Below are positions 1-41,248 of a stretch of 41,248 nt of DNA, one piece after another. Both the position numbers and the translations under genes were made by a program. Under the pieces are notes generated by a model. That model saw only the letters and a list, made by a program, of their open reading frames with translations. It was not told the DNA's origin and did not search any database. This stretch comes from a virus. Each line of letters starts with the position of its first letter. The first letter of the stretch is position 1. The DNA lies in the IMG/VR virus record IMGVR_UViG_3300042478_002451, positions 1 through 41,248 of that record; one strand, 5' to 3'.

Positions 1-1498
1 ACGGATACCAGAGCATCGAAACCTTGTTCTGTACCACAACAGGGTCATCAGCTGTGAAATCCAGATCGGCAAACTGCTTCCGAATCCGCCGACTGTTTTG
101 ATCACCATTCAGCCAAAGCACCTTGCCGGGTTCAACTGGAACATCAGCCCCTCGCACAGAAAACGGGATTCCGCGTGCAATGTGCTTGGCAAGCGTCATG
201 ACAGCCATAGTTTTGCCGCAACCTCCACGTCCGTGGATCAGCACTGTCCCCGGCTTAGGCAGTAGATCAGGAATCAGGTATTCGATTGGGGTGTCCTCCG
301 TGGCAAAAATTTCCTGCAGAGTTCCTCCCTGTGATCCGCGCCTGTATTCCTGATCCGCAATCAGAAGCCGCACAACCGCAGCGGACTCCCTGTAACCAGC
401 TTCCAGCGCAATTTCGTGGAGCTTGTGCTGCACTTCCGAAGGATTGGGCAACCCCATGGCCGCCGTCGCTCGTTTGACGATTTCCTCGTGCGAAAGACCA
501 GTGCTACGGAATCGCTGCACGCGGTCTTGCTCAGCACTGTCAACAACCCTGCGCAAATCCTCAGACAGCCACAGCCGCCCTGGCATCTGCTGATCAGCCA
601 TCCAGAACAGCGACCCAAGCGTCACCGGCCCTTTCTTGAAGGACTTCCAAACCTCCTCGCAGGGGTTGGAGCTAGCCCACTCTTCGCTGTATTCGGGATC
701 ATCTGACGACCATGCCGCCCACAAGGTGAGGCCCAAGTCCGTAGGCAATTCCGAGTGGATCGCCATACCCACCTTGACCCAGTGGTCCCGACTACCGGCC
801 CCCTGCCCTGGAATCACCCGCAACGCGGACTGAATAATCTCAGCCACCTCAGCCGGATCTCGATCTGAGAAATCAAGCGCCTTGCGGTTTTTGATGAACC
901 CGCCGTCTTGTAGCTCTTTACCGGCGGAATCACGCATCTCAGCCAGCAGCCACGCTGGAGCCTCCGGGATGGCCTCCAGATCGCCCTCAAAGCCGTACCG
1001 CCCAACTGGAGCCTTCCCATCACTGGAGCCCGGATACGCCCCGTAGAGGAGCCCCTGACGGCCCCAGAGGACCTCATAGCCCTGCCCGGTATCGGACAAC
1101 CCAAAACCCCTTACAACGCCCCACAGAGCCTCTGGAACGCGAAACAGGTACTTCGCCGCATTGGCCTTGGTGGACGTAACGACTGGAGCACCGTCGAGCG
1201 AATCGCACCACTTGCTCTTCAATCTGGCGAGATTCCTGTCCACATCAAGGATTACGAGGCCGTTGCTCCTCGCCCCAGTGAACACACCAACCGCCTGGAA
1301 CACTTCCGGCTTGCGCTCGATCTGCAACGCGACATCCGCCGGATCCATGACGACGTGATGCGACCGTTCCAGCGGCGTCTTGCCCTTGCTGACCTTCCCG
1401 GACTGGAGCAGCGCATCTTTCCGGTAAATGGGCGCATACGCCAACCCGATAGGCAACTGGCGCACAAATGCCAGAAGCTCTTGCGTCTCATGCGACAC
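1..1498 (-). CDS. Primase-polymerase / PriCT_2 / RecA-like ATPase, 3' end cut by window edge
   Basis: This is the N-terminal 499 residues of a replication protein that should make primers and couple this to an ATPase. Around residue 80 is LVILDVDRN, the acidic metal-binding motif of bifunctional primase-polymerases. Residues about 219-305 match PriCT_2 (IPGQG, DHWVKVGMAIHSE, LFWMAD). A helical linker follows, then a Walker A loop, GRGGCGKT, at about 422-429 and VLWLNGDQN soon after, as in RepA/AAA_25 ATPases. The start is GTG at 1498, with AGGAG nine to ten bases upstream and an in-frame TAG just before it. The reading frame is open through base 1, so the rest of the ATPase core lies outside the window. 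The C-terminal segment at 40686-41248 may belong to the same gene. Domain calls are from motifs read by eye. Confidence 0.85.
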   Translation of the reverse strand, partial: MSHETQELLAFVRQLPIGLAYAPIYRKDALLQSGKVSKGKTPLERSHHVVMDPADVALQIERKPEVFQAVGVFTGARSNGLVILDVDRNLARLKSKWCDSLDGAPVVTSTKANAAKYLFRVPEALWGVVRGFGLSDTGQGYEVLWGRQGLLYGAYPGSSDGKAPVGRYGFEGDLEAIPEAPAWLLAEMRDSAGKELQDGGFIKNRKALDFSDRDPAEVAEIIQSALRVIPGQGAGSRDHWVKVGMAIHSELPTDLGLTLWAAWSSDDPEYSEEWASSNPCEEVWKSFKKGPVTLGSLFWMADQQMPGRLWLSEDLRRVVDSAEQDRVQRFRSTGLSHEEIVKRATAAMGLPNPSEVQHKLHEIALEAGYRESAAVVRLLIADQEYRRGSQGGTLQEIFATEDTPIEYLIPDLLPKPGTVLIHGRGGCGKTMAVMTLAKHIARGIPFSVRGADVPVEPGKVLWLNGDQNSRRIRKQFADLDFTADDPVVVQNKVSMLWYP

Positions 1499-1511
1499 GA
1501 TGTTAGACTCC

Positions 1512-1517
1512 TACAGT
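1512..1517 (+). promoter_or_regulatory. -10-like box TACAGT ahead of a terminator
   Basis: The sequence CCTACAGTGAAA resembles the boxes at 15962 and 13109. A terminator hairpin begins only 15 bases later and no ORF lies between, so if this box is active it would make a transcript of about 40 bases. Confidence 0.35.
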
Positions 1518-1531
1518 GAAAGTTTTGAGTG

Positions 1532-1563
1532 TGCCCCGAGGCCGGCAGCCTTGGGGCATTTTT
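1532..1563 (+). terminator. Intrinsic terminator
   Basis: The arms TGCCCCGAGGC and GCCTTGGGGCA pair over 11 positions with one G-T wobble around the loop CGGCA, followed by five T. It reads on the plus strand. On the minus strand the same hairpin would lie in the 5' leader of the primase mRNA. Confidence 0.75.
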
Positions 1564-1592
1564 CTATGGTAGCCATCCAGGCAACCCCGTGC

Positions 1593-1598
1593 TACTGT
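1593..1598 (+). promoter_or_regulatory. -10-like box TACTGT
   Basis: GCTACTGTATGAGAGT lies 43 bases before the start at 1642. It closely matches GCTATTGTGTGAGAGT before the gene at 6402. Confidence 0.5.
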
Positions 1599-1641
1599 AT
1601 GAGAGTTGCCACCCGGCGACCATCCAAACCGACCATTCACC

Positions 1642-2223
1642 ATGGCATTTCTTTCCAAGACTGCTTCAGCCAACGTCAACAGCTCGGGCAGCGGCGGCGG
1701 CTACCTGCAACTTTCCAAACTCCCTGACGGCGGCTCAGTCCGCTTCGCACTGCTCTCGGACGAGCCCCTGGAGGGCTACGAAGTCTGGGGCCAATGCGCC
1801 GGCCAGTCCAAGCCCTTCCGCTTCGAGCAAGAACCCACCCCCGAGGACGTCACGGTGGAGCTGGGCGACTTTGAAGCACGCGAAGGCCGTGGCGGCCCCG
1901 GCACCGTCGACCTGAAGTTTTTCATTGCGGTCCCGGTCTACAACTACGAGTCCGGCAAAGTCCAAGTCCTGCAGATCACGCAGAAGTCCATTCTGAAGGA
2001 AATCGACCAGATCTCCCAGATGGAGGACTACGAGGACCTGCTTGCCTGGGACTTCACGATTAGCAAGAAAGGCTCGGGCCTTACGACGGAGTACACGGTC
2101 CGCCCTGTCCCCCGCAAGAAAGGCAGCCAAGAGCACATCGACGCCGCCTGGCTCGAATCCAAGTCCGAAGGCTTCGACATCAGCCGCCTCCTTACCGGCG
2201 GTAACCCTTTCAAGGCTGCCTGA
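1642..2223 (+). CDS. Probable ssDNA-binding protein
   Basis: A 193-residue soluble protein. After a glycine/serine-rich N-terminus (about residues 10-20) comes a beta-rich region, then QITQKSILKEIDQI near residue 112 and a segment with KKGSGLTTEYTVRPVPRKK. This arrangement resembles single-stranded DNA-binding proteins of many phages, in which a 'QKSIL' helix precedes the last strands of the OB fold. It lies beside the primase-ATPase and a recombination-type nuclease, which fits a replication role. I chose ATG 1642, not the upstream in-frame codons, because the box at 1593 leaves a normal leader. The C-terminus (GGNPFKAA) is not acidic, unlike classical SSB tails. The function is inferred from resemblance; a different nucleic-acid-binding role is possible. 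Confidence 0.6.
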   Translation: MAFLSKTASANVNSSGSGGGYLQLSKLPDGGSVRFALLSDEPLEGYEVWGQCAGQSKPFRFEQEPTPEDVTVELGDFEAREGRGGPGTVDLKFFIAVPVYNYESGKVQVLQITQKSILKEIDQISQMEDYEDLLAWDFTISKKGSGLTTEYTVRPVPRKKGSQEHIDAAWLESKSEGFDISRLLTGGNPFKAA

Positions 2224-2224
2224 C

Positions 2225-2425
2225 ATGGATCAGCAGTGCTACACCTGCCGCTAGGGCTGGTACTTCGAGGACATCGAAAAGGAGCCGCAAAACTCCTTCG
2301 GAGAATGTCATCGACACGCCCCCAGCCCCGTCGCTTACAACGACAACATCGTGCATCACAAAACCCTGTGGCCCGTCGTACACGGTGAAAGCGGTTGCGG
2401 CGACTGGACTAGCCGGTTTACTTAA
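2225..2425 (+). pseudogene. Small Cys-rich (zinc-finger-like) protein interrupted by an in-frame amber codon
   Basis: ATG 2225 follows the stop of the preceding gene by one base. The frame reads nine codons (ending CYTCR), then TAG at 2252-2254, then 56 further sense codons to TAA at 2423. The part after the TAG keeps the features of a small phage zinc protein: GWYFEDIE, GECHRHAPSP, LWPVV and CGDW. The CxxC half of the expected zinc site lies before the amber and the rest after it, so the frame was clearly one gene. The amber sits where family members usually have an aromatic residue (CRF/CRY), so one base change from Tyr or Trp would create it. It could be a dead gene, a sequence error, or a gene read through by suppression. 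Other genes here end in TAG, so general TAG recoding is unlikely. Confidence 0.65.
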
Positions 2426-2441
2426 ACACTATTAAGTTACG

Positions 2442-2464
2442 GCCCCCTTCACCGGGGGCTTTTT
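2442..2464 (+). terminator. Intrinsic terminator
   Basis: The stem GCCCCC/GGGGGC with loop TTCACC is followed by TTTTT. It closes the unit that begins at 1642. Confidence 0.85.
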
Positions 2465-2488
2465 ATTGCCAAACCGAGCTTGACAGGG

Positions 2489-2494
2489 TAATGT
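2489..2494 (+). promoter_or_regulatory. -10-like box TAATGT
   Basis: GGGTAATGTAG lies directly downstream of the terminator and 22 bases before ATG 2517. A TTGACA sequence starts at 2480, but it is too close to act as a standard -35 for this box. Confidence 0.4.
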
Positions 2495-2516
2495 AGTTAT
2501 GGGAAAGAATATCCAA

Positions 2517-3359
2517 ATGGCCTCCAACACACAAGACACCCTGGCATCACTACGTAAATGGAGGCTGGTACAAGACAACTCTGGCCCATTCCGCGTCTAC
2601 CGAGACGCAAACGGTACTATCTACCATAGTGTTACACACATCCTGAAGGAAACCAGCGATACAACAGGACTGGAGCGCTGGATCGCCCGCCTGGGACCCG
2701 AAGAGGCCACCACCCAGCGCAACGTTGCCGCCACCCGAGGCAACATGGCCCATTCACAAGCTGAATATTTGCTTAAGACTTCCCAGCAGCTGGCACGTAA
2801 CACCGCCAACAAGCGCAACGCCATTCACTGGGACACCCAAGGCCTGGCCCGCATCCCACCCAAGATCACCCAGTGGGCCCTGACCAAAGTCCGCCCCACC
2901 GTCCCTAGAGTTGGCTGGAGCGCCTCCGGCTACGCCCGTGGCCTCTCCGACTGGATCGCCGCTAACGCGACCGAGATCTTCGCGTCTGAGTTTTCCATTC
3001 ATCACCCGGCTGGCTTCGCTGGAACAGCAGACGCCTTACTCGGCTTCAAAAATAACGCCATCGTTGTAGCCGACTGGAAGACCAGCGTCGGCCGCAAAAC
3101 CACAAAAGACGAAGACGGCCTGGAACGCCTGCCGCCCGGCCATTCATACATCGACCAATGCGGGGCCTACAGCCTGGGACTCCGCCATCTAACCGGACTC
3201 AAGCCCACCGGCGCCGTGATCGTGTTGGCACGCCGTTGCGGTGCCCCCAACGTCCACTGGATGAACCCGGACGAGCTGGAACAGGCGGAGCACTCGTTTC
3301 TTGCACGAGTAGAACGATACTTTGCCCAACTTGCCAGTCCCATTCAAGACACAGACTGA
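2517..3359 (+). CDS. PD-(D/E)XK nuclease (RecB/Cas4-like exonuclease)
   Basis: A 280-residue protein of the PD-(D/E)XK superfamily, expected to degrade or resect DNA during phage replication or recombination. GTADALLGF at about residue 168 gives the motif II aspartate, VADWKTS at about 184-190 gives the (D/E)XK motif, and YIDQCGAY at about 211 is the Q-xxx-Y motif of RecB-like enzymes. The N-terminus contains YHSVTHILKE, a segment typical of phage members. I prefer ATG 2517 over the in-frame ATG at 2499 because 2499 lies almost on top of the putative promoter; both would give the same domain. Its position next to the primase and ssDNA-binding-like genes supports a replication/recombination role. 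Confidence 0.8.
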   Translation: MASNTQDTLASLRKWRLVQDNSGPFRVYRDANGTIYHSVTHILKETSDTTGLERWIARLGPEEATTQRNVAATRGNMAHSQAEYLLKTSQQLARNTANKRNAIHWDTQGLARIPPKITQWALTKVRPTVPRVGWSASGYARGLSDWIAANATEIFASEFSIHHPAGFAGTADALLGFKNNAIVVADWKTSVGRKTTKDEDGLERLPPGHSYIDQCGAYSLGLRHLTGLKPTGAVIVLARRCGAPNVHWMNPDELEQAEHSFLARVERYFAQLASPIQDTD

Positions 3360-3365
3360 GACTGG

Positions 3366-3371
3366 TGGTAC
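3366..3371 (+). promoter_or_regulatory. -10-like box TACAAT
   Basis: GGTGGTACAATGG is close to the bacterial -10 consensus and lies about 60 bases before the HNH gene. The homing endonuclease may carry its own promoter. Confidence 0.45.
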
Positions 3372-3432
3372 AATGGGTGCCTGAGCGTGGCTGGAACCAC
3401 CTCAGGCCGGACAACCTACCATTCAGGCCGTC

Positions 3433-3903
3433 ATGTCACAGTCTACATACCCGGCTGTCGATCTCCTGTGGGAGAAATACAGCTACAACCCATTCACTGG
3501 GACGCTGCACAAGCGCAAAAGCGGCATTCAAGTGAAGGGTTTCCCTACCTCAAACAAGCGCGGATGGTGCATTCATCTGACTTGGGATGGTAAACGCATT
3601 CAAACCAGCTATGCCAGGGTTGTGTATGCCTGGTGCACTGGTGCATGGCCCATTCATCAGGTGGATCACATAAACCGGAATCCTCGTGACAATCGCATTC
3701 AAAACTTGCGGGATGTAACTAACCGCGAGAATTGTCAGAACCGTGCCAACTTTGGCCACTGGCTGGAGCGTGATCAGTGCTGGCAAGCCCGGATCAGGAT
3801 CGACGGCAAGTTGAAATACCTAGGCCGCCACAAAACAAGGGAAGCCGCCCAACAAGCCTATAGGGAGGCTTGCCAGGCGGCAGGTTTACCGTGTCTGACT
3901 TAA
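3433..3903 (+). CDS. HNH homing endonuclease with AP2-like DNA-binding domain
   Basis: A 156-residue protein with two parts. The HNH nuclease core is VDHINRNPRDNRIQN at about residues 77-91, followed by NRENCQNR, in which the metal-binding His and Asn are present. Residues about 110-150 (WQARIRIDGKLKYLGRHKTREAA) match the AP2/ERF-like DNA-binding fold that often follows HNH in phage homing enzymes. It stands between the nuclease gene and a leftward cassette and has its own promoter-like box, which fits a free-standing mobile gene. No intron or split host gene is visible beside it. Confidence 0.9.
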   Translation: MSQSTYPAVDLLWEKYSYNPFTGTLHKRKSGIQVKGFPTSNKRGWCIHLTWDGKRIQTSYARVVYAWCTGAWPIHQVDHINRNPRDNRIQNLRDVTNRENCQNRANFGHWLERDQCWQARIRIDGKLKYLGRHKTREAAQQAYREACQAAGLPCLT

Positions 3904-4322
3904 GCGGTTTGCCTGGTACGCGGCTTGTAGCTTGCCCGGGGTTTGCCGCGATCGGTTCTGGGCTTGCGTGGTGCCCCCGGCTTGTTGCGCGTGGTCGGTT
4001 TCGTGCGCGTTTTTTCTGCACTTAATTTCAGGCCTGCCGGCTTAAGGTCACTGGGGCAAGCCTCGCCCCGGTTGACGGTCTGGCAAGCCTCCCAATACGG
4101 GATCAGGCTCTCCCAAAGCTCGCGGATACCCTCTTTGCCGTGCTGCTGGTGCAACGTCAGCAGGTCCCGCCATTCGGCAGCGGTAAGAGTCGACCGCTCG
4201 GCGCAATACCGCAGGTCCCGTAACTGGCGCTTTTCGTTGCGGATTTGCTCGCGCAGCAGTTCGCGGGCGTCTGCCGCCAGCTGTTTACGCTCGCGTTGTG
4301 TCGTCCATTCGCCGCCGCTCAT
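3900..4322 (-). CDS. Unknown basic protein with Lys/Arg/Pro-rich tail
   Basis: A 140-residue protein I do not recognise. Residues 1-80 are predicted helical (RERKQLAADARELLREQIRNE and a tryptophan-containing helix). The last 45 residues are very rich in K, R, P and T, as in nucleic-acid-binding tails. ATG 4322 overlaps the stop of the upstream gene as ATGA, so the two are translationally coupled. Its 3' end overlaps the convergent HNH gene by 4 bases. Confidence 0.6.
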   Translation of the reverse strand: MSGGEWTTQRERKQLAADARELLREQIRNEKRQLRDLRYCAERSTLTAAEWRDLLTLHQQHGKEGIRELWESLIPYWEACQTVNRGEACPSDLKPAGLKLSAEKTRTKPTTRNKPGAPRKPRTDRGKPRASYKPRTRQTA

Positions 4323-4567
4323 GCCAGAACCTCCCGCAACCATGCCTGGCACGCTTTGACGCTGGCGGCGCTTAGGTAGGTTCCGTCACCGTCAAGAGTG
4401 AGACCCTGTGTAATGCCCTGGAACGTTGACAGGTAGTAGGAGCTCAAAAGCCAACCGCCGGGCCGCCTGAACTCAACGATTGGCTCAGGGTGGCCGCCTG
4501 GCACTCGCTCGACGGCCGCCAGACTGACCTGTAAAGGTGCCTGGCACGTTGTCAGCATGCTGCGCAT
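4319..4567 (-). CDS. Small unknown protein
   Basis: An 82-residue protein without a recognised domain. It contains FRRPGGWLLSSYY and ends in an amphipathic helix (SVKACQAWLREVLA). The start at 4567 is preferred because a TACTGT box on the minus strand (4595-4600) lies 27 bases upstream, the spacing seen elsewhere here; ATG 4558 is an alternative. It is the first gene of a two-gene leftward unit inside a rightward region. Confidence 0.55.
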   Translation of the reverse strand: MRSMLTTCQAPLQVSLAAVERVPGGHPEPIVEFRRPGGWLLSSYYLSTFQGITQGLTLDGDGTYLSAASVKACQAWLREVLA

Positions 4568-4594
4568 GGTCCCTCGGTAAGGGTGAACCCTTGC

Positions 4595-4600
4595 ACAGTA
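4595..4600 (-). promoter_or_regulatory. -10-like box TACTGT (leftward)
   Basis: On the minus strand GTTACTGTGCAAG matches the plus-strand sequence TTACTGTGCAAG at 6585. It should drive the leftward pair, back to back with the box at 4676. Confidence 0.5.
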
Positions 4601-4675
4601 ACAGCACAAGCAACCCAGCCGGCCGGACTGTTAAGTATCACAACAGCGGCAGAGTGTGGGCAGGGCTGGGGCCCA

Positions 4676-4681
4676 TACTGT
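4676..4681 (+). promoter_or_regulatory. -10-like box TACTGT (rightward)
   Basis: CCATACTGTGGTCGG lies 37 bases before ATG 4719, divergent from the leftward box at 4595. Confidence 0.45.
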
Positions 4682-4718
4682 GGTCGGGCTAACGCCCTCC
4701 CACAAACCACACCACAGG

Positions 4719-5168
4719 ATGGGACTCATGAAGAACCGCACCGTTCACCCGGCAGAGTTTGCCGCCTGGCGCCCCAGCATGGTTGACGCTGCCTTATGGG
4801 AGACGATCCTATGGGCTAGCACTGACGACGATGGCGAACCCTTAGACCGGAATCATGACCAGACTGCGGCATGGCGTGAAGACATGCAGGCCCTGTCTGA
4901 TCAGTACTACAGCTGGCGTGATCTGGCGGATGCTTGTCTGATAGAGCACGGGTTAGGCGAACTGAGCCTCGAAGATCTGTTAGGCGACCGTGTCGAGCAT
5001 TGCTACGTTCTGGCGCGAGACGGCCATGGCGTCAGCATGATGGATCGGTGGCTGCCTGGCGTTGAGCGTGATTGCTGCGAAACCATGGAGCAGCTAGCAA
5101 AGGCGCAGGGACCCATCGGCGCTTACGTCGGAGATGATGACCGGGTCTATCTCAGCTGGTCCTTTTGA
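4719..5168 (+). CDS. Unknown acidic protein
   Basis: A 149-residue acidic protein rich in Asp, Glu and Trp (for example ILWASTDDDGEPLDRNHD). I see no catalytic motif. It ends in YVGDDDRVYLSWSF. The start ATG 4719 (MGLMKNRTVHP) is chosen because CACACCAC stands exactly 11 bases upstream, as it does at the genes at 6402 and 6625; ATG 4728 is a close alternative. Small acidic proteins in early phage regions sometimes act as DNA mimics or host inhibitors, but nothing here proves that. Confidence 0.7.
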   Translation: MGLMKNRTVHPAEFAAWRPSMVDAALWETILWASTDDDGEPLDRNHDQTAAWREDMQALSDQYYSWRDLADACLIEHGLGELSLEDLLGDRVEHCYVLARDGHGVSMMDRWLPGVERDCCETMEQLAKAQGPIGAYVGDDDRVYLSWSF

Positions 5169-5188
5169 CAGTCGGCCGGTTCAGGCCT

Positions 5189-5194
5189 TACCAT
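5189..5194 (+). promoter_or_regulatory. -10-like box TACCAT
   Basis: CTTACCATTGCACATAAG lies 30 bases before ATG 5225 and fits the TANNNT pattern, with a weak match. Confidence 0.3.
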
Positions 5195-5224
5195 TGCACA
5201 TAAGCCACACCACGGCAAACCACC

Positions 5225-5701
5225 ATGGCAACAGCAACACTGACTGACTCGCATCGTGACGCCTTCTTCTCGGCACGTAGCACGATGCAGACTATTGAGG
5301 CTCTCTATGATCTGGCTATGTTTGCCAGTGCTAGGGACTGGAGCATTGAAGACCTAGCCCCAGCGTCCGCAGCATTTGCGGCTGATCAGGGCTGGGACCT
5401 TGACGCTACCCGCGACAGTATCGGCGAGGCAGTCTCGGACTATGCGCGGGAACTGCCCCTGTCTGTCCTAGTCCGTTCAGACTGGCACGCTCCCGGTTCG
5501 GACTTTGAGCCTGCGCAGTTCGAACTGCTGCTAGCGACTGGTGGCCCGGCAGTCCGCATCATCGGCGAGTTAGACCACCGATTGGAACCCTACAGGCCGC
5601 AACTGCAGTATCAAGACTGGGGCATCCCCTGGACTGATCACCCCGAGAGCAAGGCGGACTGGCTTGAGTGGTTCGCCGGGTTGTTTTGGTACGGGGGCTG
5701 A
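5225..5701 (+). CDS. Unknown acidic phage protein
   Basis: A 158-residue acidic protein. The C-terminal half holds VRIIGELDHRLEPYRPQLQYQDWG followed by TDHPESKADWLEWFAGLFW. I have seen similar segments in small early proteins of other phages, without an assigned function. No signal peptide, membrane segment or catalytic motif is visible. The leader carries CACACCACGGC, a variant of the sequence in front of three neighbours. A strong terminator follows, so it ends an early unit. Confidence 0.75.
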   Translation: MATATLTDSHRDAFFSARSTMQTIEALYDLAMFASARDWSIEDLAPASAAFAADQGWDLDATRDSIGEAVSDYARELPLSVLVRSDWHAPGSDFEPAQFELLLATGGPAVRIIGELDHRLEPYRPQLQYQDWGIPWTDHPESKADWLEWFAGLFWYGG

Positions 5702-5724
5702 CTGGCACACTCCAGACCCTACGG

Positions 5725-5749
5725 GCCCGGCCATGCTGCCGGGCTTTTT
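5725..5749 (+). terminator. Intrinsic terminator
   Basis: The 7-bp stem GCCCGGC/GCCGGGC with loop CATGCT is followed by TTTTT. It separates the early genes from the packaging genes. Confidence 0.85.
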
Positions 5750-5815
5750 GCTGCGCTCGCTTCGCTCGCTTGCAACGTGAGAGCTTAAGATTAAAGCACT
5801 GCCTGGGATGCAACA

Positions 5816-6301
5816 GTGAACGACGCACCGGAACTTAACAGCGAAGCTCCGGAACTTACGCCGGAGACTGATAGCAAAGTCGTTACCAACGTCGCTAACG
5901 ACGACAGCAAACGGTGGCGCGGTGGTCGTGGTCCCGCTGACAAAGTCGAAGAACGGGTGAACTGGTGCTATGCCGAGATGCTCAACGGTGGGACACGGCG
6001 TCAAGTAACCGCTCGCCTTACTCAACGCTTCGGCGTGTCTCTGAGAACGGCAGACTCTGACTACTCCCGCGCATTGGAGCTTTTAAAGGTTGAGCAACAG
6101 GCCACAAGGTCCGATCTTCTGAACCATATCCAGGCGCTAAGGCTTGCCACTGTACGTAAGGCTCTAGCTAAGGGTCAGCTACAGACTGTGGCAATGCTGC
6201 TCAAAGACATGGGCGCGGTGATTGGTGAGGTCGCACCGGAGACCCTGGCGGCCCAAGCGCCAGCGCTGCAAATCACGGTTGAGGACAAGCGGCAGGCCTG
6301 A
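5816..6301 (+). CDS. terS: Terminase small subunit
   Basis: A 161-residue protein that should recognise the packaging site and recruit the large subunit. The N-terminal 35 residues are acidic and disordered. Residues about 42-80 contain a helix-turn-helix (GTRRQVTARLTQRFGVSLRTADSDY), followed by long helices suited to ring assembly (LLNHIQALRLATVRKALAKG). It starts with GTG 5816; no ATG fits. The large terminase lies 683 bases downstream, with two tiny genes and a palindrome-rich gap between. The call rests on architecture and position. Confidence 0.8.
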   Translation: MNDAPELNSEAPELTPETDSKVVTNVANDDSKRWRGGRGPADKVEERVNWCYAEMLNGGTRRQVTARLTQRFGVSLRTADSDYSRALELLKVEQQATRSDLLNHIQALRLATVRKALAKGQLQTVAMLLKDMGAVIGEVAPETLAAQAPALQITVEDKRQA

Positions 6302-6368
6302 TCCCCTGCGATTGTTACAGAGTGTGAAGCCTGGGACGCTGCGACCTCGACGCGACCCCAGGCGTCGC

Positions 6369-6374
6369 TATTGT
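6369..6374 (+). promoter_or_regulatory. -10-like box TATTGT
   Basis: GCTATTGTGTGAGAGT lies 27 bases before ATG 6402 and is nearly the same as the sequence at 1592. Confidence 0.5.
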
Positions 6375-6390
6375 GTGAGAGTAGTTCAGG

Positions 6391-6401
6391 CACACCACGC
6401 C
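6391..6401 (+). promoter_or_regulatory. Conserved leader CACACCACGCC abutting a start codon
   Basis: This 11-mer directly precedes ATG 6402 and recurs exactly before ATG 6625 (6614-6624). CACACCACAGG precedes ATG 4719, and CACACCACGGC lies 19 bases before ATG 5225. None of these genes has a good Shine-Dalgarno sequence. Confidence 0.55.
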
Positions 6402-6524
6402 ATGAAGCGCACCATTGCCGCTCTCGTTCTGCTGGCACTCGCCACGTCCACCGCTAACCTGCCCCTCGCCGTGGCACTCGCGGCTGGGGGCCTGGCCATC
6501 GGCGCCACGGTTCCGGCGGACTAG
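6402..6524 (+). CDS. 40-residue hydrophobic membrane protein
   Basis: MKRT is followed by about 35 mostly hydrophobic residues (ALVLLALATSTANLPLA and VALAAGGLAIGATV), enough for one long or two short membrane segments. It has its own promoter-like box and the CACACCACGCC leader that it shares with the next small gene. A cleaved signal peptide is possible, but there would be almost nothing left to export. The function is unknown. Confidence 0.6.
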   Translation: MKRTIAALVLLALATSTANLPLAVALAAGGLAIGATVPAD

Positions 6525-6585
6525 TACAACGGCACTACGTTACGTTTTATCAACATCTGGCCGGGCTCCCACGGGTCCGGCTTCT

Positions 6586-6591
6586 TACTGT
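6586..6591 (+). promoter_or_regulatory. -10-like box TACTGT
   Basis: TTACTGTGCAAGACTAG lies 33 bases before ATG 6625, after a weak GCCGG/CCGGC hairpin at 6560-6581. Confidence 0.45.
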
Positions 6592-6624
6592 GCAAGACTA
6601 GGGAGTCCTTCGGCACACCACGCC

Positions 6625-6810
6625 ATGACAACTACGACACTCGCGGCGATCGCCGCTCTGATCCTGCTCCCGCTGCTGATCCTGCTCTGGGCCACAGAGT
6701 CCAGGCCCCAGCGTGCACGGCGGCTTCGGTCCTACGGCTGGACGCAGCAGCGCATCGCTGATCACCTGCAGTGCAGCCGTACTACCGTCCGCCGAGCACT
6801 CGCGGGCTAG
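6625..6810 (+). CDS. Tiny membrane-anchored helix-turn-helix protein
   Basis: A 61-residue protein with two parts. Residues 4-23 are a single membrane helix (LAAIAALILLPLLILLWA). Residues about 27-60, arginine-rich, end in YGWTQQRIADHLQCSRTTVRRAL, a clear helix-turn-helix. The start is ATG 6625, directly after CACACCACGCC. An N-terminal anchor with a C-terminal DNA-binding unit suggests a protein that holds DNA at the membrane or senses it there. It lies between the two terminase genes. The function is not known; the two-part reading is from sequence alone. Confidence 0.65.
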   Translation: MTTTTLAAIAALILLPLLILLWATESRPQRARRLRSYGWTQQRIADHLQCSRTTVRRALAG

Positions 6811-6983
6811 TACGGCCGTACCACTGACCCCCAGGGGGCGGGTTCGGGATCCGGGCGGTGCCGTAACGGGTCCCAGGGAACCTACTGGTACATTCCCATC
6901 TCCTTCTTTTGTTACACACCTGGGGGTAGTGTTGCGATTTTTGTAATACACTGCAGGGTACCTGCTAGAAAAATGGCCACTAA
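6811..6983 (+). other. Palindrome-rich gap between terminase genes, candidate packaging site
   Basis: No gene of normal length fits here. The gap contains TACGGCCGTA (6811-6820, perfect palindrome), CCCCCAGGGGG (6828-6838), GGATCC (6847-6852) and the overlapping pair GGGTCCC / TCCCAGGGA (6868-6879), then TGTTACACAC at 6910. Position and symmetry would suit a cos or pac site, but no cut site can be shown. Confidence 0.3.
6945..6950 (+). promoter_or_regulatory. -10-like box TACACT
   Basis: GTAATACACTGCAGGG lies 33 bases before the large terminase start at 6984. A ten-codon ORF begins at 6973 and overlaps that start. Confidence 0.45.
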
Positions 6984-8231
6984 ATGCCCGAATCGCCAGC
7001 ATTAACGCTCCGTTGGGCCCAAGGCGAGGTGTTTGGCAGCCGCAAACGCTTCCGTGTGCTGGTTGCCGGCCGCCGCTTCGGCAAAAGCTACCTGTCATGT
7101 ATCGAATTATTGCGTGGGGCGATCGAGCGGCCGGGCGAAACGTTCTTTTACGCGGCCCCTACATACCGAATGGCGAAGGACATCGCCTGGAAGGTGATGA
7201 AAAAGCTCGTCCCAAAGGCCTGGATCAAGAGCAAGAACGAAACCGACCTGAAGATTGAGCTGGTAAACGGCAGCACGATCGAATTAAAGGGCACCGAAAA
7301 CGCAATGGCGTTGCGCGGCCGCAGTTTGGCCGGCGTGGTGCTGGACGAAGCCGCCTTCATGGACGCCGAAGTCTGGTTCGAGGTAATCCGCCCGGCTTTA
7401 GCGGACAAACAAGGCTGGGCTTTGTTCATCTCCACCCCCGACGGCACTGCCAGCTGGTTCTACGAACTATGGCAATACGCCGAAAGCGGCGACAACGACT
7501 GGAGCCGCTGGCAATTCACGACAATCGAAGGCGACAACGTCCCACCGGAAGAAATCGAAGCCGCCCGAGGCCAACTCGACGCCCGCACCTTCCGCCAAGA
7601 ATTTGAAGCCAGCTTCGAGAATCTTTCCGGCCTAGTGGCGGTCTCCTTCGCCGACTCGAACATCTCCACCGAAGCCGCCGACATCCCCGTCCTGCCTCTC
7701 CTACTCGGCGTCGACTTCAACGTTGACCCCATGTCGGGCATTTGCGCGGTCAAAAAAGACGACACCCTCTACGTCTTCGACGAAATCATGCTCACCGGTG
7801 GCGCCACCACCTGGGACTTCTCCGAAGAAGTCACCCGCCGCTTCGGCGTCGACCGCCGCATCATCGCCTGCCCCGACCCCACCGGCGGCGCCCGCAAAAC
7901 CAGCGGCGTGGGACTCACCGACCACAACATCCTCCGCCGCAGCGGCTTCACCGTCTCCAGCCCCAAATCCCCCTGGAAAATCCGCGACAAGGTCACGTGC
8001 GTCAACACCGCCCTTTTGGACGCTGCTGGAACACGCCGCACCCTGATCCACCCGCGCTGCAAAGAACTCATCAAATCCCTCCGCACCTTGACCTACACCC
8101 CAAACACCGGCCTCCCCAACAAAAATCTCGGCGTCGACCACGCTTTCGACGCCTTCGGCTACCTCTGCCTCCAACAATTCAACCTCGTCAACTACTCCAA
8201 GCTCGGCAGCACCAACTACCGCCTCTACTAA
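6984..8231 (+). CDS. terL: Terminase large subunit
   Basis: This 415-residue packaging motor pumps DNA into the prohead and cuts it. The ATPase half shows GRRFGKSY (Walker A, about residues 29-36) and VVLDEAAF (Walker B, about 118-125). The nuclease half has GVDFNVDP (about 242), a CPDPTGG segment and DHAFDAFGY (about 385), which supply the metal-binding aspartates of the RNase H-like fold. The length is typical. The start is ATG 6984, with an in-frame alternative unlikely. It is followed within 33 bases by a run of small genes leading to the portal. Confidence 0.95.
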   Translation: MPESPALTLRWAQGEVFGSRKRFRVLVAGRRFGKSYLSCIELLRGAIERPGETFFYAAPTYRMAKDIAWKVMKKLVPKAWIKSKNETDLKIELVNGSTIELKGTENAMALRGRSLAGVVLDEAAFMDAEVWFEVIRPALADKQGWALFISTPDGTASWFYELWQYAESGDNDWSRWQFTTIEGDNVPPEEIEAARGQLDARTFRQEFEASFENLSGLVAVSFADSNISTEAADIPVLPLLLGVDFNVDPMSGICAVKKDDTLYVFDEIMLTGGATTWDFSEEVTRRFGVDRRIIACPDPTGGARKTSGVGLTDHNILRRSGFTVSSPKSPWKIRDKVTCVNTALLDAAGTRRTLIHPRCKELIKSLRTLTYTPNTGLPNKNLGVDHAFDAFGYLCLQQFNLVNYSKLGSTNYRLY

Positions 8232-8237
8232 CCACCG

Positions 8238-8243
8238 TAGACT
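8238..8243 (+). promoter_or_regulatory. -10-like box TAGACT
   Basis: CCGTAGACTGAGAC lies 21 bases before ATG 8265 and belongs to the TANACTGA class found ahead of structural genes. Confidence 0.55.
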
Positions 8244-8264
8244 GAGACAAATCCCCCTGGAGCC

Positions 8265-8432
8265 ATGGCCAAAAAGCCCACAAAAGCCCAGAAAAAGGTC
8301 TCCAAGGTAATGGAGGAGTACGGCGCCGGCACCCTTAAGTCCAGCTCGGGCAAAAAAGTAACCAGCCGCAAGCAGGCAATCGCCATCGCCCTCTCCGAGG
8401 CTGGCCAAACCCGCAAAAAGAGGACCAAGTAA
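8265..8432 (+). CDS. Small lysine-rich protein (DUF6496-like)
   Basis: A 55-residue very basic protein (MAKKPTKAQKKVSKVMEEYG at the N-terminus, then TSRKQAIAIALSEAG and KKRTK). The RKQAIAIALSEAG segment is characteristic of a small family of unknown function common in phages and bacteria. It is not a membrane protein. Its stop overlaps the next ATG (TAATG), so the two are coupled. It may bind DNA or be packaged in the head; this is a guess from charge and position. Confidence 0.8.
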   Translation: MAKKPTKAQKKVSKVMEEYGAGTLKSSSGKKVTSRKQAIAIALSEAGQTRKKRTK

Positions 8433-8605
8433 TGGCTAAACCCGGTCTCTACGCCAATATCAATGCCAAGCGCAAGCGCATCGCTGCCGGAAGCAACGAA
8501 AAAATGCGTAAGCCTGGCTCAAAAGGCGCCCCAACCGACGCTGCCTTCAAAGCAGCCGCCAAAACCGCCAAACCGGCTAAACCCACCAAAAAACGGAGCA
8601 AGTAA
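8432..8605 (+). CDS. Small basic phage protein (GLYANINAKRKRIAAGS type)
   Basis: A 57-residue basic protein beginning MAKPGLYANINAKRKRIAAG and continuing with MRKPGSKGAPT, then an Ala/Lys tail. This N-terminal pattern recurs in tiny proteins of cyanophages and other marine phages, usually near head genes; the function is unknown. It overlaps the upstream stop by one base and ends two bases before the next ATG. Confidence 0.85.
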   Translation: MAKPGLYANINAKRKRIAAGSNEKMRKPGSKGAPTDAAFKAAAKTAKPAKPTKKRSK

Positions 8606-8607
8606 TC

Positions 8608-8952
8608 ATGGCCGCCAAAGCTATTACCGCCATCGACCGCCACACAAACATCGTCGAATACACCGGCGCCAAACTCACCGCCCTCGACGACTGGTTCGAG
8701 ATCCCTGCTCACTCGGGCAGCTACAGCATGGCTGCCACCGTGGTCGGCTCCGCCAACTTCAAACTCGCCATCGAGTGCAGCTTCAACGGCAACTGGTTCA
8801 CCATCGAAACTGCTAAAACCATCAACTCCGCTGGAGCCTACGTTTACTTCTACGACGGCAAACCCGCAGCCAAAGTCAGACTACGCATCTCGCAAGTCGA
8901 CTCTGGTACTCCCGACGTAACCCCATACATCGCAGTTGCGTACCACGGCTAA
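8608..8952 (+). CDS. Unknown beta-rich structural-type protein
   Basis: A 114-residue protein, predicted mostly beta strand, with a compact pattern (WFEIPAHSGSYSM, FKLAIECSFNGNWFTIE, AYVYFYDGKPAAKVRLRIS, PYIAVAYHG). Its size and position before the portal would suit a head decoration or head-fibre protein, but no defining motif is visible. It ends with TAATG, overlapping the next gene. Confidence 0.75.
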   Translation: MAAKAITAIDRHTNIVEYTGAKLTALDDWFEIPAHSGSYSMAATVVGSANFKLAIECSFNGNWFTIETAKTINSAGAYVYFYDGKPAAKVRLRISQVDSGTPDVTPYIAVAYHG

Positions 8953-9152
8953 TGGCAATCCAAACCATTAACGGCGGCTGCATCCACATCGAAATCGACG
9001 CGGAAGACAACCTCACTCACGCCACATTCGCCTTCAAAACACCATCAATACCCGAAACTCTGGGCGGATTTATCACAATGCTCGCCCACGGAATCGAAGT
9101 GCTGGTGCCCCTTCCCGATCCCGACGACGAGGAGCCCGAAGACGATGATTGA
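8952..9152 (+). CDS. Small acidic unknown protein
   Basis: A 66-residue acidic protein. Two predicted strands are followed by an amphipathic stretch (GGFITMLAHGIEVLVPL) and an acidic tail (PDPDDEEPEDDD). It overlaps the next gene by 8 bases and sits in a tightly packed operon. No function assigned. Confidence 0.7.
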   Translation: MAIQTINGGCIHIEIDAEDNLTHATFAFKTPSIPETLGGFITMLAHGIEVLVPLPDPDDEEPEDDD

Positions 9153-9417
9153 ATATCGCGGCGAACGCTTCGAGGGTTATAACAAACCCAAACGCACCCC
9201 CAATCACCCCGAAAAATCACACGTTGTCCTCGCAAAAGACGGCGACAAAGTAAAACTTATCCGTTTCGGCCAACAGGGCGTAACTGGCTCACCACCAAAA
9301 ACAGGAGAAACAGAAGCAGCGAAGGCCAGAAGGGCATCGTTCAAAGCGCGTCATGCCTCTAACATAAAGAAAGGCAAAATGTCCGCCGCCTACTGGGCCG
9401 ATAAGGTGAAATGGTGA
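9145..9417 (+). CDS. Small basic phage protein (DUF6321-like)
   Basis: A 90-residue basic protein. The core (KSHVVLAKDGDKVKLIRFGQ followed by GVTGSPP and RRASFKARH) and the C-terminus (MSAAYWADKVKW) match a small family widespread in cyanophages and other marine phages, of unknown function. It overlaps its upstream neighbour and lies 4 bases before the portal gene. Confidence 0.85.
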   Translation: MIEYRGERFEGYNKPKRTPNHPEKSHVVLAKDGDKVKLIRFGQQGVTGSPPKTGETEAAKARRASFKARHASNIKKGKMSAAYWADKVKW

Positions 9418-9421
9418 CCCG

Positions 9422-10939
9422 ATGACCTACGCAGTTCCCGGCCAAATCCGCACCCATCTTGTCAGTTCGACCTTCGAAGGCCCGACTGACTCACCCTTCA
9501 CGCGCACCCGCGCCGTGCTGGACATGATGCGCGGCTGGGAAATCATGAAAGCGGTCAGCCTCGGCACCGAATACCTGCGCGAAAACAGCGAAACCTTCCT
9601 CCCCCTAGAACCCCGCGAGGATTACACGGCCTACTTGGCCCGCGTCAACCGCGCCGTCTTCTCACCCTTCACCCAACGACTGGTCCGCGCCGCTGCCGGC
9701 CTGATCCTACGCAAACCGATCGTCCTCGAAGGCGACCCCTACTGGAGCGAAATCTTCGCCAAGGACGTCGACGGTTGCGGCTCGGACCTGGACGAGTATG
9801 CCCGCCGCCTACTGATCTGCGCCCTTACCTACGGCCACTGCCACACACTGGTCGATTTCCCAGCCCCAACTGGCGCCCGCAGCTTGGCGGAAGAACGTGC
9901 CCTGAACCGCCGCCCGTACTGGATCGAGGTCGACCCGCAGAATGTGTACGGCTGGCGCTTGGATCGCGAGGTCAACTACGGCAAGTTGATCCAGGTCCGC
10001 ATTGCGGAAAAAGCGATCGTCCCCGACGGCCGCTTCGGCGAAAAAGTGTACGACCAGATCCGCGTCATCGAGCCAGGCCGCTACGAGATCTACCGCCAAC
10101 TGGAGAGCCGCAAGGACATGTACGGCCAAATGCCGTACCCCAACTCGTTTGACGTAACAGGCCCTACGGGCGGCAACTACGAGCTAGTTGAAACTGGCGC
10201 TTACAGTTTGGGCGAAATCCCCCTCGTAACCCTTTACTCGAACAAGACCGACACGCTGGTCAGCAAACCCCCACTACTGGACATCGCCTACCTAAACCTG
10301 GCCCATTTCCAACGCCAAGCCGACCTGATCCACAGCCTGCATGTCGCCAGCCAACCCATGCTTGTCCTCGAAGGCTGGGACGACCAGACCAAGGACCTTG
10401 CCATTAGCGTTAACTATGCGTTGGCGATGCAGCCCGGTAACAAGGCTTATTACGTGGAGCCTGCGTCTAGCGCTTTCGAGGCCCAGTCAAACGAAATAAA
10501 AGAACTGCAGATGCAGATGGCGACGCTGGGCATCAGCACTCTGAGCCAGCAAAAGTTTGTCGCCGAATCTGCCGACGCCCGCCGCCTGGACCGCGTCGAC
10601 ACCAACTCGATGCTGTCGATGGTCTCGATGGACCTACAGCAAACGCTGCAAGGCGCCTTCAACCTGGCCGCCGATTACCTCCAGCTGGAGCCACCTCAGG
10701 TCTATGTGAGCCGCGACTTCGACATCGACCGCCTGATCGGCCAAGACATCACAGCACTCACAGCGCTGTTCGCACAGCAGGTTATCGACCGCGAAGAATT
10801 CCGCGACATCCTGCGCCAAGGCGAAATCCTGTCTGCTGGCATTTCGATGGACACGGACAGCGAAGCGACCGAACCCGCTGAATCACTGGAAGAGGAAACC
10901 ACCGAGGAAGAGGTCGACGACACTGAAACCAATTCCTAA
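9422..10939 (+). CDS. Portal protein (DUF4055-type)
   Basis: The 505-residue protein should form the ring through which DNA enters and leaves the head. Its N-terminal half (RTRAVLDMMRGWEIMKAVSLG, then FSPFTQRLVRAAAGLILRKP) is typical of DUF4055-type portals. A middle region with IPLVTLYSNKTD and LDIAYLNLAHFQRQADL corresponds to the portal stem and wing. The C-terminal 30 residues are strongly acidic. Length and location, between the terminase and the scaffold, agree. Confidence 0.85.
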   Translation: MTYAVPGQIRTHLVSSTFEGPTDSPFTRTRAVLDMMRGWEIMKAVSLGTEYLRENSETFLPLEPREDYTAYLARVNRAVFSPFTQRLVRAAAGLILRKPIVLEGDPYWSEIFAKDVDGCGSDLDEYARRLLICALTYGHCHTLVDFPAPTGARSLAEERALNRRPYWIEVDPQNVYGWRLDREVNYGKLIQVRIAEKAIVPDGRFGEKVYDQIRVIEPGRYEIYRQLESRKDMYGQMPYPNSFDVTGPTGGNYELVETGAYSLGEIPLVTLYSNKTDTLVSKPPLLDIAYLNLAHFQRQADLIHSLHVASQPMLVLEGWDDQTKDLAISVNYALAMQPGNKAYYVEPASSAFEAQSNEIKELQMQMATLGISTLSQQKFVAESADARRLDRVDTNSMLSMVSMDLQQTLQGAFNLAADYLQLEPPQVYVSRDFDIDRLIGQDITALTALFAQQVIDREEFRDILRQGEILSAGISMDTDSEATEPAESLEEETTEEEVDDTETNS

Positions 10940-10952
10940 TCTTCTTTTGTTG

Positions 10953-10958
10953 TAGACT
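10953..10958 (+). promoter_or_regulatory. -10-like box TAGACT
   Basis: GTTGTAGACTAGAAC lies 26 bases before GTG 10985, in the gap after the portal gene. Confidence 0.5.
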
Positions 10959-10984
10959 AGAACTGCACTATTTACAGTCCGCTG

Positions 10985-11164
10985 GTGAAGAGCCTGGATT
11001 ACGTGCAGCAACCGGACGGCAGTTTCCGCTGGGAAATGGTCGAGATGGACGAAGCTGCGCGGGCTGCAAAGCCTGAACCCGAAAAACCCGCTCGCCGGGC
11101 CCCGAAAAAGGCCATCAGCGAGCCTGTTTTCGTCGAACCCACTACCGAAACCCCCGAGTTCTAA
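10985..11164 (+). CDS. Small unknown protein, GTG start
   Basis: A 59-residue protein, not previously obvious because it lacks an ATG at its start. It reads MKSLDYVQQPDGSFRWEMVE, then a region rich in Pro, Lys and Ala, and an acidic end. It fills the gap between portal and scaffold exactly, starts just after a promoter-like box and stops 3 bases before the scaffold ATG. The function is unknown. Confidence 0.65.
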   Translation: MKSLDYVQQPDGSFRWEMVEMDEAARAAKPEPEKPARRAPKKAISEPVFVEPTTETPEF

Positions 11165-11167
11165 CGC

Positions 11168-11887
11168 ATGGAAGAGCAAGTCATCCAGACGCCCGTGGCG
11201 CCTGAACCCCAGCCTGTGGCTGGAGCCGACACCGCTCAACCCACTCTTGATGTCTCGGGCATCAAGGCTGAGTACGAGTCCCAGATCAATGCCCTAAAGG
11301 TCCAAGCGGCCGAAGCCGACGAACGTTTCCAAGGCATCAAGGCAAAGCTGGACGAGGTCTACAAAAAACAGGACGACCAACGCAAGAAGGTCCTCCAAGA
11401 CCAAGGCCAGTGGAAAGATCTCTGGGAGGAAGCCAACAAAACCGCCCAAGAAAAAGACACGCAGATCGCCGAACTCCACCGCCAACTGGAGGACCTTCGC
11501 ACGTCTAACGAAGCCGCAACAATGCGCACAGCGGCGATGTCGGCTATCAGCCAAGCTGGCGCAATTAACGCCGAGCAAATGCTGATGTTGTTACAAAACA
11601 ACCTCCGCAAAAACGAAGGCGGCAGCGTCGTTGTCCTCAACGGCGGCGTGGAACAAGACCTTCAGGCATATCTAAACAACCTGAAGAACCCAGGCTCCGG
11701 CTTCGAGCACCACTTCAAACCTAGCTCTGCCGCTGGAATGGGCGCCAAGCCCAACCCCACCTCTACCGTCGCTCCGGGTATGAACAACCCCTGGAAGGAA
11801 GGTAGTATTAACTTAACGCAGCAGATGATGCTGTCCGCCCAAGACCCTGAACTCGCAGCAGTGCTGAAGAGGGAAGCCGGTCTTTAA
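11168..11887 (+). CDS. Capsid scaffolding protein
   Basis: A 239-residue protein. A Pro/Gln-rich N-terminus is followed by a long coiled coil (about residues 35-120: YESQINALKVQAAEADERF, then DQRKKVLQDQGQWKDLWEEA), then a flexible region with Gly/Asn/Pro, and a C-terminal helix (QDPELAAVLKREAGL). Acidic N-terminal coil plus C-terminal helix is the usual layout of phage scaffolds, which guide prohead assembly and then leave. Position directly before the capsid gene supports this. Confidence 0.85.
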   Translation: MEEQVIQTPVAPEPQPVAGADTAQPTLDVSGIKAEYESQINALKVQAAEADERFQGIKAKLDEVYKKQDDQRKKVLQDQGQWKDLWEEANKTAQEKDTQIAELHRQLEDLRTSNEAATMRTAAMSAISQAGAINAEQMLMLLQNNLRKNEGGSVVVLNGGVEQDLQAYLNNLKNPGSGFEHHFKPSSAAGMGAKPNPTSTVAPGMNNPWKEGSINLTQQMMLSAQDPELAAVLKREAGL

Positions 11888-11900
11888 GCCTCAGTGAGGC
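11888..11900 (+). other. Short hairpin after the scaffold stop
   Basis: GCCTC-AGT-GAGGC starts right after the TAA of the scaffold gene, with no T-run. It may stabilise or process the capsid mRNA; a terminator role is unlikely. Confidence 0.35.
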
Positions 11901-11955
11901 ACCACCACCCAAGTCTGTGACTGGGACGCAAACCCCCTGACCTTTCGGAGGCCCA

Positions 11956-13053
11956 ATGGCTGCTCCTTTCCAGAACTATTCCGGCGGTGTCCTTCTGGCG
12001 GACATCGTCAAGCGCAATAACCTCAGCACCTATGTGTCTGAGGCGATCAAAGAGCGTTCGCTCTTCATCAAGAGCGGCGCCGTTGTGCGCAATGCTCTGC
12101 TGGATGCCCGCGAAGGCGGCACCCGCATCCAAGTCCCCGAATTTAACCCGACTGCTCCCACCGAGGAGATCATGAACGGGACGGCCACCTGGGGCACCAG
12201 CAACGCCGGCTATCTGACCCCTCAGAAGATCGGTACAGGTACCCAGATCGCCACCATCTGCCATCGCGGCTTTGCGTATGCAGTGGACGACGTCGCAATG
12301 CTCGCGGCCGGTGAAGACCCCATGCTTCACATCCGCAACCAGCTTGCCGACGCGATCAACAAACTGAACAGCCAGCGTCTGTTCAGCCACCTGTACGGCC
12401 TGTTTGGTGCTTCCGACACCAACAACGGTCCTCTGGGTGCCAACGGTCTGTATAAGGGCAAAGGCACCGCTTCTGGTGCCACCGAAGTCAACTTCCTGAC
12501 CGCTGCCACCATTGCCGAAGCTCGCGCCCGCCTTGGCGAGCGTGGCGACGAAATGGACATCCTGGTTGTCCACCCCTCCGTCGGCTACTACCTGTATCAG
12601 GTGGGTATGCTGACCTTTAGCACCTCGGCCCTTGCGGCTTCCGGCGCTGTTGTTTGGGGCGGTGGCGGCGTGGGCATCGGTGCCCGCAGCATCGGCGAAT
12701 TTGCCGGCTGCCGCGTGATCATCGACCCCCTGGTCAACACTGTTGCTCCTGGCGACAGCGGCGACCAGCGTGAGTTCAACTGCTACCTGCTGAAGAGCGG
12801 CACCATCCTTGAGGGCGTCCAACAGGACCTCCGCATCGAAGCTGACCGCAACATCCTGTCCAAGCAGGACGTCCTCTCGGTCGACTACCACAGCGCCTAC
12901 CACGTGATGGGCACCAAGTGGATCTCGGCCTCGGACAACCCGACCAACGCCAGCCTGTACGACAAGGACAACTGGCAGGCCACCTACGACATCGACCTTA
13001 TCCCGCTGTCGCGCATCGTGGTCAACAGCCCCCTAGACACCAGCACCATCTGA
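11956..13053 (+). CDS. Major capsid protein
   Basis: The 365-residue coat protein. The N-terminal region (SGGVLLADIVKRNNLSTYVS) and the strand patterns GTRIQVPEFNPTAP, GTGTQIATICHRGFAYAVDD and the C-terminal VLSVDYHSAYHVMGTKW fit an HK97-fold coat protein. Position after the scaffold and before the neck genes, plus GC-rich, regular codons, agree. It has one of the best ribosome binding sites in the window (CGGAGG, 5 bases before ATG) and a strong terminator 22 bases after the stop, as expected for an abundant product. Confidence 0.9.
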   Translation: MAAPFQNYSGGVLLADIVKRNNLSTYVSEAIKERSLFIKSGAVVRNALLDAREGGTRIQVPEFNPTAPTEEIMNGTATWGTSNAGYLTPQKIGTGTQIATICHRGFAYAVDDVAMLAAGEDPMLHIRNQLADAINKLNSQRLFSHLYGLFGASDTNNGPLGANGLYKGKGTASGATEVNFLTAATIAEARARLGERGDEMDILVVHPSVGYYLYQVGMLTFSTSALAASGAVVWGGGGVGIGARSIGEFAGCRVIIDPLVNTVAPGDSGDQREFNCYLLKSGTILEGVQQDLRIEADRNILSKQDVLSVDYHSAYHVMGTKWISASDNPTNASLYDKDNWQATYDIDLIPLSRIVVNSPLDTSTI

Positions 13054-13074
13054 TCTTCGATCAGATCTTTACTG

Positions 13075-13099
13075 GCCCCACCTTCGGGTGGGGCTTTTT
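13075..13099 (+). terminator. Intrinsic terminator after capsid gene
   Basis: The perfect 8-bp stem GCCCCACC/GGTGGGGC with a TTCG tetraloop is followed by TTTTT. A second short inverted repeat, TGATC-TTC-GATCA, overlaps the capsid stop codon. Confidence 0.92.
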
Positions 13100-13108
13100 C
13101 ATTGCCGC

Positions 13109-13114
13109 TACACT
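13109..13114 (+). promoter_or_regulatory. -10-like box TACACT
   Basis: GCCGCTACACTGAAAC lies 10 bases after the terminator and 23 bases before GTG 13138, so the neck genes form a fresh unit. Confidence 0.6.
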
Positions 13115-13137
13115 GAAACAAAGACGGCCGCCGTGCA

Positions 13138-13668
13138 GTGCCAGCCACAATTAACGCCACTTTGAGTTCTGCATCGGCCAACAGCTATGTAACGCTGGCC
13201 GAAGCTGACGCCTACTTCGAGACAATTCCCGACTCGTCCACCTGGACCACAAAAACGACCGACCAGAAAAACCGCGCCCTGATCTCCGCCACCCGCTGGA
13301 TCGACAGCCTGAACTTTTACGGCGACCGCTGCGATAACGGCCAGGCCTTGAAGTGGCCCCGCAACAACTGGCTGATCGACCGCGTCGAACTGGTCTGCAA
13401 CGTCATCCCGAAAGAAATCAAGTTCGCCACCTACGAACTGGCGCGTGAACTGGCAAACGACACTGACGCCATCACCAACACTCAAAACGACCCGGACCAG
13501 CTGTACAAAGAAGTCGAACTTGGCGAACTGCGCGTCCAGTACAAAGAAGGCCAAGCCAACGGCGTGATCAACAATGTCTTCGACGTCTACCCCTGGCTGC
13601 AGGCATACTTAGGCGCTTACACAATCGGTGGCGCCGGCGGCTTCCAACTCCGCGCCTTCCGAGGCTGA
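13138..13668 (+). CDS. Head-tail adaptor (DnaT-like family)
   Basis: A 176-residue helical protein. The N-terminus has SYVTLAEADAYFETIPDSSTW and then ALISATRWIDSL, a pattern typical of phage proteins often labelled 'DnaT-like' that are head-tail adaptors binding below the portal. It begins with GTG 13138; another GTG at 13133 is out of frame. It is the first neck gene after the capsid and is followed after one base by the next neck protein. Confidence 0.8.
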   Translation: MPATINATLSSASANSYVTLAEADAYFETIPDSSTWTTKTTDQKNRALISATRWIDSLNFYGDRCDNGQALKWPRNNWLIDRVELVCNVIPKEIKFATYELARELANDTDAITNTQNDPDQLYKEVELGELRVQYKEGQANGVINNVFDVYPWLQAYLGAYTIGGAGGFQLRAFRG

Positions 13669-13669
13669 C

Positions 13670-14047
13670 ATGGGCCAAATCGACACCACCTTCGGTTCTA
13701 TCCCGGCCTCCATCCTCGGCGACTGGGGCCAGACCATCACGTACATCAAAACCGTCACACCTCGCACCTACAACCCAACCACTGGCGCCATCACCGGCAC
13801 AGATACTAATGTTTCGGTCAAGGCTGTAATCACGCGCATCAATCCACGCGAATCCGAGGGCCTGTACCAGACCACCGATCTCAAGGTGATCATTGGAGCG
13901 GCCGAGCTTGGGTCTTACTACCCCACTGAAGCCGACCGCATCCAGTACACCCAAGACAGCGTTACCCGCGAGGCCAAGATCATCGCCATCACCAGCTACC
14001 GAGGCGACAGCCCGGTGATGCACACCCTGATCGCGAGGCCCCAATAA
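13670..14047 (+). CDS. Neck / head-closure protein
   Basis: A 125-residue beta-rich protein. Segments such as TITYIKTVTPRTYNPTTGA, VSVKAVITRINPRESEG and VTREAKIIAITSY are like head-completion (stopper) proteins that close the portal after packaging. ATG 13670 follows the stop of the adaptor by one base. It overlaps the next gene by one base. The assignment comes from order and fold pattern, not from a diagnostic motif. Confidence 0.65.
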   Translation: MGQIDTTFGSIPASILGDWGQTITYIKTVTPRTYNPTTGAITGTDTNVSVKAVITRINPRESEGLYQTTDLKVIIGAAELGSYYPTEADRIQYTQDSVTREAKIIAITSYRGDSPVMHTLIARPQ

Positions 14048-14625
14048 TGGCACGTAACGATTTCGGCAAACTCCTAAAAGAGCTGGATCGCGTTGCCGCT
14101 ACCACGGTTTACAACGGCCCCCGCGCCGCCTCCGAGCGTGTCGTGCGCGAACTTCAAAAAGCAGGCCCCAGCTGGAGCGGCGAGTTCTCCAACTCTTGGC
14201 AAATCGCCACCCCATCTACAACTGTTCGCGGCCCCGGCACTCCAGGCGAGCCAAAAAACTTGGTTGCTCCAACACTGACAGGCCGTGAAGTCACCAAGAG
14301 CTTCTTGCTTAAGGACAGCGTCGTCTTTCGCATCACAAACTTCGCGCCCCACGCACTCGAAGCAATCGACGCCGTCGAACATGACCGTCAATACTATGCC
14401 CGCCGCAAAACCGCCGAACCACAAACTGCACTGGGACGCAGCAAATGGGAAGTAACCACACCCCGTAAAAACGTTAGCGCTCGTGGCGCAACTGGCGGCG
14501 GCGCCGAAGGTACAAACTCCAGCCGCACGGCCCCCCTTGACTGGTTCGCAACCTATGCAAGTGCAAATTTAGGACGAGCTGTGCAGTTAGAAATGGATTC
14601 TGCCCTTCGCCGGAGGTTTGCATGA
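14047..14625 (+). CDS. HK97 gp10-like neck / tail-completion protein
   Basis: A 192-residue protein beginning DFGKLLKELDRVAATTVYNG, with a helical N-terminus and then a beta region (SGEFSNSWQIATP, DSVVFRITNFAPHA). Helix-then-sheet with a conserved SGEFxxSW segment is common in gp10-like tail-completion proteins, which join head and tail. It shares one base with its upstream neighbour and overlaps the tail terminator by 4 bases. Confidence 0.7.
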   Translation: MARNDFGKLLKELDRVAATTVYNGPRAASERVVRELQKAGPSWSGEFSNSWQIATPSTTVRGPGTPGEPKNLVAPTLTGREVTKSFLLKDSVVFRITNFAPHALEAIDAVEHDRQYYARRKTAEPQTALGRSKWEVTTPRKNVSARGATGGGAEGTNSSRTAPLDWFATYASANLGRAVQLEMDSALRRRFA

Positions 14626-15053
14626 ACTACCAAGCAATCCGCGCCGCCGTCGAGAACCCGTTACTGACCGCTTTTAGCGCGCTGGTGCCGGCGGTCCCGG
14701 TCTACTTTGACAACATTACGGCCGTCCCACCTAACACAACCACTGAATACGTCCGGGTCAATGTTACTTTCGGCATTACCAACGAACCCACGCTTACTAC
14801 TAGCGTTGATAACGCACGTGGCGCCCTTGTTATCCGCGTATTTACGGAAAAAGGTAGGGGTCCCGCCCGCAACCAAACCCTAATCACCACCGCCGTAAAC
14901 GTCCTAGAAACACTTAATGCTGCCGCAAAAACATCTAGCGGCGTTTTCTTCCGCCTTGGCGAAATAAACGGACCAACATTTTCTGCAACTGACGACGCCC
15001 CACATTTCGTGGGTCGCATCGACACAAGCTGGGTAGCAACAGTCCTGAGCTAA
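14622..15053 (+). CDS. Tail terminator protein
   Basis: A 143-residue protein that should cap the finished tail tube and connect it to the head. It begins with a helix (MNYQAIRAAVENPLLTAF), then strands that include YVRVNVTFGITNEPTLTT and GALVIRVFTEKGRGPA, and ends with GRIDTSWVATVLS. This alpha-beta layout and its place directly before the tube gene are typical of tail terminators (gpU-like). Overlap of 4 bases with the upstream gene (ATGA). Confidence 0.75.
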   Translation: MNYQAIRAAVENPLLTAFSALVPAVPVYFDNITAVPPNTTTEYVRVNVTFGITNEPTLTTSVDNARGALVIRVFTEKGRGPARNQTLITTAVNVLETLNAAAKTSSGVFFRLGEINGPTFSATDDAPHFVGRIDTSWVATVLS

Positions 15054-15122
15054 AGACTGTTGCTATTCTTGTAAGAGCCGGGCAGTGTCCCGCCCCACTG
15101 CATATCCATCTGGTACGCCCCT

Positions 15123-15893
15123 ATGGCCACCACCGTTCTGTCCGGCACGTCCGGCGCCCTTTACTACAAGCCCGCTGGCACCACCGGTACGTTCGGTGAG
15201 ACCAACGTCAATGCTTCGACCAACACCATGACGGTTCAGACTTTTCTGAACCTCAAAGCTGGTGATCCCGTCAAATTCAGCGTGATCAACAGCCAAACCG
15301 GCGGCACCGGCACCGGTACACTGCCCGACCCTCTGGTCGCTGGCACTACGTATTACGTCAACACCTACACCGCTTCAACCGGTGCGTTGATTGTTTCCGC
15401 CACTCTCGGTGGTGTCGCCGTCGACCTGACTGACGACGGTACTGCCGTTGCCCCCAACGAGTTCCAAGTCGAGTACGCCGACTTTGCCGTTGTCGGCCAA
15501 GTCCGCGACTGGAGCTTCGAGATCAGCCGCGCCGAGATCGACGTCACCACGATCGGCCAAACCCCTGGCCAATACGTGCCCTTCCGCACCTACATCAGCG
15601 GCTTCGGCGATGGCACCGGCACCGCCACGGTCTACATGACCAACGAGGACGCCGCCCTGTCCAACCGGATGATCCAAGACGTCCTGCAGCGCCAGCAAGA
15701 CGGTGCAGCTTTCAAGCTGTACACCGACCGCGTCTTCAGCGGCGGCACCCTGAGCGACACCCTTAGCCGCTCGATTTCGTTCAACGCTGTGCTGACCTCG
15801 GCCAGCCTGAACATCAACCCCGACGACGCCCAGTCCGTCACCGTCAACTTCCGCCCAGCTGGTACCCCGACCTTCGACTTCTCCCAATCCTGA
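15123..15893 (+). CDS. Major tail tube protein
   Basis: A 256-residue beta-rich protein that builds the tail tube. The core comprises VVGQVRDWSFEISRAEIDVT, then a fold repeat ending TLSRSISFNAVLTSASLNI. An insertion at residues about 35-110 resembles a tail-tube decoration (TMTVQTFLNLKAGDPVKFSV, then a Thr/Gly-rich part). It is followed by a terminator, the tail chaperones and the tape measure, as in most siphophages. The DWSFEIS / EIDVT pattern recurs in the genes at 24394 and 24885, suggesting shared ancestry. Confidence 0.85.
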   Translation: MATTVLSGTSGALYYKPAGTTGTFGETNVNASTNTMTVQTFLNLKAGDPVKFSVINSQTGGTGTGTLPDPLVAGTTYYVNTYTASTGALIVSATLGGVAVDLTDDGTAVAPNEFQVEYADFAVVGQVRDWSFEISRAEIDVTTIGQTPGQYVPFRTYISGFGDGTGTATVYMTNEDAALSNRMIQDVLQRQQDGAAFKLYTDRVFSGGTLSDTLSRSISFNAVLTSASLNINPDDAQSVTVNFRPAGTPTFDFSQS

Positions 15894-15922
15894 TAACCTA
15901 GTTTCGGGTAAATCGTGGCAAG

Positions 15923-15947
15923 CCCCGCATTACCAGCGGGGTTTTTT
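15923..15947 (+). terminator. Intrinsic terminator after tail tube gene
   Basis: The stem CCCCGC/GCGGGG with loop ATTACCA is followed by TTTTTT. Confidence 0.88.
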
Positions 15948-15961
15948 CATGCTTAATCCGC

Positions 15962-15967
15962 TACAGT
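15962..15967 (+). promoter_or_regulatory. -10-like box TACAGT
   Basis: CCGCTACAGTAGAAAA lies 22 bases before ATG 15990 and 14 bases after the terminator. Confidence 0.55.
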
Positions 15968-15989
15968 AGAAAAACAGCAGCACGGTGTT

Positions 15990-16337
15990 ATGCCTGCCTC
16001 CATCCCCGTTCGGGCAATCGACCGCCTCCGCAAGGCTGCCAACCTGGAGCCAACCAAGAAAGAAGTCGAGTTGTCCGATGGCAGCGTTTTCGAGATGTGG
16101 GTCAGCCCGCTGACCATGGCCGAACGCGAACGCGCCCAAAAAAACGCCAAGTCGGACGATGCCGGGGCCTTCGCTCTGCAGTTGCTAATCACCAAGGCTT
16201 GCGACGAAAGCGGCCAAAAGCTGTTTGCGACTGGTGAAATCGACGTCCTGAAGAACGAAGTCAAAGACGCCGACCTGCAAAAGCTCATGCTGGCGATCAT
16301 CACGGACGACGCCGAGCCAATCGACCCCAAGAATTAG
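15990..16337 (+). CDS. Tail assembly chaperone (gpG-like)
   Basis: A 115-residue protein that should coat the tape measure before tube assembly. The sequence (PIRAIDRLRKAANLE-like start, KKEVELSDGSVFEMWVSPLTMAERERA, then a helical second half) matches the short chaperone of siphophages, which always sits between the tube and tape-measure genes. It ends with TAG at 16335. A second frame opens across its end (see next entry), which strongly suggests that a fraction of ribosomes shift to make a longer protein, as in lambda G/GT. Confidence 0.8.
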   Translation: MPASIPVRAIDRLRKAANLEPTKKEVELSDGSVFEMWVSPLTMAERERAQKNAKSDDAGAFALQLLITKACDESGQKLFATGEIDVLKNEVKDADLQKLMLAIITDDAEPIDPKN

Positions 16338-16522
16338 CCAAGGAGATCCGCCAGGACAACTGGCTCATGCTCCAGTTCGGCGTCGCAAAAGAACTGGGAC
16401 TCAGCCTTGAGCAAGTCCGCACGACAATGACCGCCGAAGAACTCCTTGGCTGGAGCGCTTACTTCCAGATCCTGAACGAGGACCAACAAAAGGAGCTGGA
16501 CAAAGCCAAACGCCGCCGCTAG
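16328..16522 (+). CDS. Frameshift extension of tail assembly chaperone (gpT-like part of GT)
   Basis: The -1 frame is open from the end of the chaperone to TAG at 16520 and codes for about 64 helical residues (QELAKEIRQDNWLMLQFGVA, then EELLGWSAYFQILNEDQQ). It has no convincing start of its own: the first in-frame ATG is at 16366, 20 bases after the nearest AAGGAG. A CCCC run at 16325-16328 allows a tRNA-Pro on CCC to re-pair one base back, giving a 177-residue fusion. The site is not a canonical XXXYYYZ heptamer, so the exact slip point is inferred. Position before the tape measure is the classical one for this frameshift. Confidence 0.7.
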   Translation, partial: QELAKEIRQDNWLMLQFGVAKELGLSLEQVRTTMTAEELLGWSAYFQILNEDQQKELDKAKRRR

Positions 16523-16538
16523 TCCCGGCGGCATTTTT
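16512..16538 (+). terminator. Intrinsic terminator overlapping the chaperone stop
   Basis: The 7-bp stem GCCGCCG/CGGCGGC carries the stop TAG in its loop and is followed by ATTTTT. Confidence 0.8.
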
Positions 16539-16544
16539 CTGCCG

Positions 16545-16550
16545 TAAACT
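16545..16550 (+). promoter_or_regulatory. -10-like box TAAACT
   Basis: GCCGTAAACTGAAG lies 24 bases before the GTG start of the tape measure and 7 bases after the terminator. Confidence 0.6.
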
Positions 16551-16574
16551 GAAGTACCAGTTAGTAGCGGCGCC

Positions 16575-19500
16575 GTGGCTTACAGAGCCGACATCGAAAT
16601 TGCCGTTCGTGGCGCACAAGAACTTAAGCGTTTAGGCGATCAAATAAACGCAACTTCTAAACTTGTAGATGGTCTTAACAACTACCTTGAAAATATCGGA
16701 ACAGGTGGTGTAGTTCGTAACATAAATAATCTGCAGCAAGTAGTTAGTGACGCAGCAGCAGCACTAAACGAAGCCGCCCTAGGTACCAAAGAAGCAACCC
16801 TTGCAGCTCAAAATTACGTAGCTGCTACATCAAGTCTTAATAGCGGCTTACGTGAAAAGCTACAACTACTTAAGCAAGTAAACGAAGCAGAGCGCCAGCA
16901 ACGCCTATCTTCAGCTGGTATCCGCGAAACAACGCAATTCGGCGAGCCTATCGGACCGGGCCAAGCAAGCCCTGTTGCTTTGTCCAGCCAACTTCGTGGA
17001 CGTACAGAACAGATTCTGGCAGAGCGTAAGGGCGCCGCAGAGCTTACAGCAGTTTTACAAGATCTGAATGAGCAGCAACGCCAGCTAGAAAACTCAAAAC
17101 TGGATGCAAAGGCAACTCGTATACAGCAAGAGTTAGACCAACAAGCAGCCGCAGCAACTGAAACAGCTACACAAATAGATAAGTTAAGTCAGCGTCAGGC
17201 TGAATTTACTACCCGAACAGATGCAGCAGCCGCAGCTGCACGACGGCAAACGGCCGAGTTTTACAGACAACAGCGTCTTTTGCGCCAAGCGCAGACAGGT
17301 TTCTCTGCCTCTACCGTTGAGCAAGGACCTGGTGGTCTAGGTTTTAGCGGGGGTTTCACCCCGGCACAGCGACAGCAAGCTAACGAAGATGCTATTTTAC
17401 GCTCACGTCAGGAGCAAAATAAAGCGCGTCGCCAAAGTTTAGAATTAGCAACAAGAGAACAACTTTTTGAGTTAAAACTAGAACGCGTTTTGGAGAGAAA
17501 TGCGTCTTCACTCCAACAACGAGCAAAGATTCGAGAAGCTACAGGGAACGCAATTATTGGTGGGGCGTTTCCTCTGCTGTTCGGTCAAGGTGTCGGAGCA
17601 GCAGCAGGCGGTGGTATCGGTGGTTTTGCCGGAGGTTTAGCTGGCGGACAGTTCGGGTTTGGCTTGTCGTTGGTAGGCACAGCACTAGGTTCTACGTTCG
17701 ATCAAGCCGCTCAAAAGTCAGCCGATTTTGCTCGTGCTCTGCGAGGAAACGGCGATGCTGTACAAAGTTTGGAAGCCTTAGTCGGAAGCCTTGATTCCAC
17801 AACTAAAAATTACATAAGTAATCTTCAGGCAAGTGGTCAAATCGCTGCGACCGCAGATGCTTCGTTTAAAGCGTTAAGCGATACAGTTGGGCGCGAAAAC
17901 GCAAAAGCCTTGAAGGATGCAGGAGAAGGCTGGAGCGGTTTTGGTAAAACAGTAACAGCTACACTCACAACAATCACAGCAGAAGTAATTCGTACCTTTA
18001 AAGAAGTAGAAAAAGCTAGCCCGCAAAGAGGCGGTTTTTCCATCGCAAGTTTTATCGGCCGCTTAGCGTTACAAGGTGAACAACGGGCCCAAACTACACC
18101 CGCTCTAACTCCAGAAGCCCAGCAACGTGTCAACATTCTGCAAAAAGAAACTGATATTTTACGCACGCAGACGTCTATTTCTTCGCTATCTTTAAGAAGT
18201 AATATAGACCAATTTGTAGCCATAAGTAAAAGATTGCTTGTTCAAGAAAGACTTAAAAAAGAAGCGGAAATTGAGTTCCAGGCAAAACGAGGTTCTTTGA
18301 CAGCACAAGAACGTTTACTGGCTTTGCAGGGTGCTCAGCTAACGCAACAAGCTGCCTTTAACCAGCTGGAACGTCAACGCGCTGAAGAACTGGCACGACG
18401 TCAAGAAGAAGCTGCCCGTACAGCAGAGCAACAGATACAAGCTCGTCTTACGGCATCAAAAAGTATTTTTGATGAACAGCTAAAGCTGATTGACATCAAC
18501 ATTCGCGAGCAAGAATTTGCGGGAGGTCAGGAAGCTGCTTTGCGCCGCTCGCTTCAATTTTCTGAAGCTCGCGCTCGACTTGTCGAGCAGTCCTTAAGCG
18601 ACGAACGAGATCTGGCTTTAGCCGAGGCAGCCAAAAACGGTACGAAAGCCGAAACACTGCGTCTCTTTAATTTGAAACTTAAGATTGCTCAGTACGACTT
18701 AAATCTACAAGATGCTATAAATGAACGTTTAATAGATCGTAATAAGCTCGAAAAGCAACTGGCTGCAACCCAGCGCCAACGAGATATCGCTGAAGCCCTG
18801 CGTCCCATCCAACAACAGCAAGCGCGTGTCGGTCTGGATATCGCAGGCTTTACCGTGCCCGAGGCTCAAATAGAGGCCGAACGGTTGCTGCTGGATCAGC
18901 GTATCCGCACCGCAGAAACGTTGTTACCGATTCAAGAGCGTATTGCTGATCTGACTGCGGAAATCACTAGTGGGAGTCTAGATGCCGAGGCTTTGGCAGC
19001 TAAGCAAGCTGACCTTAACGCGCAGCAGCAGAAACTCGGACTTATCAACCAAGAACTTGTCCTGCTGGATAAACTAGAAGCAAAGCAACTGCAGCTACAG
19101 CAATTCTCGGCTAAATACGGACAGCTAATCCAAAGTGTCAGCGGCGAACTCGCCAATGTAATTACATTCGGCGTCGCTGAGCTTGTGCGGGGAACTAAAA
19201 CGGCCGAGCAAGTCTTTGCCGACTTTCTCAACGCGGTCGGTAGTGCTTTGCTCCAGACGGCCCAACAAATGATTGCCCAGTACATCGCCATCGGCATTGC
19301 CAAGATATTCGCCGGTCTTGGCGGAGGACTGACCGGAGGCGGCTTTTCCGGCAACGCGGCAGGTTTTGGCGGCTCCGTCGACGCTGGAATCCCGGCGTTG
19401 CCCGGAATTCCCGACTACAGCGGTGCCTTCCGCGCCAACGGCGGCCCGGTCTCTGCTGGATCGCCCTACGTCGTTGGTGAGCACGGCCCCGAGCTGTTCG

Positions 19501-19772
19501 TGCCAGGGCGCAACGGCAGCGTTGTTTCCAACTCCGGCCTGCGCGATGCAATGGGTGCCGCACCCGGCAGTGGTGGATCGCCGGTGCTGAACATGAGCTT
19601 CCAGACAACCAGCATCGGCGGCGTAGAGTACGTCAGCAGAGACCAACTGGAGGCGGCCATGGCCGAAACCCGCCGCCAAGCCACCCGAGATGGTGCCAGC
19701 CGTGGCATGACCATGACGCTGGATCGCATCAAGCAATCGCCGCAAACCCGTAGCCGCATCGGTATCCGCTGA
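16575..19772 (+). CDS. Tail tape measure protein
   Basis: A 1065-residue protein that sets tail length. The start is GTG 16575. Long heptad-rich helices dominate (residues about 10-310 and 500-850, rich in Q, E, A and R). A hydrophobic glycine-rich stretch at about 325-375 (GGAFPLLFGQGVGAAAGGGI) is the usual membrane segment. Near residue 966, VGEHGPELFVPGRNG is the C-terminal motif common to tape measures. At about 1.5 angstrom per residue the tail would be roughly 160 nm. Codons from about 16620 to 18750 are visibly richer in A/T-ending forms than those after 19140, suggesting a mosaic gene. Confidence 0.93.
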   Translation: MAYRADIEIAVRGAQELKRLGDQINATSKLVDGLNNYLENIGTGGVVRNINNLQQVVSDAAAALNEAALGTKEATLAAQNYVAATSSLNSGLREKLQLLKQVNEAERQQRLSSAGIRETTQFGEPIGPGQASPVALSSQLRGRTEQILAERKGAAELTAVLQDLNEQQRQLENSKLDAKATRIQQELDQQAAAATETATQIDKLSQRQAEFTTRTDAAAAAARRQTAEFYRQQRLLRQAQTGFSASTVEQGPGGLGFSGGFTPAQRQQANEDAILRSRQEQNKARRQSLELATREQLFELKLERVLERNASSLQQRAKIREATGNAIIGGAFPLLFGQGVGAAAGGGIGGFAGGLAGGQFGFGLSLVGTALGSTFDQAAQKSADFARALRGNGDAVQSLEALVGSLDSTTKNYISNLQASGQIAATADASFKALSDTVGRENAKALKDAGEGWSGFGKTVTATLTTITAEVIRTFKEVEKASPQRGGFSIASFIGRLALQGEQRAQTTPALTPEAQQRVNILQKETDILRTQTSISSLSLRSNIDQFVAISKRLLVQERLKKEAEIEFQAKRGSLTAQERLLALQGAQLTQQAAFNQLERQRAEELARRQEEAARTAEQQIQARLTASKSIFDEQLKLIDINIREQEFAGGQEAALRRSLQFSEARARLVEQSLSDERDLALAEAAKNGTKAETLRLFNLKLKIAQYDLNLQDAINERLIDRNKLEKQLAATQRQRDIAEALRPIQQQQARVGLDIAGFTVPEAQIEAERLLLDQRIRTAETLLPIQERIADLTAEITSGSLDAEALAAKQADLNAQQQKLGLINQELVLLDKLEAKQLQLQQFSAKYGQLIQSVSGELANVITFGVAELVRGTKTAEQVFADFLNAVGSALLQTAQQMIAQYIAIGIAKIFAGLGGGLTGGGFSGNAAGFGGSVDAGIPALPGIPDYSGAFRANGGPVSAGSPYVVGEHGPELFVPGRNGSVVSNSGLRDAMGAAPGSGGSPVLNMSFQTTSIGGVEYVSRDQLEAAMAETRRQATRDGASRGMTMTLDRIKQSPQTRSRIGIR

Positions 19773-20176
19773 TGGCCGCGTTCCCCTCGATCACCCCAAC
19801 CGGCCGCAGCTTCCGCCCCGGCGTGTATCCACAAAAGATGTACCGCGCCCTCAGTGGTGCAGTTGTCAAGCGGACGTACGGCAATTCGCCCTACGGCGCC
19901 CAGCTAGACCTGGAGTTCGACAGCATCTCCGACGCCACCGTCGTCACCCTGCTGGACCACTACCGCAGCCAAACCGCAGCTAATCGCCGCTTCACCCTTA
20001 GCACCAACGTCACCGCTGGCATGTCCAGCACGTTGGCTGCTCGTGCCAACGCGAGCATCGACGGCCTTCGCTGGGAATATGCCGGCCCACCTGAAGTGCA
20101 AACCATCCGCCCTGGCATCAACAATGTCCGCATCAACCTCGCTGGCGAAATCCGCAATCCCCTCCTCGACGACTGA
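19772..20176 (+). CDS. Minor tail protein (gpM / distal-tail-like)
   Basis: A 134-residue protein that begins MAAFPSITPTGRSFRPGVYP and contains KRTYGNSPYGAQLDLEFDSI and a C-terminal strand-rich part. Proteins of this size and pattern directly after the tape measure attach to the tail tip (lambda M-like). It overlaps the tape measure by one base and the next gene by one base, so it is translationally coupled. The family name is inferred from order. Confidence 0.7.
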   Translation: MAAFPSITPTGRSFRPGVYPQKMYRALSGAVVKRTYGNSPYGAQLDLEFDSISDATVVTLLDHYRSQTAANRRFTLSTNVTAGMSSTLAARANASIDGLRWEYAGPPEVQTIRPGINNVRINLAGEIRNPLLDD

Positions 20177-20640
20177 TGGACATCCGCATCTGTCAGTTCT
20201 TCGACCTGACCACCAGCACCGGCAACCGCCACTTTTTCCAGAACTACTTCGCCAACCAGAACAAGGTCTACGCCGGCCGCACCTACAGCTTTGCCCCCTT
20301 CCGCGCCGAGGGCGCCATCGCCAGCCTTAACGGCGAGAACAACATCCTCCAGATCCTTTTTCCCAACCTCGATATTTCAGTCGCCATGCTCTACGCAGGC
20401 GACGGCAACCGCCTCAGCACGCTGGAACTCGCCACCGTCTGGCTCACCGCTGACGGCAACTACACCAACAACATCCAGATCGAGTATTACGTCGGCGTCG
20501 GCAGCAGCATCAGCGACACCACGCTGGAGCTGCGATTCCGCTCTGCGATCGACAGCGTCACCAGCAACTTCCCCAACCGCACCCTCACCCGCGAATTAGT
20601 AGGCCCCCTGCCCCTAGACTCGCAACTGGTCCTCCAGTGA
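20176..20640 (+). CDS. Minor tail protein (gpL / DUF1833-like)
   Basis: A 154-residue protein. The N-terminal part (ICQFFDLTTSTGNRHFFQNY, then AGRTYSFAPFRAEGAIASL) and the central ILFPNLDISVAMLYAGDGNR suit the second tail-tip protein in lambda-like tails. Only one Cys is present, so the C-terminal zinc or iron-sulphur site of lambda L is absent. It is followed by an NlpC/P60-like gene and a large tip protein, in the L-K-(I)J order. Confidence 0.65.
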   Translation: MDIRICQFFDLTTSTGNRHFFQNYFANQNKVYAGRTYSFAPFRAEGAIASLNGENNILQILFPNLDISVAMLYAGDGNRLSTLELATVWLTADGNYTNNIQIEYYVGVGSSISDTTLELRFRSAIDSVTSNFPNRTLTRELVGPLPLDSQLVLQ

Positions 20641-21026
20641 TCAACGTCAACGACCTCATCGGGCTGACCTACGGATGGGGCCACCGGCCAGACGACAATA
20701 GCGGCCTTACTGACTGTTTTCAGCTGGCCTGTGAAATCCACCGCCGCTTCGGATTGGCGGACTACGCACCGGCTTTTGACTGGGTCTATAGCGAGTTTGA
20801 CGACGACACCTTTCCGCGAGTCCGCATGGCCCGATGGCTTCTGCAAAACGGCAGTCGTCTGACCACTTTCCGCCCCGCCGCCGTCGTTCTACTGCCCTCC
20901 AACGTTGGTGCGGCCCTCGGCACCGTAATGGAGGACGGCAGCACTATTTTCATCGGCCCGTCTCATAATGTAGTAAGAGCCAAGCTGCCAGAAGGCACCG
21001 GCCAACTCTTCTGGATGGAGCGATGA
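20637..21026 (+). CDS. NlpC/P60-like tail-tip peptidase (gpK-like)
   Basis: A 129-residue protein. GLTDCFQLACEIHRRFG puts a candidate catalytic Cys at residue 27, after the Gly-Trp-Gly segment seen in NlpC/P60 folds (TYGWGHRPDDN). IFIGPSHNVVRAKL supplies a candidate His at about 110. Such tail-tip peptidases are thought to help open the cell wall or mature the tail tip. It is shorter than lambda K and lacks the extra N-terminal metalloprotease domain. It overlaps both neighbours by 4 bases. Confidence 0.75.
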   Translation: MINVNDLIGLTYGWGHRPDDNSGLTDCFQLACEIHRRFGLADYAPAFDWVYSEFDDDTFPRVRMARWLLQNGSRLTTFRPAAVVLLPSNVGAALGTVMEDGSTIFIGPSHNVVRAKLPEGTGQLFWMER

Positions 21027-24000
21027 CCCGCAAGCTGTTGCCCTACGAGCACGATCTGATCGCTGCCCTCGGCGTCACCAAGGAAGAGTATCTCGACTTC
21101 CTGGCGATTCAGCAAAGCTATAGCGATCCGAAGGAAGGTACGGTTTTTGACATCCGTAATGATCCTGTAACTGTCAGCATTGTCTTAGCTGTTGTTGGTG
21201 TACTTTTTCAAGTTGCTGCGGTACTACTAACCCCACGTCCAGAAATCCCGTCCATCTCGGCCGGCGGCGGCGGCGAACGCCAAACCCGTGAGCAGCGGTT
21301 CTCGCCACGGTTCGGCTTCAACAGCGTCCAAGAACTCGGCAAGTACGGCGACACCGTCCCGTTGGTTTACACCGACCGCTCCAGCAGCGGCAACCCTAAC
21401 GGCGGTGTCCGCGTCTCTGGCTCTTTGCTCTGGAGCGCTGTCCGCAGTTATGGCAGCAACCAGTTGCTTCAGATGCTGTTGTTGCTGACCGGTGGCGCCA
21501 TCACCCGCATCGACCCACTCAAATCAGCATTTGGTCAAACAGTCATTACTGACCTCATCGCTCAGAACAAGTGGATTTACTTCAACGACAACGCTACGGG
21601 TCGCCTCCACTGGGCTGACGAACTCAACGCAGCAAGCAATTCCGATCCAACCAAATACGGGAGCGCAAATGATAATCCTTATCGCTTGCAGCCCGCCATA
21701 ACTAACACCCGTGTAGACGGATTCAGCCAAGCATATTCTCCCAGCAGCTCAAACGTTTTCGGTGGCTACAGTCCTGTTCCGCTCAACGTCAACACATACC
21801 TTCGCAACGAGGCTGGTGACAAAGGCGCCCAAAACATTGAAATTACAGCTACATCCTGGCCGTCGGCGTTAGCAGCCGTCCCTGTCGGACGCACGCTGCA
21901 GCTGCGCTTCAAGTCAACTGCTAACCCGCCGACCGGCACAGCTTTTGCCGATGACCTGGTGCGTAGTGCAATGGATACACGTCGCACACTGGCCAGTGTG
22001 TTTGATGACGCGGGCATTTTCAAGCTCGGCTCCGCTCGTTATCGAATCAACCGCATTGCTGGCACCACAACCGACGAAGGCGATTTTGTTGTCGATCTGG
22101 TTTGCATTGAAGCCGGGCGTGCCCCGTCGTTGCCCTACAGCTACGACGAAGTTTCAGACACAGCAGCCGACTATAAAAACCAGCCCGATTACATCAGCAC
22201 TAAGCGAGCTGTTGATGCTTTGCTCCAGCAAGACCGTAGAGACAGTTCTTCGGGTGCTTCACTGTCAGGCTTGCCTAGCGGGCAGCAATTTGTTGTGAGC
22301 ACAGCAAGCGATTTGCTGCGCTCCGGTCAAATATGGACAGTGGCTAGTCGCACTGGCTACGGAGGCTATGCCCGTGGCGCACCGATGATCATTACTGTAC
22401 GTTATTACAGCTTCGTACGAAACTTAACCGAAACCGAAAAAGCTACGCTGCGTCAGTTCATTGAGTTGCAGTCATTAGCAACAGTCGGTAGCGACGACTT
22501 GTTTTACTTAAAAGCAATCACCCGCGTCGAAGAGGCGTCGTACACAACTGTCTCGCCTTGCAATATCGCTGACATCGCCATCAAAGCGCAGGTTTATCGG
22601 CGCATCTCAGGCAGGCAACAAAGTTACGGCAGTGAACGCCGCGCTGGTTACGCCATCAGCGATAACGGCATCCAACAGCGTGTATCCATGTTCTTGATGC
22701 ATTACCGCGTCGCCGGTGGCAACTGGAGCACTGTCCCTGGAATCTTTGCTGTCCGTCGTGCCGCAGAACAAGACAACTTCATCTACATCAAGTTCAATGG
22801 CGGCTCAACACCACAAAACTGGCAGTTCCGCTTGGAACCCGTGACTGATCCACTCGCCGAGATTGCCAAACACAGTTTCATGCGGCAGGCCAATGGTCTA
22901 GTCCGGTATTTCTACTTACAAAATTCCGGCAATGCTGCACCGCTGGATCTCGGCTCCGGACGAGCTTTGTATTTCACCGGCTTCATCCAGAACAGTCAGC
23001 GCAGCGGTCTGCCCCCACTCAACGACTCACCCAACGGCACTAACGAATGGGACTGGTACAGCCTTGACGCTGATACGCAGCTGCAAACCTCCTTCGAGCG
23101 CGGCCCCGAACTAGGGATCACCGCTGTCAGCGAACAACTGACGCAAAACTTTACATCTGCGCTGTACTCCAATCTTGCGCTCATTGGCTTCAACGTCTTC
23201 AGCGGCAAAAGTTTGCAAGACATGCGCTCGTTTTCCGCCTTCGTCACCGGCGGCAAACCAGTCCGCCGCATCCGCACATCCGGCAACGACGAACGCGGAA
23301 ATGCCTGGGGCAGCGCAACATATCGCTACTACCCCACCAATCCAGACGGTCCCACCAGTTTTGCACCGGACATTTTCCTCGACACCATCCTCGACACCCA
23401 GGACGGCATCGGTAACTACGCCAAGATCAACGGCATCGACATCCGCCAGCTAGCAATCACCAAGCGCTTCTGCGACGCCAACAATCTGTACATGGATGCG
23501 CTTATCGCCGACCGCCAAAACTGGCGCAGCTTTTGGGCGTCTAACGCCCCCTTCAGCCTGCTGGAGTTTGCCCGCATCGGCGGCCGCGAAACCCTGATCC
23601 CTAGCATCCCGTACAACCAAACAACTGGCGCAATCCAACGCCAAATCCAAGTCTCCGCCCTTTTCAACCAAGGCAACATCCTCGAAGACAGCTACAAGGA
23701 AGAATTTCTAGATTACGACTCAAACGTCCAAGACATCATCGCCACCATCATCTACCGCTCGCTGGACAGCAACGGCACCTTTGCCGTCAACCGCTCGATC
23801 ACCATCCAGCGCAAGGACACGAATCCGGCAAACGCCATCCTCCAGTCATTCGACGTTTCCGCTTTCGTCACCAACGAAGCCCAAGCGATTCTTTTCGGCA
23901 AACTGATGTGTAACACCAGACGTTACGTCCGGTCCGCCATCGAGTTCAAAACCTTCCCCACCACAAGTCCCATCTCCCCTGGCGCATACATCTATGTGGA

Positions 24001-24367
24001 CATCGGCCACAACGCCTGGGACGGCATCACGACTGGCGTCATCGGACCGGGCGGCAAGCTGAACGCTCCAGTGGACAATATCGTCCGTAACGGCAGCTAC
24101 TCGTTCTTGCTGTACCAAAGCGGCGGTGGCGTGGTGCGAACGACAGCAACAGTCAGCAATGGCGTTGCACCGTCACTGGCATCCCGCGAAGGGCATCTGT
24201 ACGTTCTTGGTACCAAAGTAAAAACCCGCCGCGTCTACCGCGTCAATGAAGTCCAGATGGACGAAGAGGGCGAAGTGACCATCCGTGGCACGATTTTTCC
24301 TTGTGATGCCAGCGACAACTCCTTGATCGCAGATTTCTCAGACAACCTCTTTACTATCCAACGCTAG
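21023..24367 (+). CDS. Central tail tip protein with fused hydrophobic (gpI-like) segment (gpJ-like)
   Basis: A 1114-residue tail-tip protein. Near the N-terminus is a membrane-like stretch (IVLAVVGVLFQVAAVLLTP, about residues 52-71), as in lambda gpI, so an I-like part may be fused to a J-like body. The body has FGFNSVQELGKYGDTVPLVY at about 95-115, then long beta-rich domains, and ends in VNEVQMDEEGEVTIRGTIF. It follows the L- and K-like genes, the place of the host-contacting tip protein. The portion around 21500-22700 has less GC-rich codons than the ends. A promoter-like box follows the stop. Confidence 0.85.
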   Translation: MTRKLLPYEHDLIAALGVTKEEYLDFLAIQQSYSDPKEGTVFDIRNDPVTVSIVLAVVGVLFQVAAVLLTPRPEIPSISAGGGGERQTREQRFSPRFGFNSVQELGKYGDTVPLVYTDRSSSGNPNGGVRVSGSLLWSAVRSYGSNQLLQMLLLLTGGAITRIDPLKSAFGQTVITDLIAQNKWIYFNDNATGRLHWADELNAASNSDPTKYGSANDNPYRLQPAITNTRVDGFSQAYSPSSSNVFGGYSPVPLNVNTYLRNEAGDKGAQNIEITATSWPSALAAVPVGRTLQLRFKSTANPPTGTAFADDLVRSAMDTRRTLASVFDDAGIFKLGSARYRINRIAGTTTDEGDFVVDLVCIEAGRAPSLPYSYDEVSDTAADYKNQPDYISTKRAVDALLQQDRRDSSSGASLSGLPSGQQFVVSTASDLLRSGQIWTVASRTGYGGYARGAPMIITVRYYSFVRNLTETEKATLRQFIELQSLATVGSDDLFYLKAITRVEEASYTTVSPCNIADIAIKAQVYRRISGRQQSYGSERRAGYAISDNGIQQRVSMFLMHYRVAGGNWSTVPGIFAVRRAAEQDNFIYIKFNGGSTPQNWQFRLEPVTDPLAEIAKHSFMRQANGLVRYFYLQNSGNAAPLDLGSGRALYFTGFIQNSQRSGLPPLNDSPNGTNEWDWYSLDADTQLQTSFERGPELGITAVSEQLTQNFTSALYSNLALIGFNVFSGKSLQDMRSFSAFVTGGKPVRRIRTSGNDERGNAWGSATYRYYPTNPDGPTSFAPDIFLDTILDTQDGIGNYAKINGIDIRQLAITKRFCDANNLYMDALIADRQNWRSFWASNAPFSLLEFARIGGRETLIPSIPYNQTTGAIQRQIQVSALFNQGNILEDSYKEEFLDYDSNVQDIIATIIYRSLDSNGTFAVNRSITIQRKDTNPANAILQSFDVSAFVTNEAQAILFGKLMCNTRRYVRSAIEFKTFPTTSPISPGAYIYVDIGHNAWDGITTGVIGPGGKLNAPVDNIVRNGSYSFLLYQSGGGVVRTTATVSNGVAPSLASREGHLYVLGTKVKTRRVYRVNEVQMDEEGEVTIRGTIFPCDASDNSLIADFSDNLFTIQR

Positions 24368-24370
24368 ACT
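24365..24370 (+). promoter_or_regulatory. -10-like box TAGACT
   Basis: ACGCTAGACTGATCC overlaps the stop codon of the tip gene (TAG 24365) and lies 23 bases before ATG 24394. Confidence 0.55.
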
Positions 24371-24393
24371 GATCCCATCAAGCTACGCCTGTC

Positions 24394-24888
24394 ATGGCCT
24401 TCTTCACCGGGCGCACTGGTGCGTTGTACCTCACCACTGCTGGTTCCGGTGCCGTGACGCCGTCCAGCACTCAGCAAGCCCTTAAGCTCCGCGACTGGTC
24501 CCTCGAAACCAGCCTGGAACTGCTAGAAACTACCACCGTCGACACAGCCGTCAAAAGCTATACCCCTGGAGCTGTCAGCTCGACCGGCAGCGCCACCGTC
24601 CTGTACTACCGCCGCGAAGGCACCACCAGCACCGAGCCCGGCGTTCAGTTCGATCAGTTTCTGAACAAGCTGATGAAAACAACGTCAGCAGGCGTCACTG
24701 AGTCTGATCGCGTTGGCATCATCCTCCGCGTCGGCCAAACGCCTGGATCCAGCGGCGATATCAAAGACGACATCGCCTTCAACGCTTACATCACGAGCGC
24801 TTCGATGCAGGTCTCCACCGGTGAGCTGACCTCAGTGGCGATCCAGTTCACCGTCGACGGACCTTTCCGCGAACTCGTTGACGCATGA
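24394..24888 (+). CDS. Tail tube-like protein, second copy
   Basis: A 164-residue protein starting MAFFTGRTGALYLTTAG, very like the GTSGALYYKPAG start of the major tail tube protein at 15123. It also has LKLRDWSLETSLELLETTTV (compare VRDWSFEISRAEIDVTTIG) and ends with FNAYITSASMQVSTGELTSV (compare FNAVLTSASLNINPDDAQSV). The long insertion of the major protein is missing. It could form a cap or ring at the tail tip, or a distal tube segment. It starts a new unit and overlaps the next gene by 4 bases. Confidence 0.75.
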   Translation: MAFFTGRTGALYLTTAGSGAVTPSSTQQALKLRDWSLETSLELLETTTVDTAVKSYTPGAVSSTGSATVLYYRREGTTSTEPGVQFDQFLNKLMKTTSAGVTESDRVGIILRVGQTPGSSGDIKDDIAFNAYITSASMQVSTGELTSVAIQFTVDGPFRELVDA

Positions 24889-25757
24889 CGTACTTCCTAG
24901 GGCAGTACGGCAAGGTCAAACTTCGCCGTAAGGCGGCTGGCACATTCGTCAGCTCAGTTCTGCCTGCAGATGTCAACACCGTCCTAAATCGCGTTGGTTT
25001 TGAGGGCTCGGTTGAAAACCTGCTGACCGGAGATCAACTGGTCATAACCACCACAGACGCCCGAGGTCTCGACTTCCTACCCAGCTCCACCTGGCCCGAC
25101 GGCGGTGGCGCAACACTCAACGAGGTCGTTGCCTACATCAACGTCAATGCGATTGGCGGTGTCCGCCTTTTTGAAACCTTCAGCGCTGCCATCAACAACG
25201 ACCGCAGCGTCGAGTACCCAGTCGAATCCTTTGCCGGCAGTGCGATCGAGATCTCTGTGCAGATCTACGGTTCCGTGGAGCGCGTCCTTGGTGATGTCCG
25301 AGGCTTCAGCTTCAACACCGACCGCGAGTCGCTGGAAACCACAACTATGTCCGACCGCTTCAAGCGGATGTATTCGGCTGGCCTGATCAGTGGCTCCGGC
25401 TCGATTGACTGCATTTTCAACGCCACCAACAGCGGCCTAGTCGAAAACTCCTTATTGATGCTGCAACTCATTAACCGCACGGACATCGGCAGCGAGTTTG
25501 ACTGTTACCTCCAACTCACCGAAGACGAAAACTACCCTGGCGTCCAAGACATCTACTACGAGTTCCAGGCGATGGTCACACGCACTGGAATCGAAGTCAC
25601 CACAGACCAAACCATCAACTGCGCTATCGACTTTGTTACCACAGGCGAGATCAAGCTCTTGATTGGTGAACCCTCGGGCTACATCCTCAAGGAAGACACC
25701 GACCGTTTGCGCCTGCAGCAAAACCTTGACTTCCTCCTCACTGAAGTCACCGACTAA
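24885..25757 (+). CDS. Tail tube-like protein, third and divergent copy
   Basis: A 290-residue protein. GDVRGFSFNTDRESLETTTM, then GSGSIDCIF, match the RDWSxExSxExLETTT core shared by the genes at 15123 and 24394. It begins MTYFLGQYGKVKLRRKA, similar to the tube start, followed by an inserted domain (about residues 25-125), and a longer C-terminus with IGEPSGYILKEDTDRLRLQQ. It may be a tail-tip ring or adaptor for the fibres encoded next. The relation is from residue patterns read by eye. Confidence 0.65.
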   Translation: MTYFLGQYGKVKLRRKAAGTFVSSVLPADVNTVLNRVGFEGSVENLLTGDQLVITTTDARGLDFLPSSTWPDGGGATLNEVVAYINVNAIGGVRLFETFSAAINNDRSVEYPVESFAGSAIEISVQIYGSVERVLGDVRGFSFNTDRESLETTTMSDRFKRMYSAGLISGSGSIDCIFNATNSGLVENSLLMLQLINRTDIGSEFDCYLQLTEDENYPGVQDIYYEFQAMVTRTGIEVTTDQTINCAIDFVTTGEIKLLIGEPSGYILKEDTDRLRLQQNLDFLLTEVTD

Positions 25758-25760
25758 ACT
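25755..25760 (+). promoter_or_regulatory. -10-like box TAAACT
   Basis: ACTAAACTGCTAG overlaps the stop codon of the preceding gene and lies 33 bases before ATG 25794. Confidence 0.45.
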
Positions 25761-25793
25761 GCTAGAAGACTTTGCTGTAGCCGGAGCTGGCGC

Positions 25794-28016
25794 ATGGCTG
25801 ACCAGAGAATTACGCAGCTAACCCAGCTCTCCGAGGCTGACGTCGCGGCGATTGACGTCCTGCCCATCGTAGACATCTCGGCCAGCGAAACCAAGAAAGT
25901 CACCGCCAAGGACCTTTTTGAGGCTGGTGCCACCCTGGCTGACAGCTCCAGCATCGACCTTGTCAAGCTTAACCAGAGCAGCGTCACCAAACTCGGCACC
26001 ACCGCACTGGCCGACGACGCAATCACCGCCGCCAAACTGGCTGACGATTCCAGCATCCACTACGGCCCGACCGCTCCAGTTTCGGATAATTTCGAGGGCC
26101 GAGGCCATCTCGACAGCGCCACCAGCTATCTCAGCATCTGGGACGGCAGCGCCTTCCAGCAGGTCATCGCCCCGACTGCCGGCATCGAGGACCTAGCAGT
26201 CACGACCGGCAAACTTGCCGACAACGCAGTCACCACCGCCAAGGTCGACGCACTGGGCCTTGATACCGCAGCCCTGGCTGACAGCGCAGTCACAACCGCC
26301 AAAATTGCCGACGACGCAGTCACAGTCGACAAAATCGGCGCTGGCGCTGTCGATACAACCGCCCTTGCCAGCGACGCTGTCACCACCATCAAGGTGGCCG
26401 ACGACGCGATCACCTACACCAAGATCCAAAACGTCAGCGACACCGACAAGCTGCTGGGTCGCTCCAGCGCTGGCGCCGGTGATGTCGAAGAAATTGCCTG
26501 CACCAGTGCCGGCCGCGCTCTACTGGATGACGCCGACGCCGCCGCCCAGCGGACCACGCTGGGGCTTGGCACCCTGGCCACCCAGGATGGCACCTTCAGC
26601 GGCACCCACTCCGGCACCACCAGTGGCACCAACACCGGCGACCAAACCATCACCCTGACCGGTGATGTAACTGGCACAGGCACCGGCAGCTTCGCCGCGA
26701 GCATCGCGACTGACGCGGTGACCACCGCCAAGATCGCCACTGGCGCAGTCACCACCGACGAACTCGGAGCCGCCTCCGTCACCGGTCCCAAACTGGCCGC
26801 TGACTCCAGCACCGTTGTGAGCGGCAACGCCCCCAGCGGCAGCGGCGACTTCGAGGGCCAAGGCTGGATCAACACCAACACCGGCCTCAACTACGTGTGG
26901 ACTGGTGCTGCCTGGCAGCAAGTCGCTGCCCTGCAGACCATTACCTTCAGCGACACCACCCCGCTGACGTTCTCAGTCACAAAACCCGACAACTTCAGCG
27001 CCACGATCACAACTACCCTCGACACCCAAACCGCTGGCACTGTATTTGCTGGTCCAACTACTGGATCAGCCGCAAGTCCAACCTTCCGCGCCCTAGCTGC
27101 AACCGACCTTCCAATTGCCGTCAGCGGCACCAATGGCGCAGTCCAACCCGGCACAGGTCTGACCGTCACCGGCGCTGGCGTACTGAATCACACCAACAGC
27201 GCTGCTACCGGCACCTTCACCAAAGTCACGATCGACGCCCAAGGTCACGTCACCACAGGCGCCACGCTGAACGCAGCCGACATCCCCAGCCTCGATGCCA
27301 GCAAGATCACCACTGGCACGTTCAATTCGGCGTTTCTCTCTGAAAACAGCGTCACCGCCCAGCAGCTTGCTGACTATGGCATTGCACAAGTCAGCGAGAC
27401 TGCGCCAACACCTGAGTTTGCCGGCCAGTGGTGGATCAACCCTTCCGACCGCTCGGCCTACATCTGGGTTGGTACTGTCGCACCAACACCAAACGGTTAC
27501 TGGCTGCTGGTCGGTTACGGCAGCCCGACTCAGCTCAACCTGCGCTTTGGCGGCACCTACAACGCAACCAGCAACACCGTCGTCTCACTGAACCAGTACG
27601 GCGTCGAGGCTGGTCTGGTCATTGGTCAAGCGTTGACCGCGCCCAACCCGCAAAACAACGGTGTCTATCTGATCGTCACGACAGCTGGCACCGGCACAAC
27701 ACCTGCGCCTGTTGCTTCACTGGCCGCCGGCGACTGGGTTCTCAGCCAAGGCACCGGCGCCAACTGGACAAAAATCGCCGTTGTGTCTGGTGCGACTGGC
27801 ACCTTCAACGACTACGACATCCTGTCCGACGGCACGTACTTCACGCCGGACATGACCGGTGTGACGGACGTCCGCGACGCCCTCGTTCTGCTCTGGGGCC
27901 GCGCCCAGATTGCAACCACCTCCCAGATCGGCGTCGTGCTGGAGTCCACGGAGGTGCTGGTTGACAACAGCACCGGCGAAATGACCATCGGCGTGGTGGA
28001 CGATGGCACCTACTGA
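25794..28016 (+). CDS. Tail fibre protein with AVTTAKIADD-type repeats
   Basis: A 740-residue fibre. The N-terminal 40 residues (MADQRITQLTQLSEADVAA, then LPIVDISASETKKVT) are an attachment head seen in many phage fibres. Residues about 130-220 hold repeats of the form NAVTTAKVD / SAVTTAKIAD / DAVTVDKIG. A Gly/Thr-rich shaft follows (GTHSGTTSGTNTGDQTITL), then QGWINTNTGLNYVWTG, and further domains ending in LVDNSTGEMTIGVVDDGTY. It should reach from the tail tip to the cell surface. The stop overlaps the next ATG by one base. Confidence 0.88.
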   Translation: MADQRITQLTQLSEADVAAIDVLPIVDISASETKKVTAKDLFEAGATLADSSSIDLVKLNQSSVTKLGTTALADDAITAAKLADDSSIHYGPTAPVSDNFEGRGHLDSATSYLSIWDGSAFQQVIAPTAGIEDLAVTTGKLADNAVTTAKVDALGLDTAALADSAVTTAKIADDAVTVDKIGAGAVDTTALASDAVTTIKVADDAITYTKIQNVSDTDKLLGRSSAGAGDVEEIACTSAGRALLDDADAAAQRTTLGLGTLATQDGTFSGTHSGTTSGTNTGDQTITLTGDVTGTGTGSFAASIATDAVTTAKIATGAVTTDELGAASVTGPKLAADSSTVVSGNAPSGSGDFEGQGWINTNTGLNYVWTGAAWQQVAALQTITFSDTTPLTFSVTKPDNFSATITTTLDTQTAGTVFAGPTTGSAASPTFRALAATDLPIAVSGTNGAVQPGTGLTVTGAGVLNHTNSAATGTFTKVTIDAQGHVTTGATLNAADIPSLDASKITTGTFNSAFLSENSVTAQQLADYGIAQVSETAPTPEFAGQWWINPSDRSAYIWVGTVAPTPNGYWLLVGYGSPTQLNLRFGGTYNATSNTVVSLNQYGVEAGLVIGQALTAPNPQNNGVYLIVTTAGTGTTPAPVASLAAGDWVLSQGTGANWTKIAVVSGATGTFNDYDILSDGTYFTPDMTGVTDVRDALVLLWGRAQIATTSQIGVVLESTEVLVDNSTGEMTIGVVDDGTY
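26205..26420 (+). repeat. Degenerate tandem repeat encoding AVTTAKIADD-type units
   Basis: About six units around GCAGTCACAACCGCCAAA recur through this stretch and code for the fibre repeats. Unit lengths vary with the protein, so the pattern is protein-level. Confidence 0.7.
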
Positions 28017-28186
28017 TGACGCACCGCACTGAAACTTTTGTCTACAGCGCCGAAAACGTTCCAATCGGCGGTCAGCCTGGTGATGTGTTGCTCAAGGTGC
28101 AAAATGCCAACTACTACACCGCTTGGCGCGACTTCACCTACGTCTTTGAAACCTACGATGTAGTTCTTGACGACGGCGAATACTAG
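28016..28186 (+). CDS. Small fibre-associated protein
   Basis: A 56-residue protein (MTHRTETFVYSAENVPIGGQ, then PGDVLLKVQNANYYTAW, ending acidic). ATG 28016 shares one base with the stop of the fibre gene, so it should be co-translated. Its stop TAG is part of the TAGACT box for the next gene. It might help attach or fold the fibre, but the function is unknown. Confidence 0.7.
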   Translation: MTHRTETFVYSAENVPIGGQPGDVLLKVQNANYYTAWRDFTYVFETYDVVLDDGEY

Positions 28187-28189
28187 ACT
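28184..28189 (+). promoter_or_regulatory. -10-like box TAGACT
   Basis: ATACTAGACTGGTGC lies 35 bases before ATG 28225, which also has AGGAG and AAGGGA upstream. Confidence 0.5.
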
Positions 28190-28224
28190 GGTGCGGTAAT
28201 CCCCGTCCGTCAGGAGTTAAGGGA

Positions 28225-30573
28225 ATGGCATCCACGCATAAAAGCCTCCGCAGCAGCACTGCCGACAAGCGCCCCACAACGGCAATTGCGGATGGCCAAA
28301 TTGCGCTGAATACCAATGCCACCAGCCCTGGCCTGTTCTTCAAGGACAGCACTGGCGCGAGCATCATCAAAGTCGGCCCTGTCCATGTTGGCTCGACTGC
28401 ACCAAACGTCAGCCCGGCAGTTGGCGGCAGCAGCGGCAACAGCACCGGCGAAGTCTGGCTCGACAACTCCCTGACCCCAGTCGGCGTCAAGATCTGGAAC
28501 GGCAGCGCTTGGGTTAATGCCACCCCGGCCGGCAGTACCACCGTCCAAGGTCTGCTGGAACTTGCCACTGATGCCGAAACCCAAGCCGGCAGCGATACTG
28601 CTCGCGCTGTAACGCCCGCCAGCCTGCAGTCGAAAGTCAGCGATAGCACCAGCACCACCAGCTCAACCACGATTGCCAGCAGCACGGCAGTCAAGAGCGC
28701 TTATGACCTGGCGACCGCTGCAGTGCCAGCATCCGGCGGCACCGTTACCGGCAACCTGGAGATCGGCAACACTGGCAGCCTGAGTTTTGAAGGCGCCACC
28801 GCCGACGGCTTCGAGACCACCATCGCCGTCACGGATCCAACCGCTGACCGCACGATCACGCTACCGGACACCACCGGCACCGTCGTCACCACCGGCGACA
28901 CCGGTACCGTCACTAGCACAATGATCCTTGACGGGACCATCGTCAACGGAGACATCAACGCATCAGCCGCCATTGCCCATAGCAAACTGGCCAATATCAC
29001 CGCTGGATCGGTGCTGCTCGGTAATGCCACCAACGTCCCGACCGCCACTGCACTGACCGGTGACGTAACCGTCAACAGCAGCGGCGTTACGGCTATCAGC
29101 AGCGGCGTGATCGTCAACGCTGATGTCAACGCTTCGGCTGCCATCGCTGGCACCAAGATCAGCCCCGACTTTGGCAGTCAGACCATTACCACCACTGGCG
29201 TAGTTAGTGCCGCCCTTGGCGCTGCGGCCACACCTAGCATTAGCTTCACTGGCGACCTGAATACCGGCATCTATAGCCCCGGCGCCGACCAAGTAGCCAT
29301 CTCAACTAATGGCGCTGGGCGGTTGTTTGTTGATGCGAGTGGGGGCATCTCCATAGGCGCATCATCCACTCCTGGTGCTCTCCTTGGAGTCACCAGGGGA
29401 GCTGCATCGCTTTTAGATCTACATAGAACAGGTGTTGCCGGCGAGGCGCGGCTTAATTTTTACAACGATAATAGCGCGTCAGCGGCAACAGTTGCAGGAC
29501 GCATTGCAGGCTTGCTAACGACTACAACGGCGGGCTCTGAGTCAGGAGCCTTGCTGTTTGTAACTAATAATTCCGGAACCGTTGGCGAACGTGCCCGCAT
29601 CACAGCCGAAGGCCGCTTAGGTCTGGGGACTAGTAGCCCTGCTGAATTGCTACATGTGAGTGGTGGCAATATACGATTTGGCTCTACAGGTTTCATTGGC
29701 GAAGATAGTTCCGTTTCGCCAGCGCTCATTAGCATAGGCGTAAATCCTGGATCTACATATACTGTTACAAGAGATATTCAATTTCTTGCCAATCCAGGTA
29801 GTGCTTCTTCTAGTGTTTTAATGACAATTAAAGGCCAAACAGGCCGAGTAGGGATTGGCACTGCTGCGCCCAGCACAAAACTAGACATCCGCGAAGATTC
29901 TGCTGGAAGCGTTGTATCACTGCTCAAATTAAATAACAATGCCGCGATTGCAAGCGGCAAAGGAGTAAAGATTGAATTCGGCCTTTCCGATAACTCGAAT
30001 GCTAGTGCTCGTGGATATATTGAAAATGTCCTAGACGGTTCCAATGGAACGTATATGGCTTTTGGCGTCAACGATGGCGCAACAGGAACTTTTGAAGCTA
30101 TCAGAATTGACCGGAATCGACGCCTGTTAGTTGGCACGTCTTCTGCGTCCGGCAATTCGCTTTTTCAGGTAGAAGGGAATATTCAACACGAAGGAGCCAT
30201 CTATTCGTATGCGTCTAAGTCATGGTCTACGGCGGCAGCGGCAGCCTTGTTTGATGTCAAGATGTCTCCTGGACATTGCGGCGCAGTCCTCAACTGGATA
30301 ATGGTCGATGCTTCGGCCCCAAACGGAGTCAGGACCGGCACTTTGACGATTGCTGTTAGAGGATCAGGTAATACCAAAATCGGAGTGGTTGTTGGCCAAG
30401 TTGACGGAGCGGTTGTCACAAGCGGCACAGTCTCAACGCTTACTTGGTCTGCTGCGATCAGCTCAAACGAAGTGCGACTTACTGCAACGCCAAGCACAGA
30501 CAGCGGAACAGCAACTGTTTATCTATGGGGATCCAGCCCGTTCTTCACAAGTGATGGAATCACCGCGCTCTAA
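28225..30573 (+). CDS. Second tail fibre / receptor-binding protein
   Basis: A 782-residue fibre. Residues 1-95 (MASTHKSLRSSTADKRPTTA, then IADGQIALNTNATSPGLFFK) form an attachment domain common in cyanophage fibres. TVQGLLELATDAETQAGSDT at about 112 is a phage-fibre repeat. A shaft with KLANITAGSVLLGNATNVP follows. From about residue 355 the style changes to GIYSPGADQVAISTNGAGRL, then RARITAEGRLGLGTSSP and similar blocks. From base 29300 on, codons become clearly less GC-rich, suggesting an acquired C-terminal receptor-binding part. No intramolecular chaperone motif was seen. Confidence 0.85.
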   Translation: MASTHKSLRSSTADKRPTTAIADGQIALNTNATSPGLFFKDSTGASIIKVGPVHVGSTAPNVSPAVGGSSGNSTGEVWLDNSLTPVGVKIWNGSAWVNATPAGSTTVQGLLELATDAETQAGSDTARAVTPASLQSKVSDSTSTTSSTTIASSTAVKSAYDLATAAVPASGGTVTGNLEIGNTGSLSFEGATADGFETTIAVTDPTADRTITLPDTTGTVVTTGDTGTVTSTMILDGTIVNGDINASAAIAHSKLANITAGSVLLGNATNVPTATALTGDVTVNSSGVTAISSGVIVNADVNASAAIAGTKISPDFGSQTITTTGVVSAALGAAATPSISFTGDLNTGIYSPGADQVAISTNGAGRLFVDASGGISIGASSTPGALLGVTRGAASLLDLHRTGVAGEARLNFYNDNSASAATVAGRIAGLLTTTTAGSESGALLFVTNNSGTVGERARITAEGRLGLGTSSPAELLHVSGGNIRFGSTGFIGEDSSVSPALISIGVNPGSTYTVTRDIQFLANPGSASSSVLMTIKGQTGRVGIGTAAPSTKLDIREDSAGSVVSLLKLNNNAAIASGKGVKIEFGLSDNSNASARGYIENVLDGSNGTYMAFGVNDGATGTFEAIRIDRNRRLLVGTSSASGNSLFQVEGNIQHEGAIYSYASKSWSTAAAAALFDVKMSPGHCGAVLNWIMVDASAPNGVRTGTLTIAVRGSGNTKIGVVVGQVDGAVVTSGTVSTLTWSAAISSNEVRLTATPSTDSGTATVYLWGSSPFFTSDGITAL

Positions 30574-30620
30574 ACTGTAACGCTTGAGCCCTCTTAACCC
30601 TACTCACTAGACACCCGTCC

Positions 30621-30626
30621 TAAACT
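30621..30626 (+). promoter_or_regulatory. -10-like box TAAACT
   Basis: CGTCCTAAACTCCTACC lies 21 bases before ATG 30648. Another TAAACTG is at 30571, overlapping the fibre stop codon. Confidence 0.5.
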
Positions 30627-30647
30627 CCTACCATCACCCATCAACTC

Positions 30648-30953
30648 ATGGCCACCACCTTTACTTGGCACATCGCCAACCTAGAGCGCGAGACCGCCGA
30701 CGGTTTTGTGATGACCGCCCACTACACTGTCACTGCCGAAGACGGCACCTACAGCAGCGGTGCATACGGATCGCTGGGCTTTGAGCGCCCCGACAAGCTG
30801 ATCCCGTTTGCTGACCTGACCGAAGAGCTGGTGATCGGCTGGGTCAAGGATGCCTTTGGCGCTGAGAAGGTAACCGAGATTGAAGCCGCCCTGCAGGCGC
30901 AGCTTGACGAGCAGCACCATCCCAGCAAGGCAAGCGGAACGCCGTGGCAGTAA
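30648..30953 (+). CDS. Small unknown phage protein (DUF7936-like)
   Basis: A 101-residue protein, beginning FTWHIANLERETADGFVMTA and continuing with HYTVTAEDGTYSSGAYGSLG, a two-part pattern I recall from small cyanophage proteins near fibre genes. The second half is helical (VIGWVKDAFGAEKVTEIEAA). It probably belongs to the virion or fibre-assembly set. No membrane segment or catalytic motif. Confidence 0.8.
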   Translation: MATTFTWHIANLERETADGFVMTAHYTVTAEDGTYSSGAYGSLGFERPDKLIPFADLTEELVIGWVKDAFGAEKVTEIEAALQAQLDEQHHPSKASGTPWQ

Positions 30954-31081
30954 AGGCAAAGGCCGGCGCCGCGCGGATCGAGCACCAGCCCGGTCCGCCA
31001 AAAACTACCCGTCAAGGGTATGGGCAACGTAGCCGTCCCCGACGCAGAGGTAAGAAACCTTTGCGCGGGCAGGGTCGCTAA
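30944..31081 (+). CDS. Small very basic cyanophage-type protein
   Basis: A 45-residue protein with GTG start at 30944, overlapping the preceding stop by 10 bases. It reads MAVKAKAGAARIEHQPGPPK, then TTRQG and an Arg/Lys-rich end with GKKPLRGQGR. I recognise the KAKAG...RIEHQPGPPKxTRQG pattern and the RGQG end from tiny proteins of cyanophages. It is rich in Arg and Lys and might bind nucleic acid. Its function is unknown. Confidence 0.8.
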   Translation: MAVKAKAGAARIEHQPGPPKTTRQGYGQRSRPRRRGKKPLRGQGR

Positions 31082-31090
31082 ACTGATTAC

Positions 31091-31339
31091 ATGATCGAGG
31101 TCATCGCTGCTATTGCTGGAGCGTCGATCTCCGTTGCCGCGATGGGCGCGATGGGCTTTAGCCGTCGCAACGATGAAGCACGTGAAGCTGTAATCAGACT
31201 GACCGCTGCCGTGGAGCATATTGCCACCCAGTTAGAGGTGCTGCATACGGACATCAAGGAGGACCGTAAGGAAACTTTTTCACGTCTTAATGGCGTGGAG
31301 CAGCGAGTAACTATGCTTGAAGCGCGTCCCCGTTGCTGA
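31091..31339 (+). CDS. Small membrane-anchored coiled-coil protein
   Basis: An 82-residue protein. Residues 1-22 are hydrophobic with small residues (MIEVIAAIAGASISVAAMGA), followed by basic SRRNDE and then a coiled coil (AVIRLTAAVEHIATQLEVLH, then DRKETFSRLNGVEQRVTML). One membrane helix plus a coiled coil near the lysin suggests a lysis-cassette membrane protein (holin-like or a spanin-like accessory). A TAAACTGAT box overlaps the stop of the preceding gene only 6 bases before the ATG, so a leaderless transcript is possible. Confidence 0.65.
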   Translation: MIEVIAAIAGASISVAAMGAMGFSRRNDEAREAVIRLTAAVEHIATQLEVLHTDIKEDRKETFSRLNGVEQRVTMLEARPRC

Positions 31340-31345
31340 AGACTC

Positions 31346-31534
31346 GTGAGCGGCGTCGTCGATTCCCGTGACATCGGACAAGGATTTACGATCGACCGCC
31401 TTGAAAACGACTGGGGCAACACCTATTACCGCGTCTGCCGTAACAGCATGTGCCGTTACTGCGAAGACGAATATGTAGCCTACATGTACGCCCAAAACTG
31501 GGGCTGGCTACCAGAAAGCCACCTACCTAGCTGA
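31346..31534 (+). CDS. Small unknown protein with CRNSMCRYC motif
   Basis: A 62-residue protein, GTG start at 31346, 6 bases after the upstream stop. It contains YYRVCRNSMCRYCEDEYVAY, with three cysteines spaced as in a small metal site, and ends with WGWLPESHLPS. I do not know its function. Its end overlaps the oppositely oriented HNH gene by 8 bases. Confidence 0.6.
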   Translation: MSGVVDSRDIGQGFTIDRLENDWGNTYYRVCRNSMCRYCEDEYVAYMYAQNWGWLPESHLPS

Positions 31535-31832
31535 TCCACCAGCTAACCGCATCTTCTAGATGCGGCTCCCAAAAATCTTGCGCTCTAAACCATTCTTTCC
31601 ACTCATTACTGGACTTTTTTGTATTACAAGAAAAACAACATGCAACCAAATTACTTAAGTTTGTCTCACCACCTTTTGACTTGGGACGCACGTGATCAAG
31701 CGTTCCATTCTTGCCCAGATGTTCCCTGCAATACGCACATCTGTAATCCCAGCCCTTAAGGATTTGTTCACGAAACCGTGCCTTGGCCTCGCGTTTACTC
31801 ACAAAGCCGTGGTGCTCGTCGATGTAGTCCAC
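31527..31832 (-). CDS. HNH endonuclease
   Basis: A 101-residue HNH nuclease. WDYRCAYCREHLGKNGTLDHV gives CxxC and the DH of the catalytic site, RPKSKGGETNLSNLV contains the N, and ACCFSCNTKKSS gives the second CxxC. So it is a zinc-stabilised HNH (His-Asn type). It runs against its neighbours, as expected for a mobile gene inserted in the lysis region. The start is GTG 31832. A CCGCATC/GATGCGG hairpin lies inside its 3' end (31547-31565). Confidence 0.9.
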   Translation of the reverse strand: MDYIDEHHGFVSKREAKARFREQILKGWDYRCAYCREHLGKNGTLDHVRPKSKGGETNLSNLVACCFSCNTKKSSNEWKEWFRAQDFWEPHLEDAVSWWIS

Positions 31833-31901
31833 TTGGGGCTTCGACTAGCTAAACGGTAGCGAGGAAAACAGCACAGACGGGCTACTTAGCATACCTAGCG
31901 C

Positions 31902-31907
31902 TAGACT
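31902..31907 (+). promoter_or_regulatory. -10-like box TAGACT
   Basis: GCGCTAGACTTACAC lies 21 bases before ATG 31929 and would start the lysis unit. Confidence 0.55.
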
Positions 31908-31928
31908 TACACAAAACGTCCTATCTCC

Positions 31929-32069
31929 ATGGACTTCCTTAACCACCCCGCCTTCTGGATCGTCGTGGCTGCCGTCAGCGAACTAATCGCGCTGTCACCG
32001 CTGAAGAGCAACAGCATCGTACAACTCCTGTTCCAGGTGCTGAACCTGCTGAAAGCAAAAAAGCGCTGA
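31929..32069 (+). CDS. Small membrane protein, holin candidate
   Basis: A 46-residue protein: MDFLNHPAFWIVVAAVSELI, then ALSPLKSNSIVQLLFQVLNLLKAKKR. The first half is a membrane helix; the second is an amphipathic helix with a basic end. It stands immediately upstream of the endolysin, the usual place of a holin, and I recall similar very short proteins from cyanophages. Just before its stop is A-AAA-AAG (32057-32063), a canonical -1 slippery heptamer, and the -1 frame stays open for 70 more codons. The short form could be the working holin and the long form a regulator; this is inference. Confidence 0.7.
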   Translation: MDFLNHPAFWIVVAAVSELIALSPLKSNSIVQLLFQVLNLLKAKKR

Positions 32070-32092
32070 CTCCGTTCGCTATTCGCAAACGG
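32057..32092 (+). promoter_or_regulatory. Candidate -1 programmed frameshift signal
   Basis: A-AAA-AAG at 32057-32063, spacer of 8 bases, stem CCGTT (32072-32076) with AACGG (32088-32092). AGGTG at 32035-32039 could act as an upstream pausing sequence. Confidence 0.6.
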
Positions 32093-32275
32093 CAATTCGA
32101 CGCGGAACTATCCGCCAAACTCGACCACGCCGAGGCTGTCTGGCACGCTAGTCAGCCTCCGGCTATCCCATTGCCCACCGTCGTTGAACACCCAATAGAT
32201 ATCGAGCTGCAGACTGGCGACTCCCAGAAGCTCGGCGGACCCATCTCGATCCACGCGCCCTGGAAACGCGAATGA
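32057..32275 (+). CDS. Frameshift (or CTG-start) extension of the small membrane protein
   Basis: The frame at -1 to the holin-like gene runs from the slippery site to TGA 32273. It codes for ALTPFAIRKRQFDAELSAKL, a helical, charged section, then a Pro-rich part, and ends GGPISIHAPWKRE. No ATG, GTG or good ribosome site begins it; the only free-standing option I see is CTG 32066, which overlaps the holin stop (CTGA). The slippery heptamer A-AAA-AAG at 32057, 8 bases of spacer and a CCGTT/AACGG hairpin (32072-32092) argue for programmed -1 frameshifting. The stop overlaps the endolysin ATG (ATGA), so translation of this frame would couple to the lysin. Confidence 0.6.
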   Translation, partial: KKALTPFAIRKRQFDAELSAKLDHAEAVWHASQPPAIPLPTVVEHPIDIELQTGDSQKLGGPISIHAPWKRE

Positions 32276-33387
32276 CCAGCACCATTCGTCTACTCGACCT
32301 AGCTCGGTTCTACCGATCGCTTCCCCATCAAATGGCGGCTTTAGCCGAGCTGGAGGAAGCGATCAACAAAGCCGACCCCAAGCTGCTCAACCGCACCCAA
32401 CCGTGGTTCAAAACCTGGAGCCAGTCCGGCAAGCAACCACCAATCGAAAACAACTGGGACGGCATTGTGATGGCCGGCCGGATTGCCGGCGCCAAATACC
32501 CAGAACTGGTTGCCGCCCAATGGGCCCTCGAATCTAGCTGGGGCAAACTTGTAACAGGCCGCAACAACTTTTTCGGCCTAAAAGGCGATGGCACCACCAG
32601 CACTACGCAAGAGTTTATAAACGGCCAGTGGATCACAATCCGCGACTCATTCCTGCAATTCCCAGACATCCAAACCGCCGTCTGCTATTTAGTTGATCGC
32701 TGGTATAAAGATTACAAAACCTACAAAGGCTGCAACAACGCCACCAGCATCGAAGACGCCGCCCACTGGCTACAAAAAGAAGGCTACGCTACCGATCCCG
32801 ATTACGGAAACAAGCTGGTAAAGGTAATTAACACCCAAGCAGAAAAAACCGTAAAAACTAACGAATCTATTCTCAAAGTCCCCTACGAATATCAGCTCGA
32901 CAACAAAAGCGGCACAGGTTACCGCGAGTGCTTCAGCTCCAGCTGTGCAATGGTTGCCCGCTACTGGAAAAAGATCGGCAACGACGACGCCTACAACCTA
33001 ATCCGCCGCAAATACGGGGATAGTACAAACGTACACGCCCAAATCGCCGCTTTGAAAGAGCTGGGACTCCGCGCCACGTTCGAACAAGAAGGCACCGCCT
33101 CCGACCTGGAAGCCGAAATCCGCATGGGCTACCCCACCCCAGTGGGCTGGCTCCATCGCGGCCCAGTCAACAAACCCACTGGTTCAGGCCACTGGAGCGT
33201 GGTGATCGGCTTCACTCCGACCCACTTCCTGCACAACGACCCAAATGGCGATGCCGATTTGGTGAATGGTGGCTATATAAGCAACAAAGGAGGCGCCGGC
33301 GTGGCATACTCCCGAAAAAACTGGCTTCCTCGCTGGCTCGTTGACGGTCCCGACAGCGGCTGGTACTTGAAAATCCGCCCGATGTGA
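32272..33387 (+). CDS. Two-domain endolysin: glucosaminidase plus C39-like peptidase
   Basis: A 371-residue lysin. The N-terminal half (about residues 60-195) is glucosaminidase-like: AQWALESSWGKL, with the candidate catalytic Glu at 87, then NNFFGLKG and ATDPDYGNKLVKVI. The C-terminal half (about 205-371) is a papain-like C39-type peptidase: YRECFSSSCAMVARYW supplies the Cys, GSGHWSVVIGF the His (about 307) and FLHNDPNGDADL the Asp or Asn. Together they should cut both sugar and peptide bonds of the wall. It follows the holin-like gene with a 4-base ATGA overlap. No signal peptide is seen, so it needs the holin to pass the membrane. Confidence 0.88.
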   Translation: MTSTIRLLDLARFYRSLPHQMAALAELEEAINKADPKLLNRTQPWFKTWSQSGKQPPIENNWDGIVMAGRIAGAKYPELVAAQWALESSWGKLVTGRNNFFGLKGDGTTSTTQEFINGQWITIRDSFLQFPDIQTAVCYLVDRWYKDYKTYKGCNNATSIEDAAHWLQKEGYATDPDYGNKLVKVINTQAEKTVKTNESILKVPYEYQLDNKSGTGYRECFSSSCAMVARYWKKIGNDDAYNLIRRKYGDSTNVHAQIAALKELGLRATFEQEGTASDLEAEIRMGYPTPVGWLHRGPVNKPTGSGHWSVVIGFTPTHFLHNDPNGDADLVNGGYISNKGGAGVAYSRKNWLPRWLVDGPDSGWYLKIRPM

Positions 33388-33389
33388 CC

Positions 33390-33611
33390 ATGAACCCACT
33401 GGAGCAAACACCAGAAAACGCCTTCGACCAGGCGAAGCACGACCACTGGCTCAGACAGCGTTACACCGAAAAGGACTGGAACGGCTTATTCGAGGCCGCA
33501 CTGCTTTTGAACACCCTGTATCACATGGAGCGCACCAAATGTAGGTGGGCGATAAAAGAAGCCGCTAACAACCTGTCGGAAATTTGCGGCCTCGATCGCG
33601 ACTCCGCTTAA
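33390..33611 (+). CDS. Small unknown protein after the lysin
   Basis: A 73-residue protein (MNPLEQTPENAFDQAKHDHW, then a helical core with LYHMERTKCRWAIKEAANNL). The in-frame GTG at 33384 (GTGA overlap with the lysin stop) is an alternative start that would add two residues. It is the last gene of the rightward half and overlaps the convergent minus gene by 4 bases (TTAA). Unknown function. Confidence 0.65.
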   Translation: MNPLEQTPENAFDQAKHDHWLRQRYTEKDWNGLFEAALLLNTLYHMERTKCRWAIKEAANNLSEICGLDRDSA

Positions 33612-33775
33612 TCGTGCTGGAGCTTTTCAGCGTACTGCTCGTACAACCCGGTGTAGGTGGCATGTAGTGGATGCTCCGGATTATCCCGGCCATCCATAAA
33701 GAACAACTTGTCCAAAAATCGCTGACGTGCATCTTGCACTTTAATTTCCAGCACAGCCTGTTCAGTTTCTTTCAT
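33608..33775 (-). CDS. Small unknown protein
   Basis: A 55-residue protein: MKETEQAVLEIKVQDARQRF, then LDKLFFMDGRDNPEHPLHATYTGL and an end rich in charged residues. The start ATG 33775 overlaps the upstream gene by 14 bases, as is normal in this minus-strand cluster. It is probably an intracellular helical protein. No known family. Confidence 0.6.
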   Translation of the reverse strand: MKETEQAVLEIKVQDARQRFLDKLFFMDGRDNPEHPLHATYTGLYEQYAEKLQHD

Positions 33776-34010
33776 TTTTGAGTGCCTTGAGTTTGCGCAG
33801 GCGCTCGCTTTCGGCGCCGTTGTACGACTTGGACAGCGGCCTGAGTTTAGCCGGCGTCTCTGGAACTTCCACCAAGCAACCTGGGTAGCGGTTCCGAGCA
33901 AAGGCTAACGCCTGCCTCAAGGACTCTGCGCGGATCATATCCCGCAGCGGCCCCTGCCCTGGCAACCAGATCTGCAACTCGAAGTAGTCGAGCTTTTTAC
34001 CTTCAAGCAC
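33762..34010 (-). CDS. Small unknown protein, GTG start
   Basis: An 82-residue protein. I place the start at GTG 34010 (MLEGKKLDYFELQIWLPGQG), overlapping the upstream stop by 8 bases. A longer reading from 34208 adds a hydrophobic stretch but is antisense-like and less plausible because it covers the next gene in another frame. The core RDMIRAESLRQALAFARNRY and basic C-terminus are helical. Unknown function. Confidence 0.6.
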   Translation of the reverse strand: MLEGKKLDYFELQIWLPGQGPLRDMIRAESLRQALAFARNRYPGCLVEVPETPAKLRPLSKSYNGAESERLRKLKALKNERN

Positions 34011-34230
34011 GGCAGGCGCTCCAGCTTTTCGGGTAGGCGGGCTCTTCAACAGTGTGCACAAAAACCTCGCTATTGCAGCGCCGACAAACAATTCGAGCAG
34101 CACTGATAGCCCGCTCGTAAGTAACCCAAGAACAAGCGTCATCAGCATTCTGAGTAAAAGCCATCCACTCGTTTGACGAGTAAACCGCCGCAACGAACTG
34201 GGACCCAACCTTCAAAACAAAGCGCGTCAC
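34003..34230 (-). CDS. Small unknown phage protein
   Basis: A 75-residue protein (MTRFVLKVGSQFVAAVYSSN, then WMAFTQNADDACSWVTYERA and SAARIVCRRCNSEVFVHTVE). The FVLKxGSxF...W..YERA..ARIV pattern recalls small proteins often found in cyanophage genomes, with no known function. It begins with GTG 34230, preceded by GGGAG. It lies just downstream of the inverted repeat next to the ribbon-helix-helix gene, which may control it. Confidence 0.65.
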   Translation of the reverse strand: MTRFVLKVGSQFVAAVYSSNEWMAFTQNADDACSWVTYERAISAARIVCRRCNSEVFVHTVEEPAYPKSWSACRA

Positions 34231-34283
34231 GGAACTCCCGCGAGACTACTGTGCAAGCCTAACCGCCGACCCCACCCCAAGTC

Positions 34284-34311
34284 AGACTTACAACGATTTA
34301 CAACTAAGTCT
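34284..34311 (-). promoter_or_regulatory. Operator-like inverted and direct repeat
   Basis: AGACTTA (34284-34290) and TAAGTCT (34305-34311) are a perfect 7-bp inverted repeat. Within it TTACAAC occurs twice (34288-34294 and 34298-34304), 10 bases apart. It lies between the stop of a ribbon-helix-helix gene and the next gene in the same direction. Ribbon-helix-helix proteins typically bind such half-site pairs. Confidence 0.5.
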
Positions 34312-34577
34312 CATGCGTCTACTTGCGTCTCTTGCTTGGAGCGCTGGCGTCCTTCTACCCGCCGCTTTACCGAGTCTGCCCATGCTGCACGATCCGCCGC
34401 TTCAGCCGCCTTGTAGTCCGACACCGACACAGCTTTCTCCAGCATGGTGTACACCATTTCCCGCATCAGCGCCGTTGTGCGCTTGCCTTCCTTTGCGGCC
34501 AACCTCTCCAGCAGCTGGTACCGATGCTGGTCGACCAGCAACTGGCAATACAGCTTCCGTCCGTGCTGCAGGGGCAT
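34311..34577 (-). CDS. Ribbon-helix-helix DNA-binding protein
   Basis: An 88-residue protein. RKLYCQLLVDQHRYQLLERL begins with the short strand, then helix 1, a turn and helix 2 (KRTTALMREMVYTMLEKAV), which together form a MetJ/Arc-type ribbon-helix-helix. The tail is charged (YKAAEAADRAAWADSVKRRV). It should act as a dimeric transcription regulator. A TATTGT box on the minus strand (34600-34605) is 22 bases upstream. The repeat right after its stop is a good candidate for its operator. Confidence 0.75.
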   Translation of the reverse strand: MPLQHGRKLYCQLLVDQHRYQLLERLAAKEGKRTTALMREMVYTMLEKAVSVSDYKAAEAADRAAWADSVKRRVEGRQRSKQETQVDA

Positions 34578-34599
34578 AGCAAACCGTCTACTCTGCTAC

Positions 34600-34605
34600 A
34601 CAATA
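34600..34605 (-). promoter_or_regulatory. -10-like box TATTGT (leftward)
   Basis: On the minus strand GCTATTGTGTAGCAGAG resembles GCTATTGTGTGAGAGT at 6368 and lies 22 bases before the start at 34577. Confidence 0.5.
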
Positions 34606-34608
34606 GCA

Positions 34609-34827
34609 CTACCAACGCACTGGGGCGTCCACGTACTTGCGCCAGCCATTGGCCTGCGCCATCCGCGCCCCACCCCTTTGCTTGGCACAACCAGCCCGGA
34701 TACCACGTGCCCACTCCAAAAAGGCAGCAGCCCTATGGAGATCAGCGGTTTTTGCCCGCTTAATCTCGTCATAGAGCCACTGGAGCACCAATTCCCGACC
34801 AGTTTTCGGCACTACGTCACCAGTCAC
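34609..34827 (-). CDS. Small unknown helical protein
   Basis: A 72-residue protein. GTG 34827 begins MTGDVVPKTGRELVLQWLYD, then helical EIKRAKTADLHRAAAFLEWA, ending with GWRKYVDAPVRW. It overlaps the upstream gene by 11 bases. A longer frame from 34890 exists but would overlap that gene entirely. No known family or motif. Confidence 0.55.
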   Translation of the reverse strand: MTGDVVPKTGRELVLQWLYDEIKRAKTADLHRAAAFLEWARGIRAGCAKQRGGARMAQANGWRKYVDAPVRW

Positions 34828-34981
34828 CTTCCTTAGTGAGTCTGACCATCCGCAAACCCGGCCACAACTCCCGGATGGTGTGATGCGCATGGGTCATGCT
34901 GTCCGCCATGATCGCGGCTTTCTGGAGCAGCCCACCAGGCGTCCGCAACAACGCCACATAATTACAAGGTGCGTACTTCAT
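34817..34981 (-). CDS. Small unknown protein downstream of polymerase
   Basis: A 54-residue protein (MKYAPCNYVALLRTPGGLLQ, then KAAIMADSMTHAHHTIRELW and a basic end). Its ATG overlaps the polymerase stop as ATGA, so it should be translated by coupling. It is too short for a catalytic domain. It could be a polymerase partner, but no evidence beyond position supports this. Confidence 0.55.
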   Translation of the reverse strand: MKYAPCNYVALLRTPGGLLQKAAIMADSMTHAHHTIRELWPGLRMVRLTKEGDW

Positions 34982-36807
34982 TTTGCCTCCGCCCAAGTCA
35001 TGCCGATATTGGCATCTGCAAGTGGTGGCACATCATCCAACCACTCAGCTTCGGCCTCTTCCATCGTTGCCTTCAACTGATGCGCCCAAATATCGGCATG
35101 TTCTTCACGCACCAGCAAGATAATTTCGTCGTGCACGACGCCAGCTAGGCGCACAACTTCCTCCCCGTCTGCCTGGAGCAGCGGCCACAACTTACCGAGC
35201 GTGCGCTTAAGCACCGCCGCACCAGCCCCTTGGATTGGAGTGTTGCAGCGAATCGTGAGCGAATTGTGATCGCCGTAAAGAAGCCTCCGCAACCCGGAGT
35301 GACGAATCTTGATCGCGGCATTTCCTTTAGCCGCATTAGCAGCTGCAGCATTTTCACGCTGCCATTTGCTGATCCCTTTATAAGCAGCGTGGAATTTTTT
35401 CCGCACGTTTTCCGCTTCAGTAATATCCATTTGTATGCCCATGCCAGCTGCATAGTTTCTGAGTCCTTTTGCACCGCTTCCATATAACAATCCGAAGTTG
35501 GCTGATTTACTAACTTGGCGCTGATCTTTTGTGACTTCATCTGCTGAAACGCCATAAATCTGCATTGCTGTCAGTGTGTGCAAGTCCGTCCCAGCCTGGA
35601 ACGCTTGGATCATCAGCTCATCCTGAGCTTCGGCTGCCGCCAGCCTCAACTCCATCTGCGCGTAATCCGCCACTACCAGTCTCCATCCATCTGGCGCCTT
35701 GACGCACTCCCTAAACCTTGAATCTCTTGGAATTTGCTGCAGGTTGGGACTCATGCAACTCATGCGCCCTGTGTCAGCCCCCAACTGGAGGTAACTAGCC
35801 TTGATGTAGCCACTGGCACCCAGGTGCTTCAAGAGCGATTCGACCATCTGGCGCCGCTTCTCAATCCGCTTCCAAGCCAGGTAATCCGCAACCACAGGAT
35901 GATCAGCCACGTACTCACGCAACACCAGCTTGCTGGCACTGGGCTTCCCATCTGCCGTCACTGGTGCATTACCAAGTAATGCAGTAAAGACATCCAGCAA
36001 TTGCTTGGGGCTGTTCAGGTTGAAACCTGCCTCAACCCGATCGCCACCCCGTGCTGTTCCAGTGGCCTTGGCGTTGGTGTTTAGACGCCCATCAGCAAAC
36101 CTCGGCAGTTTCTTGTCTTCCGGCAATGCCTGATCCAAAGCAACCAGAAACTCCTCACCTCGCGTCCGATGCTGGAGCGTCAGCTCACGCTGGAGCGTTT
36201 CTAATCCGTTGCGATCAAACGGCAGGCCGGTTCGCCAAAGCTGCGCCATCGCCGGCAACGCCCGACACTCCAAAAACCAAGCCCGATGCAGATTCGCCTC
36301 TGCCATCCGCTGGTTAATCGGCCCATCCATCTGGATCAACAGCTGCACGTCCTTTGCCGCGTATTCCAGCTGTCCTTGGGTCAAATCGCCCGACCAGTCA
36401 CTCTTCTGCTCTTCCTTAGAGATCTCCTCCTTGAGATAACGTTTTACAACAGTCTGCAGACCGTGCTTTACGTTCGGCTGCCCATTGGTAAGGATCCGGC
36501 TAGCCAGCATGGTGCACAAGACCTCCCCATTGGGATAGATCTCGTGCTCCTGCAGCCAACCCAAGTCGAACACCGCATTGTGCGCCAGCCAGTAACGCTT
36601 CTGCGCAAAGAACTCCTCGATGTCCACCCACTGGTGATCCTCCAGCTCCCAGCAGTCAATGACCACCGGATCCCGATCCAGCGCGGCCAACTGCAATAAC
36701 CGCAACCCGCCGAATGTCGGCTGGAGCCCAGTCGTCTCACAGTCAAACGCCACAGTCGTGGCATTGGCGAGCGACCGAAGGTGCTCGATCCCTTGTAAAA
36801 AACGCAT
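34978..36807 (-). CDS. polA: Family A DNA polymerase with proofreading exonuclease
   Basis: A 609-residue polymerase. The N-terminal 3'-5' exonuclease has VAFDCETTGL (Exo I), AHNAVFDLGW (Exo II) and YAAKDVQLL (Exo III). The polymerase half has VVADYAQMELRLA (motif A), RQVSKSANFGLLYG (motif B, with Phe at the nucleotide-selecting position as in E. coli Pol I) and VVHDEIILL (motif C, about residue 575). No 5'-3' exonuclease domain is present. It is the main replicative enzyme of the phage. It heads a leftward set of small genes and has two copies of an 11-mer just upstream. Confidence 0.96.
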   Translation of the reverse strand: MRFLQGIEHLRSLANATTVAFDCETTGLQPTFGGLRLLQLAALDRDPVVIDCWELEDHQWVDIEEFFAQKRYWLAHNAVFDLGWLQEHEIYPNGEVLCTMLASRILTNGQPNVKHGLQTVVKRYLKEEISKEEQKSDWSGDLTQGQLEYAAKDVQLLIQMDGPINQRMAEANLHRAWFLECRALPAMAQLWRTGLPFDRNGLETLQRELTLQHRTRGEEFLVALDQALPEDKKLPRFADGRLNTNAKATGTARGGDRVEAGFNLNSPKQLLDVFTALLGNAPVTADGKPSASKLVLREYVADHPVVADYLAWKRIEKRRQMVESLLKHLGASGYIKASYLQLGADTGRMSCMSPNLQQIPRDSRFRECVKAPDGWRLVVADYAQMELRLAAAEAQDELMIQAFQAGTDLHTLTAMQIYGVSADEVTKDQRQVSKSANFGLLYGSGAKGLRNYAAGMGIQMDITEAENVRKKFHAAYKGISKWQRENAAAANAAKGNAAIKIRHSGLRRLLYGDHNSLTIRCNTPIQGAGAAVLKRTLGKLWPLLQADGEEVVRLAGVVHDEIILLVREEHADIWAHQLKATMEEAEAEWLDDVPPLADANIGMTWAEAK

Positions 36808-36824
36808 TGTTCAGTGCCTCAAAC

Positions 36825-36864
36825 GTGCATTTGCATCAAAAACCGTCTCAGCTGTGCATTTGCA
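36825..36864 (-). repeat. Two direct copies of GTGCATTTGCA upstream of the polymerase
   Basis: Copies at 36825-36835 and 36854-36864, 29 bases apart, just upstream of the polymerase start. Half-sites TGCA flank TT. They may be an operator or an origin element. Confidence 0.45.
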
Positions 36865-37126
36865 CATGCTGTACCCAAGCCGCCTGGTGCATCTCGGCCA
36901 TAGTGATCGGCGGCTCAGCAGGGCAGAGATCTTCGTCGCCAGGCTCCCATTCGATTACGGCAATGAGATCTTTGAGAATCGGCTGGAGTTCATCCTCAAG
37001 AAGGTTCATCACATCCATCGGGATGTGTGCATCCATCTGATGCCGGGAGCCATCCCGCTTGATGATGACATCCAGCTTGCCTTTGAACTCAGCGACAAGC
37101 GTGGAAACCTTGTAAAAGTCAGACAT
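36848..37126 (-). CDS. Unknown protein upstream of polymerase
   Basis: A 92-residue acidic protein. The N-terminus VSTLVAEFKGKLDVIIKRDG is strand-like; the C-terminal half is rich in Asp, Glu and Pro (VIEWEPGDEDLCPAEPP). It starts with ATG 37126, 30 bases after a TACAGT box on the minus strand. It precedes the polymerase gene by 40 bases. No family recognised. Confidence 0.65.
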   Translation of the reverse strand: MSDFYKVSTLVAEFKGKLDVIIKRDGSRHQMDAHIPMDVMNLLEDELQPILKDLIAVIEWEPGDEDLCPAEPPITMAEMHQAAWVQHVQMHS

Positions 37127-37156
37127 GGAGGCCTCAGGTGGGGCGACAACTCACTT

Positions 37157-37162
37157 ACTGTA
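37157..37162 (-). promoter_or_regulatory. -10-like box TACAGT (leftward)
   Basis: On the minus strand GTAGTACAGTAAG lies 30 bases before the start at 37126 and should drive the 92-residue gene and polymerase. Confidence 0.5.
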
Positions 37163-37204
37163 CTACACAACAACCGCTTTGCACCGCCGGGCTGTTGTAA
37201 ATCT

Positions 37205-37411
37205 TCACACTCGCAGGTAGGGCTTTTTGCCTTCCCACCGCAGCTGGTAGGGCGAGATCAGCTCTTCCGCCCACTGGAGCGTGTACCACTTGTGCCCGCA
37301 GGCGCGGCAAACCCGCCGCCGGACAATCCGCCCATCCGGATCCTGGTTGGTCATTAGCACGTAGCTCATCTTGCTGGAGCACTCCGGGCAAGGCGTATGC
37401 ACAGCGGGCAT
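37205..37411 (-). CDS. NrdR-like zinc ribbon protein lacking an ATP-cone
   Basis: A 68-residue protein. CPECSSKM...GRIVRRRVCRACGHKW is a four-cysteine zinc ribbon strongly like the N-terminal DNA-binding half of NrdR, with the same RRRxCxxCxxxW/F pattern. The ATP-cone domain that senses nucleotides is absent, so it is about half the usual length. It ends in a basic tail. It may regulate nucleotide-metabolism or phage genes at NrdR-type boxes. No ribonucleotide reductase gene is in the window. Confidence 0.65.
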   Translation of the reverse strand: MPAVHTPCPECSSKMSYVLMTNQDPDGRIVRRRVCRACGHKWYTLQWAEELISPYQLRWEGKKPYLRV

Positions 37412-37413
37412 AA

Positions 37414-37716
37414 CTACTCGCCTGCTGCGTTGTACGCGGCAACCTCGGCAGCCAGATCACGCTCCAAGCAAAGCCGATTCTGCGTGTGAAACGACTGGGT
37501 CTTGGAGCCATCCCATAACACAGCAACGTAAGGCACCCGCGAGCCACGCGCATTGGTGCGGTAGATGGTAGCCATCACGGTGCCATATCGCTGCGTAAAG
37601 AACGGCTGGATCCGCTGCTTGGTCTCGGCGCTGTAAGTCAGCACCATGCGTTTCTTGGGTTTCTCGGCTACACGATCACCGTTCATAAAGCGTGGATCTT
37701 TTTGTTTTCTAAGCAT
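37414..37716 (-). CDS. Small unknown basic protein
   Basis: A 100-residue protein. MLRKQKDPRFMNGDRVAEKP and FTQRYGTVMATIYRTNARGS, then VPYVAVLWDGSKTQSFH suggest a small beta-barrel, perhaps an SH3-like nucleic-acid or protein-binding fold. The start ATG 37716 overlaps the upstream stop by 8 bases. It precedes the zinc-ribbon gene by 2 bases. Confidence 0.6.
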   Translation of the reverse strand: MLRKQKDPRFMNGDRVAEKPKKRMVLTYSAETKQRIQPFFTQRYGTVMATIYRTNARGSRVPYVAVLWDGSKTQSFHTQNRLCLERDLAAEVAAYNAAGE

Positions 37717-37996
37717 TTTTTGTTGAAACACGGTTGCGTACATTGGACATTGCATCAGACCGGAACTGCTTGCAGGTGTCCTCCAGGTCTTGGGCCAGAA
37801 CTGCAGCCGAACGCAGCAGCGTTGTAAGCGTCACCGGCTTCATGTCACGATCCGTCGCATAGCGAATGGCATGACGAAAACCCTGGCTGATGTTGCCGCC
37901 GCCAAGTTTGCGGGCAGCTTCGATCTCCTCGCGGCTCATGCGAATGTTGACCGTGAAGTTACGACCGCGCTGCGTTGGTATGCGCGGGCTAGGCAT
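37709..37996 (-). CDS. Ribbon-helix-helix-like regulator
   Basis: A 95-residue protein. RNFTVNIRMSREEIEAARKL gives a strand and helix 1; GGGNISQGFRHAIRYATDRD gives the turn and helix 2, as in the MetJ/Arc fold. The tail contains LLRSAAVLAQDLEDTCKQFR, a helical oligomerisation segment. I start it at ATG 37996, since the longer frame adds an unlikely antisense-like N-terminus. It is one of at least two such proteins here. Confidence 0.65.
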   Translation of the reverse strand: MPSPRIPTQRGRNFTVNIRMSREEIEAARKLGGGNISQGFRHAIRYATDRDMKPVTLTTLLRSAAVLAQDLEDTCKQFRSDAMSNVRNRVSTKNA

Positions 37997-38240
37997 TGCC
38001 CTCCAGCTCGGCGGCAATGGCGAGAAAATGAGCGCGAATGGCGTGATGTGCGGCGAACACGCCTGCATCAGCGTCGGTGTCACCTAATGGCGTGTTCATC
38101 TGCACCTGATCCGCAGCAGCTCGCAAGGCGGCGGCTATACCAGATCTAAAGCGTTGGTGAGTGGCATCAGACCACGCATTAGTTGCGGAAGCATTAGCGA
38201 CATCCAGCACCCTCTGCGCGGCGGGGGAGAGGTCAGTCAT
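37989..38240 (-). CDS. Small unknown protein
   Basis: An 83-residue protein starting MTDLSPAAQRVLDVANASAT, a start pattern I have seen on small cyanobacterial and cyanophage proteins. The rest is helical and alanine-rich (SGIAAALRAAADQV). ATG 38246 is another possible start. It overlaps the upstream gene by 8 bases and the downstream gene by 8 bases. The function is unknown. Confidence 0.6.
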   Translation of the reverse strand: MTDLSPAAQRVLDVANASATNAWSDATHQRFRSGIAAALRAAADQVQMNTPLGDTDADAGVFAAHHAIRAHFLAIAAELEGNA

Positions 38241-38472
38241 CGTCATCCGGCAACTTTGCAATCAAGCGCTCCAGATACCAACGAGCTTTCATCAAATCCT
38301 GCCGTGGATCATCTTTACACCAGCAGCGCTCAACATACTTAAGCACCTGCCACTGCAGACCTCCCAAAACGGGATCTGGCGCAAACTGCACAGCATCCTC
38401 AATTTTGTCAATCACCTCAAACTGACGCATCCCACTGGCGTAATGCGTGGGATGGTTGACTGGATCGTTCAT
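38233..38472 (-). CDS. DUF3310 family protein
   Basis: A 79-residue protein. VNHPTHYASGMRQFEVIDKI is the DUF3310 signature (PxHY...E.ID.I), then QWQVLKYVERCWCKDDPRQD and a helical end. Phage DUF3310 proteins are often labelled nucleotide kinases but this is not proven. It follows dCTP deaminase with a 4-base overlap, which fits a role in nucleotide metabolism. Confidence 0.8.
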   Translation of the reverse strand: MNDPVNHPTHYASGMRQFEVIDKIEDAVQFAPDPVLGGLQWQVLKYVERCWCKDDPRQDLMKARWYLERLIAKLPDDDD

Positions 38473-38987
38473 TGAAAATACCCCTTGGATTGTTGAACAG
38501 TGCCGTCGTTTTGGTAGTGCCCACGCGCTGCATAAGTAAGTTGCGGTACTTCTGCTAAGCGGTGAACTACGAGCTGCCCAATGCGCATCCCATGCCAAAT
38601 CGGAATCGGATGGAACCGCCTGATGTTGCTCAGCTCCAGTGTCAAGATCCCGGAAAATCCGCTGTCTGCAAATCCGGCCAAGCTGTGCTCAATCCCTTCC
38701 CTGGCACGGGAAGACTTGAGCATGAACTGCACCGCGCAGTCATCAGGCACCGTGATGCGCTCCAGTGTTGCCGCAAGCAAAAACTCACCCGGCGCCATGA
38801 AGTACGGCGACTCCTGACTGGTGTCCCCGATGCTGACCTGCTGGAACTCAGTCGCAAGCTGAGTCTCAAACAAGATCGTCGGCCCCAGTCGTACATCCAG
38901 CGAACAGGGATTTACCAGTGCTGGGTCGTACTGATCGACAAGGCCCTGTTTGCACAGGGCCGCAATTTGCGAATCACACAAAATCAT
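38469..38987 (-). CDS. dcd: dCTP deaminase (dUTPase-fold)
   Basis: A 172-residue enzyme that turns dCTP into dUTP as the first step to dTTP. DYDPALVNPCSLDVRLG matches the N-terminal nucleotide-binding part (PxSxDxxLG). FMLKSSRAREGIEHSLAG contains the S-S-R motif, then FADSGFSGILTLELSNI is the Dcd/dUTPase motif with the GFxGxLTLELxN pattern. The C-terminus is Gly/Gln-rich (ARGHYQNDGTVQQSKGYFQ). It could be bifunctional with dUTPase. Its partner DUF3310 gene lies directly downstream. Confidence 0.9.
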   Translation of the reverse strand: MILCDSQIAALCKQGLVDQYDPALVNPCSLDVRLGPTILFETQLATEFQQVSIGDTSQESPYFMAPGEFLLAATLERITVPDDCAVQFMLKSSRAREGIEHSLAGFADSGFSGILTLELSNIRRFHPIPIWHGMRIGQLVVHRLAEVPQLTYAARGHYQNDGTVQQSKGYFQ

Positions 38988-39376
38988 CAGCTATGGAGCG
39001 TGACAACGTTGGATACAGCCGGCTCGACATGTTTCCAGGTCTTGCCGTACTTGATGCAGTTGATCGTGGTGGGATGCACCCCGTACCGCTTAGCCAGCTT
39101 GACTGCAGATAACTCCTTGGCGATCAAGATGCGCTTGATCTCCCGCACATCTGCCTCACGCAGCATCTCCCGCTTCTTGCGGCGAGACACACGAGTCTTA
39201 GGTTGAGACTGGGGCTGCTTGACGGTTTTGACGGTTTCCGGAGTTTTTTGCTCCAGTTCGAGGGTGACGGTCTGGGCGCAGCCGACGATCCGCGTCAGGT
39301 TCTGAATGATGTCAGACGCTGCCTGGATATTGGTCAGCAGATCGTGGGTTTCTTTGTCAGAGAGAAGAGTGAGCAT
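38987..39376 (-). CDS. Helix-turn-helix protein
   Basis: A 129-residue protein. The N-terminal 45 residues are helical. A Lys/Pro/Gln-rich linker follows (TVKQPQSQPKTRVSRRKK). The C-terminal 55 residues have AVKLAKRYGVHPTTINCIKY, a helix-turn-helix like those of homing-endonuclease-associated or transposase-like modules, ending in GKTWKHV. The start ATG 39376 is 22 bases after a TACACT box on the minus strand. A regulator is likely. Confidence 0.7.
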   Translation of the reverse strand: MLTLLSDKETHDLLTNIQAASDIIQNLTRIVGCAQTVTLELEQKTPETVKTVKQPQSQPKTRVSRRKKREMLREADVREIKRILIAKELSAVKLAKRYGVHPTTINCIKYGKTWKHVEPAVSNVVTLHS

Positions 39377-39398
39377 GAGAGGTGGTTGAACGTTGTGC

Positions 39399-39404
39399 AG
39401 TGTA
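39399..39404 (-). promoter_or_regulatory. -10-like box TACACT (leftward)
   Basis: On the minus strand AGTACTACACTGCAC lies 22 bases before the start at 39376. Confidence 0.5.
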
Positions 39405-39408
39405 GTAC

Positions 39409-39660
39409 TCAATCAGCCTGTTTGGCATAAGCCCGTTGAATCGCAATAAGAGTCTCAGCTGGGACACTGAGAATCTCGAAGAGCGCTAGGGCGGCTAGGC
39501 GGTCAGGCGTAACAGTGTCAGCAGCGGCAAGAGTGTCAGAAACTCGCCGATGAAGCTGACAGAGGTTGCGTGGGGCGACCCACGTCGAGTCGCCCGGTAT
39601 CGGCTCCGTGCCGTAGCCCCAGTCGTCGTAATCCTCCTCATTCCGCGTCGTCCTCGCCAA
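39409..39660 (-). CDS. Small unknown protein, probable TTG start
   Basis: An 83-residue protein. EDYDDWGYGTEPIPGDSTWV and then LCQLHRRVSDTLAAADTVTP, a helical end. No ATG or GTG exists at its start; TTG 39660 is the best in-frame codon I see, overlapping the upstream gene by 23 bases. GAGGAGG occurs at the upstream gene's stop but is not followed by a start in this frame. The end overlaps the TACACT promoter region at 39399. Confidence 0.5.
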   Translation of the reverse strand: MARTTRNEEDYDDWGYGTEPIPGDSTWVAPRNLCQLHRRVSDTLAAADTVTPDRLAALALFEILSVPAETLIAIQRAYAKQAD

Positions 39661-39919
39661 AGTCGTAGAGATCGGACTGGTCCACCACCTCCCAGTTCTC
39701 GATTCGGTCCTCGAACATGCGCCGGAGTCCTGCATCGGTAGCTGGAATTACGTCTTCATCACAAAAGTAGAAGGAGCCTCGGCACACGGCAGGCCCCCAT
39801 TCGGCCGGCTCTTCCATGGTGGGCGGATGCACCACGACCACATCATCGACCAGGGCCTCGACATGGCACGTCCCATCCACCCCAAAAGAAAGGTCCAACA
39901 CTTCGAGAACATCAGCCAC
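39638..39919 (-). CDS. Small acidic unknown protein
   Basis: A 93-residue acidic protein. It begins MADVLEVLDLSFGVDGTCHV, then VEALVDDVVVVHPPTMEEPA and an end with RRMFEDRIENWEVVDQSDLY. Strand-rich N-terminus and helical, charged C-terminus. It overlaps the genes on both sides by 8 and 23 bases. Unknown function. Confidence 0.65.
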   Translation of the reverse strand: MADVLEVLDLSFGVDGTCHVEALVDDVVVVHPPTMEEPAEWGPAVCRGSFYFCDEDVIPATDAGLRRMFEDRIENWEVVDQSDLYDFGEDDAE

Positions 39920-40163
39920 GGCTCACCTCCTCAACACGATGGCCGGTCAACTGCTCCATCCACGTGTCCCAGCTCATCTTGAGCCATTGCTCCATGTCCT
40001 CCAGGCGTTCCAGCTGGTGCCTGTCGTAACTGGCGCTGAGACCGTACTTCTCGGTGTTTGCAATGCGTTCTTTGATGCTGGTGATGGCCCAGCGGGTTGC
40101 GAAGTAGTACTCGCTGAGCTTGCTGTTGTCCAGCTTGGTGTGCAGGCTGGTGTGGGTGTCCAT
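39912..40163 (-). CDS. Small helical unknown protein
   Basis: An 83-residue, mostly helical protein with many charged residues (LSEYYFATRWAITSIKERIA, then RHQLERLEDMEQWLKMSWDT). It ends in MEQLTGHRVEEVSRG and overlaps the next gene by 8 bases. It starts the four-gene overlapping set down to 39409. Unknown function. Confidence 0.65.
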   Translation of the reverse strand: MDTHTSLHTKLDNSKLSEYYFATRWAITSIKERIANTEKYGLSASYDRHQLERLEDMEQWLKMSWDTWMEQLTGHRVEEVSRG

Positions 40164-40182
40164 AGTCCTCTAATACAGAAAC

Positions 40183-40208
40183 AGGGCAGGAAGCTCTCGC
40201 CCCCTGCC
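40183..40208 (-). other. Hairpin and repeat region before the 83-residue gene
   Basis: GGGCAGG and CCTGCCC (40183-40189 and 40202-40208 region) can pair; on the minus strand a short T-rich stretch follows. It may be a weak leftward terminator. CCATAGTGTTACACACA lies at 40208-40224. Confidence 0.35.
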
Positions 40209-40224
40209 CATAGTGTTACACACA
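40208..40224. repeat. 17-bp sequence repeated exactly at 2624-2640
   Basis: CCATAGTGTTACACACA occurs here in a gene gap and again at 2624-2640 inside the nuclease gene. The inner TGTTACACAC recurs at 6910-6919 before the large terminase. Confidence 0.55.
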
Positions 40225-40259
40225 GCCAGCGGTGCCGGCAATCCCATCAGTTGTAAAAC

Positions 40260-40607
40260 TTAATCCTCGGGTACGCCAAGGATGTGGGCGGGGTAGGTGG
40301 TGAGCACGGAGACGTCTGCCCCTTGGCGCAGGGCCTGCCCAACGACGTAGTGGAAGATCCGGGTGCTGTCGCCGCACTCGAAGATCTGGATCTCATCGAC
40401 CTCGACAGGCTTGCCCTTCCTAAACCAGCTGGTACGCACGATGCTGTGGATCTCATCGGGCACGTTGCCGACGGTGTAACAAAGCGTGGGCCGCCTAGGC
40501 GGCCTCGGCTCACGCTTGGACTTGTCTGCGACATCCACGGGGTCTCTCCAGAAGATCCAAGCGACCACCCGCAGGAGGCCCAAGAAAAAGTTAGGCGTTC
40601 GTAGCAC
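40260..40607 (-). CDS. Unknown protein with an N-terminal hydrophobic segment
   Basis: A 115-residue protein. GTG 40607 is chosen because GGAG lies 8 bases upstream; the longer TTG at 40655 lacks a good site. The first 20 residues (MLRTPNFFLGLLRVVAWIFW) are hydrophobic with a basic end, so it may be membrane-associated. The rest has CYTVGNVPDEIHSIVRTSWF and EIQIFECGDSTRIFHYVVG, a beta-rich domain. No known family. Confidence 0.6.
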   Translation of the reverse strand: MLRTPNFFLGLLRVVAWIFWRDPVDVADKSKREPRPPRRPTLCYTVGNVPDEIHSIVRTSWFRKGKPVEVDEIQIFECGDSTRIFHYVVGQALRQGADVSVLTTYPAHILGVPED

Positions 40608-40654
40608 GGGCAGCTCTCCAGTAACGGCAGGGTTTTGCGTACACCCGCTCGTCA

Positions 40655-40679
40655 AGACACGGGAATGACCCGCGTGTCT
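40655..40679 (-). other. Inverted repeat after the primase-type gene
   Basis: AGACACG (40655-40661) and CGTGTCT (40673-40679) form a 7-bp inverted repeat in the gap after the stop at 40686. No T-run follows on either strand. Confidence 0.45.
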
Positions 40680-40685
40680 GTTGTA

Positions 40686-41248
40686 CTACGTCCAGCTGTC
40701 CGAGGCACTTCGCATCAGCTGTGCCATCTCCTCGGGAGTGCGTTGGCTCTCGCGCGTGAAGATAGACGTGTCCTGCTGTCCCAAACTCTGAGATCCATTG
40801 CCCTGCAACGGATCTACTGTTTTGAGTTGTCCCATTTTGTCCCGTTTTGTCCCAACCTGTCCTTTGGGTGTCCCAGAGCCCGGCTGACGCTCCGGTTTGG
40901 GACAACTTGGGACAAACTGGGACAGCTTGGGACAACCCATTTCCTGAGATCCCTTTCCAGCACTGGATTCTTCTTCTTTGGGACAAGGTATACCTCCTCC
41001 CCCCACGCGCGCGAGTACTGCTGAGTAGCGCTTGCTGGAACGTTCTCCTTCAACCGAGACCAGCCCCCGGTCGACCAAGCGCTGGAGCGACTTGGAGATT
41101 GCGCTGACGCTGCCCCCAAGCAGAGGGTCGGCGTTCAACTCAGTCCGAGTCATTGGCACGCCTTTGGTGCGCAGCCGCTGAAGCACCCGGTCGATGATCG
41201 AGGCAGGACTGGCCGAATCGACTCCTTCCAGAGCCGGCAGATCCTGGA
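40686..41248 (-). CDS. C-terminal winged-helix region of a replication protein, 5' end cut by window edge
   Basis: The frame is open to the right edge, so the visible 187 residues are a C-terminus. Residues near the edge read QDLPALEGVDSASPASIIDR, then a winged helix (VLQRLRTKGVPMTRTELNAD, then SVSAISKSLQRLVDRGLVSV). The next 90 residues are low-complexity (Gly, Ser, Gln, Pro). They are coded over DNA that carries two arrays of TGTCCC repeats. The end has RTPEEMAQLMRSASDSWT. Frame and strand fit the truncated primase-ATPase at 1-1498, whose C-terminus this could be. Confidence 0.65.
   Translation of the reverse strand, partial: QDLPALEGVDSASPASIIDRVLQRLRTKGVPMTRTELNADPLLGGSVSAISKSLQRLVDRGLVSVEGERSSKRYSAVLARVGGGGIPCPKEEESSAGKGSQEMGCPKLSQFVPSCPKPERQPGSGTPKGQVGTKRDKMGQLKTVDPLQGNGSQSLGQQDTSIFTRESQRTPEEMAQLMRSASDSWT
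40828..40863 (+). repeat. TGTCCC array, 10-bp period
   Basis: TGTCCC starts at 40828, 40838 and 40848, and TGTCCT at 40858; a further TGTCCC is at 40869. Spacing is exactly 10 bases, not a multiple of 3. Confidence 0.9.
40899..40934 (+). repeat. GGGACA array, 10-bp period, inverted relative to the TGTCCC array
   Basis: GGGACA starts at 40899, 40909, 40919 and 40929, exactly 10 bases apart; a further copy is at 40980. It is the reverse complement of the array at 40828 and faces it across about 35 bases. Confidence 0.9.

Follow-up and report, generated by a model that had tools for sequence, protein, structure and literature searches.

The locus analyzed here raises the question of why the coding sequence of a viral replicase gene contains two facing sets of short repeats, and which protein these repeats might bind. 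The window (the entire analyzed stretch, an IMG/VR record of 41,248 bp) lacks terminal repeats, and the replicase gene, located on the minus strand, is split by the contig ends into two pieces. The 5' part of the gene (2-1498, read from 1498 to 2 and running off the contig end) encodes residues 1-499 with the PrimPol, PriCT_2 and RepA-type helicase domains (Pfam matches PF09250 Prim-Pol, PF08707 PriCT_2 and PF13481 AAA_25), and the 3' part (40686-41248, open reading frame 41246-40686) encodes residues 627-812, in which the AF2 models place a winged-helix (WH) domain, the linker encoded by the array and a C-terminal helix. Comparison with intact relatives, including L003 and L010, indicates that 381 bp of the gene (127 residues) are absent between the contig ends. 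Because both ends fall within one gene from which 381 bp are missing, the record probably represents an almost full-length genome, circular or circularly permuted, that was cut in the replicase gene.

The window is likely to belong to a picocyanobacterial siphovirus; the nearest relative of its endolysin is that of Synechococcus phage S-CBS1 (55%), and the terminase shows 42-44% to Vibrio and cyanophage S-2L sequences. The replicase gene is part of a leftward gene cluster that also holds a dCTP deaminase-like gene (38469-38987) and a family A DNA polymerase gene (34978-36807), and a tail-fibre-like gene elsewhere in the window contains a 90-bp tandem repeat (26196-26365, 1.9 copies, 75% match). 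A DNA search of positions 38000-41248 against known phages detected no similarity, and a protein search with residues 1-499 gave a single weak match, in Aeromonas phage AeroV_348, whose gene has no comparable array among its 20 largest repeat families. The search of bacterial genomes yielded one weak relative, in a MAG, with other repeats right after the gene. On a gammaproteobacterial MAG contig (L167, 5418-5622), TACCCCC repeats in both orientations directly follow the stop of a Prim-Pol gene, with an integrase-like gene nearby.

With a mean pLDDT of 61, the overall AF2 model has modest quality and was therefore used for domain boundaries only. The domain order, namely an archaeo-eukaryotic type (AEP) primase, PriCT, a RepA-type ATPase and a C-terminal WH, is that of the PrimQH or Prim-Pol-RepA replicases. 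By structure comparison, the helicase fold resembles RSF1010 RepA (TM 0.63-0.69), and a sequence search of the PDB with the full-length replicase profile gave no match. The predicted WH domain (residues about 640-704; 41013-41207, minus strand) consists of helices 643-654, 660-665 and 673-685 and strands 689-692 and 699-702; it matches WH domains of the ArsR, MarR and TFE types by fold (best E 2.3e-3) and PF01978 (TrmB) by sequence with an E of 8e-5, which falls under the curated cut-off. Recognition helix H3 (residues 673-685) is encoded at 41070-41108 and includes residue 677 (codon 41094-41096), and the loop forming the wing (residues 693-698) is encoded at 41031-41048. The linker that follows (residues 706-794; 40743-41009, minus strand) is rich in G, K, P and S and is predicted to be disordered, with pLDDT mostly 25-31, in keeping with the first-pass annotation, which described this segment as low-complexity and free to vary. 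The coding DNA of the linker contains the array, which would be tolerated there because the encoded segment is disordered. The protein ends with a predicted helix (residues 797-811; 40692-40736, minus strand), and R795, A807 and W811 are invariant in an alignment of 49 sequences.

All repeat copies listed in the first-pass annotation were found where it placed them: TGTCCC/T at 40828, 40838, 40848 and 40858 (the last copy being TGTCCT), GGGACA at 40899, 40909, 40919 and 40929, and extra copies at 40869 and 40980. One more copy, at 40777, had been overlooked and pairs with the copy at 40980. The complete array thus extends over 40777-40985 and consists of an outer left iteron TGTCCCA (40777-40783, plus strand), an inner left block with a period of 10 (40828-40862, plus strand), an unpaired TGTCCC near the centre (40869-40874, plus strand), an inner right block with the same period (40899-40935, minus strand) and an outer right iteron (40979-40986, minus strand). 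The starts of the TGTCC 5-mers (40777/40828/40838/40848/40858) and those of the GGACA 5-mers (40981/40930/40920/40910/40900) form five pairs with a constant sum of 81758, that is, with exact dyad symmetry around 40881. Between the outer and inner left iterons lies a spacer element, CTGAGATCC...GGATCT (40788-40815), recognized as direct repeat D5 and in the half-array consensus, with a partial second copy at 40944-40970. As to chance occurrence, all seven occurrences of TTGTCCC in the entire window fall within the array, and [TC]GGGACA is found 10 times in the array compared to 5 times in the remaining 41 kb.

An iteron origin is expected to contain a number of short, nearly identical repeats in phase with the turn of the DNA helix, as the array does, and the location of these repeats in the linker-encoding segment of a gene for a putative initiator is that of an origin inside an initiator gene. 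A turning point of the GC skew, which the first-pass annotation had named as a mark to look for at this site, was not seen at the array, so that the skew lends no support to an origin there. The AT content is 34-54% per 50 bp across the array compared to 34-46% nearby, and at this resolution no clearly AT-rich unwinding element adjoining the array is evident.

Searches of viral contigs yielded 107 non-identical versions of the replicase gene, and every one of these (107/107) contains at least four GGACA/TGTCC sites past the part that encodes the WH. After dereplication of the relatives at 3%, 408 of the 474 sites (86%) belong to mirror pairs within a tolerance of 1 bp. Two layouts were found. 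In the first, T-51-TTTT/GGGG-51-G, a T site is followed by four T sites at +51/61/71/81, mirrored in the other half; the second, T-45-G-16-T-10-T, is likewise mirrored and has a T site, a G site at +45, T sites at +61 and often at +71, and a variable centre. The mirror layout is kept only partly in the L036/L038 group. Across the relatives, mirror complementarity outside the iterons averages 0.40 compared to the background of 0.25, suggesting that elements of the spacers may belong to the site. In L003, a near-identical relative with the same layout as the window, the 13 observed sites compare with a mean of 6.4 and a maximum of 10 in 300 synonymous-codon shuffles, and the five observed dyad pairs with at most three in the same shuffles; random placement of the sites reached five dyad pairs in none of 2000 trials.

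The comparison of relatives bears out the claim that conservation in this segment is at the DNA level. With the anchor sites excluded, pairwise identity in two clades is 99.4% and 95.5% at core positions versus 77% and 62% at other linker positions, and third positions of codons that specify the same residue are 100% identical in the cores versus 84% and 83% in the rest of the linker; in the helicase domain, the corresponding value is 61-63%. The GGACA core is nearly invariant, synonymous positions included. This pattern of core and third-position identity indicates that selection acts on the DNA. In distant relatives, equivalent arrays, often made of other words, are located shortly past the stop codon (in nine of the 12 named phages or plasmids sampled by helicase similarity), which also argues that the feature is one of DNA rather than of protein.

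The bases that precede GGACA differ among phages (AAGGTG, CAGTG, CAGCT, tAGGG, AGGGG, AAAAnA and nnTTG were observed) and, within an array, are usually common to the copies in both orientations. For each column of the protein alignment upstream of the array, we compared iteron distance with residue mismatch while controlling for the distance between the N-terminal parts; because plain mutual information is dominated by residues that are themselves encoded by the array, only upstream columns and distance-controlled measures were employed. The 15 columns that AF2 assigns to H3 and the wing account for 7 of the top 10 among 410 variable columns (hypergeometric P 2e-9) and, in clade B alone, for 8 of the top 10 among 289 columns (P 1e-10), with residue 677, the top covarying position of the helix, in first place (r 0.67); the wing loop covaries with the flank of the iteron. 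Given that columns were treated as exchangeable and the sets were examined repeatedly, these P values express strength and are not exact probabilities. In clade A alone (n=19), the ranking of the residues is less clear. Mean r for H3 and the wing is 0.18-0.23; the remaining residues of the WH average 0.06 and columns elsewhere about 0, and most of the residues between H3 and the wing do not covary with the iteron; the low value for the rest of the domain argues against closeness to the array as the main cause of the covariation, which also persists when the nucleotide distance of the WH scaffold is controlled. Joint transfer of neighbouring DNA could be part of the source of the association. 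The match of residues to bases is not one-to-one, the helix GIRKAL accompanying both CAGTG and AAAAC flanks.

On the tree of the N-terminal part of the protein, 37 changes of the iteron class were counted. Changes at residues 677, 695-698 and 704 of the WH fall on the branches where the iteron changes above the background rate of 30%, in particular 17 of 21 changes for K698 and 14 of 22 for S677. In the pair L063 and L056, residues 1-600 are mostly 92-98% identical per 40-codon window and the WH and array are 56-74% identical, which shows that both were replaced together at least once. The WH and the array can thus be exchanged as a single module.

Taken together, these observations make it very likely that the array comprises the iterons at which replication of the phage originates, and that the protein which they help to encode binds them through its WH. 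Origin activity, binding by the WH, double loading and a bidirectional start are what we infer from sequence comparison and predicted structure. The replicase would be a single-chain initiator combining Prim-Pol, RepA-type helicase and WH. The WH would read each iteron, with H3 and the wing touching the variable bases ahead of the near-constant GGACA core; each of the two facing half-arrays would serve to load a helicase ring, in an orientation opposite to that of the other, the mirror arrangement suggesting two rings that face each other, and the DNA would open. The attached primase might then start synthesis, probably in both directions. The first-pass annotation had read the repeats as a binding array, conserved as DNA in a protein segment that is free to vary, and perhaps as the origin, to be bound by the WH that the gene itself encodes; this reading is supported by the comparative data.

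Facing repeats could also function as a folded single strand, either as a stem-loop origin of the kind proposed for pRN1 or as a hairpin in the mRNA, rather than as protein sites in duplex DNA. The two halves of the array are indeed complementary (I2, 31 nt, 84%), the complementarity outside the iterons described above would fit a stem, and the PrimPol-WH initiators of the pRN1 type employ a stem-loop directly after the gene (PMC4234260). A stem, however, requires only matching partners, yet copies in the same orientation also share one word per genome; a single RNA or ssDNA hairpin was rejected on the ground that it leaves this identity unexplained. Moreover, the T-G-T-T/G-G-T-G layout with its widely varying central spacing does not produce a single constant stem, and the iteron word covaries with the residues of the WH predicted to contact DNA. 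A folded strand is accordingly an improbable explanation of the array.

Two gene-blind scans of IMG/VR for DNA patterns yielded at least 240 loci. Among the matches listed, all 26 of the 26 loci with facing arrays belong to the replicase gene family, and an iterated profile identified a related ORF in 117 of 240 loci. In 96 of these 117, again among the matches listed, the array lies between -600 and +300 of the stop of the related ORF, inside it in 50 cases and downstream in 46. The array of L346 spans the stop codon, and in L375, L405 and similar loci the array is located about 90 bp upstream of the related ORF. For a pattern-free check, 12 named phages and plasmids were picked by helicase similarity, a convenience sample that includes some without a primase domain. 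In nine of the 12, the 350 bp past the stop contain 6-15 copies of a single 7-mer, versus at most four in other windows of the same locus; in the remaining three, no downstream array was found in the 350 bp after the stop.

Several of the individual loci deserve mention. In Roseobacter phages CRP-831 (L490, 3518-3669) and CRP-811 (L499, 3019-3182), the arrays past a RepA-family helicase gene are spaced almost identically and consist of different words, TTTATAC and TTTGTAG, respectively. In Rhizobium phages RHph_X2_25 (L488, 3628-3960) and 16-3 (L489, 3626-3997), 15 and 13 copies of TGTCACG, in both orientations, are found immediately past a primase/polymerase gene. RepA-family helicase genes of plasmids or phage-plasmids are followed by arrays of other words in L493 (3573-3765), L498 (2976-3154), L495, L496 and L497. 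A terminator-like stem (ACACCCCTTTAGGGGTGT or similar) follows the stop in L434, L475, L386 and L346, within the array and beside the iterons.

The location of the array in these relatives bears on the possibility that it is an operator through which the replicase protein or another phage regulator controls transcription. WH domains are frequent in repressors, and the array is located within an early operon. The array, however, lies at the 3' end of a gene rather than at a promoter, the covariation involves the WH of the initiator itself, and in distant relatives the array is kept beside the 3' end of the replicase gene. An operator in place of an origin is likewise improbable, and an additional autoregulatory role of the array is possible. 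That the WH binds sites for partition, incompatibility or packaging instead of an origin is highly improbable: clustered repeats mark centromere-like sites as well, and some proteins that bind plasmid centromeres resemble the WH (4rs8 is among the fold matches), but the candidate binder forms one chain with a primase and a helicase. Finally, the idea that the repeats are a by-product of encoding a low-complexity peptide, for which the disorder and composition of the linker might speak, can practically be dismissed and was rejected, as the repeats pass through different codon phases, synonymous shuffles fail to reproduce them, third positions of the cores are invariant and the arrays of distant relatives are non-coding.

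Beyond the window, we consider it likely that a wide class of replicases of phages and other mobile elements, with either a primase, RepA helicase and WH or a RepA helicase and WH, has its origin in an array of facing iterons located where the replicase gene itself ends, past the stop or, in the cyanophage-like family, in the coding sequence near its 3' end, and that the WH and the iteron word together make up a single unit of specificity, which can be exchanged and has been re-specified on many occasions. If so, this class would offer a simple rule by which the origins of many phages and plasmids could be located, naturally occurring pairs of WH and iteron, both matched and mismatched, and a natural data set for reading the recognition code of a winged helix. 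For most phages whose replicases are of the AEP type, the origin is not known, and we found no description of the present one among the open-access papers that were searched.

Among known systems, the replicases of the PrimQH group have the same order of Primase, PriCT, RepA-type ATPase and C-terminal WH (PMC5862659), and the authors describing them suggested that the C-terminal WH might recognize the origin, with neither an origin nor iterons named in the passages considered; the likeness concerns domain order, and the present analysis makes this guess testable by naming the residues and bases involved. ORF904 of pRN1 similarly combines an AEP primase, a helicase and a C-terminal WH, and its gene has the origin next to its 3' end, but it has an SF3 helicase and a stem-loop and lacks iterons (PMC4234260). 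The same three functions, and a shared RepA helicase fold, are found in RepA, RepB' and RepC of RSF1010 (PMC4234260), which are three separate proteins as opposed to the one chain described here.

The location of iterons inside the initiator gene resembles that in ori-lambda (PMC3985674, PMC7466680). Lambda O is without a helicase or primase domain, depends on P and DnaB, and has four 19-bp iterons beside an AT-rich region (PMC3985674, PMC7466680), whereas the present array is facing and has a 10-bp period; the replicase has no Pfam or PHROG match to the lambda O family, and no sequence relationship was found. The RepA_N initiators of the pSK41 type also have a winged HTH, a linker encoded by the origin and a C-terminal domain, with the origin inside the rep gene (PMC5703833); they differ in the N-terminal RepA_N domain, to which the replicase has no Pfam match, in a C-terminal domain that binds the host DnaG and in the four Rep boxes (PMC5703833).

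The repeated re-specification of the origin resembles PLE and ICP1, in which swaps of initiator domains and origins are believed to be favoured by a nuclease that targets the origin (PMC8263062); that satellites or nucleases act as drivers in the present family is a speculation by analogy. With respect to the proposed mechanism, the counterpart is SaPI Rep (as well as Cch2 of SCCmec), a helicase initiator with a C-terminal origin-binding domain and short iterons right after the helicase gene, on which two hexamers are apparently bound (PMC7581432). In arrangement, a helicase with a putative C-terminal origin binder and candidate iterons toward the 3' side of the gene, the replicase resembles SaPI Rep and its ori; its helicase is of another class, RepA/DnaB-like, and is joined to an AEP primase, and the array is within the gene. 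The functional scheme is hence known beforehand from SaPI Rep (PMC7581432), as is the in-gene position from lambda O and pSK41 Rep; what appears to be new, judged by the open-access papers that were searched, is the in-gene mirror array in an AEP replicase, the concerted re-specification of this array and its placement, as a rule, where the gene has its 3' end.
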